A stretch of 51,946 nucleotides of DNA from a bacterium (GCA_019912885.1 JAIOHV010000069.1:1-51946), one strand, 5' to 3'. Numbered from the stretch's first letter, positions 1 through 51,946 are shown. Numbers and translations are program-made. The notes: a model not told the origin generated them from the letters alone.

Positions 1-56
1 GCCGCGATCGCGCCCGCCGGTCCGCCGCCGACAACGGCCACGTCGATCGTCCGCAT
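1..56 (-). CDS. FAD-dependent oxidoreductase, geranylgeranyl-reductase-like (N-terminus only)
   Basis: Only the first 18 codons are in the window; the gene runs off the left edge. The ATG is at 56-54, and the protein begins with a beta strand followed by the dinucleotide-binding loop VVGGGPAGA, the GxGxxG-type FAD motif. Short starts of this form are typical of the geranylgeranyl reductase family, but also of many other flavoproteins, so the subfamily is inferred from context: the three genes upstream on the same strand encode a GGGP synthase, a radical SAM enzyme and a membrane methyltransferase. If it is a reductase, it would saturate isoprenoid chains. It is separated from the methyltransferase gene by 113 bases that carry a short heptamer repeat. 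Confidence 0.6.
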   Translation of the reverse strand, partial: MRTIDVAVVGGGPAGAIA

Positions 57-68
57 GGACGGAAATTC

Positions 69-96
69 TTCAATCTTCATTCTTCGATCTTCAATC
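69..96. repeat. Heptamer repeat array (TTCAATC-type, family A)
   Basis: Four consecutive 7-base units of the form TTCAATC / TTCATTC / TTCGATC / TTCAATC sit in the 113-base gap between the flavoprotein and methyltransferase genes. The same heptamer, in either orientation, recurs at 21481, 24774, 28381, 28521, 31222 and 48388. Confidence 0.7.
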
Positions 97-169
97 GCAT
101 CGGGCGTGCGCTCTCGCCCTTATTCCGGAACCGCGACCGGCACGGAACGGGTACGGGGGTTCATCGCCT

Positions 170-886
170 TCATTCCTCCACGGCTTTCGCCGCGCGCGCG
201 TTTCGCGCGAAATGCAGAATCACCCAACCGACCGGTCCGGCCGCGCCGATAAGCACGCCGTATCCGAGCACGCCCGTCACGGCGCACACGAGAAATCCGG
301 GCACCAGCGGCAGATACAGGAAATTGTTCAGTACGCCCTCGCGCCAATTGACGCCAAGTGCGATCGCGCCCTCGTAAGCGCGGGGCCGGCAGACAAGGCG
401 CGGCACCGCGTCGCGAAAACGCGCGTACGCGTCGCCGCGTGCCGCGAGTAGCGCGGCCTCCTCGTGGCGCATCAACACCGGGTAGATGAACGCAAGCAGC
501 GCCAGCATCGCGATGGCGCCCGCCGGAGGGACGACAAGAGCCATCGTGCCGAGCGAGACGATGTCCGCGGCGTAGATCGGATTGCGCAGATGCGCGTATG
601 GCCCCGCGACAATGAGGCGATCGGTTCGCACGTCGAACGCCATCATCCGCGCGGCGCCGAGCGTGCCGCCCGCCCACACGCGAAGAAACGATGCGCCCGC
701 GTTCATCGCGGCAAGCGCAAGGTAGTTCACCTGACGCACGGCGGCGACCGGCGCGCCAAGCCACGCGGCGGCGAGGTCAATCGCCTGCCGGTTGTCGAAC
801 AGATAGGCCGAAAACCCTGCCGCCGCGACGACGCACGCGGCCTCCACGCGATGACGAAACACGAAGCGCCCGACGGCGCCCTTCAT
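170..886 (-). CDS. Isoprenylcysteine carboxyl methyltransferase-like membrane methyltransferase
   Basis: This 238-residue polytopic membrane protein carries the signature of the ICMT/PEMT family of SAM-dependent membrane methyltransferases: GPYAHLRNPIY at residues 95-105, then RHEE at 140-143 and a GDAY...VPR stretch at 151-163, which in the family bind SAM. Several hydrophobic segments lie before and after. The ATG at 886 overlaps the TGA of the radical SAM gene (ATGA), and a longer reading upstream would run through that gene, so this start is favoured. The family methylates carboxyl, hydroxyl or amine groups of lipid substrates. Being coupled to a GGGP synthase gene suggests an isoprenoid lipid substrate, but this is inference; protein prenyl-cysteine methylation is not expected in bacteria. 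Confidence 0.8.
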   Translation of the reverse strand: MKGAVGRFVFRHRVEAACVVAAAGFSAYLFDNRQAIDLAAAWLGAPVAAVRQVNYLALAAMNAGASFLRVWAGGTLGAARMMAFDVRTDRLIVAGPYAHLRNPIYAADIVSLGTMALVVPPAGAIAMLALLAFIYPVLMRHEEAALLAARGDAYARFRDAVPRLVCRPRAYEGAIALGVNWREGVLNNFLYLPLVPGFLVCAVTGVLGYGVLIGAAGPVGWVILHFARNARAAKAVEE

Positions 887-2202
887 GGCGGATAATCCAG
901 GCCGAGCCGGTGATTCTTGCGGAAGCCGAGGTTGAGCGCGGTCTGCGTTCCCCAGGTGACGAGATCGAATCGCTTCCATCCCGCAAGCGATCGGCGTGCG
1001 ATCTCGCGGCGGCGATAAAATTTTTCGCGGCAGTGCGCCGCGCCGGCGTAAAGCTCGTCCACGCTCATCCTCGCGGGGCGGAAGACGACGTGGTTGCAGT
1101 CGTAGTGCGACCAGTCGAAGTCGAAAATGCGCCCCTCCTCGATCAGCCTCGCGTAGAGCGGCGTGCCGGGCATGGGCGTGACGATGCCGATTTGCGCCAC
1201 ATCCGCGCCGATCTCGTCCATCATCGCGAGCGTTTCGTCGAACACGTCGGGCCCGTCGTCGTCGAAGCCGAACATCAGCCCGACCTCGACGAACATGCCG
1301 CGATCGTGAAAGCGCCGCATCGCGTCGGCGTATTGCGCGACGATGTTGTGCCGTTTGTTCGATTCGGCAAGCGCGGCCATCGACACGGTCTCCAGGCCGA
1401 CGAACACCGCGCGCACCTTCGCGTCGCGCGCGGCATCCATCACCTCGTCGTCAAACGCCATGTCCATCGTCGTCTGGATGCCGGTGTATTTTTTCAGCGG
1501 CGCGAGCGCGCGAAACGCCTTGAGCGCGTAGTCGCGGTCGCCATAGATATCGTCGTCGGCGACCATGAGATGCCAGCGGCGCAGGTTCGGAAATTCCGCG
1601 CGCACCTCGTCGATATCGCGTTGCAGGAACCTTCCGCCCGCGAAGGCGTGCACCGAGCAATAGTGGCACTTGTAAACGCACCCGCGCGTGAACTGGATCA
1701 TGTCGAGCTGCGGATAGTGGCGGTTCGTGAAGATGTCGCGCCGCGCGGCCGGCACGCTGATTTTTCGCGTTCGCGCGGTGCCGTCGTATTTCGATTTCAG
1801 CGTGCCCGCCTCAAGATCCAGGCACAGCGCTTCCCACACCGCCTCGCCCCAGCCGATGACGATCGCATCGGCATGCGCGGCCGCCTCGTCGGGGCACGCG
1901 GTCGGGTGCAGTCCGCCGAGAATCACCGGGATGCCGCGTTGGCGGAAGATACCGGCAAGCTCGTACGCGCGCGGCGCCAGCGCCGTCAGCGCGCTGATCG
2001 CCACCGCGCCGGTGCGGTGCGTTTTCGGATCCCATACGTCGAGCACCTCGTCGATCGTCTCGATCTCGAAGGGCGCGGGCGTGGCCGCGGCGATCGTCGC
2101 GAGGCCGAGTTTGTAGTAGTGGAAATACGACGTGCCGCGCGGGCCGTGTCCCGGCCGCCGGCGCGAGACGCTCGACGCGGGCGCGACGAGGGTGATCTTC
2201 AT
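883..2202 (-). CDS. B12-binding-type radical SAM enzyme
   Basis: The 439-residue protein has an N-terminal Rossmann-like cobalamin-binding-type domain (about residues 1-140, including VILGGLHPT at 93-100) and a radical SAM barrel with the iron-sulfur motif C175-VYK-C179-HY-C182. Later segments such as GLMFGFDDDG and the PMPGTPLY motif are usual in this superfamily (BchE/hopanoid-methylase type). The start ATG at 2202 overlaps the stop of GGGP synthase, and its stop overlaps the start of the methyltransferase, so the three are translationally coupled. Known relatives methylate unactivated carbons, form rings or join carbon chains; the lipid context suggests modification of an isoprenoid chain, which is inference. 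Substrate unknown. Confidence 0.85.
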   Translation of the reverse strand: MKITLVAPASSVSRRRPGHGPRGTSYFHYYKLGLATIAAATPAPFEIETIDEVLDVWDPKTHRTGAVAISALTALAPRAYELAGIFRQRGIPVILGGLHPTACPDEAAAHADAIVIGWGEAVWEALCLDLEAGTLKSKYDGTARTRKISVPAARRDIFTNRHYPQLDMIQFTRGCVYKCHYCSVHAFAGGRFLQRDIDEVRAEFPNLRRWHLMVADDDIYGDRDYALKAFRALAPLKKYTGIQTTMDMAFDDEVMDAARDAKVRAVFVGLETVSMAALAESNKRHNIVAQYADAMRRFHDRGMFVEVGLMFGFDDDGPDVFDETLAMMDEIGADVAQIGIVTPMPGTPLYARLIEEGRIFDFDWSHYDCNHVVFRPARMSVDELYAGAAHCREKFYRRREIARRSLAGWKRFDLVTWGTQTALNLGFRKNHRLGLDYPP

Positions 2203-2978
2203 GCCGCGCCCCGAGGCGGCGCCGCGTGCACCGCGCCCGCGAGTTCGGCGACGATTCCGGCGACGTTGTCGCACGACTCGATCGCCGTGCCGGTGATGAC
2301 GATGTCCGCGCCGGCGCGCACCGCCGTCGCGACCTTTTCCGCGTCGCGCAGCCCGCCGCCGACGATGAGCGGGCCGCCCGCGCGCGCGGAGACGTATTCG
2401 ATCATCGCCGGACGCACCGGCGCGGGCGAGCCCGATCCGGCGTTCAGGTACACGAGAGGAAATCCGAACGCGCGCGCGGCGAGCGCAAAGGATGCGGCGC
2501 CCTCGACGTCCGTGGGATCGAGGAGCTCCGCCTGGCCGACGCGTCCCGCGGTGCCGCCGGGTTCGACAAGGATCATCGCGCAGCCGACTGCCGGCACCCG
2601 ATGCGCCGCGAGGAAGCTCGCGGCCCGCGCCTGCTCGCGCACCACGAAACGCACGTCGCGGCTGTTGAACAGCGAAAGGAAAAGCACGCCGTCCGCTCCG
2701 GAGACGGTCGCGGTCGCGGCACTGGAGGGAAACAGGAACACCGGCGTGCGTTCGCCCGCGCCGTTGAGGCTTTTTTTGACGATCTCGACGCAGCGGCCGA
2801 CAAGCGGGCCATTCACGTCGTCGGAGCCGCCGACAAGAAATGCGTCCGTGCCGCCGGCCACCGCGCCGTCGATTACGCCCGCCAGCGCATCCGGTTCGTG
2901 CGCGCACGGATCGATGGCGGTGATGTGCAACCGGCGATACACGAGCGACTGCGAGAAAAAGTCTCGCGGCTCATTCAT
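2199..2978 (-). CDS. Geranylgeranylglyceryl phosphate synthase (GGGPS/PcrB family)
   Basis: The 259-residue TIM-barrel protein joins a polyprenyl diphosphate to sn-glycerol-1-phosphate by an ether bond, the committing step of archaeal-type membrane lipids. Family motifs are all present: an ITAIDP strand at 19-24, VGGS at 49-52, LVEPGGTAGRVG at 137-148, YLNAGSGS at 177-184 (archaeal form YLEAGSG), VGGGLRD at 206-212 and GADIVITGT at 223-231. The EPGG and YLxAGSG motifs resemble the archaeal/FCB-bacterial group II enzymes more than Bacillus PcrB. The ATG at 2978 follows a GGGGAGGG ribosome-binding site. It heads a coupled set with the radical SAM and methyltransferase genes. No sn-glycerol-1-phosphate dehydrogenase or UbiA prenyltransferase is seen in the window. 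Confidence 0.93.
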   Translation of the reverse strand: MNEPRDFFSQSLVYRRLHITAIDPCAHEPDALAGVIDGAVAGGTDAFLVGGSDDVNGPLVGRCVEIVKKSLNGAGERTPVFLFPSSAATATVSGADGVLFLSLFNSRDVRFVVREQARAASFLAAHRVPAVGCAMILVEPGGTAGRVGQAELLDPTDVEGAASFALAARAFGFPLVYLNAGSGSPAPVRPAMIEYVSARAGGPLIVGGGLRDAEKVATAVRAGADIVITGTAIESCDNVAGIVAELAGAVHAAPPRGAA

Positions 2979-3008
2979 TACAAATACCCTCCCCGGCAAT
3001 CGTGCGGA

Positions 3009-4625
3009 TTATACATCACCTTCGGCGCGCGGCGAACGAAAAATCGCGGCGTGGGGCGTACCCGGCGGCGCGGCATCCGTCCCGCGCGCGCACCATACCG
3101 AAATCATCGTGCCGGACCGGCGTTTTTCGTGCGTTTGCGACAGGCGTTCGAGCACCTGCGTTCGCCCGGCCTGATCGTCGACGGACAGGTTTGCCGCCGC
3201 GACCGCGTCCGGATTGTGGATCTCCGCCGCGACAAGCCTGTCGGGATATCCCATTTTCGACGCCCGAATGCCCCAAAGCAGGGTGTCCGGATGCAGCACC
3301 TGAAGCCGGAATCGCAGCGTCGCGAGTGACGTTTCGGGAATGTCGCCGAAAACGAGCAGATCCCGGACCGGAATCCCGCACGCCTTCGCCTGTCCGTTGA
3401 TCGCCTCCGCGAGCCGGCTGACCTCGCCGGTCGCCAGGTGCGAGCGACCGTCCGGGTTATGATAGATTTTGAACAGGAATTTATCGCGCTCGACGAAGTC
3501 GGCCAAGGGCGAGATGTCACCGATCTGCCGCGCCACCGCCAACAGGATCAGAAGCATCGGCGCCAGGGCCCGAAAGGCACCGGGCAGGCGCCCAAGCACG
3601 CGGCCGGCGATGATCGCCAACGCCGGCGCGGCGTACCAGATATAATAATTCTGCTTTTTCGAAACGAATCCGAGCGCCACGAGCGGCACGAGCGCCCACG
3701 CGACGTACATCCAGAATCCCCCGAAGCGAAAGCGCTTGCTTGCGGCCGGCAGGGCGGCCAGGGTCAGCCCCACGCCGAGCGCGACGAAGAACAACTCTTC
3801 CGGATAAAGAAAAAACGATGTCGACGTTCCCGTTTCGGGCGGCAGATCCATTTCGATGCCGTAATACGGAATCATGATCGCAAGCCGGTCCACGCCAAAG
3901 CGCACGACGATCGCCGTCACCGCCGCGACAGCTCCCGCGGCGATCCACGGCGCTTCGCGGCGAAGCGCAAGCGACGGCGCGATCCGCGCGATTTGCACGA
4001 GATACACCAGGTAGATGGCCGCGAAGCTCATCATGGCGATAACGAAATTCGTGAAGGTATGGGCCATAAGCGCGTCGACCGCGGGCAGAAAGTAGAGCGG
4101 CCACGCCGGCCGCCGCGCGTTAGGCTCGTCGCCGCGGTCAAGCCACCCCGCCGCGAGCAGGAGAATGAGCGCGTGGACGTTATGCCCCTCGATCACGCGC
4201 GACATGGACATGACGACGGGTGTTGACGCGACCGCGGTCGCGACGATCACCCGGTCCAAAAGCGCAAGGCGCTTGCGCCCGATCGCCAGCGCGGCGAAGT
4301 AGATCGCGACCAGAAAGATTTGCCCCGAAAGACGCATCGTCCGAACGGAGGGACCGGCGATCGCCGCCACCGCCGACGACGCGGCATAGGCGACGCTGAA
4401 TCGCCAGTTGTTGTTTTGCGTATCGACGGAAAATTGATTGTCGGACGCGCGAAGCACCTCCTCGGTAAACCCCATGTATTTGTGCAACGCCGTGAGCTGA
4501 TTGGGGTGGGGAAACCCGCGAACTCCCGGACCGTCGGTCAGCGTGACGAACACGTTGATCCCGATAAGCGCGACGATCGGTAGCACCACGGCGGCCACGC
4601 GCCTTTGCAGCGACGCGCGAATCAT
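3009..4625 (-). CDS. Polytopic membrane protein, GT-C glycosyltransferase-like (tandem copy 2)
   Basis: This 538-residue protein has about ten hydrophobic segments and a soluble C-terminal third. It is a tandem duplicate of the next gene upstream (4622-6238): the two have exactly the same length and share a periplasmic-loop block (SDNQFSVDT..NNWRFS) and a SRVIEGHN-type segment. The latter resembles the SR....D stretch of PMT/ArnT-type GT-C transferases, but the usual acidic pair of the first loop is not conserved between the copies, so glycosyltransferase activity is only a suggestion. ATG 4625 overlaps the stop of its paralogue (ATGA). Only 30 bases separate its TAA from the GGGP synthase start, so it may share that transcript. 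Confidence 0.75.
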   Translation of the reverse strand: MIRASLQRRVAAVVLPIVALIGINVFVTLTDGPGVRGFPHPNQLTALHKYMGFTEEVLRASDNQFSVDTQNNNWRFSVAYAASSAVAAIAGPSVRTMRLSGQIFLVAIYFAALAIGRKRLALLDRVIVATAVASTPVVMSMSRVIEGHNVHALILLLAAGWLDRGDEPNARRPAWPLYFLPAVDALMAHTFTNFVIAMMSFAAIYLVYLVQIARIAPSLALRREAPWIAAGAVAAVTAIVVRFGVDRLAIMIPYYGIEMDLPPETGTSTSFFLYPEELFFVALGVGLTLAALPAASKRFRFGGFWMYVAWALVPLVALGFVSKKQNYYIWYAAPALAIIAGRVLGRLPGAFRALAPMLLILLAVARQIGDISPLADFVERDKFLFKIYHNPDGRSHLATGEVSRLAEAINGQAKACGIPVRDLLVFGDIPETSLATLRFRLQVLHPDTLLWGIRASKMGYPDRLVAAEIHNPDAVAAANLSVDDQAGRTQVLERLSQTHEKRRSGTMISVWCARGTDAAPPGTPHAAIFRSPRAEGDV

Positions 4626-6238
4626 GGCAACGCCGCGGCGATGCCGGGGCTTTTCGGGCACCACAAGCGCAAGTCCGCCCCCAAGTCCGCCGGCACGTGC
4701 GATTTGCGCAGCACGCGGCGAACGCGGTCCTGGTCGTCGGAATGAAAGTACGAACGCGCGGGCACATCCGAAAGCACGGGATGCAGAAGTTCCACGGCCG
4801 CGAGCGAGCGGGGATAGCGCCTGACCTCCGGGCTGATCCCGAACGTCTCGCGCGTCGGATCGTCGCGCAGCATCACGAAGTTCAACACCAGAACGAAGTT
4901 TTCCGAGGCGTTGCCGAACAACAAGATCGCGCGCCCGGGGCGATCGCAGCTCTGGTCGAGCTGTTCGATCTCGCGCGCGTATGCGGCAACGATATCGGGC
5001 TCGATGTAGAGGCGCGCCGTCAGATCGGCGTAGACTCCGTGGTAGTACACTTGGCGGTCGATCCAGTCCTCCGCGGGCGTGATGTCGCAAAGGTGCCGCC
5101 CGGCCGCCGAAAGGAGGAGAAGCGCCGGAATCGCGATCTTGATGCGCCGCGGCAAGTGCCATGACACACGCGCCGCGATGATCGCGACGGCCGGCGCCGC
5201 GTACCAGACGTAGTTGTTGTGTTTTTTTGCCATCAGAGAAAGCACGGCAAGCGGCGCCAGCGCCCAGGCGCCATACACCCAGAAACCCTCGAATCGATAC
5301 CGCTTCCACAGCGCGGGAACGGCCGCGAGCGTCAGGCCGAGCCCGACGGCGCCGAAAAACAGCGCCTGCGGATAGGCCAGCGGATGGCGCGGTAGGTGCG
5401 CGGCGACGGCCTGGTTCGTCTCCTCGCCGTAATACATCAGCGTGATGTAAAGGGACTGCGCGCCGAACCGGACGACGAGCGCCGCCGCGAGCGCGACCGC
5501 CGAAAGCGCCACCCGCCAGGACTCGTGCGCGAGCACCTTTTTCGGCGACGAACGGACCGCCGGCACGATAAACGCCGCGTACATCGCCGCGAAGCTGATC
5601 ATGGCGACCACGGCGTTCGTGAACATGTGCGTGACCAGCACATCGATCGCCGGCAAAAAATAAAACGGTAGCGGAAGATCGCGCGAACGCCGGTTGTCCC
5701 GGTCATCCAGATTCATCGCGGCCAGCACGAGCACGAGTACGTGCAGGTTGTGGTCCTCGATCTCGCGCGACATCGAAAGCACCGACGGCGTCACCGCGAC
5801 CGCCGTCGCGACGATGAGGCGATCCGAAAACGCAAACCGCTTGCGCCCGATCGCCAGTGCGCAAACGAAGATACCGACAAGAAACACCTGCCCCGACAGG
5901 CGAATCGCCTCGATCGATGTTCCGCCGATGCGCATGGCGAGGGTCGAAGCCGCGTAGAGCGGGCTGAATCGCCAGTTGTTGCCCATCGTATCGACGGCAA
6001 AATCGTTGTCCGTCGCGCGCAACTGCGTCTCGGTCAACCCGAAATACTTCTGCAAGGCGGTAACGTGATAGAGATGCGGAAAACCGCGAACGTTCAGCTC
6101 TTCGTCCACGACGACATAGGCGTTCATCGCCACGAGCGCGGCGATCGTCAGGCTCAAGGCGGCGATAGCCCGCCGCCTCGACGACGCATTCGCGTCCGCG
6201 CCGGGTGCCGGCTCAGGGAAGCGGTTCAAGATGCCCAT
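4622..6238 (-). CDS. Polytopic membrane protein, GT-C glycosyltransferase-like (tandem copy 1)
   Basis: This 538-residue multi-spanning membrane protein is a paralogue of the following gene. Conserved blocks include ATDNDFAVDT followed by NNWRFSPLYAAS in the first extracytoplasmic loop, LSGQVFLVGI, IGRKRFAF.DRLIVATAVAVTP, SMSREIEDHN, FYFLPAIDVLVTHMFTNAVVAMISFAA and WYAAPAVAIIA. Its first loop contains a DEE triplet that the other copy lacks. The start at 6238 (MGILNRF) lies 26 bases inside the end of the upstream SGNH gene; an earlier in-frame start at 6271 would extend the overlap. Likely an inner-membrane glycosyl or lipid-linked sugar transferase, given the superfamily resemblance and the envelope-type neighbours, but this is not proven. 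Confidence 0.75.
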   Translation of the reverse strand: MGILNRFPEPAPGADANASSRRRAIAALSLTIAALVAMNAYVVVDEELNVRGFPHLYHVTALQKYFGLTETQLRATDNDFAVDTMGNNWRFSPLYAASTLAMRIGGTSIEAIRLSGQVFLVGIFVCALAIGRKRFAFSDRLIVATAVAVTPSVLSMSREIEDHNLHVLVLVLAAMNLDDRDNRRSRDLPLPFYFLPAIDVLVTHMFTNAVVAMISFAAMYAAFIVPAVRSSPKKVLAHESWRVALSAVALAAALVVRFGAQSLYITLMYYGEETNQAVAAHLPRHPLAYPQALFFGAVGLGLTLAAVPALWKRYRFEGFWVYGAWALAPLAVLSLMAKKHNNYVWYAAPAVAIIAARVSWHLPRRIKIAIPALLLLSAAGRHLCDITPAEDWIDRQVYYHGVYADLTARLYIEPDIVAAYAREIEQLDQSCDRPGRAILLFGNASENFVLVLNFVMLRDDPTRETFGISPEVRRYPRSLAAVELLHPVLSDVPARSYFHSDDQDRVRRVLRKSHVPADLGADLRLWCPKSPGIAAALP

Positions 6239-7253
6239 TGTCGCGCAACCACGCCGCAAGGTGTTCGGCATACCAGGTCATGACGTACGCCGGCGGATGG
6301 AGATCGAGGTACTCCGCCGGCTTGCCGCCGGCTGTCAGAACGAATTCGGGAATGTCGGCGGCCGATCGGTATCGGCGAAATTGCAACGGATCGGCCCCGG
6401 GGCAAAAAAACAATACCACCCGCGCGCGATCCCGGGCGGCCTCCAGAAGCCGCTTGTACTCGCGAACGCCGTTCGCTTCGTGCGTGGGATCGACGCCCCA
6501 TCCCTTTCCGGCCACCAGCAAGCGCGTGAGAAGCGCGAGTCGGTAAATCCTCACCGCGCCGGCGGCGCGAAGCGTGGCGGGCGTCGGCTTTCGCTCGCCG
6601 GGAATTTCGCCGAGCACGTTTAAAAGCCGCGTCATGATGGTCGGATCGCGTTCCACGTACGGCGCGAGCCGGGTTCCGGGAAGCATCGTCGGGCCGGTCA
6701 CGTTTGACATCGCGAAAATGATGAGATCGGGCGAATACTTCCCAAGCGCCTCGTGCGCGACGACGGCCATCGACTCCGAGCCATACGCGGCCGTGCCGAA
6801 ATTCCAGACTTCGTAGCGCCCCGGTTCGCCCGCGTTGAGGCGCTCCTCGAGGCGCGCCGGCCACGTCTGGGTATCGTCAAGCCGGACGCCGTACACATTG
6901 GAGCCGCCCACGGCGACGATACGAAACACGCCCGGCGGCTTGATGTCGGTGTATTCGGTTCCGCGCGCTCCGTGCCGGTTGATGGTGACGCGCCGGCGCG
7001 GGTTGCCGCGCTCGATGACGGCGCCCGGTTTCAGGCGAAAAAACAATCGCGGGTCCGGATCGGGAACGTGCGCCTTGGAATCGACGTCCTGATAGAACAT
7101 CAGCAACTCCGCCATGCCGATATCGATCGCGAGCGCGCGCACGCCGATCTCGGCGACCAACAACGCGGCGACGCAACCGAAGGCGAATGCCAACGCGCGC
7201 CGCGGCAATCGTGCGACGAAGATCCGCTTGGCGCGCGGCGATCGTCCCATCAT
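6213..7253 (-). CDS. Membrane-anchored SGNH/GDSL hydrolase-like protein (tandem copy)
   Basis: The 346-residue protein has one N-terminal membrane anchor (about residues 15-40) and an extracytoplasmic SGNH-like domain. The nucleophile block reads VAVGGSNVYG (GGS instead of GDS), preceded by KPPGVFRI, and a late LDLHPPAYVMTWYAEHLA block supplies the usual histidine. It is a tandem duplicate of 7291-8337; the last 40 or so codons are still nearly identical at DNA level. Family members are esterases or acyltransferases of envelope polysaccharides and lipids. The start is taken as the ATG at 7253 (MMGRSPRAK), with no strong ribosome-binding site. Confidence 0.8.
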   Translation of the reverse strand: MMGRSPRAKRIFVARLPRRALAFAFGCVAALLVAEIGVRALAIDIGMAELLMFYQDVDSKAHVPDPDPRLFFRLKPGAVIERGNPRRRVTINRHGARGTEYTDIKPPGVFRIVAVGGSNVYGVRLDDTQTWPARLEERLNAGEPGRYEVWNFGTAAYGSESMAVVAHEALGKYSPDLIIFAMSNVTGPTMLPGTRLAPYVERDPTIMTRLLNVLGEIPGERKPTPATLRAAGAVRIYRLALLTRLLVAGKGWGVDPTHEANGVREYKRLLEAARDRARVVLFFCPGADPLQFRRYRSAADIPEFVLTAGGKPAEYLDLHPPAYVMTWYAEHLAAWLRDNGHLEPLP

Positions 7254-7290
7254 CGTCGTCCGCGTCCGACGGTGCGCGCATCGGCGATCG

Positions 7291-8337
7291 TCACGGCGCC
7301 TCCGACGGTGCAAGAAGTCCCTGGTCGCGCAACCACGTCGCGACGTGTTCGGCATACCACACCATGACGTAGTCCGGCGGGTGGATGTTACGGTATTCGT
7401 CGGGCATGTCGTCGGCGGATAGATCGTATACAGGAATGTCCGGGTGGTGGAGGTAATCGGTAAAAAGGTGGCGGTGCGCGGCGGGGCAGAAAAACAACAC
7501 CAGGCGCGCCCGGCCGCGCGCGGCCCGAACGAGCCGGTCGTACTCCTTCACCCCGTTGATCTGATGCAACGGATCGTCATCCCATCCGCGATCGTGAAAG
7601 CGGGTGAAACCGAAAATCGCCAGGCGATAAAGGCGAATCCGTTCCATCAGGCGCATCTGCCGGGGCGTCGGATACCGGTATCCGTCGATGCGGCCGAAGG
7701 CGCGAATCAGCCGCGTCATGATCTCGGGATCGCGCTCGATATACGGCCCCAGATCGGTGCCCGGCAGCATCGCGTTTCCGTTGGCGTTCGACGGCGCGAA
7801 GATGACGAGGTCCGGCTCGAAGCGGTCCAGCACTTCGCGCCCGAGGACGCCCATCTGCTCCTGGTTGTACGCCGAGATGCCGAAATTCCAGACCTCAAAG
7901 CGCCCGGGCTCGTCCGCGTTCAGGCGTTGGTCAAGCCGCGCGGGCCAGGTTTCGTTGTCGTCAAGCTGCGCGCCGTAAACGTTCGATCCGCCGAGCGCCG
8001 CGATGCGAAACACGCCCGGCGGCTTGACGGCCGTGTATTCCGTTCCGCGCGCGCCGTGGCGGTTGACCGTCACGCGGTATTTCGGAACCTCGTGTTCATA
8101 AACGGCGCCCGGTTTCAGGCGGAAAAACAGACGCGGATCGGGATCCGCCATGTGAACCGACTTATCGACGTCCTGGTAATACATCAACGTCTCGGCGACG
8201 CGGATGTCGAGCGCGAACAGGCGCACCGCGATCTCCGCGGCCACGACGCCGAGCGCGAATCCGAAAACCATCGCCAGCAGTCGCCGGGGCAGGCGGAACC
8301 AGAAGAGGCGCTGCACACGCACCTCGCGCAAAATCAT
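7291..8337 (-). CDS. Membrane-anchored SGNH/GDSL hydrolase-like protein (tandem copy)
   Basis: The 348-residue paralogue of the following gene has an N-terminal transmembrane segment (about 15-40), then PDPRLFFRLKPGAV, NRHGARGTEYT, KPPGVFRIAALGGSNVYG with the presumed catalytic serine, and IHPPDYVMVWYAEHVATWL near the end. The GGS in place of GDS is shared by both copies. The ATG at 8337 follows a GAGGCGG ribosome-binding site, which decides it over upstream in-frame starts. It lies 13 bases after another SGNH gene, so three consecutive genes encode extracytoplasmic SGNH-like proteins. The substrate is unknown; O-acyl group transfer or removal on a surface glycan would fit. Confidence 0.82.
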   Translation of the reverse strand: MILREVRVQRLFWFRLPRRLLAMVFGFALGVVAAEIAVRLFALDIRVAETLMYYQDVDKSVHMADPDPRLFFRLKPGAVYEHEVPKYRVTVNRHGARGTEYTAVKPPGVFRIAALGGSNVYGAQLDDNETWPARLDQRLNADEPGRFEVWNFGISAYNQEQMGVLGREVLDRFEPDLVIFAPSNANGNAMLPGTDLGPYIERDPEIMTRLIRAFGRIDGYRYPTPRQMRLMERIRLYRLAIFGFTRFHDRGWDDDPLHQINGVKEYDRLVRAARGRARLVLFFCPAAHRHLFTDYLHHPDIPVYDLSADDMPDEYRNIHPPDYVMVWYAEHVATWLRDQGLLAPSEAP

Positions 8338-8350
8338 CGTCCGCCTCGCA

Positions 8351-9319
8351 TCACGGCGCGAGAAAGGGCGGTAGGGCGACAAACGTCGCCGGCTCGCCGG
8401 GGGCGCCGAGTCGCCGGTGCCAGTCCAGAAATATGGCCGCGAGCTGCTTTTGTCCCGCGTCGTTCAGGTGCCATCCGTCGGCAAGAAAATACCCCCGTTC
8501 GCGAAACCACTGAACCGTCGCGGGATCGTTGAGGACCAGATACGAAATCCCGAGCGCTTCCGCCGCCGCGGCGGTATCGACCGAATTTTCGCCGATATAC
8601 GTCCCCGCGAGCAGGCGGATCCCCCGCGCTCGCGCGATGTCCGCGATCCGGCCGAGCAGGCGCCCCGTCTCGGCGACGATGAAATCGAGATACGGCTCGG
8701 CCGTGCGCGAGATGTCGAGCGCCTCGATCACGAAATTCTGGCATCCGAAAAAACAATCCGCGCGCTCGGGATTCGACCAGATCGGAATGCGCCCGAGCAT
8801 GTTGATCGAAAAGATCCAAGCGCGTGGCAGCCGGTACGCCAGGCGAAGCCACGCCGGCGCGCCGGCGCCGGCATTCGATCCGAGATACGCGCGATGAAAT
8901 TCCACGGAGTCCGGATTGTTTACGGATGAGATGATCATGATGTCGTCCGGCGTCTGCTTCGACTCATCCAGAAACGACTCCAGTTGGCGAATCTGCGACA
9001 GCGTCGTCGATCCGGCGACGGCGATGTTCACCGTCTCGACCGGCGTTTCGTATCCCGTCCGTTTCGCGCGATCCGGCAGATACGCCCAGTAACCCACGTG
9101 CGATTCGGCGTGACGCCCCTCGGTGAACGAGTCGCCCATGAACAATATTTTGCGGGATTCGGTTTCGGCAAAACGGCCGGAGCGCGCGTTCGCCAGAACG
9201 CCGTCGAGCCAATGCGTGAAAAATGCGTATTGAATCTGCGCGGCGACGGCCGCGCCCGCGAACACCACGACAAACGCGAACGCCACGCGAACGCCGATCG
9301 GCAAACGACGCCGCGTCAC
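8351..9319 (-). CDS. SGNH/GDSL hydrolase family protein
   Basis: The 322-residue protein starts with GTG at 9319 (GGAG about 11 bases upstream), has a signal-anchor (about residues 8-28) and a canonical SGNH domain: block I ILFMGDSFTEG with the catalytic serine, a glycine/asparagine region VNIAVAGSTTLSQ and ISSVNNPDS, and block V DGWHLNDAGQ with the catalytic Asp and His. It differs from the two downstream SGNH genes, which have degenerate GGS blocks, so it is not a recent copy. It is the first gene of the minus-strand run that continues with small spacings through the GGGP synthase cassette to the left edge. Confidence 0.85.
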   Translation of the reverse strand: MTRRRLPIGVRVAFAFVVVFAGAAVAAQIQYAFFTHWLDGVLANARSGRFAETESRKILFMGDSFTEGRHAESHVGYWAYLPDRAKRTGYETPVETVNIAVAGSTTLSQIRQLESFLDESKQTPDDIMIISSVNNPDSVEFHRAYLGSNAGAGAPAWLRLAYRLPRAWIFSINMLGRIPIWSNPERADCFFGCQNFVIEALDISRTAEPYLDFIVAETGRLLGRIADIARARGIRLLAGTYIGENSVDTAAAAEALGISYLVLNDPATVQWFRERGYFLADGWHLNDAGQKQLAAIFLDWHRRLGAPGEPATFVALPPFLAP

Positions 9320-9485
9320 GATCGAGGCTCCGCGCGGGCTGGAATACGCGACCGGTCCTGCAATTCCCCGCCTTTCGGATATGATTCAAAAATACCGCGC
9401 GAAATTATAGCCGCGGCGCGGCGCGCGCGATATCGCGGCGGCTTGCGGCAACGGGCGGCAAATCGGCGCGCGTCCGAAAGGAATC

Positions 9486-9514
9486 GGGCGGCGGGCCTCT
9501 TGCGCCCGCCGCCC
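9486..9514. terminator. GC-rich perfect hairpin downstream of 9581-11890
   Basis: GGGCGGCGGGC and GCCCGCCGCCC form a perfect 11-bp stem with a 7-base loop, about 70 bases after the stop of the large minus-strand gene. Read on the minus strand it is followed only by a broken run of T, so it is a possible rather than a textbook intrinsic terminator. The rest of the 261-base gap shows nothing else. Confidence 0.5.
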
Positions 9515-9580
9515 TCTGTGTTTGGCGCCGCCCCCCGCTCGGAGCGGGACGACGCCGGGACGCTCGCGGATTCGTGAATC

Positions 9581-11890
9581 TTACGTCGCGGAAACCTCGG
9601 CGTTCGATGGCGCGTCATGCGCGGCCGAGCGGAAGGCGTGCATCACGCGAACGCGCGCGGCGACATAACGCCCCGTCACGAAAAACGCGCCCGCGCAAAG
9701 CCCCGCGATGACAAACGGCGCCGCGCCCGCGGACGCGAACGCGATCAGGCCGGCCAGGCCGCCGCCCGCGAAACCGCGCCCGCGCCGGCCCGCGTTATAA
9801 AGACGCACGACGTTGACCGCGAACAGGAAAGCGGCCGCGAGCGCGAGATAGCCGAACAGATCGCGCATCCACATCGCTGCATAGCCGAGGGTGAGCGTTG
9901 GCGCCTGACCGATCGTCAGCAGCTCCGAAAAACGCAGCGCCACGCCCGCGCGCGGCACGACGAACTTCGCCGGCAGCGCTCCCTGTTCGCTTGTGGCTTC
10001 TCGCGCGGCGCGAATGCGCGACTGGAAGTTGTACTCCGCCTCCATCTGACGCTTGTCCAGCCGCGTCACCTCGTCCTTGGCCTCCATCCGGCCGCCGAGG
10101 GCGCTTTGGGCCGCCCCCATCGGCTGGTTCATGGCGAATCCTTCGTCGCCCACGACATCGGCCTCTTCCGCCGGACGGAAGGCAAAGGTCGCCGTCGCGG
10201 GAACGGCGCGGTGCGCGTCGCGCATCGAGCCGGAAAGACGCGCGTAACGGAATCGCTCTGGCGCGAAGACCGACAGCGCCGACTGCGACACCGGCAGATC
10301 GACCTTCGGCAGCGCCAGATCGAGCGTGCCCGCGTAGCCGATGTTTTCGGGCAGCCGCGTGTGGTAGATGACCTCGACCTCGAACGTGGAAAGCTGCTGG
10401 CCGACGTAGCCGCTTTTTTCCAGCGGCAGAAGGATGCGGCCGTCCTCGCCGACGCTCGGTTTCACCGGCCGCCCGCCCACGAAGCTGCTCCACAACGTCG
10501 TCGCCTTGCCGCCGGGCAGCTCGATCGCGAGAAATTGCTGGCGATTGTTGCGAACCATGTACGAGGCTTGCGTCACCGCGTCGCCGTCGTCGGTCAGTTG
10601 CACGACGTAGTTGGCCGAATCGATCGCCGCGGCGAGCACGGCATGCGTCTCGTGCCGTTTCACCGCGAGCGTCGCGCTTGCCGGCTGCTTCATCGCCTTG
10701 AACGCGAGCACGATGGGATTGGTCGCTCCGGCTCGCAGCGCGTCGGGCAGCTCCTTCGGATCGACCGGCGTCAGATCGCCTTCGCTCGCGATCTCCACCT
10801 GCACGCCGCCGGTCGCCTGCACGGCGACGAATCCGCGCTCGCGCTCGGCGTCCAGCGCGTCGAGCGCCGGCAGCGGAAAGTCGAACGCCTTGCCTTCGGT
10901 CGTGCGTTCGAGCACCACCGTCAGCGCGTAGTCGCCGGTGACCTCGTAGCCGACATCCACGACGAGTTTGCCCTCCTCGACGCGCCACGCGGCCAGCGAC
11001 GTTCCGGTCGCGTCCGCCACCTCGTAGCCGTCAGGCACCGCGAGCGAAAAGCGCGTCACCGGCGCGTGACGCACCGTGTACGCCACGTTCGCCACCGCGC
11101 GCACGAAGCCCTCGTCGATGGAAACGAGCGTGTGCGTCTCGACGTCGATCTTCGCGGGGCGCGCGGCGACCGCCTGGCCCGACTCGACCGCGACGTTGTA
11201 GCGCAAGGTGAGGTGGTCGCCCGTCAGTATGGCGACGATCGCCTTGCCCTCGCGCGAGACCGTCGCGCCGTCCGCGGTCACGTCCGAGACGCGCGCGCCG
11301 ACATCGAGCTTGAGCACCTGCCCCGCCGCTCGCGGCAGCGGCAAAGAAACGGCGCCCGGCCCGGGGCGCATCGTCGCCGTCGCGCGAAAGCGGAAGCTCA
11401 ATTCATGTTCGCTCGGCCCCTTGACGACAAGGGCGATCATGCCGCCGTCGTCGCGCACGCTCGCGGGCTTGCCGTCGAGCAGCACCTCCACCACCGGCGC
11501 GCTCGCGGCGACAAGCGGCACCATCGCCCAGCCCTTTTTGGGCACGGAGAGCGGATACGTCGCGCGCACGTCGAGTCTGTCGTCGACAAGCGTGCCCGAA
11601 AGCGTGCCGCGGCCGATGGTGAACTCGACGGGCGGTTCCGGATCGGGCGTCGGTTGCGGCTGAAGCTGCGTGAGAATTTTCTGGAAGTCGTTCCACGGAA
11701 TCGTCACGGCGCCGCCGGGCAAATCGGCCGCGCGGGCCGCGCCCGGAAGCGCCAGGGCGATCAGGGCGATCACCGCGATCAACAGCAAAACGCGGATCGC
11801 GATATCGAAAAAAAGATTCCCGAACATGGGTTTGCGGATGCGCGCCGACAAATGGCGAGACTCGGCCGCATGCATGCGATAAGGGTTCAT
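9581..11890 (-). CDS. Large exported membrane protein of unknown function
   Basis: I do not recognise this 769-residue protein. It has a signal-type hydrophobic segment (about residues 24-54, ending ALPGAARAAD), a long beta-rich extracytoplasmic region, and two hydrophobic segments near the C-terminus (about 665-740), so most of it probably faces the periplasm. A charged, Met/Gln-rich stretch (MEAKDEVTRLDKRQMEAEYN) lies before the last part. The ATG at 11890 has a very strong GAGGAGG ribosome-binding site, so the start is firm. It appears to be a single-gene transcript with a hairpin downstream. The ISDEGFVRAVANVAYTV and NRQQFLAIELPGG segments suggest immunoglobulin-like or beta-sandwich repeats, which is inference. 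Confidence 0.75.
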   Translation of the reverse strand: MNPYRMHAAESRHLSARIRKPMFGNLFFDIAIRVLLLIAVIALIALALPGAARAADLPGGAVTIPWNDFQKILTQLQPQPTPDPEPPVEFTIGRGTLSGTLVDDRLDVRATYPLSVPKKGWAMVPLVAASAPVVEVLLDGKPASVRDDGGMIALVVKGPSEHELSFRFRATATMRPGPGAVSLPLPRAAGQVLKLDVGARVSDVTADGATVSREGKAIVAILTGDHLTLRYNVAVESGQAVAARPAKIDVETHTLVSIDEGFVRAVANVAYTVRHAPVTRFSLAVPDGYEVADATGTSLAAWRVEEGKLVVDVGYEVTGDYALTVVLERTTEGKAFDFPLPALDALDAERERGFVAVQATGGVQVEIASEGDLTPVDPKELPDALRAGATNPIVLAFKAMKQPASATLAVKRHETHAVLAAAIDSANYVVQLTDDGDAVTQASYMVRNNRQQFLAIELPGGKATTLWSSFVGGRPVKPSVGEDGRILLPLEKSGYVGQQLSTFEVEVIYHTRLPENIGYAGTLDLALPKVDLPVSQSALSVFAPERFRYARLSGSMRDAHRAVPATATFAFRPAEEADVVGDEGFAMNQPMGAAQSALGGRMEAKDEVTRLDKRQMEAEYNFQSRIRAAREATSEQGALPAKFVVPRAGVALRFSELLTIGQAPTLTLGYAAMWMRDLFGYLALAAAFLFAVNVVRLYNAGRRGRGFAGGGLAGLIAFASAGAAPFVIAGLCAGAFFVTGRYVAARVRVMHAFRSAAHDAPSNAEVSAT

Positions 11891-11988
11891 CGCTGCCTCC
11901 TCGATTTTCTTGTGTTTCGTTTCGCGCTCTGTCCGTTATGAACCCGCGAAACAGGTCCCGGTTGCATGGAGGACGATTTTTTTTGGCG

Positions 11989-12098
11989 GTACGCGGAGGT
12001 CACGGAGGAGACACGGAGGACACGGAGGAAACAAAAGGCTGGTAGGCTGAAAGCTGAAGGGATGTCCATTACGTCCATAATGTCCATAATGTCCATCG
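11989..12098. repeat. Composite of three short-period repeat families
   Basis: Within 110 bases of the divergent intergenic region three arrays follow each other. First come 9-base CACGGAGGA units (11998-12029, family D, led by GGCGGTACGCGGAGG). Next are degraded 8-base GGCTGAAA/GGCTGGTA units (12036-12060, family B). Last are 9-base GTCCATNAT units (12062-12098, family C: GTCCATTAC, GTCCATAAT, GTCCATAAT, GTCCATCGC). All three families recur elsewhere in the window. Confidence 0.85.
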
Positions 12099-12169
12099 CG
12101 TTTTCGAAGGGGCTTCGGCGACGACCTTTCAGCCTTTCGCCCGGCGGCGACCGGCGTTATCATTTGCGC

Positions 12170-12664
<495 letters not shown>

Positions 12665-12693
12665 GGCCACACCTTACAGTCGGCGACGTCGGA

Positions 12694-12830
12694 GCCGCAA
12701 ACGAAGTCGCCGTAGGCGACGGAGTGCGCGGTTGGACACGCGCTGGCATGGACGGTCTGCGTAAGCGGCGATGCCAGGGCGGGATCGACCGCGCACTTCG
12801 CCGCGCCGCTGGCGCGTCTACGTTTGCGGC
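12694..12830. other. Nested multi-hairpin element between convergent genes
   Basis: The 180-base gap between the convergent lipoprotein and prepilin peptidase genes holds a symmetrical set of perfect inverted repeats. The outer stem is GCCGCAAACG (12694-12703) with CGTTTGCGGC (12821-12830). The inner stem is GTGCGCGGT (12724-12732) with ACCGCGCAC (12788-12796). Between outer and inner arms each side carries its own 6-bp hairpin: GTCGCC-GTA-GGCGAC (12706-12720) and CGCGCC-GCT-GGCGCG (12802-12816). The centre has CTGGCAT (12743-12749) with ATGCCAG (12771-12777). A further GTAAGG/CCTTAC hairpin (12661-12677) overlaps the lipoprotein stop. It could be a REP/MITE-like element, a structured RNA or a two-way terminator. 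Confidence 0.7.
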
Positions 12831-12844
12831 CCTGACGCCGTGAA

Positions 12845-13789
12845 CTACCCGCGAAACTGCGTCAGGTACCAGTCGAGCAATTGCGGTCCCACGTTCATGT
12901 GAACGAACGCGCCAAGCGCGAGGAACGGACCGAACGGAATCGGTTCGCCGCGCCGGTGACGCCGCGCGATCATGAGCGAGATGCCGACGATCGAACCGGT
13001 CAGCGACGCGATCAGTAGCGTGACGAGCACGCCGCGCCAGCCGAAAAACGCGCCGATCATCGCCAGAAGCTTCACGTCGCCAAATCCCATGCCCTCTTTT
13101 TTCGCGATGAGCAAATAGATCTTGCCGAGCGCGTACGGCACGCCCGCGCCAAGCGCGATGCCGACAAGCGCGTCGGTGTACGAAATCGGCAGCACCGCGA
13201 CGGCGACGAGCCCAATCACCGTGCCCGGCAGAACGACCTCGTCCGGGATTTCGAAGATCAGAAGATCGACGCCCGTCACGACAACGAGCGCGGCGAACAC
13301 GAGAAAGTAGATCGGCCCGACGATGGGTCCGAACGCGAGAAGCGCGTACGCCGCGAAAAGGCCGCTTGCGAGCTCGACGAGCGGATAGACCGGCGAGATG
13401 CGTTCGGCGCAATGACGGCACCGCGCGTGCAACACGAGCCAGCTTGCGATCGGCACGTTGTCGTACCACGCGACGGGATTTTTGCAGTTGGGGCAGCGCG
13501 AGCGTGGACGCGAAAGGTTCACATTCTCGCGCACCATCTCCTCGAGCCGCGCGCGCCCCGAGGCCGCGTCCTCGTCGATGGCTTCGGCCAGCTCGCGTCG
13601 CACGGCTTCGTTGCCCTTGCGGTACTGATGCACAAGCGACATGGCCGGCAGGCGCGCGACGCACACGTTGAGAAAACTGCCGATCACCGCGCCGAACGCG
13701 AACGCGGCCGACGCGAGAAACGCGAAAAACAGCGGGTCGGCCACGAACTCGGCGCCGAACGCCGCGGCAAGCAGATCGTAAGCGGGCAT
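12845..13789 (-). CDS. pilD: Prepilin peptidase / leader methyltransferase (A24 family)
   Basis: The 314-residue inner-membrane aspartic peptidase cleaves and N-methylates type IV prepilins or type II secretion pseudopilins. It shows the N-terminal GSFLNVCVARLP motif (37-48), the four-cysteine zinc site C99-x2-C102 and C124-x2-C127, and the two catalytic aspartates, D175 in GVDLLIFEIPD and D238 in the GxGDxK motif GFGDVK. About eight transmembrane segments follow. A charged insertion of roughly 45 residues (50-95) between the first motif and the zinc site is longer than usual. The ATG at 13789 directly follows the TAG of a 60-residue membrane protein gene. No pilin or secretion genes are nearby. 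Confidence 0.95.
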   Translation of the reverse strand: MPAYDLLAAAFGAEFVADPLFFAFLASAAFAFGAVIGSFLNVCVARLPAMSLVHQYRKGNEAVRRELAEAIDEDAASGRARLEEMVRENVNLSRPRSRCPNCKNPVAWYDNVPIASWLVLHARCRHCAERISPVYPLVELASGLFAAYALLAFGPIVGPIYFLVFAALVVVTGVDLLIFEIPDEVVLPGTVIGLVAVAVLPISYTDALVGIALGAGVPYALGKIYLLIAKKEGMGFGDVKLLAMIGAFFGWRGVLVTLLIASLTGSIVGISLMIARRHRRGEPIPFGPFLALGAFVHMNVGPQLLDWYLTQFRG

Positions 13790-13972
13790 CTAGCCGAAAA
13801 AACCCGGCACGAAAAACGCAACGAGCCCGGCCACGGCGGCAAGAAACCCGACCGGCGCGGCGAGCGCGACAAGCCCGGCGGCGAGGCCCTCGCGCCGGTG
13901 CGAATATTCGAGCGCGCCGGCGACAAGCGCGACGCCGGCGACAAAAAGGGCGAGCGCGGCGGCGGCGCTCAC
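13790..13972 (-). CDS. Small two-helix membrane protein
   Basis: This 60-residue, strongly hydrophobic protein has two predicted transmembrane helices separated by a short YSHRREG loop. It starts with GTG at 13972, overlapping the TGA of the upstream glycosyltransferase-like gene (GTGA), and its TAG abuts the ATG of prepilin peptidase. The tight coupling on both sides supports a real gene. Function unknown. Confidence 0.6.
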   Translation of the reverse strand: MSAAAALALFVAGVALVAGALEYSHRREGLAAGLVALAAPVGFLAAVAGLVAFFVPGFFG

Positions 13973-15738
13973 GGCGCATCCAATGGCGGCACGGCCAAAA
14001 CGAGCACGTCGCCCGCGGGCGTGCCGCTTTCGTAGGCCGCCAGGCGGCGAAGCGGCGCGAGCGCTCCGGGCGCGCTGAAGATCTCGTACGTCAGGATGAG
14101 GTTCCGGTGATCGACGATGACGTCGACGCCGGCCTCGCGGACGTATTGCATGAAACGGCGCTCGCGCATGGCGCCGATGATATGGGGGTTCACCACACCG
14201 TCAAGATTGACGACGCGCCGCCCGGAAAACGCGCCGTGGATGCCCGCGTTGAACGCGCCGAGAACGGCGTCGGCGGAAAGGCCCGCGACGCGCCCGCCCG
14301 CGATATCCCGCGAAACCTTCAGATACACGGACTGCCACGGGTGGATGCCCTGCGCCAAAACGCTCCGCTGCGCGGGGATATATAACAGCGCGACGGCGAG
14401 CGCCGGAACACCGGCCGCAAGGCCGGCTCGCCACGGCGCCGACTCGCGCCGCGCGGAAACGACCTCGATATACGCGCCGCCGCGCGCGGCGAAAAGCGCG
14501 GCCACCGCGTGAACCGGAAGGAAATACCACGCCTTCTGCTGCCAGAAATAAAGAACGTAAAAAAACCACACGAACGCGCCAAACGCGACAAGCGGCCCGG
14601 GTAGACCGCCTGGCGCGCGCCGGCCGGAAAGCCGCATGGCGATGACGAGAATGGCCATCATCGCGACGATTGCAAACGCCGCCGTGGAGGAGATGCCGCC
14701 GTACACGCCGGCGAACTCGTTTTCGAATCCACGCCGCGCGGCCGACGCGAGATGCGAAAGGAGTGTCATCCCCGAATCCGCGAAGATTGCGCGCTCGCGC
14801 GCCAAAAGCACGCGGCCGGAGTCCTGCCAGATCGTGCCGAATCGCGCCAGGTTCCACGCGAACCACGGCGCGGCTACAAGCACGAACGTCGTTCCGTACG
14901 CGAGCGTCGCGCGAAACCACACGGCGCCGGTCGCTTTGACATCGCCGGCGGCTGACGCGGCGCGCCGCGCGTCGATAAAAACGGCGACGCCGAGAAGGAG
15001 CGCGAACACGCCCGCGTCGGTGCGCGCCAGAAACGCGAGCCCCGCGATCGCGCCGATCCCCGCCGCGCGGCGCGGCGTCATCGCGTCGCGCAAGGCGGCG
15101 TGCCGAAAGGTCGCGAGCAGGACGAAAACCAGCGCGAGCGGCGCCTCGACGCCCATCATTTCCGCGCCGGCGATGTTGGCGTTGAGCCCCCAGACGGCCA
15201 TCAATGCGGCGGGAGCGAGCGCCGATTCGGGCGCCACGACGCGCCGCGCGAGAAACCACAGCAGCACGCCGGCGATCGCCGCGCACACCGCTGCTCCGTA
15301 TAGCAATACGCGCAGCACGCGCTCGGGGTCAGGGCCGGCGGCATATTGCGCCACGACCGAAAACAGCATCCACAGCGGGTGAAAACCGTTGGTGAGATTG
15401 ACACCGTCGAACGTCGGGCCGTGGCCGGCAACGATGTGGCGGGCGATCTCGGTGTAATAAAACGCGTCATCCGCGACGAAGGTCGAAACGAGTTTTTCAA
15501 GCGGCCAATTCGCGATGCGAAATCGAAGCGCGACGCCGAGGGCGAAAAACGGCGCCGCCGCGAAAAGCGCAACCCGGTCCAGGCGCGCCCGGGACGCCGG
15601 CGCGTTGTCGATCCATCGCCTTGGCACGCCGCGATATGACGCGGATTCGCGCGGGCACGCAAGCGGCGGCGCGCCCGGGTGCGTCCGCACGGCCGATTCG
15701 ATCGCCCGCCCAAACGCGCGGGGCGTATTTTGCCTCAT
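13969..15738 (-). CDS. GT-C family membrane glycosyltransferase-like protein
   Basis: The 589-residue protein has about eleven transmembrane segments. The first extracytoplasmic loop carries the acidic pair D90-D91 in VADDAFYYTEIARHIVAGHG, then LTNGFHPLW. This is the hallmark of a large bacterial group of GT-C (ArnT/PMT-like) transferases that move sugars from polyprenyl-phosphate donors on the periplasmic side. A small soluble C-terminal domain follows. The ATG at 15738 is used; a start at 15765 is possible but would extend into the divergent promoter region shared with the next gene. It begins an operon with the 60-residue protein and prepilin peptidase, so pilin or surface glycosylation is an attractive but unproven role. 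Confidence 0.82.
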   Translation of the reverse strand: MRQNTPRAFGRAIESAVRTHPGAPPLACPRESASYRGVPRRWIDNAPASRARLDRVALFAAAPFFALGVALRFRIANWPLEKLVSTFVADDAFYYTEIARHIVAGHGPTFDGVNLTNGFHPLWMLFSVVAQYAAGPDPERVLRVLLYGAAVCAAIAGVLLWFLARRVVAPESALAPAALMAVWGLNANIAGAEMMGVEAPLALVFVLLATFRHAALRDAMTPRRAAGIGAIAGLAFLARTDAGVFALLLGVAVFIDARRAASAAGDVKATGAVWFRATLAYGTTFVLVAAPWFAWNLARFGTIWQDSGRVLLARERAIFADSGMTLLSHLASAARRGFENEFAGVYGGISSTAAFAIVAMMAILVIAMRLSGRRAPGGLPGPLVAFGAFVWFFYVLYFWQQKAWYFLPVHAVAALFAARGGAYIEVVSARRESAPWRAGLAAGVPALAVALLYIPAQRSVLAQGIHPWQSVYLKVSRDIAGGRVAGLSADAVLGAFNAGIHGAFSGRRVVNLDGVVNPHIIGAMRERRFMQYVREAGVDVIVDHRNLILTYEIFSAPGALAPLRRLAAYESGTPAGDVLVLAVPPLDAP

Positions 15739-15803
15739 TGTACGCGCGCCCCGGCATCGGTACACTCGAATCGCTCAAACGATCCCAAGGAGCCCGTTTC
15801 CCT

Positions 15804-17843
15804 TTGCCGCGCGCCGTCCGCTTCATTGCCGCGATCGCCGCGATTCTCGTCGCCGCGCCTTCGATGTCCGCGGCGCAGGACACGCCGCCGGTTCCCCTTT
15901 TCATGTACATGGTGGATGTCACGAATTCGAACGTCGGATGTCCCCGCTGTTTCCACGACATCCGCACCGACAACGTCATGCCCGGCATCGTCGATCGCAT
16001 CGTCGCGGAGGTGCGCGCGCAACCCAAGCCGGTCGATGTGCTCGTCGTGCCGTACGCGCGCGGAATCGTCGATTTCGACGCCGACGGCCCGTTCGATCCG
16101 TGGCGCGTTTTCGCGATCCGTGACGACGCCGACGCGGGCCGTCTCGCCGCCTATCTCGACCCGCCGCGATTCGCGCCGCCGCCCGAGGCCGGCAAACTTT
16201 CGAGCGCCGAATGGCTGCCGGCCTATTCGCCGCGGCAGACCGAGCTCGTGCCGTGGCCCGGTCTTGAAAAAGCGGCGGCCGAGCGCGATTTTTTCACCTC
16301 CGCGAGTTACGAGGCGATCGTCGAGGGCCTGAACTACCTGCGAAACCGCGTCCCCGGCGATCCCGAAAAGCGCGCGGCCTATCTCGAAAAGCGCATCCAC
16401 AAGCTGATGGCGCTCACCGACAGCCGAAACCACGTGCGTTCGGCGCTGTTCGCGCATCTTGTGCAGGGCGTCGAACTGCACCGGAGCGAAATGGAAGGCC
16501 GCTTCTGGCTGACCAAGGTCTACGCCGAGGGCAAGCTGCCCGACAACGAGGTGGAGGAGGAGTTTCGCTCCGAGCGCAAAATCGCGCAGACGGCCGACGG
16601 CCTTGGCGTGTACAAACTCAAGGATTTGCCGCCCGTGGAGAGCATGCTCGTTCCGTCGAGCCTGGCGATCGAGGTGAACGTCGGCGCCGCGGCGTTGAAG
16701 GGCCTGATCGGCGAGTCGATCCCGCTTGACCTGTCCGGTTTCTCCATCCACGGCGATGCGGCGTCGATCGAAGCGTCGATGGAGCCGACGCGCATCAACG
16801 ATTGGCCGGCGGGCGCGGGTATCGCCGCGGATGATGCGACGTTTACGCCGCCGTTCGCCGGCGCGGGAGCGAAACTGTCGCCGACTCTCACCGGACTTCG
16901 CACCCTGATCGAAAAGGACGTCAAGCGCCTGTCCGCGCGGGTACACCTGACGGCGGCCGGCGCCGGCGCGCCGCCGGCGTTGTTTTTGGCGAGCGGCTCG
17001 CCCGAGCTTGTGATCTATCTGCACGTCGATCTGAATCCGCCGACCGGCCGCATCGATGTGACGGTCCAGGCGCCTGACGCCGGGGACGACGGCGTTTACG
17101 ACCTTGGCGAGTGGCCGTTGCGCAAGGTGAAAGACGACGCGATCCCGCCCGTGACGATCGCGGTCGCGGGAGACGAGTTTGTCATTGAACCCGCGATTCG
17201 CGTCGAGTTCGACATCAACACCGTGCGCATCGACGGGCCTGACGGCCCCGTTTCGGCGGGCGGTGCGGCGAACCCCGGTACGTACATCGTCCATTTCCTG
17301 CCCCCGGACGAGCCGCGCGTCGTGGACACGGCGATCGATCTGGTGTCCGAAAAGCCGATGCACGTCTTCGCCGGCGATGCCGCCCGGCGACGCCTCCAAT
17401 TCCGATACACCGCCGTTTCCGATCTCCCGTTTTACCTCATCATTCTCGGGGCGATTCTGGCGATCGCGGCGGCGGCGGCCGTCGTGTTGCGCAAGACGGT
17501 CTTCAAGCCGCCCCGGATCGGGGATATCGGCGGCACCCTCGTCATGACGCGCGGCCTCGCCGGCCAGAACGAACGCGATCTATCGACCGTCGAGGGTTCC
17601 GCGTTCACCGTCGGCAGCGGGCCGGAGTGCGACTGGCGCCTTGAAGGCGAGTACGTTCCACACGTCGCCTTTGTTATCGAGCGAAGGCGCGGCGAGGATC
17701 GCCTTCGCGTTCACAAGCGCGATTCCGAGGTCGAAAACGTCCGCCTGAACGAACGCGAGATGGTCGAATCCTTCCTCAAAAACGGCGACCGCATCGAACT
17801 GCCGGACTTCAGCTTTGAATTCCGCCGCGATTCGGCCGGCTGA
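15804..17843 (+). CDS. Exported protein with vWA-like N-terminus and cytoplasmic FHA-like domain
   Basis: The 679-residue protein starts with TTG at 15804, eleven bases after AAGGAG. The reading frame is open further upstream, but the TTG precedes a clean signal peptide (ending SMSAAQ). The periplasmic part begins with a strand and MVDVTNSN, which resembles a degenerate metal-binding motif of von Willebrand A domains, followed by a CPRC pair. A single transmembrane helix (about residues 549-571) leads to a C-terminal domain (about 585-675) with FHA-like features: GSAFTVGSGPECDWRLEG, then VPHVAFVIERR and a late NGDRIELPDFSFEF. FHA domains bind phosphothreonine, so it may link an envelope event to Ser/Thr kinase signalling; this is inference. 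Confidence 0.72.
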   Translation: MPRAVRFIAAIAAILVAAPSMSAAQDTPPVPLFMYMVDVTNSNVGCPRCFHDIRTDNVMPGIVDRIVAEVRAQPKPVDVLVVPYARGIVDFDADGPFDPWRVFAIRDDADAGRLAAYLDPPRFAPPPEAGKLSSAEWLPAYSPRQTELVPWPGLEKAAAERDFFTSASYEAIVEGLNYLRNRVPGDPEKRAAYLEKRIHKLMALTDSRNHVRSALFAHLVQGVELHRSEMEGRFWLTKVYAEGKLPDNEVEEEFRSERKIAQTADGLGVYKLKDLPPVESMLVPSSLAIEVNVGAAALKGLIGESIPLDLSGFSIHGDAASIEASMEPTRINDWPAGAGIAADDATFTPPFAGAGAKLSPTLTGLRTLIEKDVKRLSARVHLTAAGAGAPPALFLASGSPELVIYLHVDLNPPTGRIDVTVQAPDAGDDGVYDLGEWPLRKVKDDAIPPVTIAVAGDEFVIEPAIRVEFDINTVRIDGPDGPVSAGGAANPGTYIVHFLPPDEPRVVDTAIDLVSEKPMHVFAGDAARRRLQFRYTAVSDLPFYLIILGAILAIAAAAAVVLRKTVFKPPRIGDIGGTLVMTRGLAGQNERDLSTVEGSAFTVGSGPECDWRLEGEYVPHVAFVIERRRGEDRLRVHKRDSEVENVRLNEREMVESFLKNGDRIELPDFSFEFRRDSAG

Positions 17844-17955
17844 CCGCCGGCGCCCGCCGCTTACGAAATCTCCGGTCCCGCGAAAAAACCGGATTTCGCG
17901 TAATCCCACCCGGTGTGCCGTAGCTCACGAACCAAAACTGTAACGCACTGTTTTT

Positions 17956-17974
17956 ATTGACGTTTGGCGTCAAT
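17956..17974. promoter_or_regulatory. Perfect inverted repeat upstream of sigma-54-like promoter
   Basis: ATTGACG-TTTGG-CGTCAAT is a perfect 7-bp inverted repeat nine bases before the -24 element of the promoter at 17983. It could be an activator or repressor site. A hairpin at 17864-17898 (CGAAAT..CCGGT / ACCGGATTTCG) further left may end the preceding gene. Confidence 0.4.
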
Positions 17975-17982
17975 TTTCCTGT

Positions 17983-17998
17983 TGGCACGCTCCTCGCA
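17983..17998 (+). promoter_or_regulatory. Sigma-54-type (-24/-12) promoter
   Basis: TGGCACG-CTCC-TCGCA matches the sigma-54 consensus TGGCACG-N4-TTGCW with one mismatch (TCGC for TTGC). The GG and GC pairs are at exactly the required spacing. Transcription would start near 18010, giving a leader of about 50 bases before the lipoprotein gene at 18061. Confidence 0.65.
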
Positions 17999-18060
17999 CT
18001 GGTATGCACGCGGAACGAACTTCGCGTTGGCAAACGCGGCACAAGGGGAGCGTGAAAATC

Positions 18061-19038
18061 ATGCGTTACGAATCCGGAACCAAAATCCTTTTCCTCACGA
18101 TGGCGGCCGTACTGATCGCCATCACGGGTTGCGGCGAACTCCAGGAAGCGATCGACGACCTGCGGACGCAGAATGTCGATTTCTATCATGGCATTTACAA
18201 CGGCCAGCCGGTGCGCGGGCCGATGACGCTCGATCTGGTCGATGACGCCCTCGCGGGCGGACCCGCGCCGGTCGTCGCGAACGAGGTGTTCGTCGGCACG
18301 ATGGCCGAAAACCTGCTCGCGCAGGCGACGGGCCTTTCCGAGGTCGAGATGGCCGTTTCGGGCACGGTGGTGAACTACGCCGGCGCGCCCGGGCGCGTTC
18401 ACGTCTATTTCGCGCCGAACAAGAATCCGTCGGCGACCCAGGCCGTATTGATCGGCACCGTGCCCCTCGATGCGGGCGAAACGCGCTACCTCATGGGATC
18501 GGTCGGTTTTGAACAGGCGCCCGACGAGGTGACGAGCCAGATCGCGTCGTACTTCGCCGACAACGACACGAATCCGGTTTTCTACGTGATCCTCTATACC
18601 GAGGGCGTGAATGCGGACTCGGTGCAGGTCGCCAATCTTCGCCTCGACGCGTCGCCGGCGTTCGGGCGCGTGGTGCATATCCCGGCCGAGTTCGCGCAAG
18701 TCGCTCGGGACAACTTCCAGCGCGTCGTCAGCACCAGCGTGACCGGCATGTTCCGGAACAACGGCGACTCGACCGTGCACATCGTGTGGGCGGTCGGCAG
18801 CGACGATCCGAACGTCGACGGCAACCTCATCATTGAAACCTGGCTGGAGCCGGGCCGCTCGATCAAGGCCGGCGACGCGCTGGTCGTGCCCGACGGTCTG
18901 CGCCGCCTTCGCACGCAAATCGAAAACCTGATGGACGGCGAAAATCTTCAGGGCAATTTGGTGGTCACCTCCTCGACGGACGTGGACGTGGACATCGACG
19001 ATCTGAAGGTCGAATTCGAGGCCGAATTGCGAATCTGA
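18061..19038 (+). CDS. Lipoprotein of unknown function
   Basis: The 325-residue protein has a signal peptide with lipobox ITGC, so it is a probable lipoprotein, followed by a beta-rich soluble domain. The C-terminus has VTSSTDVDVDIDDLKVEFEAEL. I do not recognise the family. The ATG at 18061 follows an AAGGGGAG ribosome-binding site; an upstream in-frame ATG at 18004 lies before the probable transcription start. A sigma-54-like promoter upstream and an intrinsic terminator downstream make it a single-gene unit, which suggests conditional expression through an enhancer-binding protein. Confidence 0.82.
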   Translation: MRYESGTKILFLTMAAVLIAITGCGELQEAIDDLRTQNVDFYHGIYNGQPVRGPMTLDLVDDALAGGPAPVVANEVFVGTMAENLLAQATGLSEVEMAVSGTVVNYAGAPGRVHVYFAPNKNPSATQAVLIGTVPLDAGETRYLMGSVGFEQAPDEVTSQIASYFADNDTNPVFYVILYTEGVNADSVQVANLRLDASPAFGRVVHIPAEFAQVARDNFQRVVSTSVTGMFRNNGDSTVHIVWAVGSDDPNVDGNLIIETWLEPGRSIKAGDALVVPDGLRRLRTQIENLMDGENLQGNLVVTSSTDVDVDIDDLKVEFEAELRI

Positions 19039-19093
19039 CGAAAACACCGTGAAAAAAGCGGCACCAATCGGGGCGCCGCCTGAACCGGAAAAC

Positions 19094-19124
19094 GCCGGGA
19101 GCCCGTAAGGGACCCGGCATTTTT
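19094..19124 (+). terminator. Intrinsic terminator after the lipoprotein gene
   Basis: GCCGGG pairs with CCCGGC, with a second inner pair CCC-GTAA-GGG, followed directly by TTTTT. It lies 55 bases after the stop of the 18061-19038 gene. Confidence 0.85.
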
Positions 19125-19252
19125 CCGCTTTTTGCTCCAAAACCGGCGTCATGAGGCGTAAAATTGCGCGACAAAAAGCCATAAAAAATCGAATAATTGC
19201 AGTGATTTCCAGTGGTTATGGCATATACCTGCGGGATTACTTCAATTTTGGC

Positions 19253-19280
19253 TTGACATCGGAAAGCAAATGGATATGCT
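19253..19280 (+). promoter_or_regulatory. Sigma-70-type promoter
   Basis: A perfect -35 TTGACA (19253-19258) is followed after 16 bases by TATGCT (19275-19280) as the -10 element. It lies about 100 bases before the outer-membrane protein start at 19382. Confidence 0.6.
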
Positions 19281-19381
19281 TACGCGACAAAGGCTCAAGC
19301 AGGTATTGACATTCCGATGATGAGAGGTGCGTTCGCGAACCTGCGCGAGGCTTTTTTGTACCACCATTGGGAGGTGATAAG

Positions 19382-20065
19382 ATGGGCAAGTTGGTAAAGG
19401 TTCTTTTGGCCGTTTCGCTGGGTGTTCTCCTGGCGACGTCCGCGTTTGCCGCCGAGAGTTCGTACGATCAGGGCACGTGGTTCCTCTCCGGCGGGTCGAA
19501 TCTCGACCTCGCATTCGGTTCGGACACCATGACGCCGGAGAAAGGCCCGGATGCCACAACCGACGTCACGGAGTTCGGCCTTGGGACCCGCGTCGGCTAC
19601 TTCGTGATCGATGGTCTTGAAATCGGCTTGGGCCTTGACTTCGACTACACTCAGATGACGGACGACGCCGACAACGTCACGACGGTGACGGACTTCCTGA
19701 TCGGTCTTCAGGGCGCGTACTTCATCGACCTGAGCGGGTACGTCGATCCGTTCGTCGCCATCCTCTTCGGCTTCGCGAGCGAGTCGACCGACTTCGCGCC
19801 GGACACCGGAACGGACACGACCGACTCCGCGAGCGGCTTCGGTTATCGCGGCGACCTCGGCATCAACATCGCGGTTGCGCGAACCGTCGGCATCGCGCCG
19901 TCGATCTTCTACCGCGGCGAGTCGCTGTCGGGCACCGCGGACGTCGTCACGACAACCGTCGATCCGACCACGGGTGCCGAGACGACCACGACGGCCGAGG
20001 CGGACTACGATACGACGAGCGGGCGTTTCGGCCTGGGCGTCGCTATCAACGTGTTCCTCAACTAG
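19382..20065 (+). CDS. Outer-membrane beta-barrel protein
   Basis: The 227-residue protein has a clear signal peptide (cleavage after ATSAFA) and a pattern of alternating hydrophobic strands with Gly/Tyr/Asp-rich turns, ending in a strand with a final aromatic-type pattern (FGLGVAINVFLN). This is typical of small 8-stranded outer-membrane barrels of the OmpA/OmpW-like porin class. Loops are rich in Thr and Asp, including a VTTTVDPTTGAETTTTAEAD loop that probably faces the outside. The ATG at 19382 has an ideal GGGAGGTGAT ribosome-binding site, and the gene has a good promoter and terminator, so strong expression is likely. Confidence 0.85.
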   Translation: MGKLVKVLLAVSLGVLLATSAFAAESSYDQGTWFLSGGSNLDLAFGSDTMTPEKGPDATTDVTEFGLGTRVGYFVIDGLEIGLGLDFDYTQMTDDADNVTTVTDFLIGLQGAYFIDLSGYVDPFVAILFGFASESTDFAPDTGTDTTDSASGFGYRGDLGINIAVARTVGIAPSIFYRGESLSGTADVVTTTVDPTTGAETTTTAEADYDTTSGRFGLGVAINVFLN

Positions 20066-20084
20066 TCGAGTCCGACCGAAAAAA

Positions 20085-20114
20085 ACGGCGCGCGGAATTT
20101 CGCGCGCCGTTTTT
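20085..20114. terminator. Bidirectional intrinsic terminator
   Basis: ACGGCGCGCG-GAATTT-CGCGCGCCGT is a perfect 10-bp hairpin with an A-run on the left and a T-run on the right. It can therefore end both the barrel gene (plus strand) and rplS (minus strand). Confidence 0.9.
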
Positions 20115-20189
20115 GTTTGACTTTTCGCGCACACGCAAAAACGGCCGGCGGGTATCGCCGGCCGCTCGCGTTTCGGATTGTTTCGAAAC

Positions 20190-20540
20190 CTACCGGATTC
20201 GCTTTTCGCGGATGCGCGCGGCCTTGCCGGTCAACTCGCGCAGGTAGTAGAGCTTCGCGCGGCGCACGGCGCCGTGTCGCACCACCTCCACCGAGTCGAC
20301 GGCGGGCGAATAAAACGGGAATGTGCGTTCCACGCCAATGCCGCCGTGGCTGACCTTGCGCACGGTGAATGATCCGCGGTTCACGCGGTTGCGGATGCCG
20401 ATGACCACGCCCTCGTACGGCTGCACGCGGCTCTTGTCGCCCTCGGTGATGCGGACGTTCACGCGAACGGTGTCGCCCGGCGCGAAGGAAGGCAGCGCGG
20501 GCTTTTCCTGCGCCCGTTCAATCATATCGATGCTGTTCAT
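20190..20540 (-). CDS. rplS: Large ribosomal subunit protein bL19
   Basis: The 116-residue protein matches bL19 throughout: [57 protein letters not shown], and [21 protein letters not shown]. It sits at the interface of the 30S and 50S subunits. The ATG at 20540 with GGAG seven bases upstream gives the usual N-terminus ([11 protein letters not shown]). In many bacteria rplS is last in the rpsP-rimM-trmD-rplS operon; here none of those genes is adjacent and the upstream region is divergent with an acyltransferase gene, so it has its own promoter. Confidence 0.97.
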
Positions 20541-20635
20541 GACTTGCTCCGGCCCAAAAGACGGGGTTATATAGTCGATTCCCCTTCGCGTTGTCAAACG
20601 GACTCCGGCACGCGAACGGGCGTCGCCGCGAACCC

Positions 20636-21391
20636 ATGAATATACCGAATTTCCGTTTTTGCTGGATGTATCCCCTTTATGCGGCCGCCACCGTGTACTA
20701 CGGGTCCGTCGCGATCGCCGGGACGCTCGTTCGCCGCGACTCGGACATCCACGACCGTTGCGCGTTGCGTTGGGCGCGTTTCACCGCGAGGCTCTGCGGA
20801 CTGCGTCTGACATGCCGCATGGCGCCCGCGTTCGACCCGAATCGAAGCTACGTCATCGTCAGCAATCACCTGAGCACGATCGACATTCCGGCCGTCTTTA
20901 TCTCATCCCCGGTCCCGATCCGCTTTTTCGCCAAGAAGAACCTGTTCAAGGTGCCGATATTTGGGTGGGCGCTGTCGATCACCGGGCACGTGCCGGTGGA
21001 CCGGCGTAAGGGACGCACCGATTTTTCTCGTCTGGACCGCGTCTGCGAGCAGCTCAAGCGCCGCCGGCGCTCGGTCATGGTGTTCGCGGAAGGCACGCGC
21101 ACGCGCAACGGCCGCCTGCAACCGTTCAAGATGGGCGCGTTTCATCTGGCCAAACATCTGAACGTTCCTGTCGTGCCCGTCACGCTCAAGGGTACGGCCG
21201 CGATCAACCCGCCCAAACGCTACGCGTTGTATCCGGGCGACGCCGAGATCGTCTGGCACCACCCGATCGAACCCGAAGGGCTCGACGCGCACCAGCTCGC
21301 GCGCCTTGCGCGAAACGTGATTGCCCGCGAGCTTGGCGAGCCCGAGGAGCCGGAGGAGCAGTTCGTCGAGCCAAAGGTGGCGGCGGGCTGA
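20636..21391 (+). CDS. plsC: 1-acyl-sn-glycerol-3-phosphate acyltransferase
   Basis: The 251-residue protein contains the acyltransferase motif HxxxxD (H78-LSTI-D83 in [11 protein letters not shown]), the [18 protein letters not shown] block and the substrate-binding [10 protein letters not shown] motif (151-160). One N-terminal hydrophobic segment anchors it to the inner membrane. The enzyme acylates lysophosphatidic acid to phosphatidic acid, so ordinary bacterial ester phospholipids are made by this organism, which matters when weighing the GGGP synthase locus. The C-terminal tail is Glu/Pro-rich. The start is the ATG at 20636; an upstream in-frame ATG at 20591 is possible. Confidence 0.92.
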
Positions 21392-21409
21392 ACGCGCGCA
21401 TCGCATCCG

Positions 21410-21512
21410 GCGGTACACGGAGAGAGCAGAGCGGTAAGCCCTTGAACCGGGAACGGCAACCCCGCTTGAAGCGGTGGCAACTCGATCCTCAATCCTCAAT
21501 CCCCGATCCTCG
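21410..21512. repeat. Family D and family A short repeats after plsC
   Basis: GCGGTACACGGAGAGAG (from 21410) is a remnant of the CACGGAGGA family with its usual GCGGTAC leader. From 21481 to 21512 heptamers TCCTCAA / TCCTCAA / TCCCCGA / TCCTCG follow. The last two units form the final codons and stop of the glycerate kinase gene on the minus strand. Confidence 0.7.
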
Positions 21513-22856
21513 CCGCACCAGCACCACGATATCCGCAACGTTCGTCGCCGTCACGCGCACGGGCAGTGCGTCGCCGAGCCGCGTAAAGATCCGCGCCGTA
21601 TCGTGCCGGGCGATCGCGCCGTGGACGTCGATCCGCGCGGACAGGGCACGCGCGATCGTGTCGCCAAACGCCATCGCCCCGCCGGTTTCGCTTGTGCCGT
21701 CGCGGCCGTCGGTCGCAAGCGCGAGGACCGCCGATCCGGGCATCGACGCCATCCGCATCGCCAGATGCGCCGCCAGTTCCGTGCAGCGCCCGCCGCGGCC
21801 GGCCGCGTTTCGCGCGCCGATGCGAACCTCGCCGCCGGCGACAAGCGCGCACGATTGTTCGCCGGACGCGAGCGCGTCGAAATCGCGCGCGAGCCGATCC
21901 GCCGCGTCCGCGACGGCGTCGTCGAGCCAATCGTCGATGACGCGCACGACGTACCCGCGCCGCGAAAGTTCGTCCGCCGCTGCCTTGCGCGCGCCGGCGT
22001 TTGTGGCGATGACCGCGAAAGGCCCGAGCGACGGCGCGGCCGGCGAACCCGCGACGACCCGTTCGATCTCAAGTGTCGATTCCCGTCCCAGCATCTCCCG
22101 GATGTAGGGAAAATCGCCGGCGAGCCCGTATCGGATGAGCGCGGCGATCGCCTCCGAGCAAGGCGGGCCGTCGAACACGGTCGGACCGGAACCGATGTCG
22201 CACGGATCGTCGCCAGGCACGTCGGAGACCGCGAGCGTCACGATTGATGTGCGCCGCGCGGCCATCGCCAGGCGCCCGCCCTTCACGGACGACACGCGCC
22301 GGCGAACGGCGTTGACCTCCGAAATCGATGCGCCGGACGCGAGGAGCGCGCGCACAAGGGAGCGTTTTTCGCCGAAGAAGAGCCAGTCGGCCGGTGCGGC
22401 CATCAGCGCCGACGCACCGCCGGAAAGCAGCACGAGAAGAAAAGTCTTTTCATCGGCCGCGCGCGCCATCGACATCGCCGCGCGCGCGGCAGCCAGGCTC
22501 CCCCGGCCCGGCACGGGATGCTCGCCGACCATCACGCGCACGCGCGGATCGGCCGGCGCGGGTTGTTCGTCGTCCATCGGGGCGATGACAAGCGCCTCGG
22601 TCACGATGTCGCCGAGTTTCGCGAGCGCGGCGTCCGCCATCGGCCGCGCCGCCTTGCCGGCGGCGACGATGACGGCGCGATCGACGGCCCGACTCACAAT
22701 GCGGCCGCCATTCACAAAAATCGCGTTGCCGTCGCGCGACAGCGCCTCTGCCACGCACGCGCCCGCGTGCACGCTCGCGATCGCCGCTTCGCCCGCGGCG
22801 AGAAGATCGCGGCGAAGACGATCGCGCGCTTCGACGAGACCGGTCACGACGCCCAT
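21489..22856 (-). CDS. Glycerate 2-kinase (MOFRL/GckA family)
   Basis: The 455-residue protein matches the two-domain DUF4147-MOFRL glycerate kinase family, which phosphorylates D-glycerate at O2 for glycerate or serine catabolism. Characteristic segments are VIVAAGKAARPMADAAL, GEHPVPGRGSL, LLVLLSGGASALMAAP, EVNAVRRRVSSVKGGRLA, VSDVPGDDPCDIGSGPTV and, in the MOFRL part, GRGGRCTELAAHLA and ALATDGRDGTSETGGA. The ATG at 22856 has AAGGA upstream; an earlier start would translate a GTCCAT-type repeat into Met/Asp-rich residues and is unlikely. The C-terminal GSGIED and stop are encoded by a heptamer array that belongs to a dispersed repeat family. Confidence 0.92.
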   Translation of the reverse strand: MGVVTGLVEARDRLRRDLLAAGEAAIASVHAGACVAEALSRDGNAIFVNGGRIVSRAVDRAVIVAAGKAARPMADAALAKLGDIVTEALVIAPMDDEQPAPADPRVRVMVGEHPVPGRGSLAAARAAMSMARAADEKTFLLVLLSGGASALMAAPADWLFFGEKRSLVRALLASGASISEVNAVRRRVSSVKGGRLAMAARRTSIVTLAVSDVPGDDPCDIGSGPTVFDGPPCSEAIAALIRYGLAGDFPYIREMLGRESTLEIERVVAGSPAAPSLGPFAVIATNAGARKAAADELSRRGYVVRVIDDWLDDAVADAADRLARDFDALASGEQSCALVAGGEVRIGARNAAGRGGRCTELAAHLAMRMASMPGSAVLALATDGRDGTSETGGAMAFGDTIARALSARIDVHGAIARHDTARIFTRLGDALPVRVTATNVADIVVLVRRGSGIED

Positions 22857-22858
22857 TC

Positions 22859-22891
22859 TGTCCTTCAAGTCCATATCGTCCATTTTGTCCA
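22859..22891. repeat. GTCCAT nonamer array (family C)
   Basis: Degenerate 9-base units GTCCTTCAA, GTCCATATC, GTCCATTTT, GTCCACGG directly upstream of the glycerate kinase start, overlapping its ribosome-binding region. Confidence 0.75.
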
Positions 22892-23012
22892 CGGTGCGTT
22901 TGGAGTCGAATCCCGGCGCATTGATGCCGCGGACCGTCGCGCGTAAAATGCGGCCCCTTTAACGGCCGCCTTGGGCCGGCTTGCGCGCGGCGCTCGCCGG
23001 GCTGGACGAAAC

Positions 23013-24773
23013 ATGACCACGACAATGATTTCGCGCGGCGCGTTCTGCGTTCTCGCGATGATACTTGCGTTTGCCGCCGGCTGTTCGTGCGGCGACGACG
23101 ATGACGACGCGGACACCGGCGACCTGCCGGGCGTGGACGACGACGCCTCGGACGACGATGCGGCCGACGATGACACCGATGACGACGCGGGTGATGACGA
23201 CGCATCCGATGACGATGACACCGGCGATGACGACACGGGTGATGACGACACGGACGATGACGACACGAGCGACGACGATACATCCGACGACGACACGATC
23301 GATGACGACGCGTCCGATGACGACACCGGCGACGACGATACATCCGATGACGACACGGGCGACGACGATACCGGCGACGACGATCTGATCGACTTCCCGC
23401 CCGACGACGGCCGGCTCTACGCGGCGGCGGGCCGCATCGTCGTGACGCCGAACGAAACGAATCACCCCGAGCCTTTTTACATGGGCGGCACGTCGCAAGA
23501 CCGCGTCGCGACCGGCACGCACGACGAGCTGTACGCCTCCGCGCTGGCGCTGGCCCAGGGCGACGAACACGTGATCATCGTCAGTCTCGATCTCGTGGGC
23601 TGGCCGCGCAGCCCCGTCCGCCGCGTTCAGGACGACCTCGACGCGATGGGATTCGATGGCGCGCATGTGCTGATCCAGTCGACGCACAACCACGAAGGCC
23701 CGGACACGATGGGCATCTGGGGGCCGGATTATCTGCACACCGGCGCGGACGCGACCTACAACAAGTTCCTGCACGAGACGATCGTGGAGCTCGTGCTTTC
23801 GATCTGGGCCGAGCTTGTCCCGGTGACGATGCAGGCGGCCACCGAGACATTCGACGATCCGGGCACGAACGATCCGTTCCTTCAACGCGACTCGCGCAAG
23901 CCGGTGCGCGTCATTCCGTATTATTCCGCCGCACGCTTTGTCGATGACGAGGACGGCGTCGTCGCGACGCTCGTCAACTGGCACACGCACCCGGAGGTGG
24001 TGATCGGCTCGAAGGAATTCACCTCCGACTTCCCCGGTTATCTGCGCGATCGGATCGAGTCGCTCGACGGCGGCACGGCGGTTTATCTGACGGGCGCGGT
24101 CGGCGGGCTATCGACGCCGCTTGGGGTGAAGGTGCCGGCGCTCGACGAAAACGGCGACCGGATCATCGACGGGAATGGGCAGGTCTATTTGAGCGAAGGC
24201 ACGTGGGAAAAAACGCGCAGCCTCGGGTGGCTTCTGGCCGACGCCGCGCTGGACGCGCTCGATGGGGCGACGCCGGACGCCGCGCCCACGCTTGCGGTGA
24301 GCGTCGCCGACACGCCGATCCCCGGAACGAACCCGTTCCTTCTCGCGCTGTTTGTCATCGGCCTTGTCGATTACGAATTGCAGGATCTCCTGTTTGACGC
24401 GGCGACGTGCGGCCTGATGCCGTGCGTCAGGGAGCAGATCGGCGTCGTGCGGCTCGGCGATATCGTGCTTGTCACCTCGCCGGGCGAGACGTTCCCCGAG
24501 ACGATCATCGGGCGCGAGGCGTCGTCGCATGATTACGGCGGTACCTACGGCGTGTTTGACTATCCCGCGATGACGGGCGTGTTCGACGGCCGCGACATCG
24601 CCGTGCCGATGCACATGGCGCTCACGGGCGACGAAATCGGCTACATGGTGCCGAAAACGGATTTCCACGAACTCGACCATCCGGACTTCTACGAGGAAGG
24701 CTACTGCCTGGGCTACCGCGCGGAGGAAACGTACCGCGCCGCGATGAATGATCTGCTGGATGGCGCGCTGTGA
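23013..24773 (+). CDS. Lipoprotein, neutral ceramidase-like hydrolase with poly-Asp tether
   Basis: The 586-residue protein has a lipoprotein signal (LAFAAGC, C24), an Asp-rich tether (residues 28-125) that becomes eleven consecutive pentapeptides of the form (G/S)DDDT at 71-125, and then a hydrolase domain. This resembles the neutral/alkaline ceramidase N-terminal family: AAGRIVVTPNE, then MGGTSQDRVATGTHDELYASAL, VSLDLVGW, and the zinc-ligand block STHNHEGPDTMG (families have SxTHxHSGP). WHTHPEV and LTGAVGGLSTPL also fit. Members hydrolyse N-acyl amide bonds of ceramides or related lipids. The tether should hold the enzyme well away from the membrane. The ATG at 23013 is chosen for its complete signal peptide. 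Confidence 0.82.
   Translation: MTTTMISRGAFCVLAMILAFAAGCSCGDDDDDADTGDLPGVDDDASDDDAADDDTDDDAGDDDASDDDDTGDDDTGDDDTDDDDTSDDDTSDDDTIDDDASDDDTGDDDTSDDDTGDDDTGDDDLIDFPPDDGRLYAAAGRIVVTPNETNHPEPFYMGGTSQDRVATGTHDELYASALALAQGDEHVIIVSLDLVGWPRSPVRRVQDDLDAMGFDGAHVLIQSTHNHEGPDTMGIWGPDYLHTGADATYNKFLHETIVELVLSIWAELVPVTMQAATETFDDPGTNDPFLQRDSRKPVRVIPYYSAARFVDDEDGVVATLVNWHTHPEVVIGSKEFTSDFPGYLRDRIESLDGGTAVYLTGAVGGLSTPLGVKVPALDENGDRIIDGNGQVYLSEGTWEKTRSLGWLLADAALDALDGATPDAAPTLAVSVADTPIPGTNPFLLALFVIGLVDYELQDLLFDAATCGLMPCVREQIGVVRLGDIVLVTSPGETFPETIIGREASSHDYGGTYGVFDYPAMTGVFDGRDIAVPMHMALTGDEIGYMVPKTDFHELDHPDFYEEGYCLGYRAEETYRAAMNDLLDGAL
23223..23387 (+). repeat. 15-base coding tandem repeat (GDDDT units)
   Basis: Eleven 15-base units encode (G/S/D/I)DDD(T/A/L). 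The DNA is a near-pure GAY-GAY-GAY-ACN pattern, which should be prone to slippage and to assembly errors. Confidence 0.9.
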
Positions 24774-24881
24774 CGAGGATAGAGGATTGAGTGAAACGCC
24801 GTCGCGGGCGGTGTCGATTGGCGTTGCGGAAAGTCGACGGGTCCGGTCCATCATGTCCATGGTGTCCATCGTGTCCATTGC
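24774..24881. repeat. Family A and family C arrays after the ceramidase-like gene
   Basis: GAGGATAGAGGATTGAGTG begins two bases after the stop codon (24776-24794). A GTCCAT array (GTCCATCAT, GTCCATGGT, GTCCATCGT, GTCCATTGC) occupies 24846-24881. Nothing else is seen before proS. Confidence 0.75.
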
Positions 24882-24953
24882 GAAACCGCGACGGGTAACG
24901 GGCTGACCGCCTCGCATTTGACGCGCCCCCATCCCCGCCCCTATAAGGCCCCC

Positions 24954-26708
24954 ATGCGCTACTCGCAATTCTTCATTCCGACGCTCAAAGAGAACCCCGC
25001 CGAGGCGGAGGTGATCAGCCACCAGCTCATGGTGCGCGCGGGCATGATCCGCAAGACCGCCGCGGGCATCTACGACGTGCTGCCCCTCGGGCTGCGCGTG
25101 TTTCGCAAGGTCGAGGCGATCGTGCGCGAGGAGATGAACCGCGCCGGCGCGCTCGAGGTGCTCGTGCCCGTCATCCAGCCCGCGGAGCTGTGGCAGGAGT
25201 CCGGCCGCTGGCAGAAATACGGCGCCGAACTCCTGCGTATCAAGGATCGGCACGAGCGCGAGTTCTGCTTCTCGCCGACCGCGGAAGAGGTCATCACCAA
25301 CATCGTCCGCCGCGACGTGCGCAGCTATCGCGAGCTGCCGGTGAATCTCTACCAGATCAATACGAAATTCCGCGACGAAATCCGCCCGCGCTTCGGCTTG
25401 ATGCGCGGGCGCGAGTTCATCATGAAGGACGCCTACAGCTTCGACGCCAACGACGCCGGCGCGGACGAAAGCTACGAGAAGATGCGCGTGGCGTACCACC
25501 GCATCTTCCGCCGCTTCGGGTTCCGCTTCCGCGCGGTAGAGGCCGATTCCGGCACGATCGGCGGGTCGTTTTCGTCCGAATTCATGGTGCTCGCCGACAC
25601 GGGCGAATCCGTCGTCGTCTCGTGCGAGGCGTGCGATTTCGCCGCGAATATCGAAAAGGCGGTGACGCACCGCGCGTCCGCGCCCGCGTCGCGGGAAGAG
25701 CCGAAGGCGCTCGAAACCGTGGCGACGCCGAATATGAAGTCGATCGAGGAGATCGCCGGTTTTCTTTCCGTTGCGCCCGCCCGCTGCATCAAGACGTTGA
25801 TCTACATCGCCGACGGCGAAACCGTCGCCGTGCTGGTGCGCGGCGATCGCGAGGTCAACGAGATCAAGCTGAAAAATCTGCTCGACGCGGATGAGGTCGC
25901 GCTGGCCGATCCGGAAACCACGGAAAAGGCGACCGGCGCGCCCGTCGGATTCGCCGGGCCGGTCGGCCTTGCCGTGAAGACGATCGCCGACTACGAGATC
26001 GAACGCGTCGAAAATGGCGTCACCGGCGCGAACAAGGCCGACGCGCACCACGTCAACGTCAATCCCGGCCGCGACTTCACGCCGACCCTGTACGCGGACA
26101 TCCGCGACGCGGCGGCGGGCGATCCGTGCCCGCGCTGCGAGGGCGGGAAGCTTCGCGTCGATCGCGGCATCGAGGTCGGGCACATCTTCAAGCTCGGCAC
26201 GAACTATTCCGCGGCGATGGGGTGCGTCGTGCAGCTTGAAACCGGGGAGCAGGCGCCCGCGGTGATGGGCTGCTACGGCCTTGGCATCGGGCGCACGGCG
26301 GCGGCATCGATCGAGCAGAACCACGACGAAAACGGCATCGTCTGGCCGATCCCGATCGCGCCGTTTTCCGTCATCGTCACGGCGATCAACCCGAAGGGCG
26401 AAGTCGCCGGGGCCGCGGAACGTCTCTACAGCGAGCTGCTCGACGCGGGGATCGACGTATTGTACGACGACCGCGACGAGCGCGCGGGCGTGAAGTTCAA
26501 GGACGCGGACCTTTTGGGCATCCCGCTGCGCGTCAACGTCGGCGCCAAGGGGCTGGCCGACGGCGTGGTCGAGCTGAAATTCCGCGCGAAACCCGACGAA
26601 GCGCCCGAGCGCGTGCCGGTCGGCGAGATCGCCGCGCGCCTCGTGGCGATCGTCGAGGACGCGCTGCGCCCGCCGGTGTCAACGGACATTCCGAAACCGC
26701 CGGTCTAA
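24954..26708 (+). CDS. proS: Prolyl-tRNA synthetase (bacterial type with INS editing domain)
   Basis: The 584-residue class II synthetase charges tRNA-Pro. It begins MRYSQFFIPTLKENPAEAEVISHQLMVRAGMIRKTAAGIYDVLPLGLRV in the usual bacterial form, here cited only by its position at residues 1-50. Motif 2 (about 130-160) contains NLYQINTKFRDEIRPRFG and GREFIMKDAYSFD. The inserted editing domain (about 225-400) carries FLSVAPARCIKTLIY and the GPVGL segment. The C-terminal anticodon-binding domain ends with DERAGVKFKDADLLGIPLRV. Editing of mischarged Ala-tRNA is expected. The ATG at 24954 is preceded by AAGG. The length is typical of the family. Confidence 0.97.
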   Translation: MRYSQFFIPTLKENPAEAEVISHQLMVRAGMIRKTAAGIYDVLPLGLRVFRKVEAIVREEMNRAGALEVLVPVIQPAELWQESGRWQKYGAELLRIKDRHEREFCFSPTAEEVITNIVRRDVRSYRELPVNLYQINTKFRDEIRPRFGLMRGREFIMKDAYSFDANDAGADESYEKMRVAYHRIFRRFGFRFRAVEADSGTIGGSFSSEFMVLADTGESVVVSCEACDFAANIEKAVTHRASAPASREEPKALETVATPNMKSIEEIAGFLSVAPARCIKTLIYIADGETVAVLVRGDREVNEIKLKNLLDADEVALADPETTEKATGAPVGFAGPVGLAVKTIADYEIERVENGVTGANKADAHHVNVNPGRDFTPTLYADIRDAAAGDPCPRCEGGKLRVDRGIEVGHIFKLGTNYSAAMGCVVQLETGEQAPAVMGCYGLGIGRTAAASIEQNHDENGIVWPIPIAPFSVIVTAINPKGEVAGAAERLYSELLDAGIDVLYDDRDERAGVKFKDADLLGIPLRVNVGAKGLADGVVELKFRAKPDEAPERVPVGEIAARLVAIVEDALRPPVSTDIPKPPV

Positions 26709-26777
26709 AAAGCCAATGACGCGGCCCCCGCGCCGCGCGATCGAAATCGAAAATTTCCAGACTTCCCGGAGGAAACC

Positions 26778-27671
26778 CTGACTCCCTACGAACGCGTCAT
26801 CGTTGCCCTGGATACCCCCGACCCGAAGCAGGCCCGCAAGTGGGCCGCGGCGCTCGCCGGCGGCAAGGACGACACCGTCCGCGTCGGCGCGGTGAAGGTC
26901 GGGCTCGAATTGTTCACCGCCGCCGGCCCGAAGATCGTAAGCGACCTGGTCAAGGATGGGCATCGCGTGTTTCTCGACCTCAAGTACCACGATATCCCAA
27001 ACACCGTGGCGGGCGCGGTGCGTTCCGCGTGCGAGCTCGGCGCGCGCATGATGAACGTCCACGCGCTCGGCGGACGCGAGATGATGCGGGCCGCCGTCGA
27101 GGCCGCGGACGAGTTCGGCGAGTCGCCCGAATCCGAGACCGAGGGTCAGAAGCGCCCGCTCGTCATCGCCGTCACCGTGCTGACCAGCATGGACGCGCGC
27201 GAGCTTGGCGAAGTGGGCAGCGCGTTTCAGTTCGAGACGATCTACGACACGATGGACCCCAAGCGCTTTTCGCCCGGCGACGTGATGCCGAGGCTCATGA
27301 AGGCGATCTCCAAATACGAACGCGGCCGCGCCAAGGAATACCTCGACGCCATGGATCAGGACGAAGGTCCGGAATCGATCACGGCGCTCGCGACCCCGCC
27401 GGCGGTGCACCTGGCGCTGATGGCGAAAAACGCGGGGCTCGACGGCGTGGTGTGCTCGCCGAAGGAGGCGGCCGTCATCCGCAAGGTGTGCGGCGAGGAG
27501 TTCCTGATCGTCACGCCCGGCGTGCGCCCGCGGGATGCGGACGCGGACGACCAGAAGCGCGTGACGACGCCCGCGGAGGCGATCGCCGCCGGCGCGGACT
27601 TCATCGTGGTCGGCCGGCCGATCACCGCCGCGCCCGACCCGCGCGCCGCGCTGGAGACGCTTTTCGATTAG
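26778..27671 (+). CDS. pyrF: Orotidine 5'-phosphate decarboxylase with apparent CTG start
   Basis: The 297-residue TIM-barrel enzyme makes UMP in pyrimidine synthesis. It has RVIVALDTPDP (residues 6-16, the first strand with its conserved Asp), the catalytic DLKYHDIPNT block and the phosphate-binding VTPGVRPR and IVVGRPIT motifs. It is about 50 residues longer than most, due to insertions near ESETEGQ and in the FQFETIYDTMDPKRFSPGD region. No ATG, GTG or TTG in this frame lies between the proS stop and the conserved first strand. CTG at 26778 is preceded six bases upstream by a perfect GGAGG and is therefore taken as the start. A GTG at 26892 would delete the first strand and conserved Asp. 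Confidence 0.92.
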   Translation: MTPYERVIVALDTPDPKQARKWAAALAGGKDDTVRVGAVKVGLELFTAAGPKIVSDLVKDGHRVFLDLKYHDIPNTVAGAVRSACELGARMMNVHALGGREMMRAAVEAADEFGESPESETEGQKRPLVIAVTVLTSMDARELGEVGSAFQFETIYDTMDPKRFSPGDVMPRLMKAISKYERGRAKEYLDAMDQDEGPESITALATPPAVHLALMAKNAGLDGVVCSPKEAAVIRKVCGEEFLIVTPGVRPRDADADDQKRVTTPAEAIAAGADFIVVGRPITAAPDPRAALETLFD

Positions 27672-27728
27672 CGGATGAAACAAGCACGTTACGCGACTAT
27701 CGGCGCCCGCTCGCGGCATCGCAATTCA

Positions 27729-27853
27729 GCGGTACACCGGGCACACGGAGAAGCCACGGAGAACACGGAGGAGAAAAAGGGGCTGGAACCGCGACCATCA
27801 GGGAGCGGGCACGGCGTGTTGCGACGGCCTTCCAGTCTTTCCGACTTCCGGCC
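27729..27853. repeat. Family D and family B arrays between convergent genes
   Basis: GCGGTACACCGGGCACACGGAG begins an array of CACGGAGAA/CACGGAGGA units to about 27775. From 27816, TTGCGACGGCCTTCCAGTC and further TTCCGAC/TTCCGGCC octamers run into the stop codon of the minus-strand lipoprotein gene. Confidence 0.75.
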
Positions 27854-28333
27854 TTACTCCAGCCCCACCAACTCGCAGTCGGGCGTGACCTCGACCCGGT
27901 GCTCGGCGACGACGCCAAACTGCACGCACTGATTCTCGAGAACGTCATCCACCGGCTCGCGCGGATCGTGCACCACGTCGCACACCCAGTTCTCGACGAT
28001 CTTTTCGGCAAGGCACGGGCCGTCGGACAGATCGAATCCGGATTGGCGAGCGAGATTGCACTGCACGACGCACGAGCGGCAGGCCTCCGCGGGTTCGCCT
28101 TCGGTCACGCCGGCGCATTCCTCGGCGGCGTCGGTGCCGTCAAAATCGTCGTCGCCGAAATCATCGTCCGCGGCGTCGTCGTCCGCGGCATCGTCGTCAT
28201 CGTCGTCTCCGCCGCTGCCGCCGTCGTCGTCATCGTCGTCGTCGCCGCTATCGGGAACGCACGCGATGATCGCGAACGACAGCGCGAAAAGCAGCGCCAC
28301 CATCGCGGCCAGAATGTTCGTGTTTGAACGCAC
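27854..28333 (-). CDS. Cys-rich lipoprotein with poly-Asp tether
   Basis: The 159-residue protein has a lipoprotein signal (SFAIIAC, C25), an Asp-rich linker (residues 31-66, DDDDDDDGGSGG and DDDAADDD blocks) and a small C-terminal domain with eight cysteines, probably disulfide-bonded. No family is recognised. The GTG at 28333 is nine bases after GGGAG; a TTG at 28351 overlapping that site is less likely. Its last bases match those of the 12170-12664 lipoprotein gene, and both proteins end Gly-Leu-Glu, so the two may be distant relatives. Confidence 0.78.
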   Translation of the reverse strand: MRSNTNILAAMVALLFALSFAIIACVPDSGDDDDDDDGGSGGDDDDDDAADDDAADDDFGDDDFDGTDAAEECAGVTEGEPAEACRSCVVQCNLARQSGFDLSDGPCLAEKIVENWVCDVVHDPREPVDDVLENQCVQFGVVAEHRVEVTPDCELVGLE

Positions 28334-28660
28334 CTTCAAATTCTCCCTCAAATGAATGGCGAATCATTAGCACAAATACGATCGAGGATCGAGGATTGTC
28401 GCGAGGATTGAGGATCGAGGATTGAGGATTGAGTGGACGGCGCAGGCGACGGTGGCGACAACCCGGACGAAAATCGGCTTTTCCACCGCCCGAGATCGCC
28501 CCGGGCAATCGCTTGCTCGCACTCGATCCTCAATCCTCAATCCTCGATCCTCCATTGCGCATATTTGCGTTCGCGGGCGAATCGGATAACGTGTGGGCGC
28601 TTTTTCCCGGGAATCGCGCCGGCGAAAGCCGTCGTTTGGCACCAAGCGGAAGGTCCGCCG
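28334..28660. other. 327-base divergent intergenic region with inverted heptamer arrays
   Basis: Divergent spacer between a lipoprotein gene (minus) and an outer-membrane protein gene (plus). Most of it is two opposed heptamer arrays (28381-28434 and 28521-28553) around an 86-base centre. The promoters of both genes must lie at its edges; I cannot assign convincing -35/-10 boxes. Confidence 0.6.
28381..28553. repeat. Two heptamer arrays in inverted orientation (family A)
   Basis: The left array is GAGGATC/GAGGATT units ending GAGGATTGAGTG (28381-28434). The right array is its mirror image, beginning CACTCGATCCTCAATCCTC (28520-28553). Both end at the same GAGTG/CACTC boundary, facing each other across a unique centre, so they could fold into a long hairpin. 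Confidence 0.85.
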
Positions 28661-29293
28661 TTGACCGAAACCTCCTCGCGCCTAGCGGCGATCCTTGTCG
28701 CCGCGACGCTGATCCTTCTGGCCGCGCCCGGCGCGTGGGCGAAGGACACGCGTTTCATGCCGTCGCCTGAAGGCGGCGGGCGCTGGCTCTATCTTTATCA
28801 AACGGGCACGCGCGAAATCACCGTGCGTCCCGCCCTTGCGTACGGCGGCACGATCGAGAAGATTTTCGACTTCGCGTGGTCGCGCAACGTGTCGTTCGGC
28901 GTCAGCTATCTGCACAGCCGCAGCCACGGCGAAACGCACGATCTGGACAGCGACGACGTCGAGGTCTTCAACCTCAACGTCGATACCTTTTCGGCGAACA
29001 TCGGCTATTTTTTCACCGGCCGCCGCATTCAGCCGTACATCTCCGTGGGCGCCGGCGCCGCGATCATGAAATACGAACCGGAATCGGCGACGGGAAAGAT
29101 CTGGGAGCAGGACCCCTACCTCAACATCGGCGGCGGCGCCGATTTTTCGCTCTGGGAAACCGAGGGCGGCGCCACGCTCGACCGCGTGCTGCTCGGCGCC
29201 CGGCTCCGCTACGAATATTTCAGCGTGCAGGAAATCGTGGACACGGGCCTTGTCGCGATCACCGCGACCGCGCGCCTGGTGTTCTCCTTCTAG
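28661..29293 (+). CDS. Outer-membrane beta-barrel protein
   Basis: The 210-residue protein starts with TTG at 28661, preceded by GGAAGG, and has a signal peptide ending LLAAPGAWA. The mature part shows alternating strands typical of OmpW-like or outer-membrane-protein beta-barrel domains: FGVSYLHSRSHGETHD, NIGYFFTGRRIQPYISVGAGAAIMKY, LLGARLRYEYFSVQE and a last strand ITATARLVFSF ending in Phe, the C-terminal aromatic needed by the Bam machinery. It is followed after 7 bases by a second barrel gene, so the two are probably co-transcribed. Confidence 0.82.
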   Translation: MTETSSRLAAILVAATLILLAAPGAWAKDTRFMPSPEGGGRWLYLYQTGTREITVRPALAYGGTIEKIFDFAWSRNVSFGVSYLHSRSHGETHDLDSDDVEVFNLNVDTFSANIGYFFTGRRIQPYISVGAGAAIMKYEPESATGKIWEQDPYLNIGGGADFSLWETEGGATLDRVLLGARLRYEYFSVQEIVDTGLVAITATARLVFSF

Positions 29294-29300
29294 GACGCAC

Positions 29301-29918
29301 GTGAAACCTCTCGTCCGACACCTTCTCGTCCTCGCCGTCGTGGCCGGACTTGTTGCGTCGGCCGCGCCCGCGCGCGCCGTCGAGGCGGACGAAGGCGCGC
29401 TCGCGCCCCAGGTCGGCGGCCTGGCGTTCACCGGCAAGCTCGGCGAATTGTTCGCCGCGGACTTCGCGTACGGCGCGAACATTACCTACGGCTTCACCGA
29501 TTGGCTCGCGTTGGATATCGATGTGCTTTACTCCGAACACCAGGAGACCGAGCGCGACCGATACGGCGCCCTTTCCCTGACGCATCTCACCGGATCGCTC
29601 GGCCCGCGTTTCGGGATCACGGGCGATTTTGTCGCCGCGCACGTCGCGCTCGCGCCGATGATCGTGCTTTCGACTTACGAGGCCCGCTTTCCCGCCGGCA
29701 GCGGCACGCGGGACGACTCCGAGGACACGCACGGCTTCGGCGGCAACGCGATCGCCGGCGTCGATGCGTTCGTCGGCGCATCCGCCACGCTGGGCCTTGC
29801 CGCCAAGGCCGGCGTCGTCTCGACCGATCTCGAATTCGCGCACGGCGAGGACGTCGACAACCAGGTCGAGGTCTATACGTTCTACGCGGGCGTGCTTCGG
29901 TTCACGGTGATTTTCTGA
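29301..29918 (+). CDS. Outer-membrane beta-barrel protein
   Basis: The 205-residue protein starts with GTG at 29301 (AGGA six bases upstream) and has a signal peptide ending SAAPARA. Strands alternate through YGANITYGFTDWLALDIDVLYSEHQ, HLTGSLGPRFGITGDFVAAHVAL and VEVYTFYAGVLRFTVIF, again ending in Phe. It resembles the preceding protein in architecture but not closely in sequence. The pair may form ligand-binding or structural barrels; no transport partner is nearby. Confidence 0.8.
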   Translation: MKPLVRHLLVLAVVAGLVASAAPARAVEADEGALAPQVGGLAFTGKLGELFAADFAYGANITYGFTDWLALDIDVLYSEHQETERDRYGALSLTHLTGSLGPRFGITGDFVAAHVALAPMIVLSTYEARFPAGSGTRDDSEDTHGFGGNAIAGVDAFVGASATLGLAAKAGVVSTDLEFAHGEDVDNQVEVYTFYAGVLRFTVIF

Positions 29919-30225
29919 ATGGGGGATTGTTTTCACGGGAAGTTTTTTCTATCCGCAGATTACGCCGATCGCAGATAAAGGTCGGGGCCGCGTCGTCGGC
30001 GTGAAAGACAAAATGTCTGCGAAATCCGCGGATGCCGTCCTGCGATGACCTTCCAGCCTTCCAGTCTTTCAGCCTTCCAGACTATTCCATCGGGCACGGG
30101 CACGGGCACGATGAATTTGCTTGCGGCTTCGCCGCGCTGTGTCCCTGGTAACCTCCGCGGTGAATTCGGAATCACCGTGACATGCGCGGGTCGCGCCGTC
30201 GCATGCGTTGTGCGATGATGGCCGT
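29919..30225. other. 307-base intergenic region with repeats
   Basis: Holds an ATCCGCAGATTACGCCGATCGCAGAT-type short-period stretch (29951-29976), a family B octamer array (TGCGATGACC, then TTCCAGCC/TTCCAGTC/TTTCAGCC/TTCCAGAC, then TATTC; 30041-30088) and a GGGCAC hexamer in three copies (30092-30109). No reading frame or RNA gene is apparent. Confidence 0.65.
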
Positions 30226-30618
30226 ATGAACGCGCCTGAACCCAGCGAACGCGAATTCATCGAACGAGGCGCGCAGAACGTCTCGGAGCACGAGCTCGAC
30301 GAGGTGCTGCTCTCGCCGGACCGCATCATGGAAAAGATGCGCGGTCCGCTCTACCGCTTCGTCGATGACGTGAAGCTGCTGATCTCGATGGTGCGCGACT
30401 ACCGGGGCGGGCAGTATCGCAAGATCCCCTATCGCACGGTCGCGGGAATCGTCTTCGCGTTGCTGTACGTGCTCAACCCGCTCGACGTGGTGCCGGATTT
30501 CATACCCGGCATCGGCCTGATCGACGACGCGGCCGTCGTCGCCGCCGTGCTCAAGCTCTTCGAAAAAGACCTGCTTGCGTACGGCGAATGGAAGGCCGGC
30601 CGCATCATCGGCCACTGA
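30226..30618 (+). CDS. DUF1232 (YkvA-family) membrane protein
   Basis: The 130-residue protein contains the DUF1232 signature: a YRTVAGIVFALLYVLNPLDVVPDFIPGIGLIDDAAVVAAVL segment at about residues 71-112, quoted here by its key elements NPLDVVPDFIPG and GLIDDA. A single hydrophobic hairpin is predicted, with an N-terminal charged region. The biochemical role of the family is unknown. The ATG at 30226 has no strong ribosome-binding site. The gene stands alone between repeat-rich spacers. Confidence 0.85.
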   Translation: MNAPEPSEREFIERGAQNVSEHELDEVLLSPDRIMEKMRGPLYRFVDDVKLLISMVRDYRGGQYRKIPYRTVAGIVFALLYVLNPLDVVPDFIPGIGLIDDAAVVAAVLKLFEKDLLAYGEWKAGRIIGH

Positions 30619-30815
30619 CGGCGCCGCCCCTTCAGGTTTTACATTTTTGGAAAACACGATGCCGATTTGTGTCGAAGTGCGAAGGCCGCACCGCGCGAAA
30701 CGGCCGCGCGTTACGCGGCGGCTCGCTTCGCCCTTGCGCAACGACGAAGAAATATTGGAGTGTTTTCCAATCGTTACGCGTTCGCCTCATCCTTGTCATG
30801 GGCTTCGCCGATAAC

Positions 30816-30830
30816 TGGCACGTCGCTTGC
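30816..30830 (+). promoter_or_regulatory. Sigma-54-type promoter, perfect core match
   Basis: CTGGCACG-TCGC-TTGC matches the -24/-12 consensus at every core position. Transcription would start near 30842, so an ATG at 30844 would be virtually leaderless and the STAS-like gene more likely starts at 30889. Confidence 0.8.
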
Positions 30831-30888
30831 GGTATTCCCCCGCATGAAAAGCGCCAAAGACCAGAAAAATTCCCGGAGCCGACGGACC

Positions 30889-31221
30889 ATGAAGACGCAC
30901 ACGCACGAAATGGAACACGACCTTCAAATCACCGCCGCGCCCGGCATGTCCGGTACGTCGATTCTGCTGGCGCCGGCGACGATGAATGTTTTCGTCGCGC
31001 GGTCGCTCGCGACTCGCGCCCTCGAAGGGATTTGCCACGGCGGCCTGCGGATCGTTATCGACCTGCGTTCGGTGCGTGAGGTGTACATGCTCGGCCTCGC
31101 GGAGCTTGCCGCCTCCGTGCATCGCGCGGGGCTTTTGCCCTACCTCGCGTTCCTCTCCGGCGACGAAAAGCTCGCCGCTTACCTTGCCCGTATGGGACTC
31201 ACGCGCGTCGAGGAAGCATAA
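30889..31221 (+). CDS. STAS-domain-like protein (anti-sigma factor antagonist-like)
   Basis: The 110-residue protein has the layout of a single STAS domain: a first strand LQITAAPGMSGTSILLAPATMN, the central LRIVIDLRSVREVYMLGLAEL segment where STAS proteins have a strand, a loop and the phosphorylatable Ser/Thr, then a helix and LAFLSGDEKLAAYLARMGL. The usual serine at the helix start is absent (YMLGL), so it may not be switched by a classical anti-sigma kinase. The ATG at 30889 has GGAG upstream; an in-frame ATG at 30844 would add 15 residues. A perfect sigma-54-type promoter precedes it, an unusual pairing for a partner-switch protein. Confidence 0.65.
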   Translation: MKTHTHEMEHDLQITAAPGMSGTSILLAPATMNVFVARSLATRALEGICHGGLRIVIDLRSVREVYMLGLAELAASVHRAGLLPYLAFLSGDEKLAAYLARMGLTRVEEA

Positions 31222-31256
31222 ACGAGGATTAAGGATCGAGGATTGGGGATCGAGTG
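31222..31256. repeat. Heptamer array directly after a stop codon (family A)
   Basis: GAGGATTAAGGATCGAGGATTGGGGATCGAGTG starts three bases after the TAA of the STAS-like gene and ends with the family's GAGTG boundary. The remaining gap to 31449 contains CTCTTTTCTCTTTGCTCTTTTCTC (31412-31436, family E). Confidence 0.8.
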
Positions 31257-31449
31257 ACGCGCCGCCTTCGCGACGCTTTTTCGTTTGATCCTTTCGCGAT
31301 TCGCATGAAACCGGCTCCCTGACCCGCCGTCACCAAGGCTACGGCACGGCGGGCGCGCGCGGCCGGGCCATCGCCGACAAGAGCCCTCGCCTCGATAGCA
31401 CGTTCGCGTTAACCTCTTTTCTCTTTGCTCTTTTCTCGTGGAGACGAGC

Positions 31450-32436
31450 ATGCGCATCATGCTAACGGGCGCGACGGGTTTCATCGGATCGCACGTCGCC
31501 GAGGCGTTGCGCGCGGACGGGCACGACGTGACGCTGCTCGTGCGCGATCCGGCGCGCCTGCCGTTTTCCGCCGATGGCTTCACGATCGTCACCGGCGACC
31601 TACTGGATGACGCCGCTCTCGATCGCGCGCTTGACGGCGCGGATGCGGTCGTTCACGGCGCGGCGAAGGTCGGCGAGTGGGGCACGCGCGAGCAGTTCCA
31701 CCACACGAATGTCGAGGGCACGCGGCGGCTCGTCGCGGCGTGCGTCCGCGGCGGCGTGCGCCGTTTCGTGCAGATCAGCTCCATGTCCGTTTACGGCAAT
31801 GGCGACAAACACCTGACCGCCATTTCCGAGGACGCGCCAATGCGCAAGACGGGCATGCTCTACGGCGAGAGCAAGGTGGACGCCGAGCGCGTGACGTGGG
31901 ACGCGCACGAGCGCGGCGAGATCGAGGCGACGACGATCCGCCCCGGCATGGTGTGGGGCCCGCGCGACGGGCAGTTCTTCCCGAAGATCATCGACGGATT
32001 CCGCAAAAAGAATCTTCCGTACATCGCGGGGGGCAAGGCGCGCCTCGGGCTGACGCACGTCTCCAACGCCGTGCAGATCGTGCGGCTGACACTCGAGAAG
32101 GACGCCGCGAAAGGCCGCGCCTACAACGTGGACGACGACGACGCGCGGACGTTCCGCGATCTGGCCGAGGCGATCTGCGCGCGGCTCGAACTTGCGCCAC
32201 CGAAGCTCTCATTCCCGCGCTTTGCCGCCAAGGGCGCGGCGTACGCGTCCGAGGCCATCGCGCGCTTGTTGGGCAAGAAAGACGCGCCGCTCATGACGAA
32301 GATGGGCGTCTACATTCTTTGCTACGACAACGATGGATCGGTGGAACGCGCCAAGACCGAACTCGATTTTGCGCCGCACCCGGAGCGCTTCGACGAGCGA
32401 CTCACCGAGGCGCTTGCGCCGTACCGGAAGGAATAG
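31450..32436 (+). CDS. NAD-dependent epimerase/dehydratase (extended SDR)
   Basis: The 328-residue protein has the Rossmann NAD(P) motif TGATGFIG (6-13) and the catalytic Y138-GES-K142, with ISSMS upstream as the usual serine region. The C-terminal half (NVDDDDARTFRDLAEAICARL) is like the 3-beta-hydroxysteroid dehydrogenase/isomerase and nucleoside-diphosphate-sugar epimerase group. Substrate not deducible; a sterol, isoprenoid or sugar are all possible. The ATG at 31450 is preceded by GGAGA, making it better than the GTG at 31438. Its stop codon lies at the edge of an octamer repeat array. Confidence 0.88.
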   Translation: MRIMLTGATGFIGSHVAEALRADGHDVTLLVRDPARLPFSADGFTIVTGDLLDDAALDRALDGADAVVHGAAKVGEWGTREQFHHTNVEGTRRLVAACVRGGVRRFVQISSMSVYGNGDKHLTAISEDAPMRKTGMLYGESKVDAERVTWDAHERGEIEATTIRPGMVWGPRDGQFFPKIIDGFRKKNLPYIAGGKARLGLTHVSNAVQIVRLTLEKDAAKGRAYNVDDDDARTFRDLAEAICARLELAPPKLSFPRFAAKGAAYASEAIARLLGKKDAPLMTKMGVYILCYDNDGSVERAKTELDFAPHPERFDERLTEALAPYRKE

Positions 32437-32560
32437 ACTGGAAGGCTGGAAGACCGAAAGACTGAAAGGTCATCGCAAAAACGCGGCGCACCGAAGCGGT
32501 TTCGCCTCGGCACGCCGCGCATAATGTCTCTTTTCTCGTTTTCTCTTTTCTCTTTTCTCC
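32431..32560. repeat. Family B octamers and CTCTTTTCT repeats between convergent genes
   Basis: GAATAGACTGGAAGGCTGG begins at the epimerase stop (TAG within the array edge) and continues as GAAGACCGAAAGACTGAAAGGTCATCGCA to about 32476. From 32524 the sequence is CTCTTTTCTCGTTTTCTCTTTTCTCTTTTCTCCTC, a pyrimidine repeat reaching the stop of the minus-strand propeller gene. Confidence 0.85.
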
Positions 32561-34990
32561 TCAGCGCAGCCGCACCTTCGCGATGTCAATCCACGAATCG
32601 AGGTTCGTGACCTTCACGCCGTTGGTGGACAGGGTGTAGAGCGCGTTGTCGATGACCGCCGAACGCAGGGGTATAGCCAAGCCTCCGAACCAGCCACCGA
32701 TGCGCGTGTGTTCGATTTCGCCAATGAAGTCGAAACCGTCTTCAACGGAAACGTCAAACGCGAGAAAGCCGGCGAACAAGCCGGGCGAGCCGCCGTCGCC
32801 GATCCACTGCGTATCCACCAGCGGAATCGAGAGCAGATCGTACGGTTCGTAGTAGAAAAACGCGTGGTGTTCGAGCTTGGCCTGCGAGGTCACGCCCGCC
32901 GCGCCGAGATCGAGAAAGTGCACGCGCCGCGGATCGGCCATGTCGCTCACGTCAAACATCGATAGCGCCACACCGCCGTTCGCGCCGAATTCGTCGCCCC
33001 CTTCGCCGATCGCCATCAGGTGATCGTCGCCAAGCGGATGGAGGTAGGTCGAGAATCCGGGAATGATGAGCTCGCCCAAGACTTTCGGATCGTACGGGTC
33101 CGCAAGATCGAGCGTGAACAGGGGATCGCATGAACCTTCCCCGTCTCCCTCATCCTCTTCGGTCGCCCAGGGATTTTCGCCCACCCATCCGCCGTCAACG
33201 AGCTCGGAAAACGGTATCGGATAAGTGACGAGATAGCCGCGGTCGCCCATGAAGCGCGCGGTGTATAGCTCTTCGCCGGGCGCAATGTCCTCGACAAAAC
33301 CCGTCGGCGTCAATGCGCCGTCCGAAGCGTCGTAAACGTACACGCCGCTGGCGACGGCGCCTTCGACTCCCGTGGGATAGGTCGACGCGACGCGCAGGTA
33401 GCCGTCGTATTCCCCCATGCTGAACGGGTTGAGCACGAAGCCGGGCACGGGCGCCGAGGCGGCGTACGACACCACGCCCGTCTCGGGCGCGATGTCGAAG
33501 CGATGCACGCCGCTGGCCTCGGGATAGAACGCGGGCAGCAGGCCGAGATCGCGCCGCACGCCGATCATCGTCCCCGCGACGTACAAGCGCTCCGTCGTCG
33601 CATAGGGCGACAGCCCGGATGCCAGAACGCCAAGCGCGTGCGTGTTGGCGGTCGCGCTTGCGAAATCGTAGGTCAGGATCGAGAGCACATCTCCGCCTTC
33701 CGGTTGCGCGGGGTGAAACAGCTCGTCGCAAGGCACAAGAAATTCCACCTCCGACTCTGCCGCGGCCAATCGAATGTACGAACGTGGGAGCCATTGATCC
33801 AGGGTCCCGGCGTTGATGATCTCGCGATTCTGTTTTTTCAGTTCTTCGAGCGCCTTGAGATGCTCATCCTCGGTCGGATAGTTCACGAAGATATTGTATT
33901 CGACCGCCGGCCCGCCCTTGGTCGTTCGCATCGCAAAATAGATGCGTTCGCCGATGCGCCGCGATCCAGCGATGTCGGCCTCGATGAAATGTTCGCCGGT
34001 CACCGCCGGCGCGGTCCGGTCCGAGACATCGATGATCGTGATCTTGGTGACGGCGCCCGTGATTTGGGCGTTCGGTACGCCGGGGAAAACGTCCTCGGAC
34101 GACGGGCGGTATTCGACGCCGCTGATCACGACGACGCGGTCGCCAAAAAGGTGCATGCCGGCGCCCCAATTCTCGACCTCGACCGATCCGATCACGCGCG
34201 TCGCCCACGCGGGCTGCGCGTCCAGGATGTAAAGCACGCCGCCGACAAGAGCGTAGAGATACTCGCCGTCGGTCTTGATGATGTCGTCCTCGTCGACGCC
34301 TTTTTCCTGATTGTTGGTTTCGCTGTAGGCGTCGTCGTCACCGCCATCGTCGTCGTCATCATCGTCATCCATGTCGTCGTCGGCCATGTCGTCGTCGCCG
34401 CCGCCGTTGGTATCGTCGTCCGAATGGCTGTCATCGTCGTCCAGGCCGTCGTCATCATCGTCATCGGTATCGTCGTTATTCGCGGCGTCATCGTCGCTTC
34501 CGGCCGCGCTGTCGTCATCGCCGTCGTTTTCGGCGCTGTCGTCGCCGGTAAATCCGCAGCCGCACCCGCCGCATGCACCGTCGTCATCGTCGTCGCCGCC
34601 GGTCGCGCCATCGTCGTCGAGCGGCCGGCCGCTCTGGTCATCGTCGTCGCGCTCGTTCTCGCCGATCTGGAAATCGTCGTCGTCCCCGTCGTCGTCCCAA
34701 TCGTCGTCATCACCCCAGTCATCGTCCCAATCGTCATCCCAACCGCCGCTCCACGGGTCTTCCCACGGGTTGTCGCGATCGATGCGCTCTTCCATCGCCG
34801 CGATTGTCGCGGCTTTCAACCACGCTTCGGCTTCGGCGCAAGAGCTGACGTATTCGAGCGTCGGATCGTATTCCTGCGCGGCAGCGGGCGCGGGCCATGC
34901 GAAATTCACCGCCGCGATCAGCGCGAACATGACCGCGTACAATCCCGCCCGATACTTTTTTGACGACGAGCGCGTTGGCGATGGTGTCAT
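32561..34990 (-). CDS. Secreted beta-propeller protein (PF09826-like) with long poly-Asp linker
   Basis: The 809-residue protein has a signal peptide (ending PAPAAAQ), a conserved amphipathic stretch WLKAATIAAMEERIDRDN (57-74), an Asp-rich linker (84-220) containing a CGGCGCG cluster at 140-146, and a C-terminal propeller beginning TNNQEKGVDEDDIIKTDGEY (225-244). That last motif is characteristic of the secreted C-terminal beta-propeller family distantly related to WD40. Later blades carry LYVAGTM, YTARFMGDRGYLVTYP, and DPLFTLDLADPYDPKVLGEL. The linker should bind divalent cations such as calcium. The ATG at 34990 has GGAGG eight bases upstream. A second, paralogous gene follows upstream on the same strand. 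Extracellular function is unknown. Confidence 0.88.
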   Translation of the reverse strand: MTPSPTRSSSKKYRAGLYAVMFALIAAVNFAWPAPAAAQEYDPTLEYVSSCAEAEAWLKAATIAAMEERIDRDNPWEDPWSGGWDDDWDDDWGDDDDWDDDGDDDDFQIGENERDDDDQSGRPLDDDGATGGDDDDDGACGGCGCGFTGDDSAENDGDDDSAAGSDDDAANNDDTDDDDDDGLDDDDSHSDDDTNGGGDDDMADDDMDDDDDDDDGGDDDAYSETNNQEKGVDEDDIIKTDGEYLYALVGGVLYILDAQPAWATRVIGSVEVENWGAGMHLFGDRVVVISGVEYRPSSEDVFPGVPNAQITGAVTKITIIDVSDRTAPAVTGEHFIEADIAGSRRIGERIYFAMRTTKGGPAVEYNIFVNYPTEDEHLKALEELKKQNREIINAGTLDQWLPRSYIRLAAAESEVEFLVPCDELFHPAQPEGGDVLSILTYDFASATANTHALGVLASGLSPYATTERLYVAGTMIGVRRDLGLLPAFYPEASGVHRFDIAPETGVVSYAASAPVPGFVLNPFSMGEYDGYLRVASTYPTGVEGAVASGVYVYDASDGALTPTGFVEDIAPGEELYTARFMGDRGYLVTYPIPFSELVDGGWVGENPWATEEDEGDGEGSCDPLFTLDLADPYDPKVLGELIIPGFSTYLHPLGDDHLMAIGEGGDEFGANGGVALSMFDVSDMADPRRVHFLDLGAAGVTSQAKLEHHAFFYYEPYDLLSIPLVDTQWIGDGGSPGLFAGFLAFDVSVEDGFDFIGEIEHTRIGGWFGGLAIPLRSAVIDNALYTLSTNGVKVTNLDSWIDIAKVRLR

Positions 34991-35159
34991 CGAATTACCC
35001 TCCGATAAATCCAGCCGGCGCCATGCGTGCGGCCGGCTCTCCCCTGCTCAACAAACCCGCGGCGCAACCATCATAAACCCCGAACGCGACGATGTGCGAA
35101 AAAATTATCGCAGACGCGTTCAACAATCTTTGTGAAGCCGAAAGGCCGCCCGTTGTGCG

Positions 35160-35195
35160 ACGGCCTTCCAGCCTTCCGGTCTTCCAGCCTCTTCA
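35160..35195. repeat. Octamer array overlapping a stop codon (family B)
   Basis: GCGACGGCCTTCCAGCC, TTCCGGTC, TTCCAGCC, TCTTCAG: the final bases include the TGA of the second propeller gene on the minus strand. The rest of the 202-base gap (34991-35159) probably holds the promoter of the first propeller gene; a TATGAT box lies near 35067 on the minus strand. Confidence 0.8.
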
Positions 35196-37502
35196 GTTCA
35201 GCGGCACCATCGCCACGTCGGCCCAGAACTCCAGGTCGGTGACGACCACGCCGCCGTCGGAGAGCGTATAGAGGTTGTCCTCGATGTAGACCGTGCGTCG
35301 CGGGTTGGTGAGCGCGCCGTCGCCGAACGCCGTGTGCTCGATGCCGCGGATGAACTCGAACCCGTCCTCGGGCGAGACGTCGAACGTGGCGAAGCCCGCG
35401 AACGGCCGGCCGTTGCCGCCGTCGGCGAACCATTCGTCGGTCCGCACGGGGATCGACAATAGCTCGAGCGGCTCCCAGTAGAAAAACGCGTGGTGCTCGA
35501 GCTTCGCGTCGGAGGTGATGCCCTCGGCGCCGAGGTCCACGAGGTGCGTCTGCGTCGGGTTGGCGAAATCGCTGATGTCGTAGATCGCAAGCGCCACACC
35601 GCCGTTCGCACCGAATTCGTCGCCGCCTTCGCCGATCGCAAGCAGGTGATCGTCCCCGAGCGGGTGCAGGTAGGTCGAGAAGCCGGGGATGACCAGTTCG
35701 CCGACAACGACCGGGTTTTCCGGGTCCGCGAGATCGAGCGTGAACAACGGGTCGCAAGCGCCGCAGTCGTCCCCATCGTCCGGCGGCGGGGGATCCTCTT
35801 CGTCCCACGGATCCTCTTCTTCGTCCCACGGATCGTCCGGCGTGCCGCCCGGCGCGGGATACGTCACAAGGTATCCGCGGTCGCCCATGAAACGCGCGGT
35901 GTAAAGCTCCTCGCCCGGCGCGATGCCGCCGACGCTGCCCGACGGTGCAAGGACGCCGCTTGTCACGTCGAAGATCGACACGGCGCTTGCGATGTAGACG
36001 TTCGCGTCGCCGTACGTCGCCGCGACGCGCAGATAGCCCTCGTGCTCGCTCATGCTGAACTGGTTGAGCACGAATCCCGGAATCTCCGCGGACGCGGTGT
36101 AGACCGCGCGCCCCGGCTCGCTCGCGATATCGAACATGTGGATGCCGCTCGTGTCCGGGTAGACCGCGGGATCGCGGCCGAACAGGTCGCGCGCGCCCTC
36201 GACGGTGCCCGCGACGTACAGCCGCTCCTTCGCGGCGTAGACCGCAAGGCCGCTGGCCAGCACGCCGACGGACTCCTGCGTGTCGTCCTGGCCGTCGAAG
36301 TTCAGCGTGATGACCGAGAGCACGTCGCCGCCGCGCGGCGTTTCGGGGTGGAGCAGCTCGTCGCACGCCGTCAGGAATTCCGGCCCGCCGGCTTTCGCGC
36401 CGCCCTCGGCTACGAACCCCATCGGCAGCCAGTCGGCCGGCGTGCCGTCCTGAATGCGCTCGCGGTTCCACGCTTTCAAATCCTCGACCGCCTGCTCGAA
36501 CGACTCGCGATCGGGGTAGCTGTAGGGGTCGAGTGCGTACTCGACATCGGGCCCGTTCTTGTCGGTATGCAGCACGATGTGAATGCGACTATCGACGCGG
36601 CGCGAACCCGCCACCGTTCCCTCGGCCCAGCGCTCGCGGATGACCGCCGGCGCGGTGAGGTCGGAGATGTCGATGACGGTGATCTTCAGGACCGGCCCGT
36701 CAACGGCGAATCCGATCGCTTCGATCCATTCTTTGGGTAGATCCCAACCGCCGACATCCGTCATGGTCACGACCGTGTTGCCGAAAAAGTGCATGCCGAT
36801 CGCGCGGCCGGGCACCGGAAGCGAGCCGATGACGCTCGTCGACCACGCGGGCTGCGCATCGAGGACGTAGAAGACGCCGTTGGCGAGCACGAACAGCGAT
36901 TCGCCATCCGTCTTCACGATGTCGTCCTCGTCGATGCCCTTTTCCTGGTTGTTCGTACCGCTGTGATCGTCGTCCTCATCCCCGCCGCCGTCATCATCAT
37001 CAGTCACATCATCATCATCATCATCGTCGCCGCCGAAATCGTCGTCGCCGCCGTCTTCCGCGGACGCGTCGTCATCGTCGTCATCATCGTCATCGCCGCC
37101 CGCCGCGACGCTGTCCGAATCGTCGTCGTCATCATCATCGCCCGACGATCCGCAACCGCATCCGCCGCAGCCGCCGTCGTCGTCGTCACTGGCGCCGCCG
37201 TCCCATCCGCCGTCATCGCCGCCCCAGGGATCGTCGTCGTCCTGCCCCCAGTCGTCGGGGATTTGATTTTCGCGATCGACGCGCGCCTCCATCGCCGCGA
37301 TCGTCGCGGCCTTGAGCCACAGCTCGACGTCGTCACAATCGACACACGGCACAAGCGCATTCGGGCCGTTCTGCGCCTTCGCGGCCGTCGCCCAAAGAAG
37401 CACAAGGATGATCGCCGCCGCCAAAACAAGCGGGCCGATCGCTTCGCTCAGGGGTTTTCGCTGTTCCATGGTTTGAATGTCCGCGCGCGTTCCCGATTGC
37501 AT
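35193..37502 (-). CDS. Secreted beta-propeller protein (PF09826-like), paralogue with poly-Asp linker
   Basis: The 769-residue paralogue of 32561-34990 keeps the same parts: hydrophobic signal segment (23-43), amphipathic WLKAATIAAMEARVDREN (62-79), Asp-rich linker (88-178) with CGGCGCG at 112-118, and the propeller starting TNNQEKGIDEDDIVKTDGES (182-201). A Pro/Asp/Glu insertion (DDPWDEEEDPWDEEDPPPPDD) lies in one blade. Start choice: ATG 37502 has GGGGAGG nine bases upstream; ATG 37583, also with a good GGGAGG, would add 27 polar residues before the signal, which is less usual. A sigma-54-like element lies upstream at 37630-37645. Confidence 0.87.
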   Translation of the reverse strand: MQSGTRADIQTMEQRKPLSEAIGPLVLAAAIILVLLWATAAKAQNGPNALVPCVDCDDVELWLKAATIAAMEARVDRENQIPDDWGQDDDDPWGGDDGGWDGGASDDDDGGCGGCGCGSSGDDDDDDDSDSVAAGGDDDDDDDDDASAEDGGDDDFGGDDDDDDDVTDDDDGGGDEDDDHSGTNNQEKGIDEDDIVKTDGESLFVLANGVFYVLDAQPAWSTSVIGSLPVPGRAIGMHFFGNTVVTMTDVGGWDLPKEWIEAIGFAVDGPVLKITVIDISDLTAPAVIRERWAEGTVAGSRRVDSRIHIVLHTDKNGPDVEYALDPYSYPDRESFEQAVEDLKAWNRERIQDGTPADWLPMGFVAEGGAKAGGPEFLTACDELLHPETPRGGDVLSVITLNFDGQDDTQESVGVLASGLAVYAAKERLYVAGTVEGARDLFGRDPAVYPDTSGIHMFDIASEPGRAVYTASAEIPGFVLNQFSMSEHEGYLRVAATYGDANVYIASAVSIFDVTSGVLAPSGSVGGIAPGEELYTARFMGDRGYLVTYPAPGGTPDDPWDEEEDPWDEEDPPPPDDGDDCGACDPLFTLDLADPENPVVVGELVIPGFSTYLHPLGDDHLLAIGEGGDEFGANGGVALAIYDISDFANPTQTHLVDLGAEGITSDAKLEHHAFFYWEPLELLSIPVRTDEWFADGGNGRPFAGFATFDVSPEDGFEFIRGIEHTAFGDGALTNPRRTVYIEDNLYTLSDGGVVVTDLEFWADVAMVPLN

Positions 37503-37911
37503 TGGTGCCTGCCTCCCCGATGACGAAGACGCACGACGGCCGCCGGATGCCGAGACGCTTTCGTTCGTATATCCGCGGAGCATCGATGCCTCCCGCAAAA
37601 AGAAATTTCGATAGACGGACCTTTGGGGAAGCAACACTCGCGCCAACCGCGGACTTGCTTGAAATCACTTGGGATCGCGCGATTCGCGTGGAGAGATCGA
37701 GGGGCGGAGGCAGCGAAAAACTGAGATGGACAGGGATTTTCTGAAGGCGTTTACCGCGAAGACACGAAGAGCGCCAAGCGCAACATGTCGCCTCCGACGT
37801 CCCTTCGCGCCCTTTGCCTCTTCGCGGTGTAACGCGCGTGCCGCGCGCCTTGACACTCCCCCGCCCGTGGCCGATATTTCGCGCCCTTGCCGCGTTTGCG
37901 GCGCGTCTTTC
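37503..37911. other. 409-base intergenic region
   Basis: Contains the promoter and leader of the minus-strand propeller gene (37503-37650), then an imperfect inverted pair of AAG-type repeats: TTTACCGCGAAGACACGAAGAGC (37750-37772) facing CTCTTCGCGGTGTAACGCG (37818-37836). Up to the tRNA no other feature is seen. A tRNA promoter may be the TTGACA-like CTTGACACT at 37849. Confidence 0.55.
37630..37645 (-). promoter_or_regulatory. Sigma-54-type promoter upstream of the second propeller gene
   Basis: Read on the minus strand: TTGGCGCG-AGTG-TTGCT, a match to TGGCACG-N4-TTGCW with one change (A to G) and correct GG/GC spacing. Transcription would start near 37619, about 117 bases before the favoured start codon. 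Confidence 0.6.
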
Positions 37912-37985
37912 GCCGGCGTAGCTCAGATGGTTAGAGCACGCGACTCATAATCGCGGGGTCCGGGGTTCGATTCCCTGCGCCGGCA
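37912..37985 (+). tRNA. tRNA-Met (anticodon CAT, elongator type)
   Basis: A full cloverleaf is visible: acceptor stem GCCGGCG/CGCCGGC with discriminator A, D arm GCTC..GAGC, anticodon stem CGCGA/TCGCG with loop CTCATAA, and T arm CGGGG-TTCGATT-CCCTG. The anticodon CAT is at 37946-37948. The first base pair is G-C, not the C-A mismatch of bacterial initiator tRNA, so it is elongator Met; a lysidine-modified tRNA-Ile2 with the same anticodon is less likely. CCA is not encoded. Confidence 0.95.
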
Positions 37986-38089
37986 TCGTCTTTACCGCAA
38001 AGGCGCCAAGGAAACGCAAAGAGCGCGAAGAACCGTCCGATTCAGGCGCTTTCGCGCAATCTCCCTTTCGCATAAAATTGTTGGTTCGT

Positions 38090-38206
38090 GGAACGCGGCG
38101 CTAAGCGCCGCTCTTGACGTCGCCACGCGGAACGCGGGGTGACTCTCAACGCGCGCTGAAGGCGCGCTCCAAACGCCGTCGTGCGGGACGCGCGGCGGCT
38201 CTCGAC
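38090..38206. repeat. Three imperfect direct repeats upstream of leuC
   Basis: Units of the form GGRACGCG...CTCTYRAC occur at 38090-38118, 38129-38150 and 38185-38206. The first contains the palindrome GCGGCGCT-A-AGCGCCGC, and GCGCG..CTGAAGG..CGCGC lies between the second and third. They may be operator-like or simply another dispersed repeat. Just before them, 37990-38030 is a CGCAAAGGCGCCAAGGAAACG-type repeat after the tRNA. Confidence 0.5.
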
Positions 38207-38218
38207 TTGGGATTCGAC

Positions 38219-39502
38219 ATGGGCATGACTCTGGCTGAAAAATTGATCGCGAGGCACGCGGGCCGAGACGCCGTGCGTCCGGGAGATTACGTGACGGCGA
38301 AGGTCGACATCGTGATGGCCAACGACATCACCGCGCCGCAGGCGATCCGCGTGTTTCGCAACCTCGGCGCCAAGGACGTGTACGACAAGGAGCGCGTCGT
38401 CTTTTGCTCGAGCCACTTCACGCCAAACAAGGACATCGCTTCCGCGGAGCAGGCGAAGGTGATGCGCGAGTTCGCGCGCGAGTACGCGCTGAAGTGGTAC
38501 TTCGAGGTCGGGCGCGGCGGCGTGGAGCACGCGGTGCTGCCGGAAAAAGGCATCTCGCTGCCCGGCGACCTGATCGTCGGCGGCGACTCGCACACCTGCA
38601 CCTACGGCGCGCTCGGCGCGTTTGCTTCCGGATTCGGATCGACGGACGTCGGCTGCTCGATGGCCACCGGCGACGTGTGGCTGCGCGTGCCCGAAACGCT
38701 GCGCGTGATCGTAAACGGCACGCTCTCGCCGTTCGTGTTCAGCAAGGACGTCGTGCTGAATTTCATCGGGCGAATCGGCGACGACGGCGCGCTCTACCGC
38801 GCGATCCAGTGGGAAGGCGAGGTCATCGATCATTTGACGATCGAGGGGCGCCTGACGATCAGCAATATGGCGATCGAGGCTGGCGGCAAGGCGGGCCTGA
38901 TGATCCCCGACAAGAAGACGCTCGAGTTCTGCGAGGCGCGAAAGTCGCGGCCTTTTGAGCCCGTCTACCCCGACGCCAACGCCGTGTACGGCGAGACGAT
39001 CGAATTTGACGTGACGGGCATGGAGCCGCAGATCGCCTGCCCCATGCTGCCCTCGAACGTGAATCCCATCAGCAAGGTCGCGGGGCAGGAGATCGATCAG
39101 GTTTACATCGGAAGCTGCACCAACGGCCGCTACGAAGACCTGGCGATCGCCGCGCCGTTTTTCAAGGGCCGCGAGGCGAAGGTGCGCACCATCGTCGTGC
39201 CGGCAAGCCAGGAAGCGTGGATGCGCGCCAACAAGGAAGGCCTTCTGCAAATCTTCGCGGAAGCGGGGTGCGTCGTGTCCACACCCGGATGCGGCGCGTG
39301 CCTTGGCGGATACATGGGCGTGCTCGCCAAGGGCGAACGCTGTCTTTCGACGACCAATCGCAACTACGTCGGACGCATGGGGCACCCCGAGGCGCTGGTG
39401 TGGCTCGCCAATCCGGCCGTCGCCGCGGCCACCGCGATCACCGGCAAAATCACGCACCCCGAAGAGGTGGCGCCCGCGGACCTCTCGGAGGTGGCGTCAT
39501 GA
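38219..39502 (+). CDS. leuC: 3-isopropylmalate dehydratase large subunit (homoaconitase-type)
   Basis: The 427-residue aconitase-superfamily protein isomerises 2-isopropylmalate to 3-isopropylmalate in leucine synthesis, together with LeuD. The three 4Fe-4S ligands are C300 in GSCTNGR and C358/C361 in GCGACLGG. GGDSHTCTYGALGAFASGFGSTD (121-143) is the family's active-site block, cited here by GGDSHTCTYG. The length of about 420 residues marks the HacA/LeuC2 type found in archaea and many bacteria; a homoaconitase role cannot be excluded from sequence alone. The ATG at 38219 gives the usual N-terminus MTLAEKLIARHAG two residues later. Confidence 0.93.
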   Translation: MGMTLAEKLIARHAGRDAVRPGDYVTAKVDIVMANDITAPQAIRVFRNLGAKDVYDKERVVFCSSHFTPNKDIASAEQAKVMREFAREYALKWYFEVGRGGVEHAVLPEKGISLPGDLIVGGDSHTCTYGALGAFASGFGSTDVGCSMATGDVWLRVPETLRVIVNGTLSPFVFSKDVVLNFIGRIGDDGALYRAIQWEGEVIDHLTIEGRLTISNMAIEAGGKAGLMIPDKKTLEFCEARKSRPFEPVYPDANAVYGETIEFDVTGMEPQIACPMLPSNVNPISKVAGQEIDQVYIGSCTNGRYEDLAIAAPFFKGREAKVRTIVVPASQEAWMRANKEGLLQIFAEAGCVVSTPGCGACLGGYMGVLAKGERCLSTTNRNYVGRMGHPEALVWLANPAVAAATAITGKITHPEEVAPADLSEVAS

Positions 39503-40011
39503 GAACGTATTTCAAGGGCAAGGTCTGGAAATTCGGGCGCGACATCGACACCGACGTCATCATCCCCGCGTGCTACCTGACGACGATCGACCCCGCGGAA
39601 CTCGCCGCGCATTGCCTGGAGAGCGCCGACCCGGACTTCGTAACGAAGGCCGAGGACGGCGATGTGATCGTCGCCGGCGACAACTTCGGTTGCGGCTCGT
39701 CGCGCGAGCACGCGGGGCTGGCGATCCAGGGCTCGAAGGCGCCGTGCGTCGTGGCCAAGAGTTTCTCGCGGATCTTCTTCCGGAACGCCGTGAACCTCGC
39801 GCTGCCCGTCGTGATCTGCCCCGAAGCGGTGGACGCCGTTGAGAAGGGCGACGAGATCGAGGTGGATGTCGCGGCAGGAACGGTGACGGTGCCGAAGGCC
39901 GGCAAGACCTTCAAGGCGACGCCGCTGCCGGAATTCATGGAAAAGCTCTTCCAGGCCGGCGGCCTTGTGCCGTACACGCAAAAGCGCCTGGCCGAGATGG
40001 GGCGGCTTTAG
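39499..40011 (+). CDS. leuD: 3-isopropylmalate dehydratase small subunit
   Basis: The 170-residue swivel-domain subunit begins KGKVWKFGRDIDTDVIIPACYL and has the substrate-binding GDNFGCGSSREHA block, as in the short LeuD2 type that pairs with LeuC2. Its ATG overlaps the leuC stop (ATGA), so the two subunits are translationally coupled. Its TAG overlaps the stop of the convergent SGNH gene by four bases. No leuA or leuB is in the window. Confidence 0.95.
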   Translation: MRTYFKGKVWKFGRDIDTDVIIPACYLTTIDPAELAAHCLESADPDFVTKAEDGDVIVAGDNFGCGSSREHAGLAIQGSKAPCVVAKSFSRIFFRNAVNLALPVVICPEAVDAVEKGDEIEVDVAAGTVTVPKAGKTFKATPLPEFMEKLFQAGGLVPYTQKRLAEMGRL

Positions 40012-41342
40012 TCGGCCGACGCGCCCGAGCCGGGCTCCTCGTCGAACAGGCTGACCCACGGGCGTGCCGTCTCGTATTCGATCATGAGCCGCTCCGGCTT
40101 CCGGTTCCATCGTGAGGCCTCGATGATCGCCTCCGCCTCCGGCCGCGCGCCTGCAAGCCGAGCCGCGGCCGGCAGATTCGCGTCGCGCATCGCATCCATC
40201 ACCGCCTGCGCCATGAGATAATACCCCCGCCAGGTCATGTGGCAGACGTCGACAAACAGCTTCGGGTCGCCGAGACCCCAGGGCGCCGTCGCCTCGTACG
40301 CGGCTTCGAGATCGACAAGCGGCACGCCCGTCTCGCGCGCAATCCTGCGAAGGCGGTCGTTGAGATGCGGCCGCATGCGATTGATCGACCAACTCGCGAC
40401 GTAGAGACGATAGAACTCGCGCGCCCGCCCGAAATCGCCCCGCCGCTCATACGCCTCGGCGAGAAGGCGCAGGGACGCGCCCTGGTGGCGCACCTCGGCG
40501 AAACGTTCGATCGCCGCGTCGAACTTACCCTCGCGCGCAAGGTCGATCCCCTCCCTCGCGGCGGGATCGTCGAGCGGATCGAAATCAATCCCGATTTTTT
40601 GCGGCGATTCGGGCCAGTATCGGTAATTTATCGGCAGCGTCGCGAGCAACAGTTCGACGCCGGCGTCGCGGCAGGCGGCGACCATTTTGCGAATGTTGGC
40701 GACGTATCGCCGCTCGAGGCGTTCCTCGGATTCCCGCGCCGCCGTGAAGTAACTCCTCTCTTCCGGCCGGATGTCCGGCAGCAGGCCGCGCTTGAGCGTG
40801 CGATAGAGCACCCACCGATGCAGCGGCTCGTTGAGGGCGGTCGGCGCGCCGAAGCCCTCGTTGTTGCCGGTCATGACGACGACCAGATCGGGATCGATCG
40901 TCGCGACGGTCTGCCGAACGATCTCGGCGACCGCGGTCGAATCCTGACCTCCCGCCGCCAGGTTCGGGACCTCGGCCGGCGCGCCGCCCGGCGCGGCCTT
41001 CAGCGTTTCGCGGATCCAGTCCGGAATACCGAGGGCCTCCACATCGTCGTTGCCCTGGAAGTTGTACGGCGAACCCATCGCAAAGCTGCCGCCGGTCGTG
41101 ACGATGCGATAGCCACTTTTCTTCGCGGGCATCGTCATCGCATTCATCATCGGGTGACGCACGACGATGACGTCGGCGTCCCGCGTTGCGAAGTCGCCGA
41201 ATAGCCGCGCCGGTCCGAAGTGCGCCAACTCGTCCGCGGTCTCCGTGCGGATCGCGTCGCGTCGCTCAAGTCCCGAAAGCAGCCAGGTCGCCGCGATCAG
41301 CAACACCGATGCCGGAATGAGCGCGAAGAGCGCGCGTTTCAT
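40008..41342 (-). CDS. SGNH-hydrolase-like exported protein with helical repeat region
   Basis: The 444-residue protein has an N-terminal membrane anchor (MKRALFALIPASVLLIAATWLL) and an SGNH-type domain: block I GYRIVTTGGSFAMGSPY (GGS in place of GDS), DLVVVMTGNNE as block III, and a late DVCHMTWRGYYLMAQAV block with the histidine. Between them lies a helical region (about residues 265-345: EGIDLAREGKFDAAIERFAE, LLAEAYERRGDFGRAREFYRLY) of tetratricopeptide type. It resembles the SGNH proteins at 6213-8337 in the GGS block. The start at 41342 is chosen for the clean anchor; the region upstream lacks a strong ribosome-binding site. Likely acts on an envelope glycan or lipid. Confidence 0.78.
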   Translation of the reverse strand: MKRALFALIPASVLLIAATWLLSGLERRDAIRTETADELAHFGPARLFGDFATRDADVIVVRHPMMNAMTMPAKKSGYRIVTTGGSFAMGSPYNFQGNDDVEALGIPDWIRETLKAAPGGAPAEVPNLAAGGQDSTAVAEIVRQTVATIDPDLVVVMTGNNEGFGAPTALNEPLHRWVLYRTLKRGLLPDIRPEERSYFTAARESEERLERRYVANIRKMVAACRDAGVELLLATLPINYRYWPESPQKIGIDFDPLDDPAAREGIDLAREGKFDAAIERFAEVRHQGASLRLLAEAYERRGDFGRAREFYRLYVASWSINRMRPHLNDRLRRIARETGVPLVDLEAAYEATAPWGLGDPKLFVDVCHMTWRGYYLMAQAVMDAMRDANLPAAARLAGARPEAEAIIEASRWNRKPERLMIEYETARPWVSLFDEEPGSGASAD

Positions 41343-41608
41343 GCGGCGCGACCAAACGGCTGCGTAAGCCGCGGGACGGCGCGTCACGACGCGCCTTCGT
41401 GCGCGCCGGCGGTCATGCCCCCGAGCCTGAAGAACCCGCTTTTGACGCATGGCCATCCCAAGCCGTTTTTTACCTCGTTCGCATGGCTTGCGGACGTTAG
41501 CATGACCGCTTCGCGCAAACACGCCGCAACGCGCCGTTCAACTTTCGCGTTGACGACGCGCCATGCGCGGCCGAATATGGCGGCTTAAACGGACCGGGGA
41601 GGCTTACG

Positions 41609-42808
41609 ATGGTCGCGGCGAAACCGATGGCGGTTGCAGACGGCGACACGCTTGTCGTCGTGGGGACAATGAAGGGCGCGTTCTTTTTCGCGTCGGATGC
41701 GGCGCGCGGGAAGTGGCGCGTGAGCGGGCCGTATCAACCCGGCCTTGCGGTGTACGCCGCGGCGTACGATACGCGCGGCGGGCGAAACCGCGTTTTGCTT
41801 GGCACGAACGGCGGACACTTCGGCTCGACGATCAGCCATTCGGACGACTTCGGAAAAACGTGGGTCACGCCGGATGAGGCCCCCATCCGCTTTCCGGAGA
41901 AGGCCGGCGTTTCGCTCGAGCAGATCTGGCAGATCCAGCCCGGCCGCGATAGCGAACCGGACACGCTGTATTGCGGCGTACAGCCGGCGGCGATGTTCAT
42001 CTCGACCGACGCGGGCGCGACTTGGGAGCTTTGCAACGGCCTGTTCGATCACCCGCATCGCCCCAAGTGGCAGCCGGGCGGCGGCGGCCTTTGCCTGCAC
42101 ACCATCCTTCCGCACCCGAAGGACGCCAAACGTATGCACGTGGCGATCTCGACGGGCGGCGTCTATCGAACCACCGACGGTGGATACAAGTGGCGGCCGC
42201 GAAACATCGGCGTGCGCGCCGAGTTCATGCCGCGCAAATTCCCGCAGTTCGGCCAGTGCGTTCACAAGATCGTTTCCCACCCGAAACGGCCCGAGCGCCT
42301 CTTTTTGCAAAACCACTGGGGGCTCTATCGATCCGACAACGCGGGCGACACGTGGGTGGATATCGCCAACGGCGTGCCCTCGGATTTCGGATTCGGCATG
42401 GCCGTCCATCCGGCGCGCCCGAACACGGTGTATATCGTGCCGCTCGAGTCCGACATGTTCCGTTGCACGCCCGAGGCCAGGATGCGCGTTTACCGCACGG
42501 ACGACGCGGGCAAGAGCTGGAAGCCGCTTTCGCGAGGGCTGCCGCAAAAAGACGCCTACGAAACCGTGCTGCGCGACGCGCTCGATGTCGATCCGCTCTC
42601 GCCCGCGGGGGTGTACGTCGGAACGCGCTCGGGCAAGCTGTTTGCCTCGCGCAACGACGGCGACTCGTGGACGTCGCTTGCCGACGGCCTGCCGCCCATC
42701 GTGTGCGTGAAGGCGTACGTCGCCGGCGGTGCGGCGAACGCGAAACGATCGGCGAAGACGGCGAAAACCCGCGCGAAGACGCCTCGCCCCGCGCGGCGAA
42801 CGGCGTAG
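41609..42808 (+). CDS. BNR/Asp-box beta-propeller protein (sialidase-fold or VPS10-like)
   Basis: The 399-residue protein carries at least six Asp boxes (SxDxGxxW type): SHSDDFGKTW, ISTDAGATW, RTTDGGYKW, RSDNAGDTW, RTDDAGKSW and SRNDGDSW, each closing a propeller blade. It has no signal peptide, so it is probably cytoplasmic or exported by another route, and the catalytic Arg triad of true sialidases is not obvious. The C-terminal tail (AKRSAKTAKTRAKTPRPARR) is Lys/Arg-rich. The ATG at 41609 follows GGGGAGG at good spacing. Related proteins are annotated as exo-alpha-sialidase or glycosyl hydrolase, but function is unproven. Confidence 0.85.
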   Translation: MVAAKPMAVADGDTLVVVGTMKGAFFFASDAARGKWRVSGPYQPGLAVYAAAYDTRGGRNRVLLGTNGGHFGSTISHSDDFGKTWVTPDEAPIRFPEKAGVSLEQIWQIQPGRDSEPDTLYCGVQPAAMFISTDAGATWELCNGLFDHPHRPKWQPGGGGLCLHTILPHPKDAKRMHVAISTGGVYRTTDGGYKWRPRNIGVRAEFMPRKFPQFGQCVHKIVSHPKRPERLFLQNHWGLYRSDNAGDTWVDIANGVPSDFGFGMAVHPARPNTVYIVPLESDMFRCTPEARMRVYRTDDAGKSWKPLSRGLPQKDAYETVLRDALDVDPLSPAGVYVGTRSGKLFASRNDGDSWTSLADGLPPIVCVKAYVAGGAANAKRSAKTAKTRAKTPRPARRTA

Positions 42809-42841
42809 CGCAAACCATCACGCGAAACGAAAGGAGACCGC

Positions 42842-44128
42842 GTGGCCGATACGCGCCCCGGACAGAGCGTCGAGAGGTCGAAGGTCGTCCTGGTGGGATT
42901 CCAGTCCGGGAAAGACCGTTACGCCGCCATCAAGAAACTTTCGGAAATCCTTGGCATGGACTTCGAGGAGGCCTCCGAGATCGCGGACACCGCGCCAGTC
43001 GATCTCGTCCCCTCGTTGCCAACCGAAGCGGCGGAGGCCTTGTCCGAAAAGCTCGTCGACGCGGGCGCGGCCATCGAGGTCCTGCCGCTGACAAAAAACG
43101 CGAAGTTCTGCGAAATTCACCCGCACCGCTTCGCGCGCGCCTCGTGCAAGGTCTGTGGCAAATACGTCTGCATCATTTGTCTCCACGGTTCCAAGGGGAA
43201 ACTTTTTTGCCCGGAGCACTACGAACTCTGGAAGCAGAAGCGCGTGCTGCGCGCGGTCGGCGGCGCGTTCCTGGTGTTGCTTCTCGTTTTCCTGGGCATC
43301 CTGTTTCGGCATCCGATCACGCGGATGGCGCGCTATCTCGGCCCGCACCACGTTCAGAAGGTCGGCGTCATCTTCGTCACGCAAAGACCGGGCGAGGCCA
43401 AGGGCGCGTATTACATGCGCGTGTTCAAGGACACGACGGCGCAGGACTACCTCCCCGGCGAGGAGCACACGGTCGCCGACATTGGCAACTGGTACAACAC
43501 GGAATACCGGCGCATCGCGGGGAAAAAGCCGGAGGACGGCGGCGTGATGGATCTTCATCTCACCGGCACGTTCGACATCGATCTGCCGCCGCCGATGCCG
43601 CACGCGCGTGACGAGATGTCGTACAAGGCGTTCGCGCAATATTCGGAGTTTCGCGGCTGGTTTCAGAGCTTGATGAACGAGCATCTTCTGGATGCCTTCA
43701 AGACCGATGACATCGTCGTGGCGGTGGAGCTCGTCGACGAAACCGGCTTCGAAAAAGACTTCATGGAAGAGCTCGGCTTCGCCGCCGGCGGATATGCCTA
43801 CGTGCGCGTGCCGGTCGTCAACCTCAAGTGGTCCGCGGAGTATTACGTCGCCGCTGTCGCGCATTACATCGGCCGCTCCATGGGCGCCACGCTGAAACTG
43901 AGCGACAAGGGCTACCCGCTCGACCCGCACGGCCTCGCCGAACCCGCGCAGACGCCGAAGTATCCGCAACAGAAGGCGTCGTTGATGTCCTGCTATCGCC
44001 CGATCCAGCCGTTCGAAATCGAACGGCCCTCGTCGCTCGATGAATACGTCATTTCACCGCTGACCGCGTGGGAACTCGGCTGGATCGGTAAACGGCGTAT
44101 CAGCGCGTTGTATCCGGACGTGAATTGA
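42842..44128 (+). CDS. L7/L12 C-terminal-like, zinc-finger and membrane-anchored metzincin-like fusion
   Basis: The 428-residue protein starts with GTG (AAAGGAG six bases upstream), 33 bases after the propeller gene. Residues 14-82 resemble the ribosomal L7/L12 C-terminal domain (AAIKKLSEILGMDFEEASEIADTAP). Residues 90-126 form a B-box-like zinc site (C90, H93, C102, C105, C110, C113, C123, H126). A transmembrane helix follows at 137-156. The outer domain has HYIGRSMGA (341-349) and LMSCY (381-385), reminiscent of the HExxHxxG helix and Met-turn of metzincins, but the first His and the Glu are missing, so any peptidase activity is doubtful. I know no standard family with this layout. Confidence 0.7.
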   Translation: MADTRPGQSVERSKVVLVGFQSGKDRYAAIKKLSEILGMDFEEASEIADTAPVDLVPSLPTEAAEALSEKLVDAGAAIEVLPLTKNAKFCEIHPHRFARASCKVCGKYVCIICLHGSKGKLFCPEHYELWKQKRVLRAVGGAFLVLLLVFLGILFRHPITRMARYLGPHHVQKVGVIFVTQRPGEAKGAYYMRVFKDTTAQDYLPGEEHTVADIGNWYNTEYRRIAGKKPEDGGVMDLHLTGTFDIDLPPPMPHARDEMSYKAFAQYSEFRGWFQSLMNEHLLDAFKTDDIVVAVELVDETGFEKDFMEELGFAAGGYAYVRVPVVNLKWSAEYYVAAVAHYIGRSMGATLKLSDKGYPLDPHGLAEPAQTPKYPQQKASLMSCYRPIQPFEIERPSSLDEYVISPLTAWELGWIGKRRISALYPDVN

Positions 44129-44238
44129 GGAGATAGGCAACGGGAAATAGGAAACAGGGAAAAAGAGACTCACGCGCCGGCGCCGATCGGCGCTATCGCC
44201 CTGTCCATTTCGTCCATCATGTCCAAAACGTCCATGCG
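44129..44238. repeat. Short-period repeats including a GTCCAT array
   Basis: GGCAACGGGAAATAGGAAACAGGG starts ten bases after the stop codon, and GTCCATTTC/GTCCATCAT/GTCCAAAAC/GTCCATGCG (family C) occupies 44203-44238, just before the next start codon. Confidence 0.75.
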
Positions 44239-44247
44239 CCCCCCGTC

Positions 44248-45051
44248 ATGAAACAATCGAAACGTGTCTCCGTGACATCACTCCTTGTCGCGCTCGCCTT
44301 CGCGTTCGCCGCGCCCGTCCATGCCGGCGACGCGGCTTTCCTGGCGCGTCTTGCGCGCGGCGCGGATGGGCGCGTCGTCGTTATCGGCCGCGCGGATCTG
44401 CCCGACGGTGCGTGGGTGTACGTCGAGGTCATCGCGGACCCCGGGCGCGCGGACGGCGTGTTCGCCGACGCGGTCCCCGTCGCGGGCGGTGCGTTCGCTT
44501 TGGCGACGCCGTTCGCCGCGGAGCTTCCCTACACCGCGACGTGCGCGCTGTCGCCGCGACTTTCGCCGGGGCTCGACGCCGACCTGGCGCGCCTTGCCGA
44601 AACACCCGGCGCGATACGCCGCGACATCGGCGCGACGTTCGAGTTGATCGTCACCGCGACGGCGGCGTTCGGCGACGCGGACGTTGTGGCGCGGCGGCGC
44701 GCGCGGCTTGCCGAATCGATCGAAAAAGACATTCGCACGCTGCGCGGCGCCACGGAGATTTCGAAAAACAAACCCGGCGCGCCCGCGCTCGCGGACGCAC
44801 TCGAAGAACTTCGCCGCGCGGCCGAACGTGGCCGCGGCGCGGAAGGCTACGTGTACGCGGCGCCGCTCGCTGCGGAGCGCGAGCGTGCGATCGACGACGC
44901 GACCGATGCGCTAACCGCGCGCCTTCGCGCCACGATGGCAGGCAGGACCGACGCGAAGGCCGACGAGAAACTCGCCCGCGCGCGGCGTCGCCTCGATCGC
45001 ATCGAGAAAGCGCTCACCGACTGGACGAAGACGGCGGAGACGACGCCGTAG
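44248..45051 (+). CDS. Exported helical protein of unknown function
   Basis: The 267-residue protein has a signal peptide ending AAPVHAG, a short beta-rich part (VVVIGRADLPDGAWVYVEVI) and a long Ala/Arg-rich helical part with coiled-coil character (about residues 140-260). It contains two cysteines at most. No family is recognised. The ATG at 44248 lacks a recognisable ribosome-binding site, as a GTCCAT repeat occupies that position. Probably periplasmic. Confidence 0.6.
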   Translation: MKQSKRVSVTSLLVALAFAFAAPVHAGDAAFLARLARGADGRVVVIGRADLPDGAWVYVEVIADPGRADGVFADAVPVAGGAFALATPFAAELPYTATCALSPRLSPGLDADLARLAETPGAIRRDIGATFELIVTATAAFGDADVVARRRARLAESIEKDIRTLRGATEISKNKPGAPALADALEELRRAAERGRGAEGYVYAAPLAAERERAIDDATDALTARLRATMAGRTDAKADEKLARARRRLDRIEKALTDWTKTAETTP

Positions 45052-45231
45052 GGGCGCGACGAATCGCGACGGTGAAACGCACGCCGCGCCCGCGTCGACC
45101 ACAACATAAGGGCCTGCAAGAACCAAAATAAAAATTGACAGTCACAAAGGGCGCTGCCGCCACGGATCGCGCTTTTCGCATCGGCGCCGATTCTGTACGC
45201 GATCAATCCTCGTCGCGCCGAATCACCCGCG

Positions 45232-46686
45232 CTACGCGGGCGTCACGGCCGCCGCTCGGCGGCGGCGCGCCAGCAGCCGGCCTTCCTGGCGAGGCAGGAA
45301 AAGCCGCGTCGCGGCGAGCGTGGCCGCGAACGCAAGCTGGCGGCGGCAAGGCAGATCGCGCGCGATGCGGAACAGCCGGCGCGGACTCGCGTAGAACGCG
45401 AGCGTTGCGCGGCGGATCAGCCGGCGCGTTTCACTCGCGTCCACCTTTGCGAGCGTGAAACCCGCCATGCGCCCGTCGTAGTAGCTCGTCAGCGCGTCGT
45501 TATTCGGAACGATGGCGCCCGCGGCGACGAACTGTGCGTGCAATTCGCTGCCTGGCAGCGGCTGAACGAAGAAAAACGACGCCGAGTGCAGCCGCGACGA
45601 CCGCGCGAAGCGGACCGTTTGCTCCATGTCCTCTCGCGTCTCGCCGGGAAAACCAAGCATGAAAAACCCATGCGTCATGACGCGCCGCGCCGCGAGTAGG
45701 TCGATGGCGCGGGCGGCGCGATCGAGCTTCATGTTCTTTTTCATCTCGCGCTGGATGCGCTCCGTGCCCGACTCGATCGCGATCGACACCTTGTACGCGC
45801 CCGCGTTCGCAAGCGCGTCCACCGTCTCCTCGTCGAGCTGATCGCCGCGAAGGCCGTTCGGAAACGAAATCGCGAGATCCTCCTTGCGCGCCGCGATGCC
45901 CCGGCATATCGCGAGCGTGCGATCCTTGCGCATGTTGAAGATGTCGTCGACGAACTGAATCTCGCGCACGCCATGCCGCGTCACAAGAACGTCGATCTCG
46001 GAAAGAACGCGCGCCGCGGAGCGGTAGCGGAATCGCTTGCCGTGGATGACATGGCAGTAGGTGCATCGATACGGGCAGCCGCGGCTCGTGGAGACGGAGA
46101 AATATCGTCGGTGGCGATACAGCGTGCCGATGCGCGGCAGGCGCGCGTACAAATCCAGATCGACAAGATCCACCGCCGGGTCGGGCAGAGCGTCAAGATT
46201 TTCGATCGCCGTTGCGTGGCCGCCATCGTGCACGGCATCGCGGTTCCGATACGAAAGCCCCGCGATGCCGCGCGCGTCATCGCACGCCGCAAGCCGCGAG
46301 ACGAGATCGCAAAAGACATCCTCGCCTTCCCCCGCGACGGCGTAGTCGATCGCCGGATCGGCAAGCACATCGGCCGTCTGCGTCGAGGCCAGCGCGCCCC
46401 CGGCCACCGTCACGGCGGAAGGGCACGCTGCGCGCACGAGCGGCGTCAGCCGGTGCAACGACGGTGCCTGGCATGACAACGCGGTGTATCCGATGACGTG
46501 CGGATCGAACGCCGCCGCGCGCCGCGCGACCTCGCGCTCGTCGATGCCCTCGGCAAAGGCATCGATGACGCGCACCTTCGCGCCCAGGCGCTTGCGCAAA
46601 ACGGACGCCACGAACAGGACGCCAATGGGCGGCGTCACCTCGGCGACGGTCGAATCGACCGGTCGGATGAACAAAATGCGGCTCAT
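45232..46686 (-). CDS. B12-binding domain radical SAM protein
   Basis: The 484-residue protein has an N-terminal cobalamin-binding-type domain (VIGYTALSCQAPS, VTVAGGALASTQT, VAGEGEDVF) and a radical SAM domain with C204-PYR-C208-TY-C211. This is the common BchE/HpnJ-like layout. Downstream elements GFFMLGFPGETREDMEQT and FVQPLPGSEL are usual in the group. It is distinct from the radical SAM enzyme at 883-2202. It follows a UPF0104-type membrane protein by 40 bases on the same strand, which suggests work on a lipid or polyprenyl-linked substrate. Its 3' end overlaps a CCCGCG-CTA-CGCGGG hairpin. Confidence 0.88.
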   Translation of the reverse strand: MSRILFIRPVDSTVAEVTPPIGVLFVASVLRKRLGAKVRVIDAFAEGIDEREVARRAAAFDPHVIGYTALSCQAPSLHRLTPLVRAACPSAVTVAGGALASTQTADVLADPAIDYAVAGEGEDVFCDLVSRLAACDDARGIAGLSYRNRDAVHDGGHATAIENLDALPDPAVDLVDLDLYARLPRIGTLYRHRRYFSVSTSRGCPYRCTYCHVIHGKRFRYRSAARVLSEIDVLVTRHGVREIQFVDDIFNMRKDRTLAICRGIAARKEDLAISFPNGLRGDQLDEETVDALANAGAYKVSIAIESGTERIQREMKKNMKLDRAARAIDLLAARRVMTHGFFMLGFPGETREDMEQTVRFARSSRLHSASFFFVQPLPGSELHAQFVAAGAIVPNNDALTSYYDGRMAGFTLAKVDASETRRLIRRATLAFYASPRRLFRIARDLPCRRQLAFAATLAATRLFLPRQEGRLLARRRRAAAVTPA

Positions 46687-46726
46687 GTTCGATTCCGGTC
46701 GATATTCCGCGCGCGCCTGGGGCGTG

Positions 46727-47764
46727 TCAACGAACGGACGTTTCGTCCGTCGCATCCCGTAGGCCCGCTGACGAATCCTCGCGACGCAGCGAACGCAATG
46801 CCTCGCGAATGAAAGGAACGGCGATCGGCGCGCCGATGGCGTGCGGCACGAGATACTCGAAAAACGAATACGCGAATCCCGCCGCGACGGCCTCGCCGGG
46901 CGTCGCGTACGCCGCGAGCAAAACGAGCGCCACGCCCTCGCGCGCGCCGATCCCCGCGAAAAACACGGGCGCCGACGACACGATGACGATGAGCGTCACG
47001 TAGGCCACGAGGCGCGCCGTCGGCACGTCGATGCCGAGTTTGCGAAAGATGATCGCGCACGCCACGATCTCGGAGGCCTGGAAAATTACGGAATACGCGA
47101 GCAGGCCGAGCTTGGCACGAAACGGAATGCGTTCGAACGCCGCGAGAAGATCGCGCGCCATGTCGCCGAACCGCGCGTGGATCGTCTCCGCGGCGCGCAC
47201 CGCGATCCGCCGCGCGGGCGCCATCTCAAGCGAGAAAAACAGCAGCAAGGCTGCGCCGGCTGCCGCGGACGCGGCGGCGATGGGCGACAGTGCGCCTGTC
47301 CCGCCGAAGGTCACAAGCGATGACCGCGCCTCGACGCCGGCCGCGGCGGCGCCCCCCGCAAACAGGATGAGCGTCGCCGCGAGCGCGAGATATTTGTTGT
47401 AGATCATCGTGCCGGCGACAAGCCCGACCGGCGCCTTGATCGACTGCGCGAGCGCCGCCGCGGTCACGAATTCGCCGGTTTGCATCGGCATCACAAGGCG
47501 CACCGGCCCGGTCGCCACGTCAATCCGCACGATCGTGGCCAACGGCGCCTTGACGCCGACGTGCCAAAGCGCGCGCCGCCACCGGTCCGCGTTCACGACG
47601 ATGTTGAACGCGAGCGAGAACAAGACGAGAAACGCGATCGCAGGCCCGGAAAGCTCGCGCGCCGCCGCCGCCGTTTTGCCCACCGGCGCGAACGCGAACA
47701 CCACGGCAAGCGCCGCGCCGGTGCCGGCGGCAAGCAGAGTGAGATGTCTCAGGACGCGTCCCAA
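46727..47764 (-). CDS. UPF0104/LPG-synthase-type membrane protein (flippase-like)
   Basis: The 345-residue protein has about eight transmembrane segments and the family's markers: a DRWRRAL segment after the second helix (residues 60-66), MPMQTGEFVTAAAL, and the late FFAGIGAREGVALVLL motif. Members include the lysylphosphatidylglycerol synthase transmembrane domain and AglD-like proteins, thought to move or modify lipids. The TTG at 47764 has GGGAG five bases upstream and is preferred to an ATG at 47899, which would overlap the divergent CAP gene. It precedes the radical SAM gene by 40 bases. Confidence 0.8.
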   Translation of the reverse strand: MGRVLRHLTLLAAGTGAALAVVFAFAPVGKTAAAARELSGPAIAFLVLFSLAFNIVVNADRWRRALWHVGVKAPLATIVRIDVATGPVRLVMPMQTGEFVTAAALAQSIKAPVGLVAGTMIYNKYLALAATLILFAGGAAAAGVEARSSLVTFGGTGALSPIAAASAAAGAALLLFFSLEMAPARRIAVRAAETIHARFGDMARDLLAAFERIPFRAKLGLLAYSVIFQASEIVACAIIFRKLGIDVPTARLVAYVTLIVIVSSAPVFFAGIGAREGVALVLLAAYATPGEAVAAGFAYSFFEYLVPHAIGAPIAVPFIREALRSLRREDSSAGLRDATDETSVR

Positions 47765-47855
47765 TTCGGCTCCCGCGCGTTGGTGAGGCGGCCAAATGAC
47801 GCAAAACCGCCATTTCGGAATTGCGATTTCGGAATCCGGATTGTAATGACGAAGG

Positions 47856-48314
47856 ATGGACCAAACCAGACGCCGCGCCGCTCTCGCGATTTGCGCCATC
47901 GCCCTTGCCTTCGCCGCCGGGTGTACCGCCGCGAAAGGGCGCGTCGAGTATTATCCCGATGTGGCCGAGAACGAATTCGACCAAAAAACGCTGATTCGGA
48001 TCAACAAATACCGCTGGTCGCTGGGGCTTGCGCAGCTCACGCACGAACCGCATCTGGAAATGCTCGCGCGCGAGCACGCCCGCGCGATGCACGAGGCCGG
48101 CAAGATGTCGCACGACGGTTTCCGCGAACGCGCGCGGCGAAGCGGCATGACGACGTGCGTCGAGAATCTCGCCGTCGGCACGCGCACGTCCGAACAGGTG
48201 TTCAACGGCTGGCGCGCTTCACCGGGCCACGACCGCAACATGCGCGTGCCGGATCTGCATTACGCCGGGGTCGCGCACCACGGCGCGTATGTGGCGCTTC
48301 TGGCATGCGGGTGA
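47856..48314 (+). CDS. CAP-domain (SCP/PR1-like) lipoprotein
   Basis: The 152-residue protein has a lipoprotein signal (LAFAAGC, C23) followed by a compact CAP domain: INKYRWSLGLAQLTHEPHLEMLAREHARAM, MSHDGFRERARRSGM, ENLAVGT and WRASPGHDRNMRVPDLHYAGVAH. The two histidines typical of the cleft (AREHA and MSHDG) and the GHDRNM signature are present. Bacterial CAP proteins are poorly understood; lipid binding and envelope roles are proposed. The ATG at 47856 is the first in frame. Confidence 0.9.
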   Translation: MDQTRRRAALAICAIALAFAAGCTAAKGRVEYYPDVAENEFDQKTLIRINKYRWSLGLAQLTHEPHLEMLAREHARAMHEAGKMSHDGFRERARRSGMTTCVENLAVGTRTSEQVFNGWRASPGHDRNMRVPDLHYAGVAHHGAYVALLACG

Positions 48315-48318
48315 AGAA

Positions 48319-48414
48319 AAGGCTGGAAGACTGAAAGGCTGGAAGTCTGGAAGGTCATTGCAACGCGTAACATGTCGTTGCGTTCGACTCTATCCTCAAT
48401 CCTCAATCCTCCTC
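48319..48414. repeat. Family B and family A arrays between convergent genes
   Basis: GGCTGGAAGACTGAAAGGCTGGAAGTCTGGAAGGTCATTGC (48321-48361) begins six bases after the CAP stop. TATCCTCAATCCTCAATCCTCCTC (48391-48414) follows and encodes the last residues and stop (IED) of the epimerase gene on the minus strand. Confidence 0.85.
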
Positions 48415-49451
48415 GTCAAATCCGCGTGGATCTCCTCGAAGATGCGGTCGAGCCCCACGGTCACGTCCCACCCCGGATAGTCGGCGCGAAGGCGCGACAG
48501 GTCGGAGATGTAGCAGATGTGGTCACCGACGCGCGCGGTCTCGACGTACTCCGTGTTCATCTTCTTGCCGGTGACGTCCTCGGCTTTTTCGATCGCCTCG
48601 AGAAGCGAAATCGAATTGCCGCGCCCGCCGCCGAGGTTGTACACGGCCGCGGGGCGCGGCGCCTCGAAATACGCCTCGATCGCGCGGCACACGTCGAGCG
48701 CGTGCAGGTTGTCGCGCACCTGCTTGCCCTTGTAGCCGAAGATGCGATACGTGCCGCCGGTCGCCGCGACCTTCACCAGATACGCGAGAAACCCGTGCAA
48801 TTCGACACCCGCGTGGTGCGGGCCGGTGAGGCATCCGCCGCGAAAGCAAACCGTGTTCATGCCGAAGTAGCGGCCGTATTCCTGCACCATCAGGTCGGCC
48901 GCGGCCTTCGATGCGCCGAACAGGCTGTGCGTGCAATGGTCGATCGGAAAATCCTCGCGGATCCCCGCGCGGTCCTCGTCGCGTTCGTATTCCCACCGCG
49001 TTTCAAGTTCGACAAGCGGCACGCGGTTTGGCCCGTCGCCGTAAACCTTGTTGGTGGATAAAAAGCAAAACGCCGCCTTGGGCGCGTGCCGGCGCGTCGC
49101 CTCGAGCAGATTCAGCGTGCCGAGCGCGTTGACCTCGAAATCGTCGAACGGCCGATCCTTCGCCAGATCGTGCGAGGGCTGCGCCGCCGCGTGGACGATG
49201 AGATCGGGCCGTATCGCCGCCACGAGATCGTCCACCTTCGCGCGATCGCGAATGTCTCGTTCGACGAGCGTGTAATCCGGCACCGTCGCAAGCAGCTCTC
49301 GCCCGCGACGCCGCGTATCGCCGCCCGCCCCGAAAAAATCCATCCGCATATTGTTGTCGACGCCGGTGACGGCAAACCCGCGCCCGGCGAAATGCACGAC
49401 GCACTCGGAGCCGACAAGTCCGGACGCGCCGGTGATCAGGGCAACGGGCAT
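48396..49451 (-). CDS. NAD-dependent epimerase, CDP-paratose 2-epimerase (RfbE)-like
   Basis: The 351-residue extended SDR protein has TGASGLVG (7-14), VDNNMRMDFFG (31-41), HAAAQPSHDLAKDRPFDDFEVN and THSLFGASKAAADLMVQEYGRYFGMNT. The NNMR..FFG and SLFGxSK blocks are the particular signature of CDP-paratose/tyvelose 2-epimerase, where Phe (F178) replaces the usual catalytic Tyr before K182. It would act in synthesis of a dideoxy-sugar or related nucleotide sugar for surface glycans. The ATG at 49451 is preceded by AAGGAGAAAGG. The end of the reading frame is made by a heptamer repeat. Confidence 0.85.
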   Translation of the reverse strand: MPVALITGASGLVGSECVVHFAGRGFAVTGVDNNMRMDFFGAGGDTRRRGRELLATVPDYTLVERDIRDRAKVDDLVAAIRPDLIVHAAAQPSHDLAKDRPFDDFEVNALGTLNLLEATRRHAPKAAFCFLSTNKVYGDGPNRVPLVELETRWEYERDEDRAGIREDFPIDHCTHSLFGASKAAADLMVQEYGRYFGMNTVCFRGGCLTGPHHAGVELHGFLAYLVKVAATGGTYRIFGYKGKQVRDNLHALDVCRAIEAYFEAPRPAAVYNLGGGRGNSISLLEAIEKAEDVTGKKMNTEYVETARVGDHICYISDLSRLRADYPGWDVTVGLDRIFEEIHADLTRRIED

Positions 49452-49785
49452 GGTTGAGCCTTTCTCCTTGCTGGTTTGTATCCGGTTATCGCGGCAGGCT
49501 CAATCGAATGGGGAATCGGGAACTGTAAAATGGCAAATTGGGAATTGGGAATTGCGGATTGCGAATGCCATCGCAAGCCGCCGTGTGCCCACGGCGTTCG
49601 CTTCGGCGAGGGAGCGCGTCAAACGGCCATCCCGTCCATTCGGTCCATCATGTCCAATTTGCGCGACCGTTGCTTGCGATGACCTTTCAGACTTTCAGAC
49701 TTTCAGACTATTCGATCCGGCCCGCGCCACACCTTGACACGCCTTGCCGAATTCCCAATCGTTGCCCCAACTCCAGGGGGCGAAC
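49452..49785. other. 334-base divergent intergenic region with repeats
   Basis: Holds a GGGAATTGGGAATTGCGGATTGCGAATG short-period stretch (49540-49567), a GTCCAT array (49632-49660, family C) and an octamer array with both conserved ends (TTGCGATGACC, TTTCAGAC in three copies, TATTC; 49673-49713, family B). The remaining part contains CTTGACACGCCTTGCC (49733-49748), a possible -35 region for cysK. Confidence 0.65.
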
Positions 49786-50745
49786 ATGAGCAACTTTTTT
49801 CTCGACAACAGTTTTTCCATCGGCCGCACGCCGCTCGTGCGCCTCAATCGCGTGACCGACGGCGCCAAGGCGACCGTGCTTGCCAAGATCGAAGGACGCA
49901 ATCCGTCGTACTCCGTGAAGTGCCGCATCGGCGCGGCGATGATCTGGGACGCGGAAAAACGCGGTAATCTGCAAAAGGGCATGGAGATCGTCGAGGCGAC
50001 AAGCGGCAATACGGGCATCGCGCTCGCGTTCGTGGCCGCGGCGCGCGGCTATCCGCTGACGCTCACCATGCCGGAGACGATGTCGCTTGAGCGCCGCAAG
50101 ATTCTCAAGGTATTCGGTGCGAACCTCGTGCTGACGCCCGGCGCGCAGGGCATGAAAGGCGCGGTCGAAAAGGCCGAGGAGATCGCCCGCTCCGATCCGG
50201 AGCGCTACTGGGTGGCGCGCCAGTTCGATAACCCCGCCAATCCGAAGATCCACGAATCCACGACCGGCCCGGAGATCTGGGAAGACACCGGCGGCGCGGT
50301 GGACGTGCTCATCTCCGGCGTCGGCACCGGCGGCACGATCACCGGCGTGTCGCGCTTCATCAAGAACACCAAGGGCAAGAAGATCACCGCGATCGCCGTC
50401 GAGCCTACGCATTCGCCCGTCATCACGCAAAAGCGCGGCGGCGAGGAACTGCGCCCCGGCCCGCACAAGATTCAGGGCATCGGCGCGGGATTCATCCCGA
50501 CCAACCTGGATCTCGAACAGGTGGACCGCGTGGAGCAGGTGACGAACGAGGAATCGATCGCGATGTCGCGGCGCCTCTCGTCCGAGGAGGGCATTCTGTC
50601 CGGCATCTCCTGCGGCGCCGCCGCGGCCGCCGCCGTGCGCGTCGCGAAGGAGCCGGAGATGGAAGGCAAGACGATCGTCGTCATCCTCCCGGATTCCGGC
50701 GAGCGCTACCTGTCGTCGGTGCTGTACGAAGGGCTGTTCGACTAA
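49786..50745 (+). CDS. cysK: Cysteine synthase (O-acetylserine sulfhydrylase A)
   Basis: The 319-residue PLP enzyme makes cysteine from O-acetylserine and sulfide. It closely follows the E. coli CysK pattern: [32 protein letters not shown] with PLP lysine K45, [17 protein letters not shown] (S73-G77 binding substrate carboxylate), [25 protein letters not shown] for the PLP phosphate, and [14 protein letters not shown]. The C-terminus ends at LYEGLFD, slightly shorter than the enterobacterial protein. The ATG at 49786 has GGGGG upstream. No cysE is adjacent. Confidence 0.96.
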
Positions 50746-50771
50746 ATCGCAAAAGATTTTTCAAGACAAAG

Positions 50772-50814
50772 GCACAAAGGAAAACGCATGTTTCTTTGGG
50801 CCTTTGTGCGTTTT
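50772..50814. terminator. Hairpin between convergent cysK and thpR
   Basis: GCACAAAGG (50772-50780) pairs with CCTTTGTGC (50801-50809) around a 20-base loop, followed by GTTTT. The AAAGGCACAAAGG motif also belongs to an intergenic repeat type seen near 37990, so it may be a repeat-derived terminator. Confidence 0.5.
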
Positions 50815-50849
50815 GTGCCCTTGTGGTGAAGCGTGATTTTGTCGTGCCC

Positions 50850-51946
50850 CTACGGCGTCCCCGTCAACCGTATCGTCCTCAACAACTCGTACTTCGAGCC
50901 GTCCGGCATGAGCGTCGATTTGTAGATCGCGATCGCGTCGATCGGCCACGCGCCGAAAACGGTGTCGATCATTCGCGCCGCGCGTTTGCGCAGGACGCCG
51001 AGTTGCTTGCCGGCCTTCACGCGCGCGAACGTGAGGTGCGGCGTGGCGTCTTTCTTTTCCGGCGCGACGCCAAACGCCGCCGCGACCCTATCGACATCCG
51101 CGACGAGCCTCGCATAACGGGCAAGATCGCCCCTGACCCCCGCCCACAACACGCGGGGCGAGTCGAAACTCTCAAACGCGCCGATGCCCGCGATTTCAAG
51201 CGCGAACGGCGCGTGCTTCCGCGCGATCTCTTCGAGCAGGTCGCCGAGCGCCGCGATGTCGGACTCGCGAACATCGCCAAGGAATTTCAGCGTGCCGTGG
51301 ATGTTTTCTTCCGCGACCAGACGCACGTGCGGCAGATCGCCGAACGCGTCGCGCGCCGCGCCGGTGATCGCCGCGCGCACGTCGCCCGGAACGCTGACGG
51401 CGATGAACGCGCGGACTTTGCCGGCCGCCGGCCGAGACACGTCCACTTTGGCCTTGGGCTTGGACGACGGCGCGCGTTCTGTCCGTCGATCGACCCGCAA
51501 ATCGCGCGGGCGCGTGTCCCGGCGCGGCGGACGTTCGTCGCGCGAACGATCGTCGCGCGAGCGATCGTCACGCGGGCGATCGTCACGACCCCGCGCCCGG
51601 TCGTCCCTGCGCGGCACCCGGTCATCCCTGCGCGGCGCCCGGTCATCCCTGCGCGGCGCCCTGTCGTCCCGCCTCTTGTCATCCCGCCTCTTGTCATCCT
51701 GAGCGGAGCGAAGGATCTCCCCCCGCCGACCCGGCGCCCGGTCTTCCCGGCGCGGCGGCCTGTCGTCCCTGCGCGGCGGGCGATCGTCGCGGCGCGGCGG
51801 ACGATCATCTCGCGGACGTGTGTCCCTGTGCGGCGGCCCGCCGCGTGCGGGCGGCGACCGGTCATCACGACGCGGAGGTACCGCGTCACGGCGCGGGGGG
51901 CGCGTGTCCGTACGTGGCGGACGGTCATCTCGGCGCGGGGGGCGCG
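50850..51946 (-). CDS. thpR: RNA 2',3'-cyclic phosphodiesterase (2H family) with Arg/Asp repeat extension (5' end outside window)
   Basis: The C-terminal 190 or so residues are a 2H phosphoesterase of the LigT/ThpR type, which opens 2',3'-cyclic phosphates: RAFIAVSVPGDVR, first catalytic motif HGTLKFLG, second motif HLTFARVK, and IDAIAIYKSTL. Upstream the frame stays open to the window edge with no stop, encoding a long low-complexity stretch of RRDDRAP-type heptapeptides. A GTG at 51617 would give 255 residues, but still with an Arg/Asp-rich head, so the true start is unknown and may lie outside. The extension is highly charged and could bind RNA. A GAGCGGAGCGAAGGATCT-type repeat is embedded in it. 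Confidence 0.85.
   Translation of the reverse strand, partial: RPPRRDDRPPRTDTRPPRRDAVPPRRDDRSPPARGGPPHRDTRPRDDRPPRRDDRPPRRDDRPPRREDRAPGRRGEILRSAQDDKRRDDKRRDDRAPRRDDRAPRRDDRVPRRDDRARGRDDRPRDDRSRDDRSRDERPPRRDTRPRDLRVDRRTERAPSSKPKAKVDVSRPAAGKVRAFIAVSVPGDVRAAITGAARDAFGDLPHVRLVAEENIHGTLKFLGDVRESDIAALGDLLEEIARKHAPFALEIAGIGAFESFDSPRVLWAGVRGDLARYARLVADVDRVAAAFGVAPEKKDATPHLTFARVKAGKQLGVLRKRAARMIDTVFGAWPIDAIAIYKSTLMPDGSKYELLRTIRLTGTP
51600..51720. repeat. 21-base and 15-base tandem repeats within the thpR extension
   Basis: Three 21-base units GTCATCCCTGCGCGGCGCCC(G/T) (51600-51662) are followed by two 15-base units GTCRTCCCGCCTCTT (51663-51692). GTCATCCTGAGCGGAGCGAAGGATCTCC then occupies 51693-51720, cited here by position. 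All begin GTCRTCC and keep one reading frame. Looser copies continue to the right edge. Confidence 0.85.

Follow-up and report, generated by a model that had tools for sequence, protein, structure and literature searches.

A GGGP synthase cassette with B12-radical SAM and membrane methyltransferase genes suggests a variant of bacterial ether-lipid biosynthesis in candidate phylum FEN-1099

Enzymes of the GGGP synthase (GGGPS) family join sn-glycerol-1-phosphate (G1P) and a prenyl diphosphate into a prenylglyceryl phosphate ether. The archaeal ether-lipid pathway comprises G1PDH, GGGPS, DGGGP synthase (DGGGPS), the CDP-archaeol synthase CarS and geranylgeranyl reductase (GGR). In bacteria, GGGPS and DGGGPS activities have been shown for Ca. 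Cloacimonetes and mixed membranes have been proposed for the FCB group (PMC7852524); G1PDH is missing in most FCB phyla that have GGGPS (PMC6431249). Bacillales PcrB, a heptaprenylglyceryl phosphate synthase, belongs to the same superfamily and, according to PMC9179154, makes a one-chain, G1P-based ether lipid, thus providing a precedent for a single isoprenoid ether chain in bacteria. The genome described here has in common with the archaeal pathway a GGGPS, a G1PDH homologue and a reductase of the GGR superfamily. It differs in that CarS and a UbiA gene tracking the cassette are missing, and in that genes for a B12-radical SAM protein and a PEMT/ICMT-type methyltransferase are coupled to the GGGPS gene. 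As in the FCB superphylum and Ca. Cloacimonetes, an archaeal-type GGGPS occurs in a bacterium with ester-lipid genes. However, the Cloacimonetes GGGPS adjoins DGGGPS and no G1PDH was detected there (PMC7852524), whereas this one adjoins radical SAM, methyltransferase and reductase genes and a G1PDH homologue is encoded in the genome. These features suggest that the gene set is a variant of bacterial archaeal-type ether-lipid biosynthesis with a putative product, undescribed as far as we found. A search of part of the literature yielded no description of the set, so that its novelty is relative to that coverage; neither "radical SAM" nor "FEN-1099" occurs in the main text of PMC7852524.

The window, that is, the whole stretch of 51,946 nucleotides analysed, is the complete contig C69 of a 4.8-Mb genome (G000) in 230 contigs. 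Given its kinship to relatives, the host most likely belongs to FEN-1099, a candidate phylum for which the names Ca. Lernaellota or Podoxiota have been proposed (PMC13248872). One relative, G002, belongs to the same family; its assembly seems to contain frameshifts. The cassette genes are all encoded on the minus strand, in the order GGGPS, rSAM1, methyltransferase and flavoprotein start (Table 1). An earlier note on this DNA had claimed that the first three are coupled by ATGA stop/start overlaps, and both were found, at 2199-2202 (GGGPS/rSAM1) and 883-886 (rSAM1/methyltransferase). The flavoprotein that it had placed after the methyltransferase is also present, but 114 bp away and without overlap, the gap carrying the dispersed repeat. 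In the relatives G004 and G005, in contrast, there is a 23-bp overlap between the two genes and the repeat is missing. Since the window is a whole contig ending at this point, the flavoprotein is represented only by codons 1-18 (MRTIDVAVVGGGPAGAIA). Contig C89 (6.5 kb) terminates within the reductase gene and carries the last 198 residues of the protein; a B12-radical SAM gene on the opposite strand and a gene for a C45-type hydrolase come next. Because this gene order matches that of G005 and G004, C69 probably adjoins C89, with about 136 codons missing between the two contigs.

Table 1. Features of the cassette at the left end of the window
Feature	Coordinates	Strand	Remarks
GGGP synthase (geranylgeranylglyceryl phosphate synthase family), 259 aa	2199..2978	-	ATG at 2978; PF01884, TIGR01769, PDB 6nke
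rSAM1, B12-binding/radical SAM protein, 439 aa	883..2202	-	PF04055, PF02310, CxxxCxxC
Membrane methyltransferase, PEMT/ICMT superfamily, 238 aa	170..886	-	PF04191, PF04140
Flavoprotein, geranylgeranyl-reductase superfamily, codons 1-18	1..55	-	GxGxxG start; truncated by contig end
Spacer, methyltransferase/flavoprotein, with dispersed repeat at about 67-97	56..169		Numerous further contigs of the genome carry the repeat

The GGGPS scored 115.9 bits on PF01884 (cut-off 23.9) and passed the GGGP equivalog TIGR01769 with 171.7 bits (cut-off 161.55), whereas the PcrB model gave a low score on it (30.9 bits, cut-off 260). Its best PDB relatives, aligned over the full length, are the GGGP synthases 6nke (E 2.9e-50), 6jo3 and 4mm1, and residues D23, D45, E139-T143, Y177-G183 and G207-G209 are invariant across three genera. 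The enzyme is predicted, from its sequence, to form the ether bond between G1P and a prenyl diphosphate. For the PcrB system, we know of no described radical SAM, methyltransferase or reductase module. In a tree of 46 sequences, the four FEN-1099 enzymes clustered together (support 100/99) and were joined by two Bacillota MAGs (99/97) and then by Poseidoniia archaea (98/92); all of these fall with the archaea and apart from the clade of FCB bacteria. The earlier note had mentioned group II-like homologues in FCB lineages, but this enzyme is not of the FCB lineage: the FEN-1099 enzymes occupy a different branch and a forced grouping with the FCB sequences was rejected (AU test, p-AU 0.001). The branches of this tree are long and its root was not inferred, so that it does not settle the donor or the direction of any GGGPS transfer.

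The flavoprotein had been described as geranylgeranyl-reductase-like from its start alone, and the longer sequences agreed with this assignment. The C89 fragment and the cassette reductase of G005 share 55% identity; the full-length G005 sequence scored 157.7 bits on TIGR02032, just below the cut-off of 158.8. This ortholog keeps GxGxxG, YAWVF...GVG (YxWxF), the Cys of CAGG, RLILD (RxxxD) and LIGD (LxGD), motif kinds that are listed for archaeal GGRs (PMC10821996); the Pro after YxWxF is replaced by Asn, while nearly all other GGR motifs are present. Judging from the model score and these motifs, the flavoprotein is a member of the geranylgeranyl-reductase superfamily. Its orthologs in the cassette genomes are 53-61% identical, compared with at most 40% over most of the length for other matches. 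A paralog in G004 adjoins a MenA-like gene, as would suit a family of enzymes that reduce prenyl chains.

The second gene, rSAM1, presents the architecture of B12-dependent radical SAM proteins, with a radical SAM core (PF04055, 60.2 bits) and a B12-binding domain (PF02310, 40.7 bits), both above cut-off. CxxxCxxC lies at residues 175-182 and DxHxxG is missing. Orthologs in G002, G004 and G005 are 61-80% identical, and other long matches reach at most 38%. The lipid enzymes HpnR, HpnJ and ladderane TIGR04072 have this domain architecture in common with the cassette proteins, but rSAM1 stayed below their equivalog cut-offs (60.1 bits against 650, 50.1 against 577.6 and 48.3 against 360, respectively), and none of the cassette radical SAM proteins tested reached any equivalog cut-off. 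For rSAM2, the ladderane model TIGR04072 was the best or second-best match (100.6 and 109.2 bits). A PDB search for radical SAM relatives returned a single weak, uninformative match.

The methyltransferase barely exceeded the cut-offs of PF04191 (PEMT, 29.0 bits) and PF04140 (ICMT, 25.5 bits), and its structure prediction had a pLDDT of 43. As with rSAM1, no match to a functional equivalog was found. One reading takes it for a true ICMT acting on a lipidated C-terminal Cys, so that secreted proteins with an acidic linker and a ...GCGC end would receive the isoprenoid lipid of the cassette; such tails are indeed frequent in the genome and the C45 protein of the cassette has one. However, similar acidic, Cys-ending tails occur in G001 and G003, both without the cassette, and the protein is not a recognised ICMT, scoring 31.5 bits on the equivalog NF040696 against a cut-off of 160, which makes this reading very improbable. 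Orthologs of the methyltransferase (48-57% identity) occur exactly in the genomes with GGGPS. Outside the class its relatives are remote, the best in 386 genomes searched being 35% identical. The closest of them, in G349, directly adjoins a YegS-type lipid kinase gene encoded on the same strand, a neighbourhood that speaks for a lipid substrate.

Co-occurrence was compared across seven genomes of the class (G000-G006). GGGPS, rSAM1, methyltransferase and reductase were all present in four of them (G000, G002, G004 and G005) and none of the four was found in G001, G003 or G006 (completeness 99, 98 and 84%). The conservation of gene order that the earlier note had named as a test was seen in G005 (L055) and G004 (L056), where GGGPS, rSAM1, methyltransferase and reductase are followed by rSAM2 on the opposite strand, C45, rSAM3 and, again on the opposite strand, rSAM4. 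The order thus recurs in two further genera together with extra B12-radical SAM genes and a C45 hydrolase gene, and the rSAM1/methyltransferase ATGA overlap is common to three genera. In G002 the set is split but complete: GGGPS, methyltransferase, C45, rSAM3 and rSAM4 lie on its contig C23, and rSAM1, reductase and rSAM2 on its contig C2, where rSAM1 and the reductase overlap. A matching four-gene pattern that persists in a genome with physical separation argues for a single pathway, within the small number of genomes compared (n=7). Homologues of rSAM1, the methyltransferase, C45 and rSAM2-4 were absent at the other GGGPS loci searched (63 named loci and 16 further GGGPS regions, E<=1e-4). 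Among the bacteria and archaea examined, the cassette has so far been seen only in FEN-1099.

This patchy occurrence, in four of seven genomes, would also suit a product other than a bulk membrane lipid, namely a prenyl-glycerol metabolite that is specialised or secreted, comparable to the role of MoeO5 in moenomycin biosynthesis. The GGGPS-like enzyme would then start the molecule, the B12-radical SAM proteins would decorate it, the methyltransferase would cap it and C45 would hydrolyse or acylate it outside the cytoplasm. Such a product fits the neighbours of the core genes, with as many as four genes for B12-radical SAM proteins and a C45-type protein with a conserved Cys, and MoeO5 is a remote PDB relative of the GGGPS. 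Nevertheless, the synthase matched the GGGP equivalog and MoeO5 only weakly (174.4 and 31.6 bits, respectively), a G1PDH homologue and a prenyl reductase suit a lipid, and neither a transporter nor NRPS/PKS-type genes were seen next to the core genes. We therefore regard a metabolite as unlikely, though worth keeping in view.

The earlier note had recommended a search for a G1P dehydrogenase, and a G1PDH homologue was found at C23:5269-6279. Its best model, NF002022, gave 126.6 bits, far below the cut-off of 413; its top PDB matches are solved G1PDHs. The Asp, His and His positions that serve as metal ligands in G1PDHs are conserved with archaeal homologues, in an alignment from which rows L150 and L151, taken on the wrong strand, were left out. 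All four cassette genomes carry the gene, as does G001. The UbiA-type DGGGP synthase that the note had also looked to is a different case, as neither of the two candidates follows the distribution of the cassette. The genome has six UbiA genes: two for decaprenyl-phosphate phosphoribosyltransferases, one MenA-like, one fused behind IspH, and one each on contigs C199 and C83. The C199 protein is DGGGPS/chlorophyll-synthase-like, and that of C83 is paired with a GGR that exceeds its family cut-off. CarS (PF01864) was found in none of the seven genomes of the class, the archaeal controls being positive.

If either UbiA were the DGGGP synthase and CdsA replaced CarS, the host would have a near-standard archaeal diether pathway to which the cassette adds late modifications. 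The score of the C199 protein on the DGGGP synthase model (86.6 bits) and the pairing of the C83 gene with a GGR agree with this, and Cloacimonetes likewise lack CarS, with bacterial CdsA proposed as a substitute (PMC7852524). On the other hand, 86.6 bits is far under the model cut-off of 296, the C199 gene occurs in genomes that lack the cassette, while the cassette-bearing G004 has no clear ortholog of it, and the C83 pair is present in six of the seven genomes irrespective of GGGPS. A full diether pathway hence seems improbable.

On balance, we lean towards the view that, in part of FEN-1099 (Lernaellota), the product of the module is a modified isoprenyl-glycerol ether lipid. The scheme that follows is inferred as regards the substrates, the product, the order of the steps and what rSAM1 and the methyltransferase do. 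The G1PDH-like enzyme, encoded elsewhere in the genome, would supply G1P, which the GGGPS would ether-link to geranylgeranyl (or longer) diphosphate. The flavoprotein would saturate the isoprenoid chain, and rSAM1 may alter it at an unreactive carbon by C-methylation or C-C bond formation, between which its enzyme class does not distinguish. The membrane methyltransferase could methylate the polar part, that is, the phosphate, a glycerol OH or the head group. As CarS is missing and no UbiA tracks the cassette, neither a second ether chain nor normal CDP-archaeol chemistry finds support, and archaeol is a less likely product than a mono-ether lipid or an ether/ester hybrid. More tentatively, and as a possibility rather than an expectation, FEN-1099 may possess an independent bacterial route, so far seen in this phylum only, in which an archaeal-affinity GGGPS, a B12-radical SAM protein and a membrane methyltransferase yield a reduced, C-modified, O-methylated isoprenyl-glycerol lipid with a G1P backbone beside ester lipids.

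Archaeal-type ether-lipid chemistry in bacteria, known from the FCB group and from Bacillus/PcrB, would thereby reach a further phylum, in this case with a GGGPS of another branch and accompanied by a G1PDH homologue, unlike most GGGPS-bearing FCB phyla (PMC6431249). The locus offers a concrete four-gene set for heterologous expression. It is also relevant to the lipid divide, to mixed membranes and to where the unassigned isoprenoid ether lipids of environmental samples come from. The earlier note had proposed a modified isoprenoid-glycerol lipid made alongside ester lipids; the gene identities, the conserved coupling and the capacity for ester lipids speak for such a putative product, but not for an archaeol-type second chain. 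None of the outcomes that the note had named as refuting its reading came about: the flavoprotein belongs to the geranylgeranyl-reductase superfamily, a G1PDH homologue exists and relatives keep the gene order. Ester lipids, which the note had linked to plsC, are expected because the window encodes a PF01553 acyltransferase (PlsC-type family) at 20666-21391, with a score of 98.8 bits.

In the window, the group of genes upstream of the GGGP synthase is separated from it by a gap of only 30 bp. Two of the five genes encode tandem-duplicated membrane proteins, 44.5% identical to each other and neither with a Pfam match, while the other three encode GDSL/SGNH-like proteins, two of which are 60% identical. 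In neither G004 nor G005 is this group kept upstream of the cassette. In both of these genomes a corrinoid adenosyltransferase gene (CobA/BtuR) adjoins the cassette, together with a pair of genes resembling those for the Kdo-synthesis enzymes KdsD and KdsB. At the other end of the cassette in the window, the short dispersed repeat TTCAATCTTCATTCTTCGATCTTCAATC lies between the methyltransferase and the flavoprotein, and it was found again at many sites of the same genome (contigs C80, C72, C135, C126, C180 and others).

Features located in the window and in related loci
Feature	Location	Genome	Remark
Five genes directly upstream of GGGP synthase	window 3009-9286	G000	same strand as GGGP synthase
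Dispersed repeat	window 60-101	G000	
CobA/BtuR, KdsD-like and KdsB-like genes	L055 (cassette locus) 3231-6623	G005	adjoin cassette
CobA/BtuR, KdsD-like and KdsB-like genes	L056 (cassette locus) 2213-5563	G004	adjoin cassette
Cassette-reductase relative	L086 347-1408	Poseidoniia archaeon	
Cassette-reductase relative	L088 593-1630	Poseidoniia archaeon	
Membrane glycosyltransferase-like, UbiA and GGR genes in a row	L058 (contig C83) 3521-7457	G000	
IspH domain and UbiA-like membrane domain	L063 (contig C133) 5170-6921	G000	single 583-aa frame; IspH 259 bits
Cys-tailed protein	L059 2391-3860	G000	
Cys-tailed protein	L060 78-2615	G000	
Cys-tailed protein	L058 10713-11987	G000	
Cys-tailed protein	L063 1633-3672	G000	
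Further Cys-tailed proteins	L065, L166, L167, L176, L183	G000	
Protein with ribosomal L7/L12 C-terminal domain	window 42842-44128	G000	428 aa; 34.5 bits, residues 15-80

Relatives of the cassette reductase (27-29% identity) are carried by two Poseidoniia archaea, about 9 kb away from the GGGP synthase gene of the same archaea, and the GGGP synthases of both are placed near the FEN-1099 enzyme in the tree. The UbiA enzyme of contig C83, whose first motif is odd (NSWGGLKTD), occurs in six of the seven genomes of the class; the neighbouring geranylgeranyl reductase (GGR) scores above the family cut-off, and a GGR adjoins this type of UbiA in at least G000, G004 and G005. On contig C133, one frame is an apparent IspH/UbiA-like fusion. 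The radical SAM superfamily is expanded in each of the seven genomes, with about 28-45 radical SAM matches per genome to rSAM1, the B12-binding/radical SAM protein of the cassette.

Many large proteins, mostly signal-peptide-like, are closed by an acidic, Asp-rich linker and a terminal Cys motif (variants ending in GCGC, CCGC, GGCF or CCG), with no membrane helix C-terminal to the motif in these tailed proteins. Such tails are also present in G001, G002, G003, G004 and G005, including genomes that lack the cassette, and are not confined to cassette bearers. The linker and motif together look like a signal for sorting or lipidation at the C-terminus that belongs to the candidate phylum. Finally, the protein with the L7/L12 C-terminal domain represents an unusual setting for this domain.
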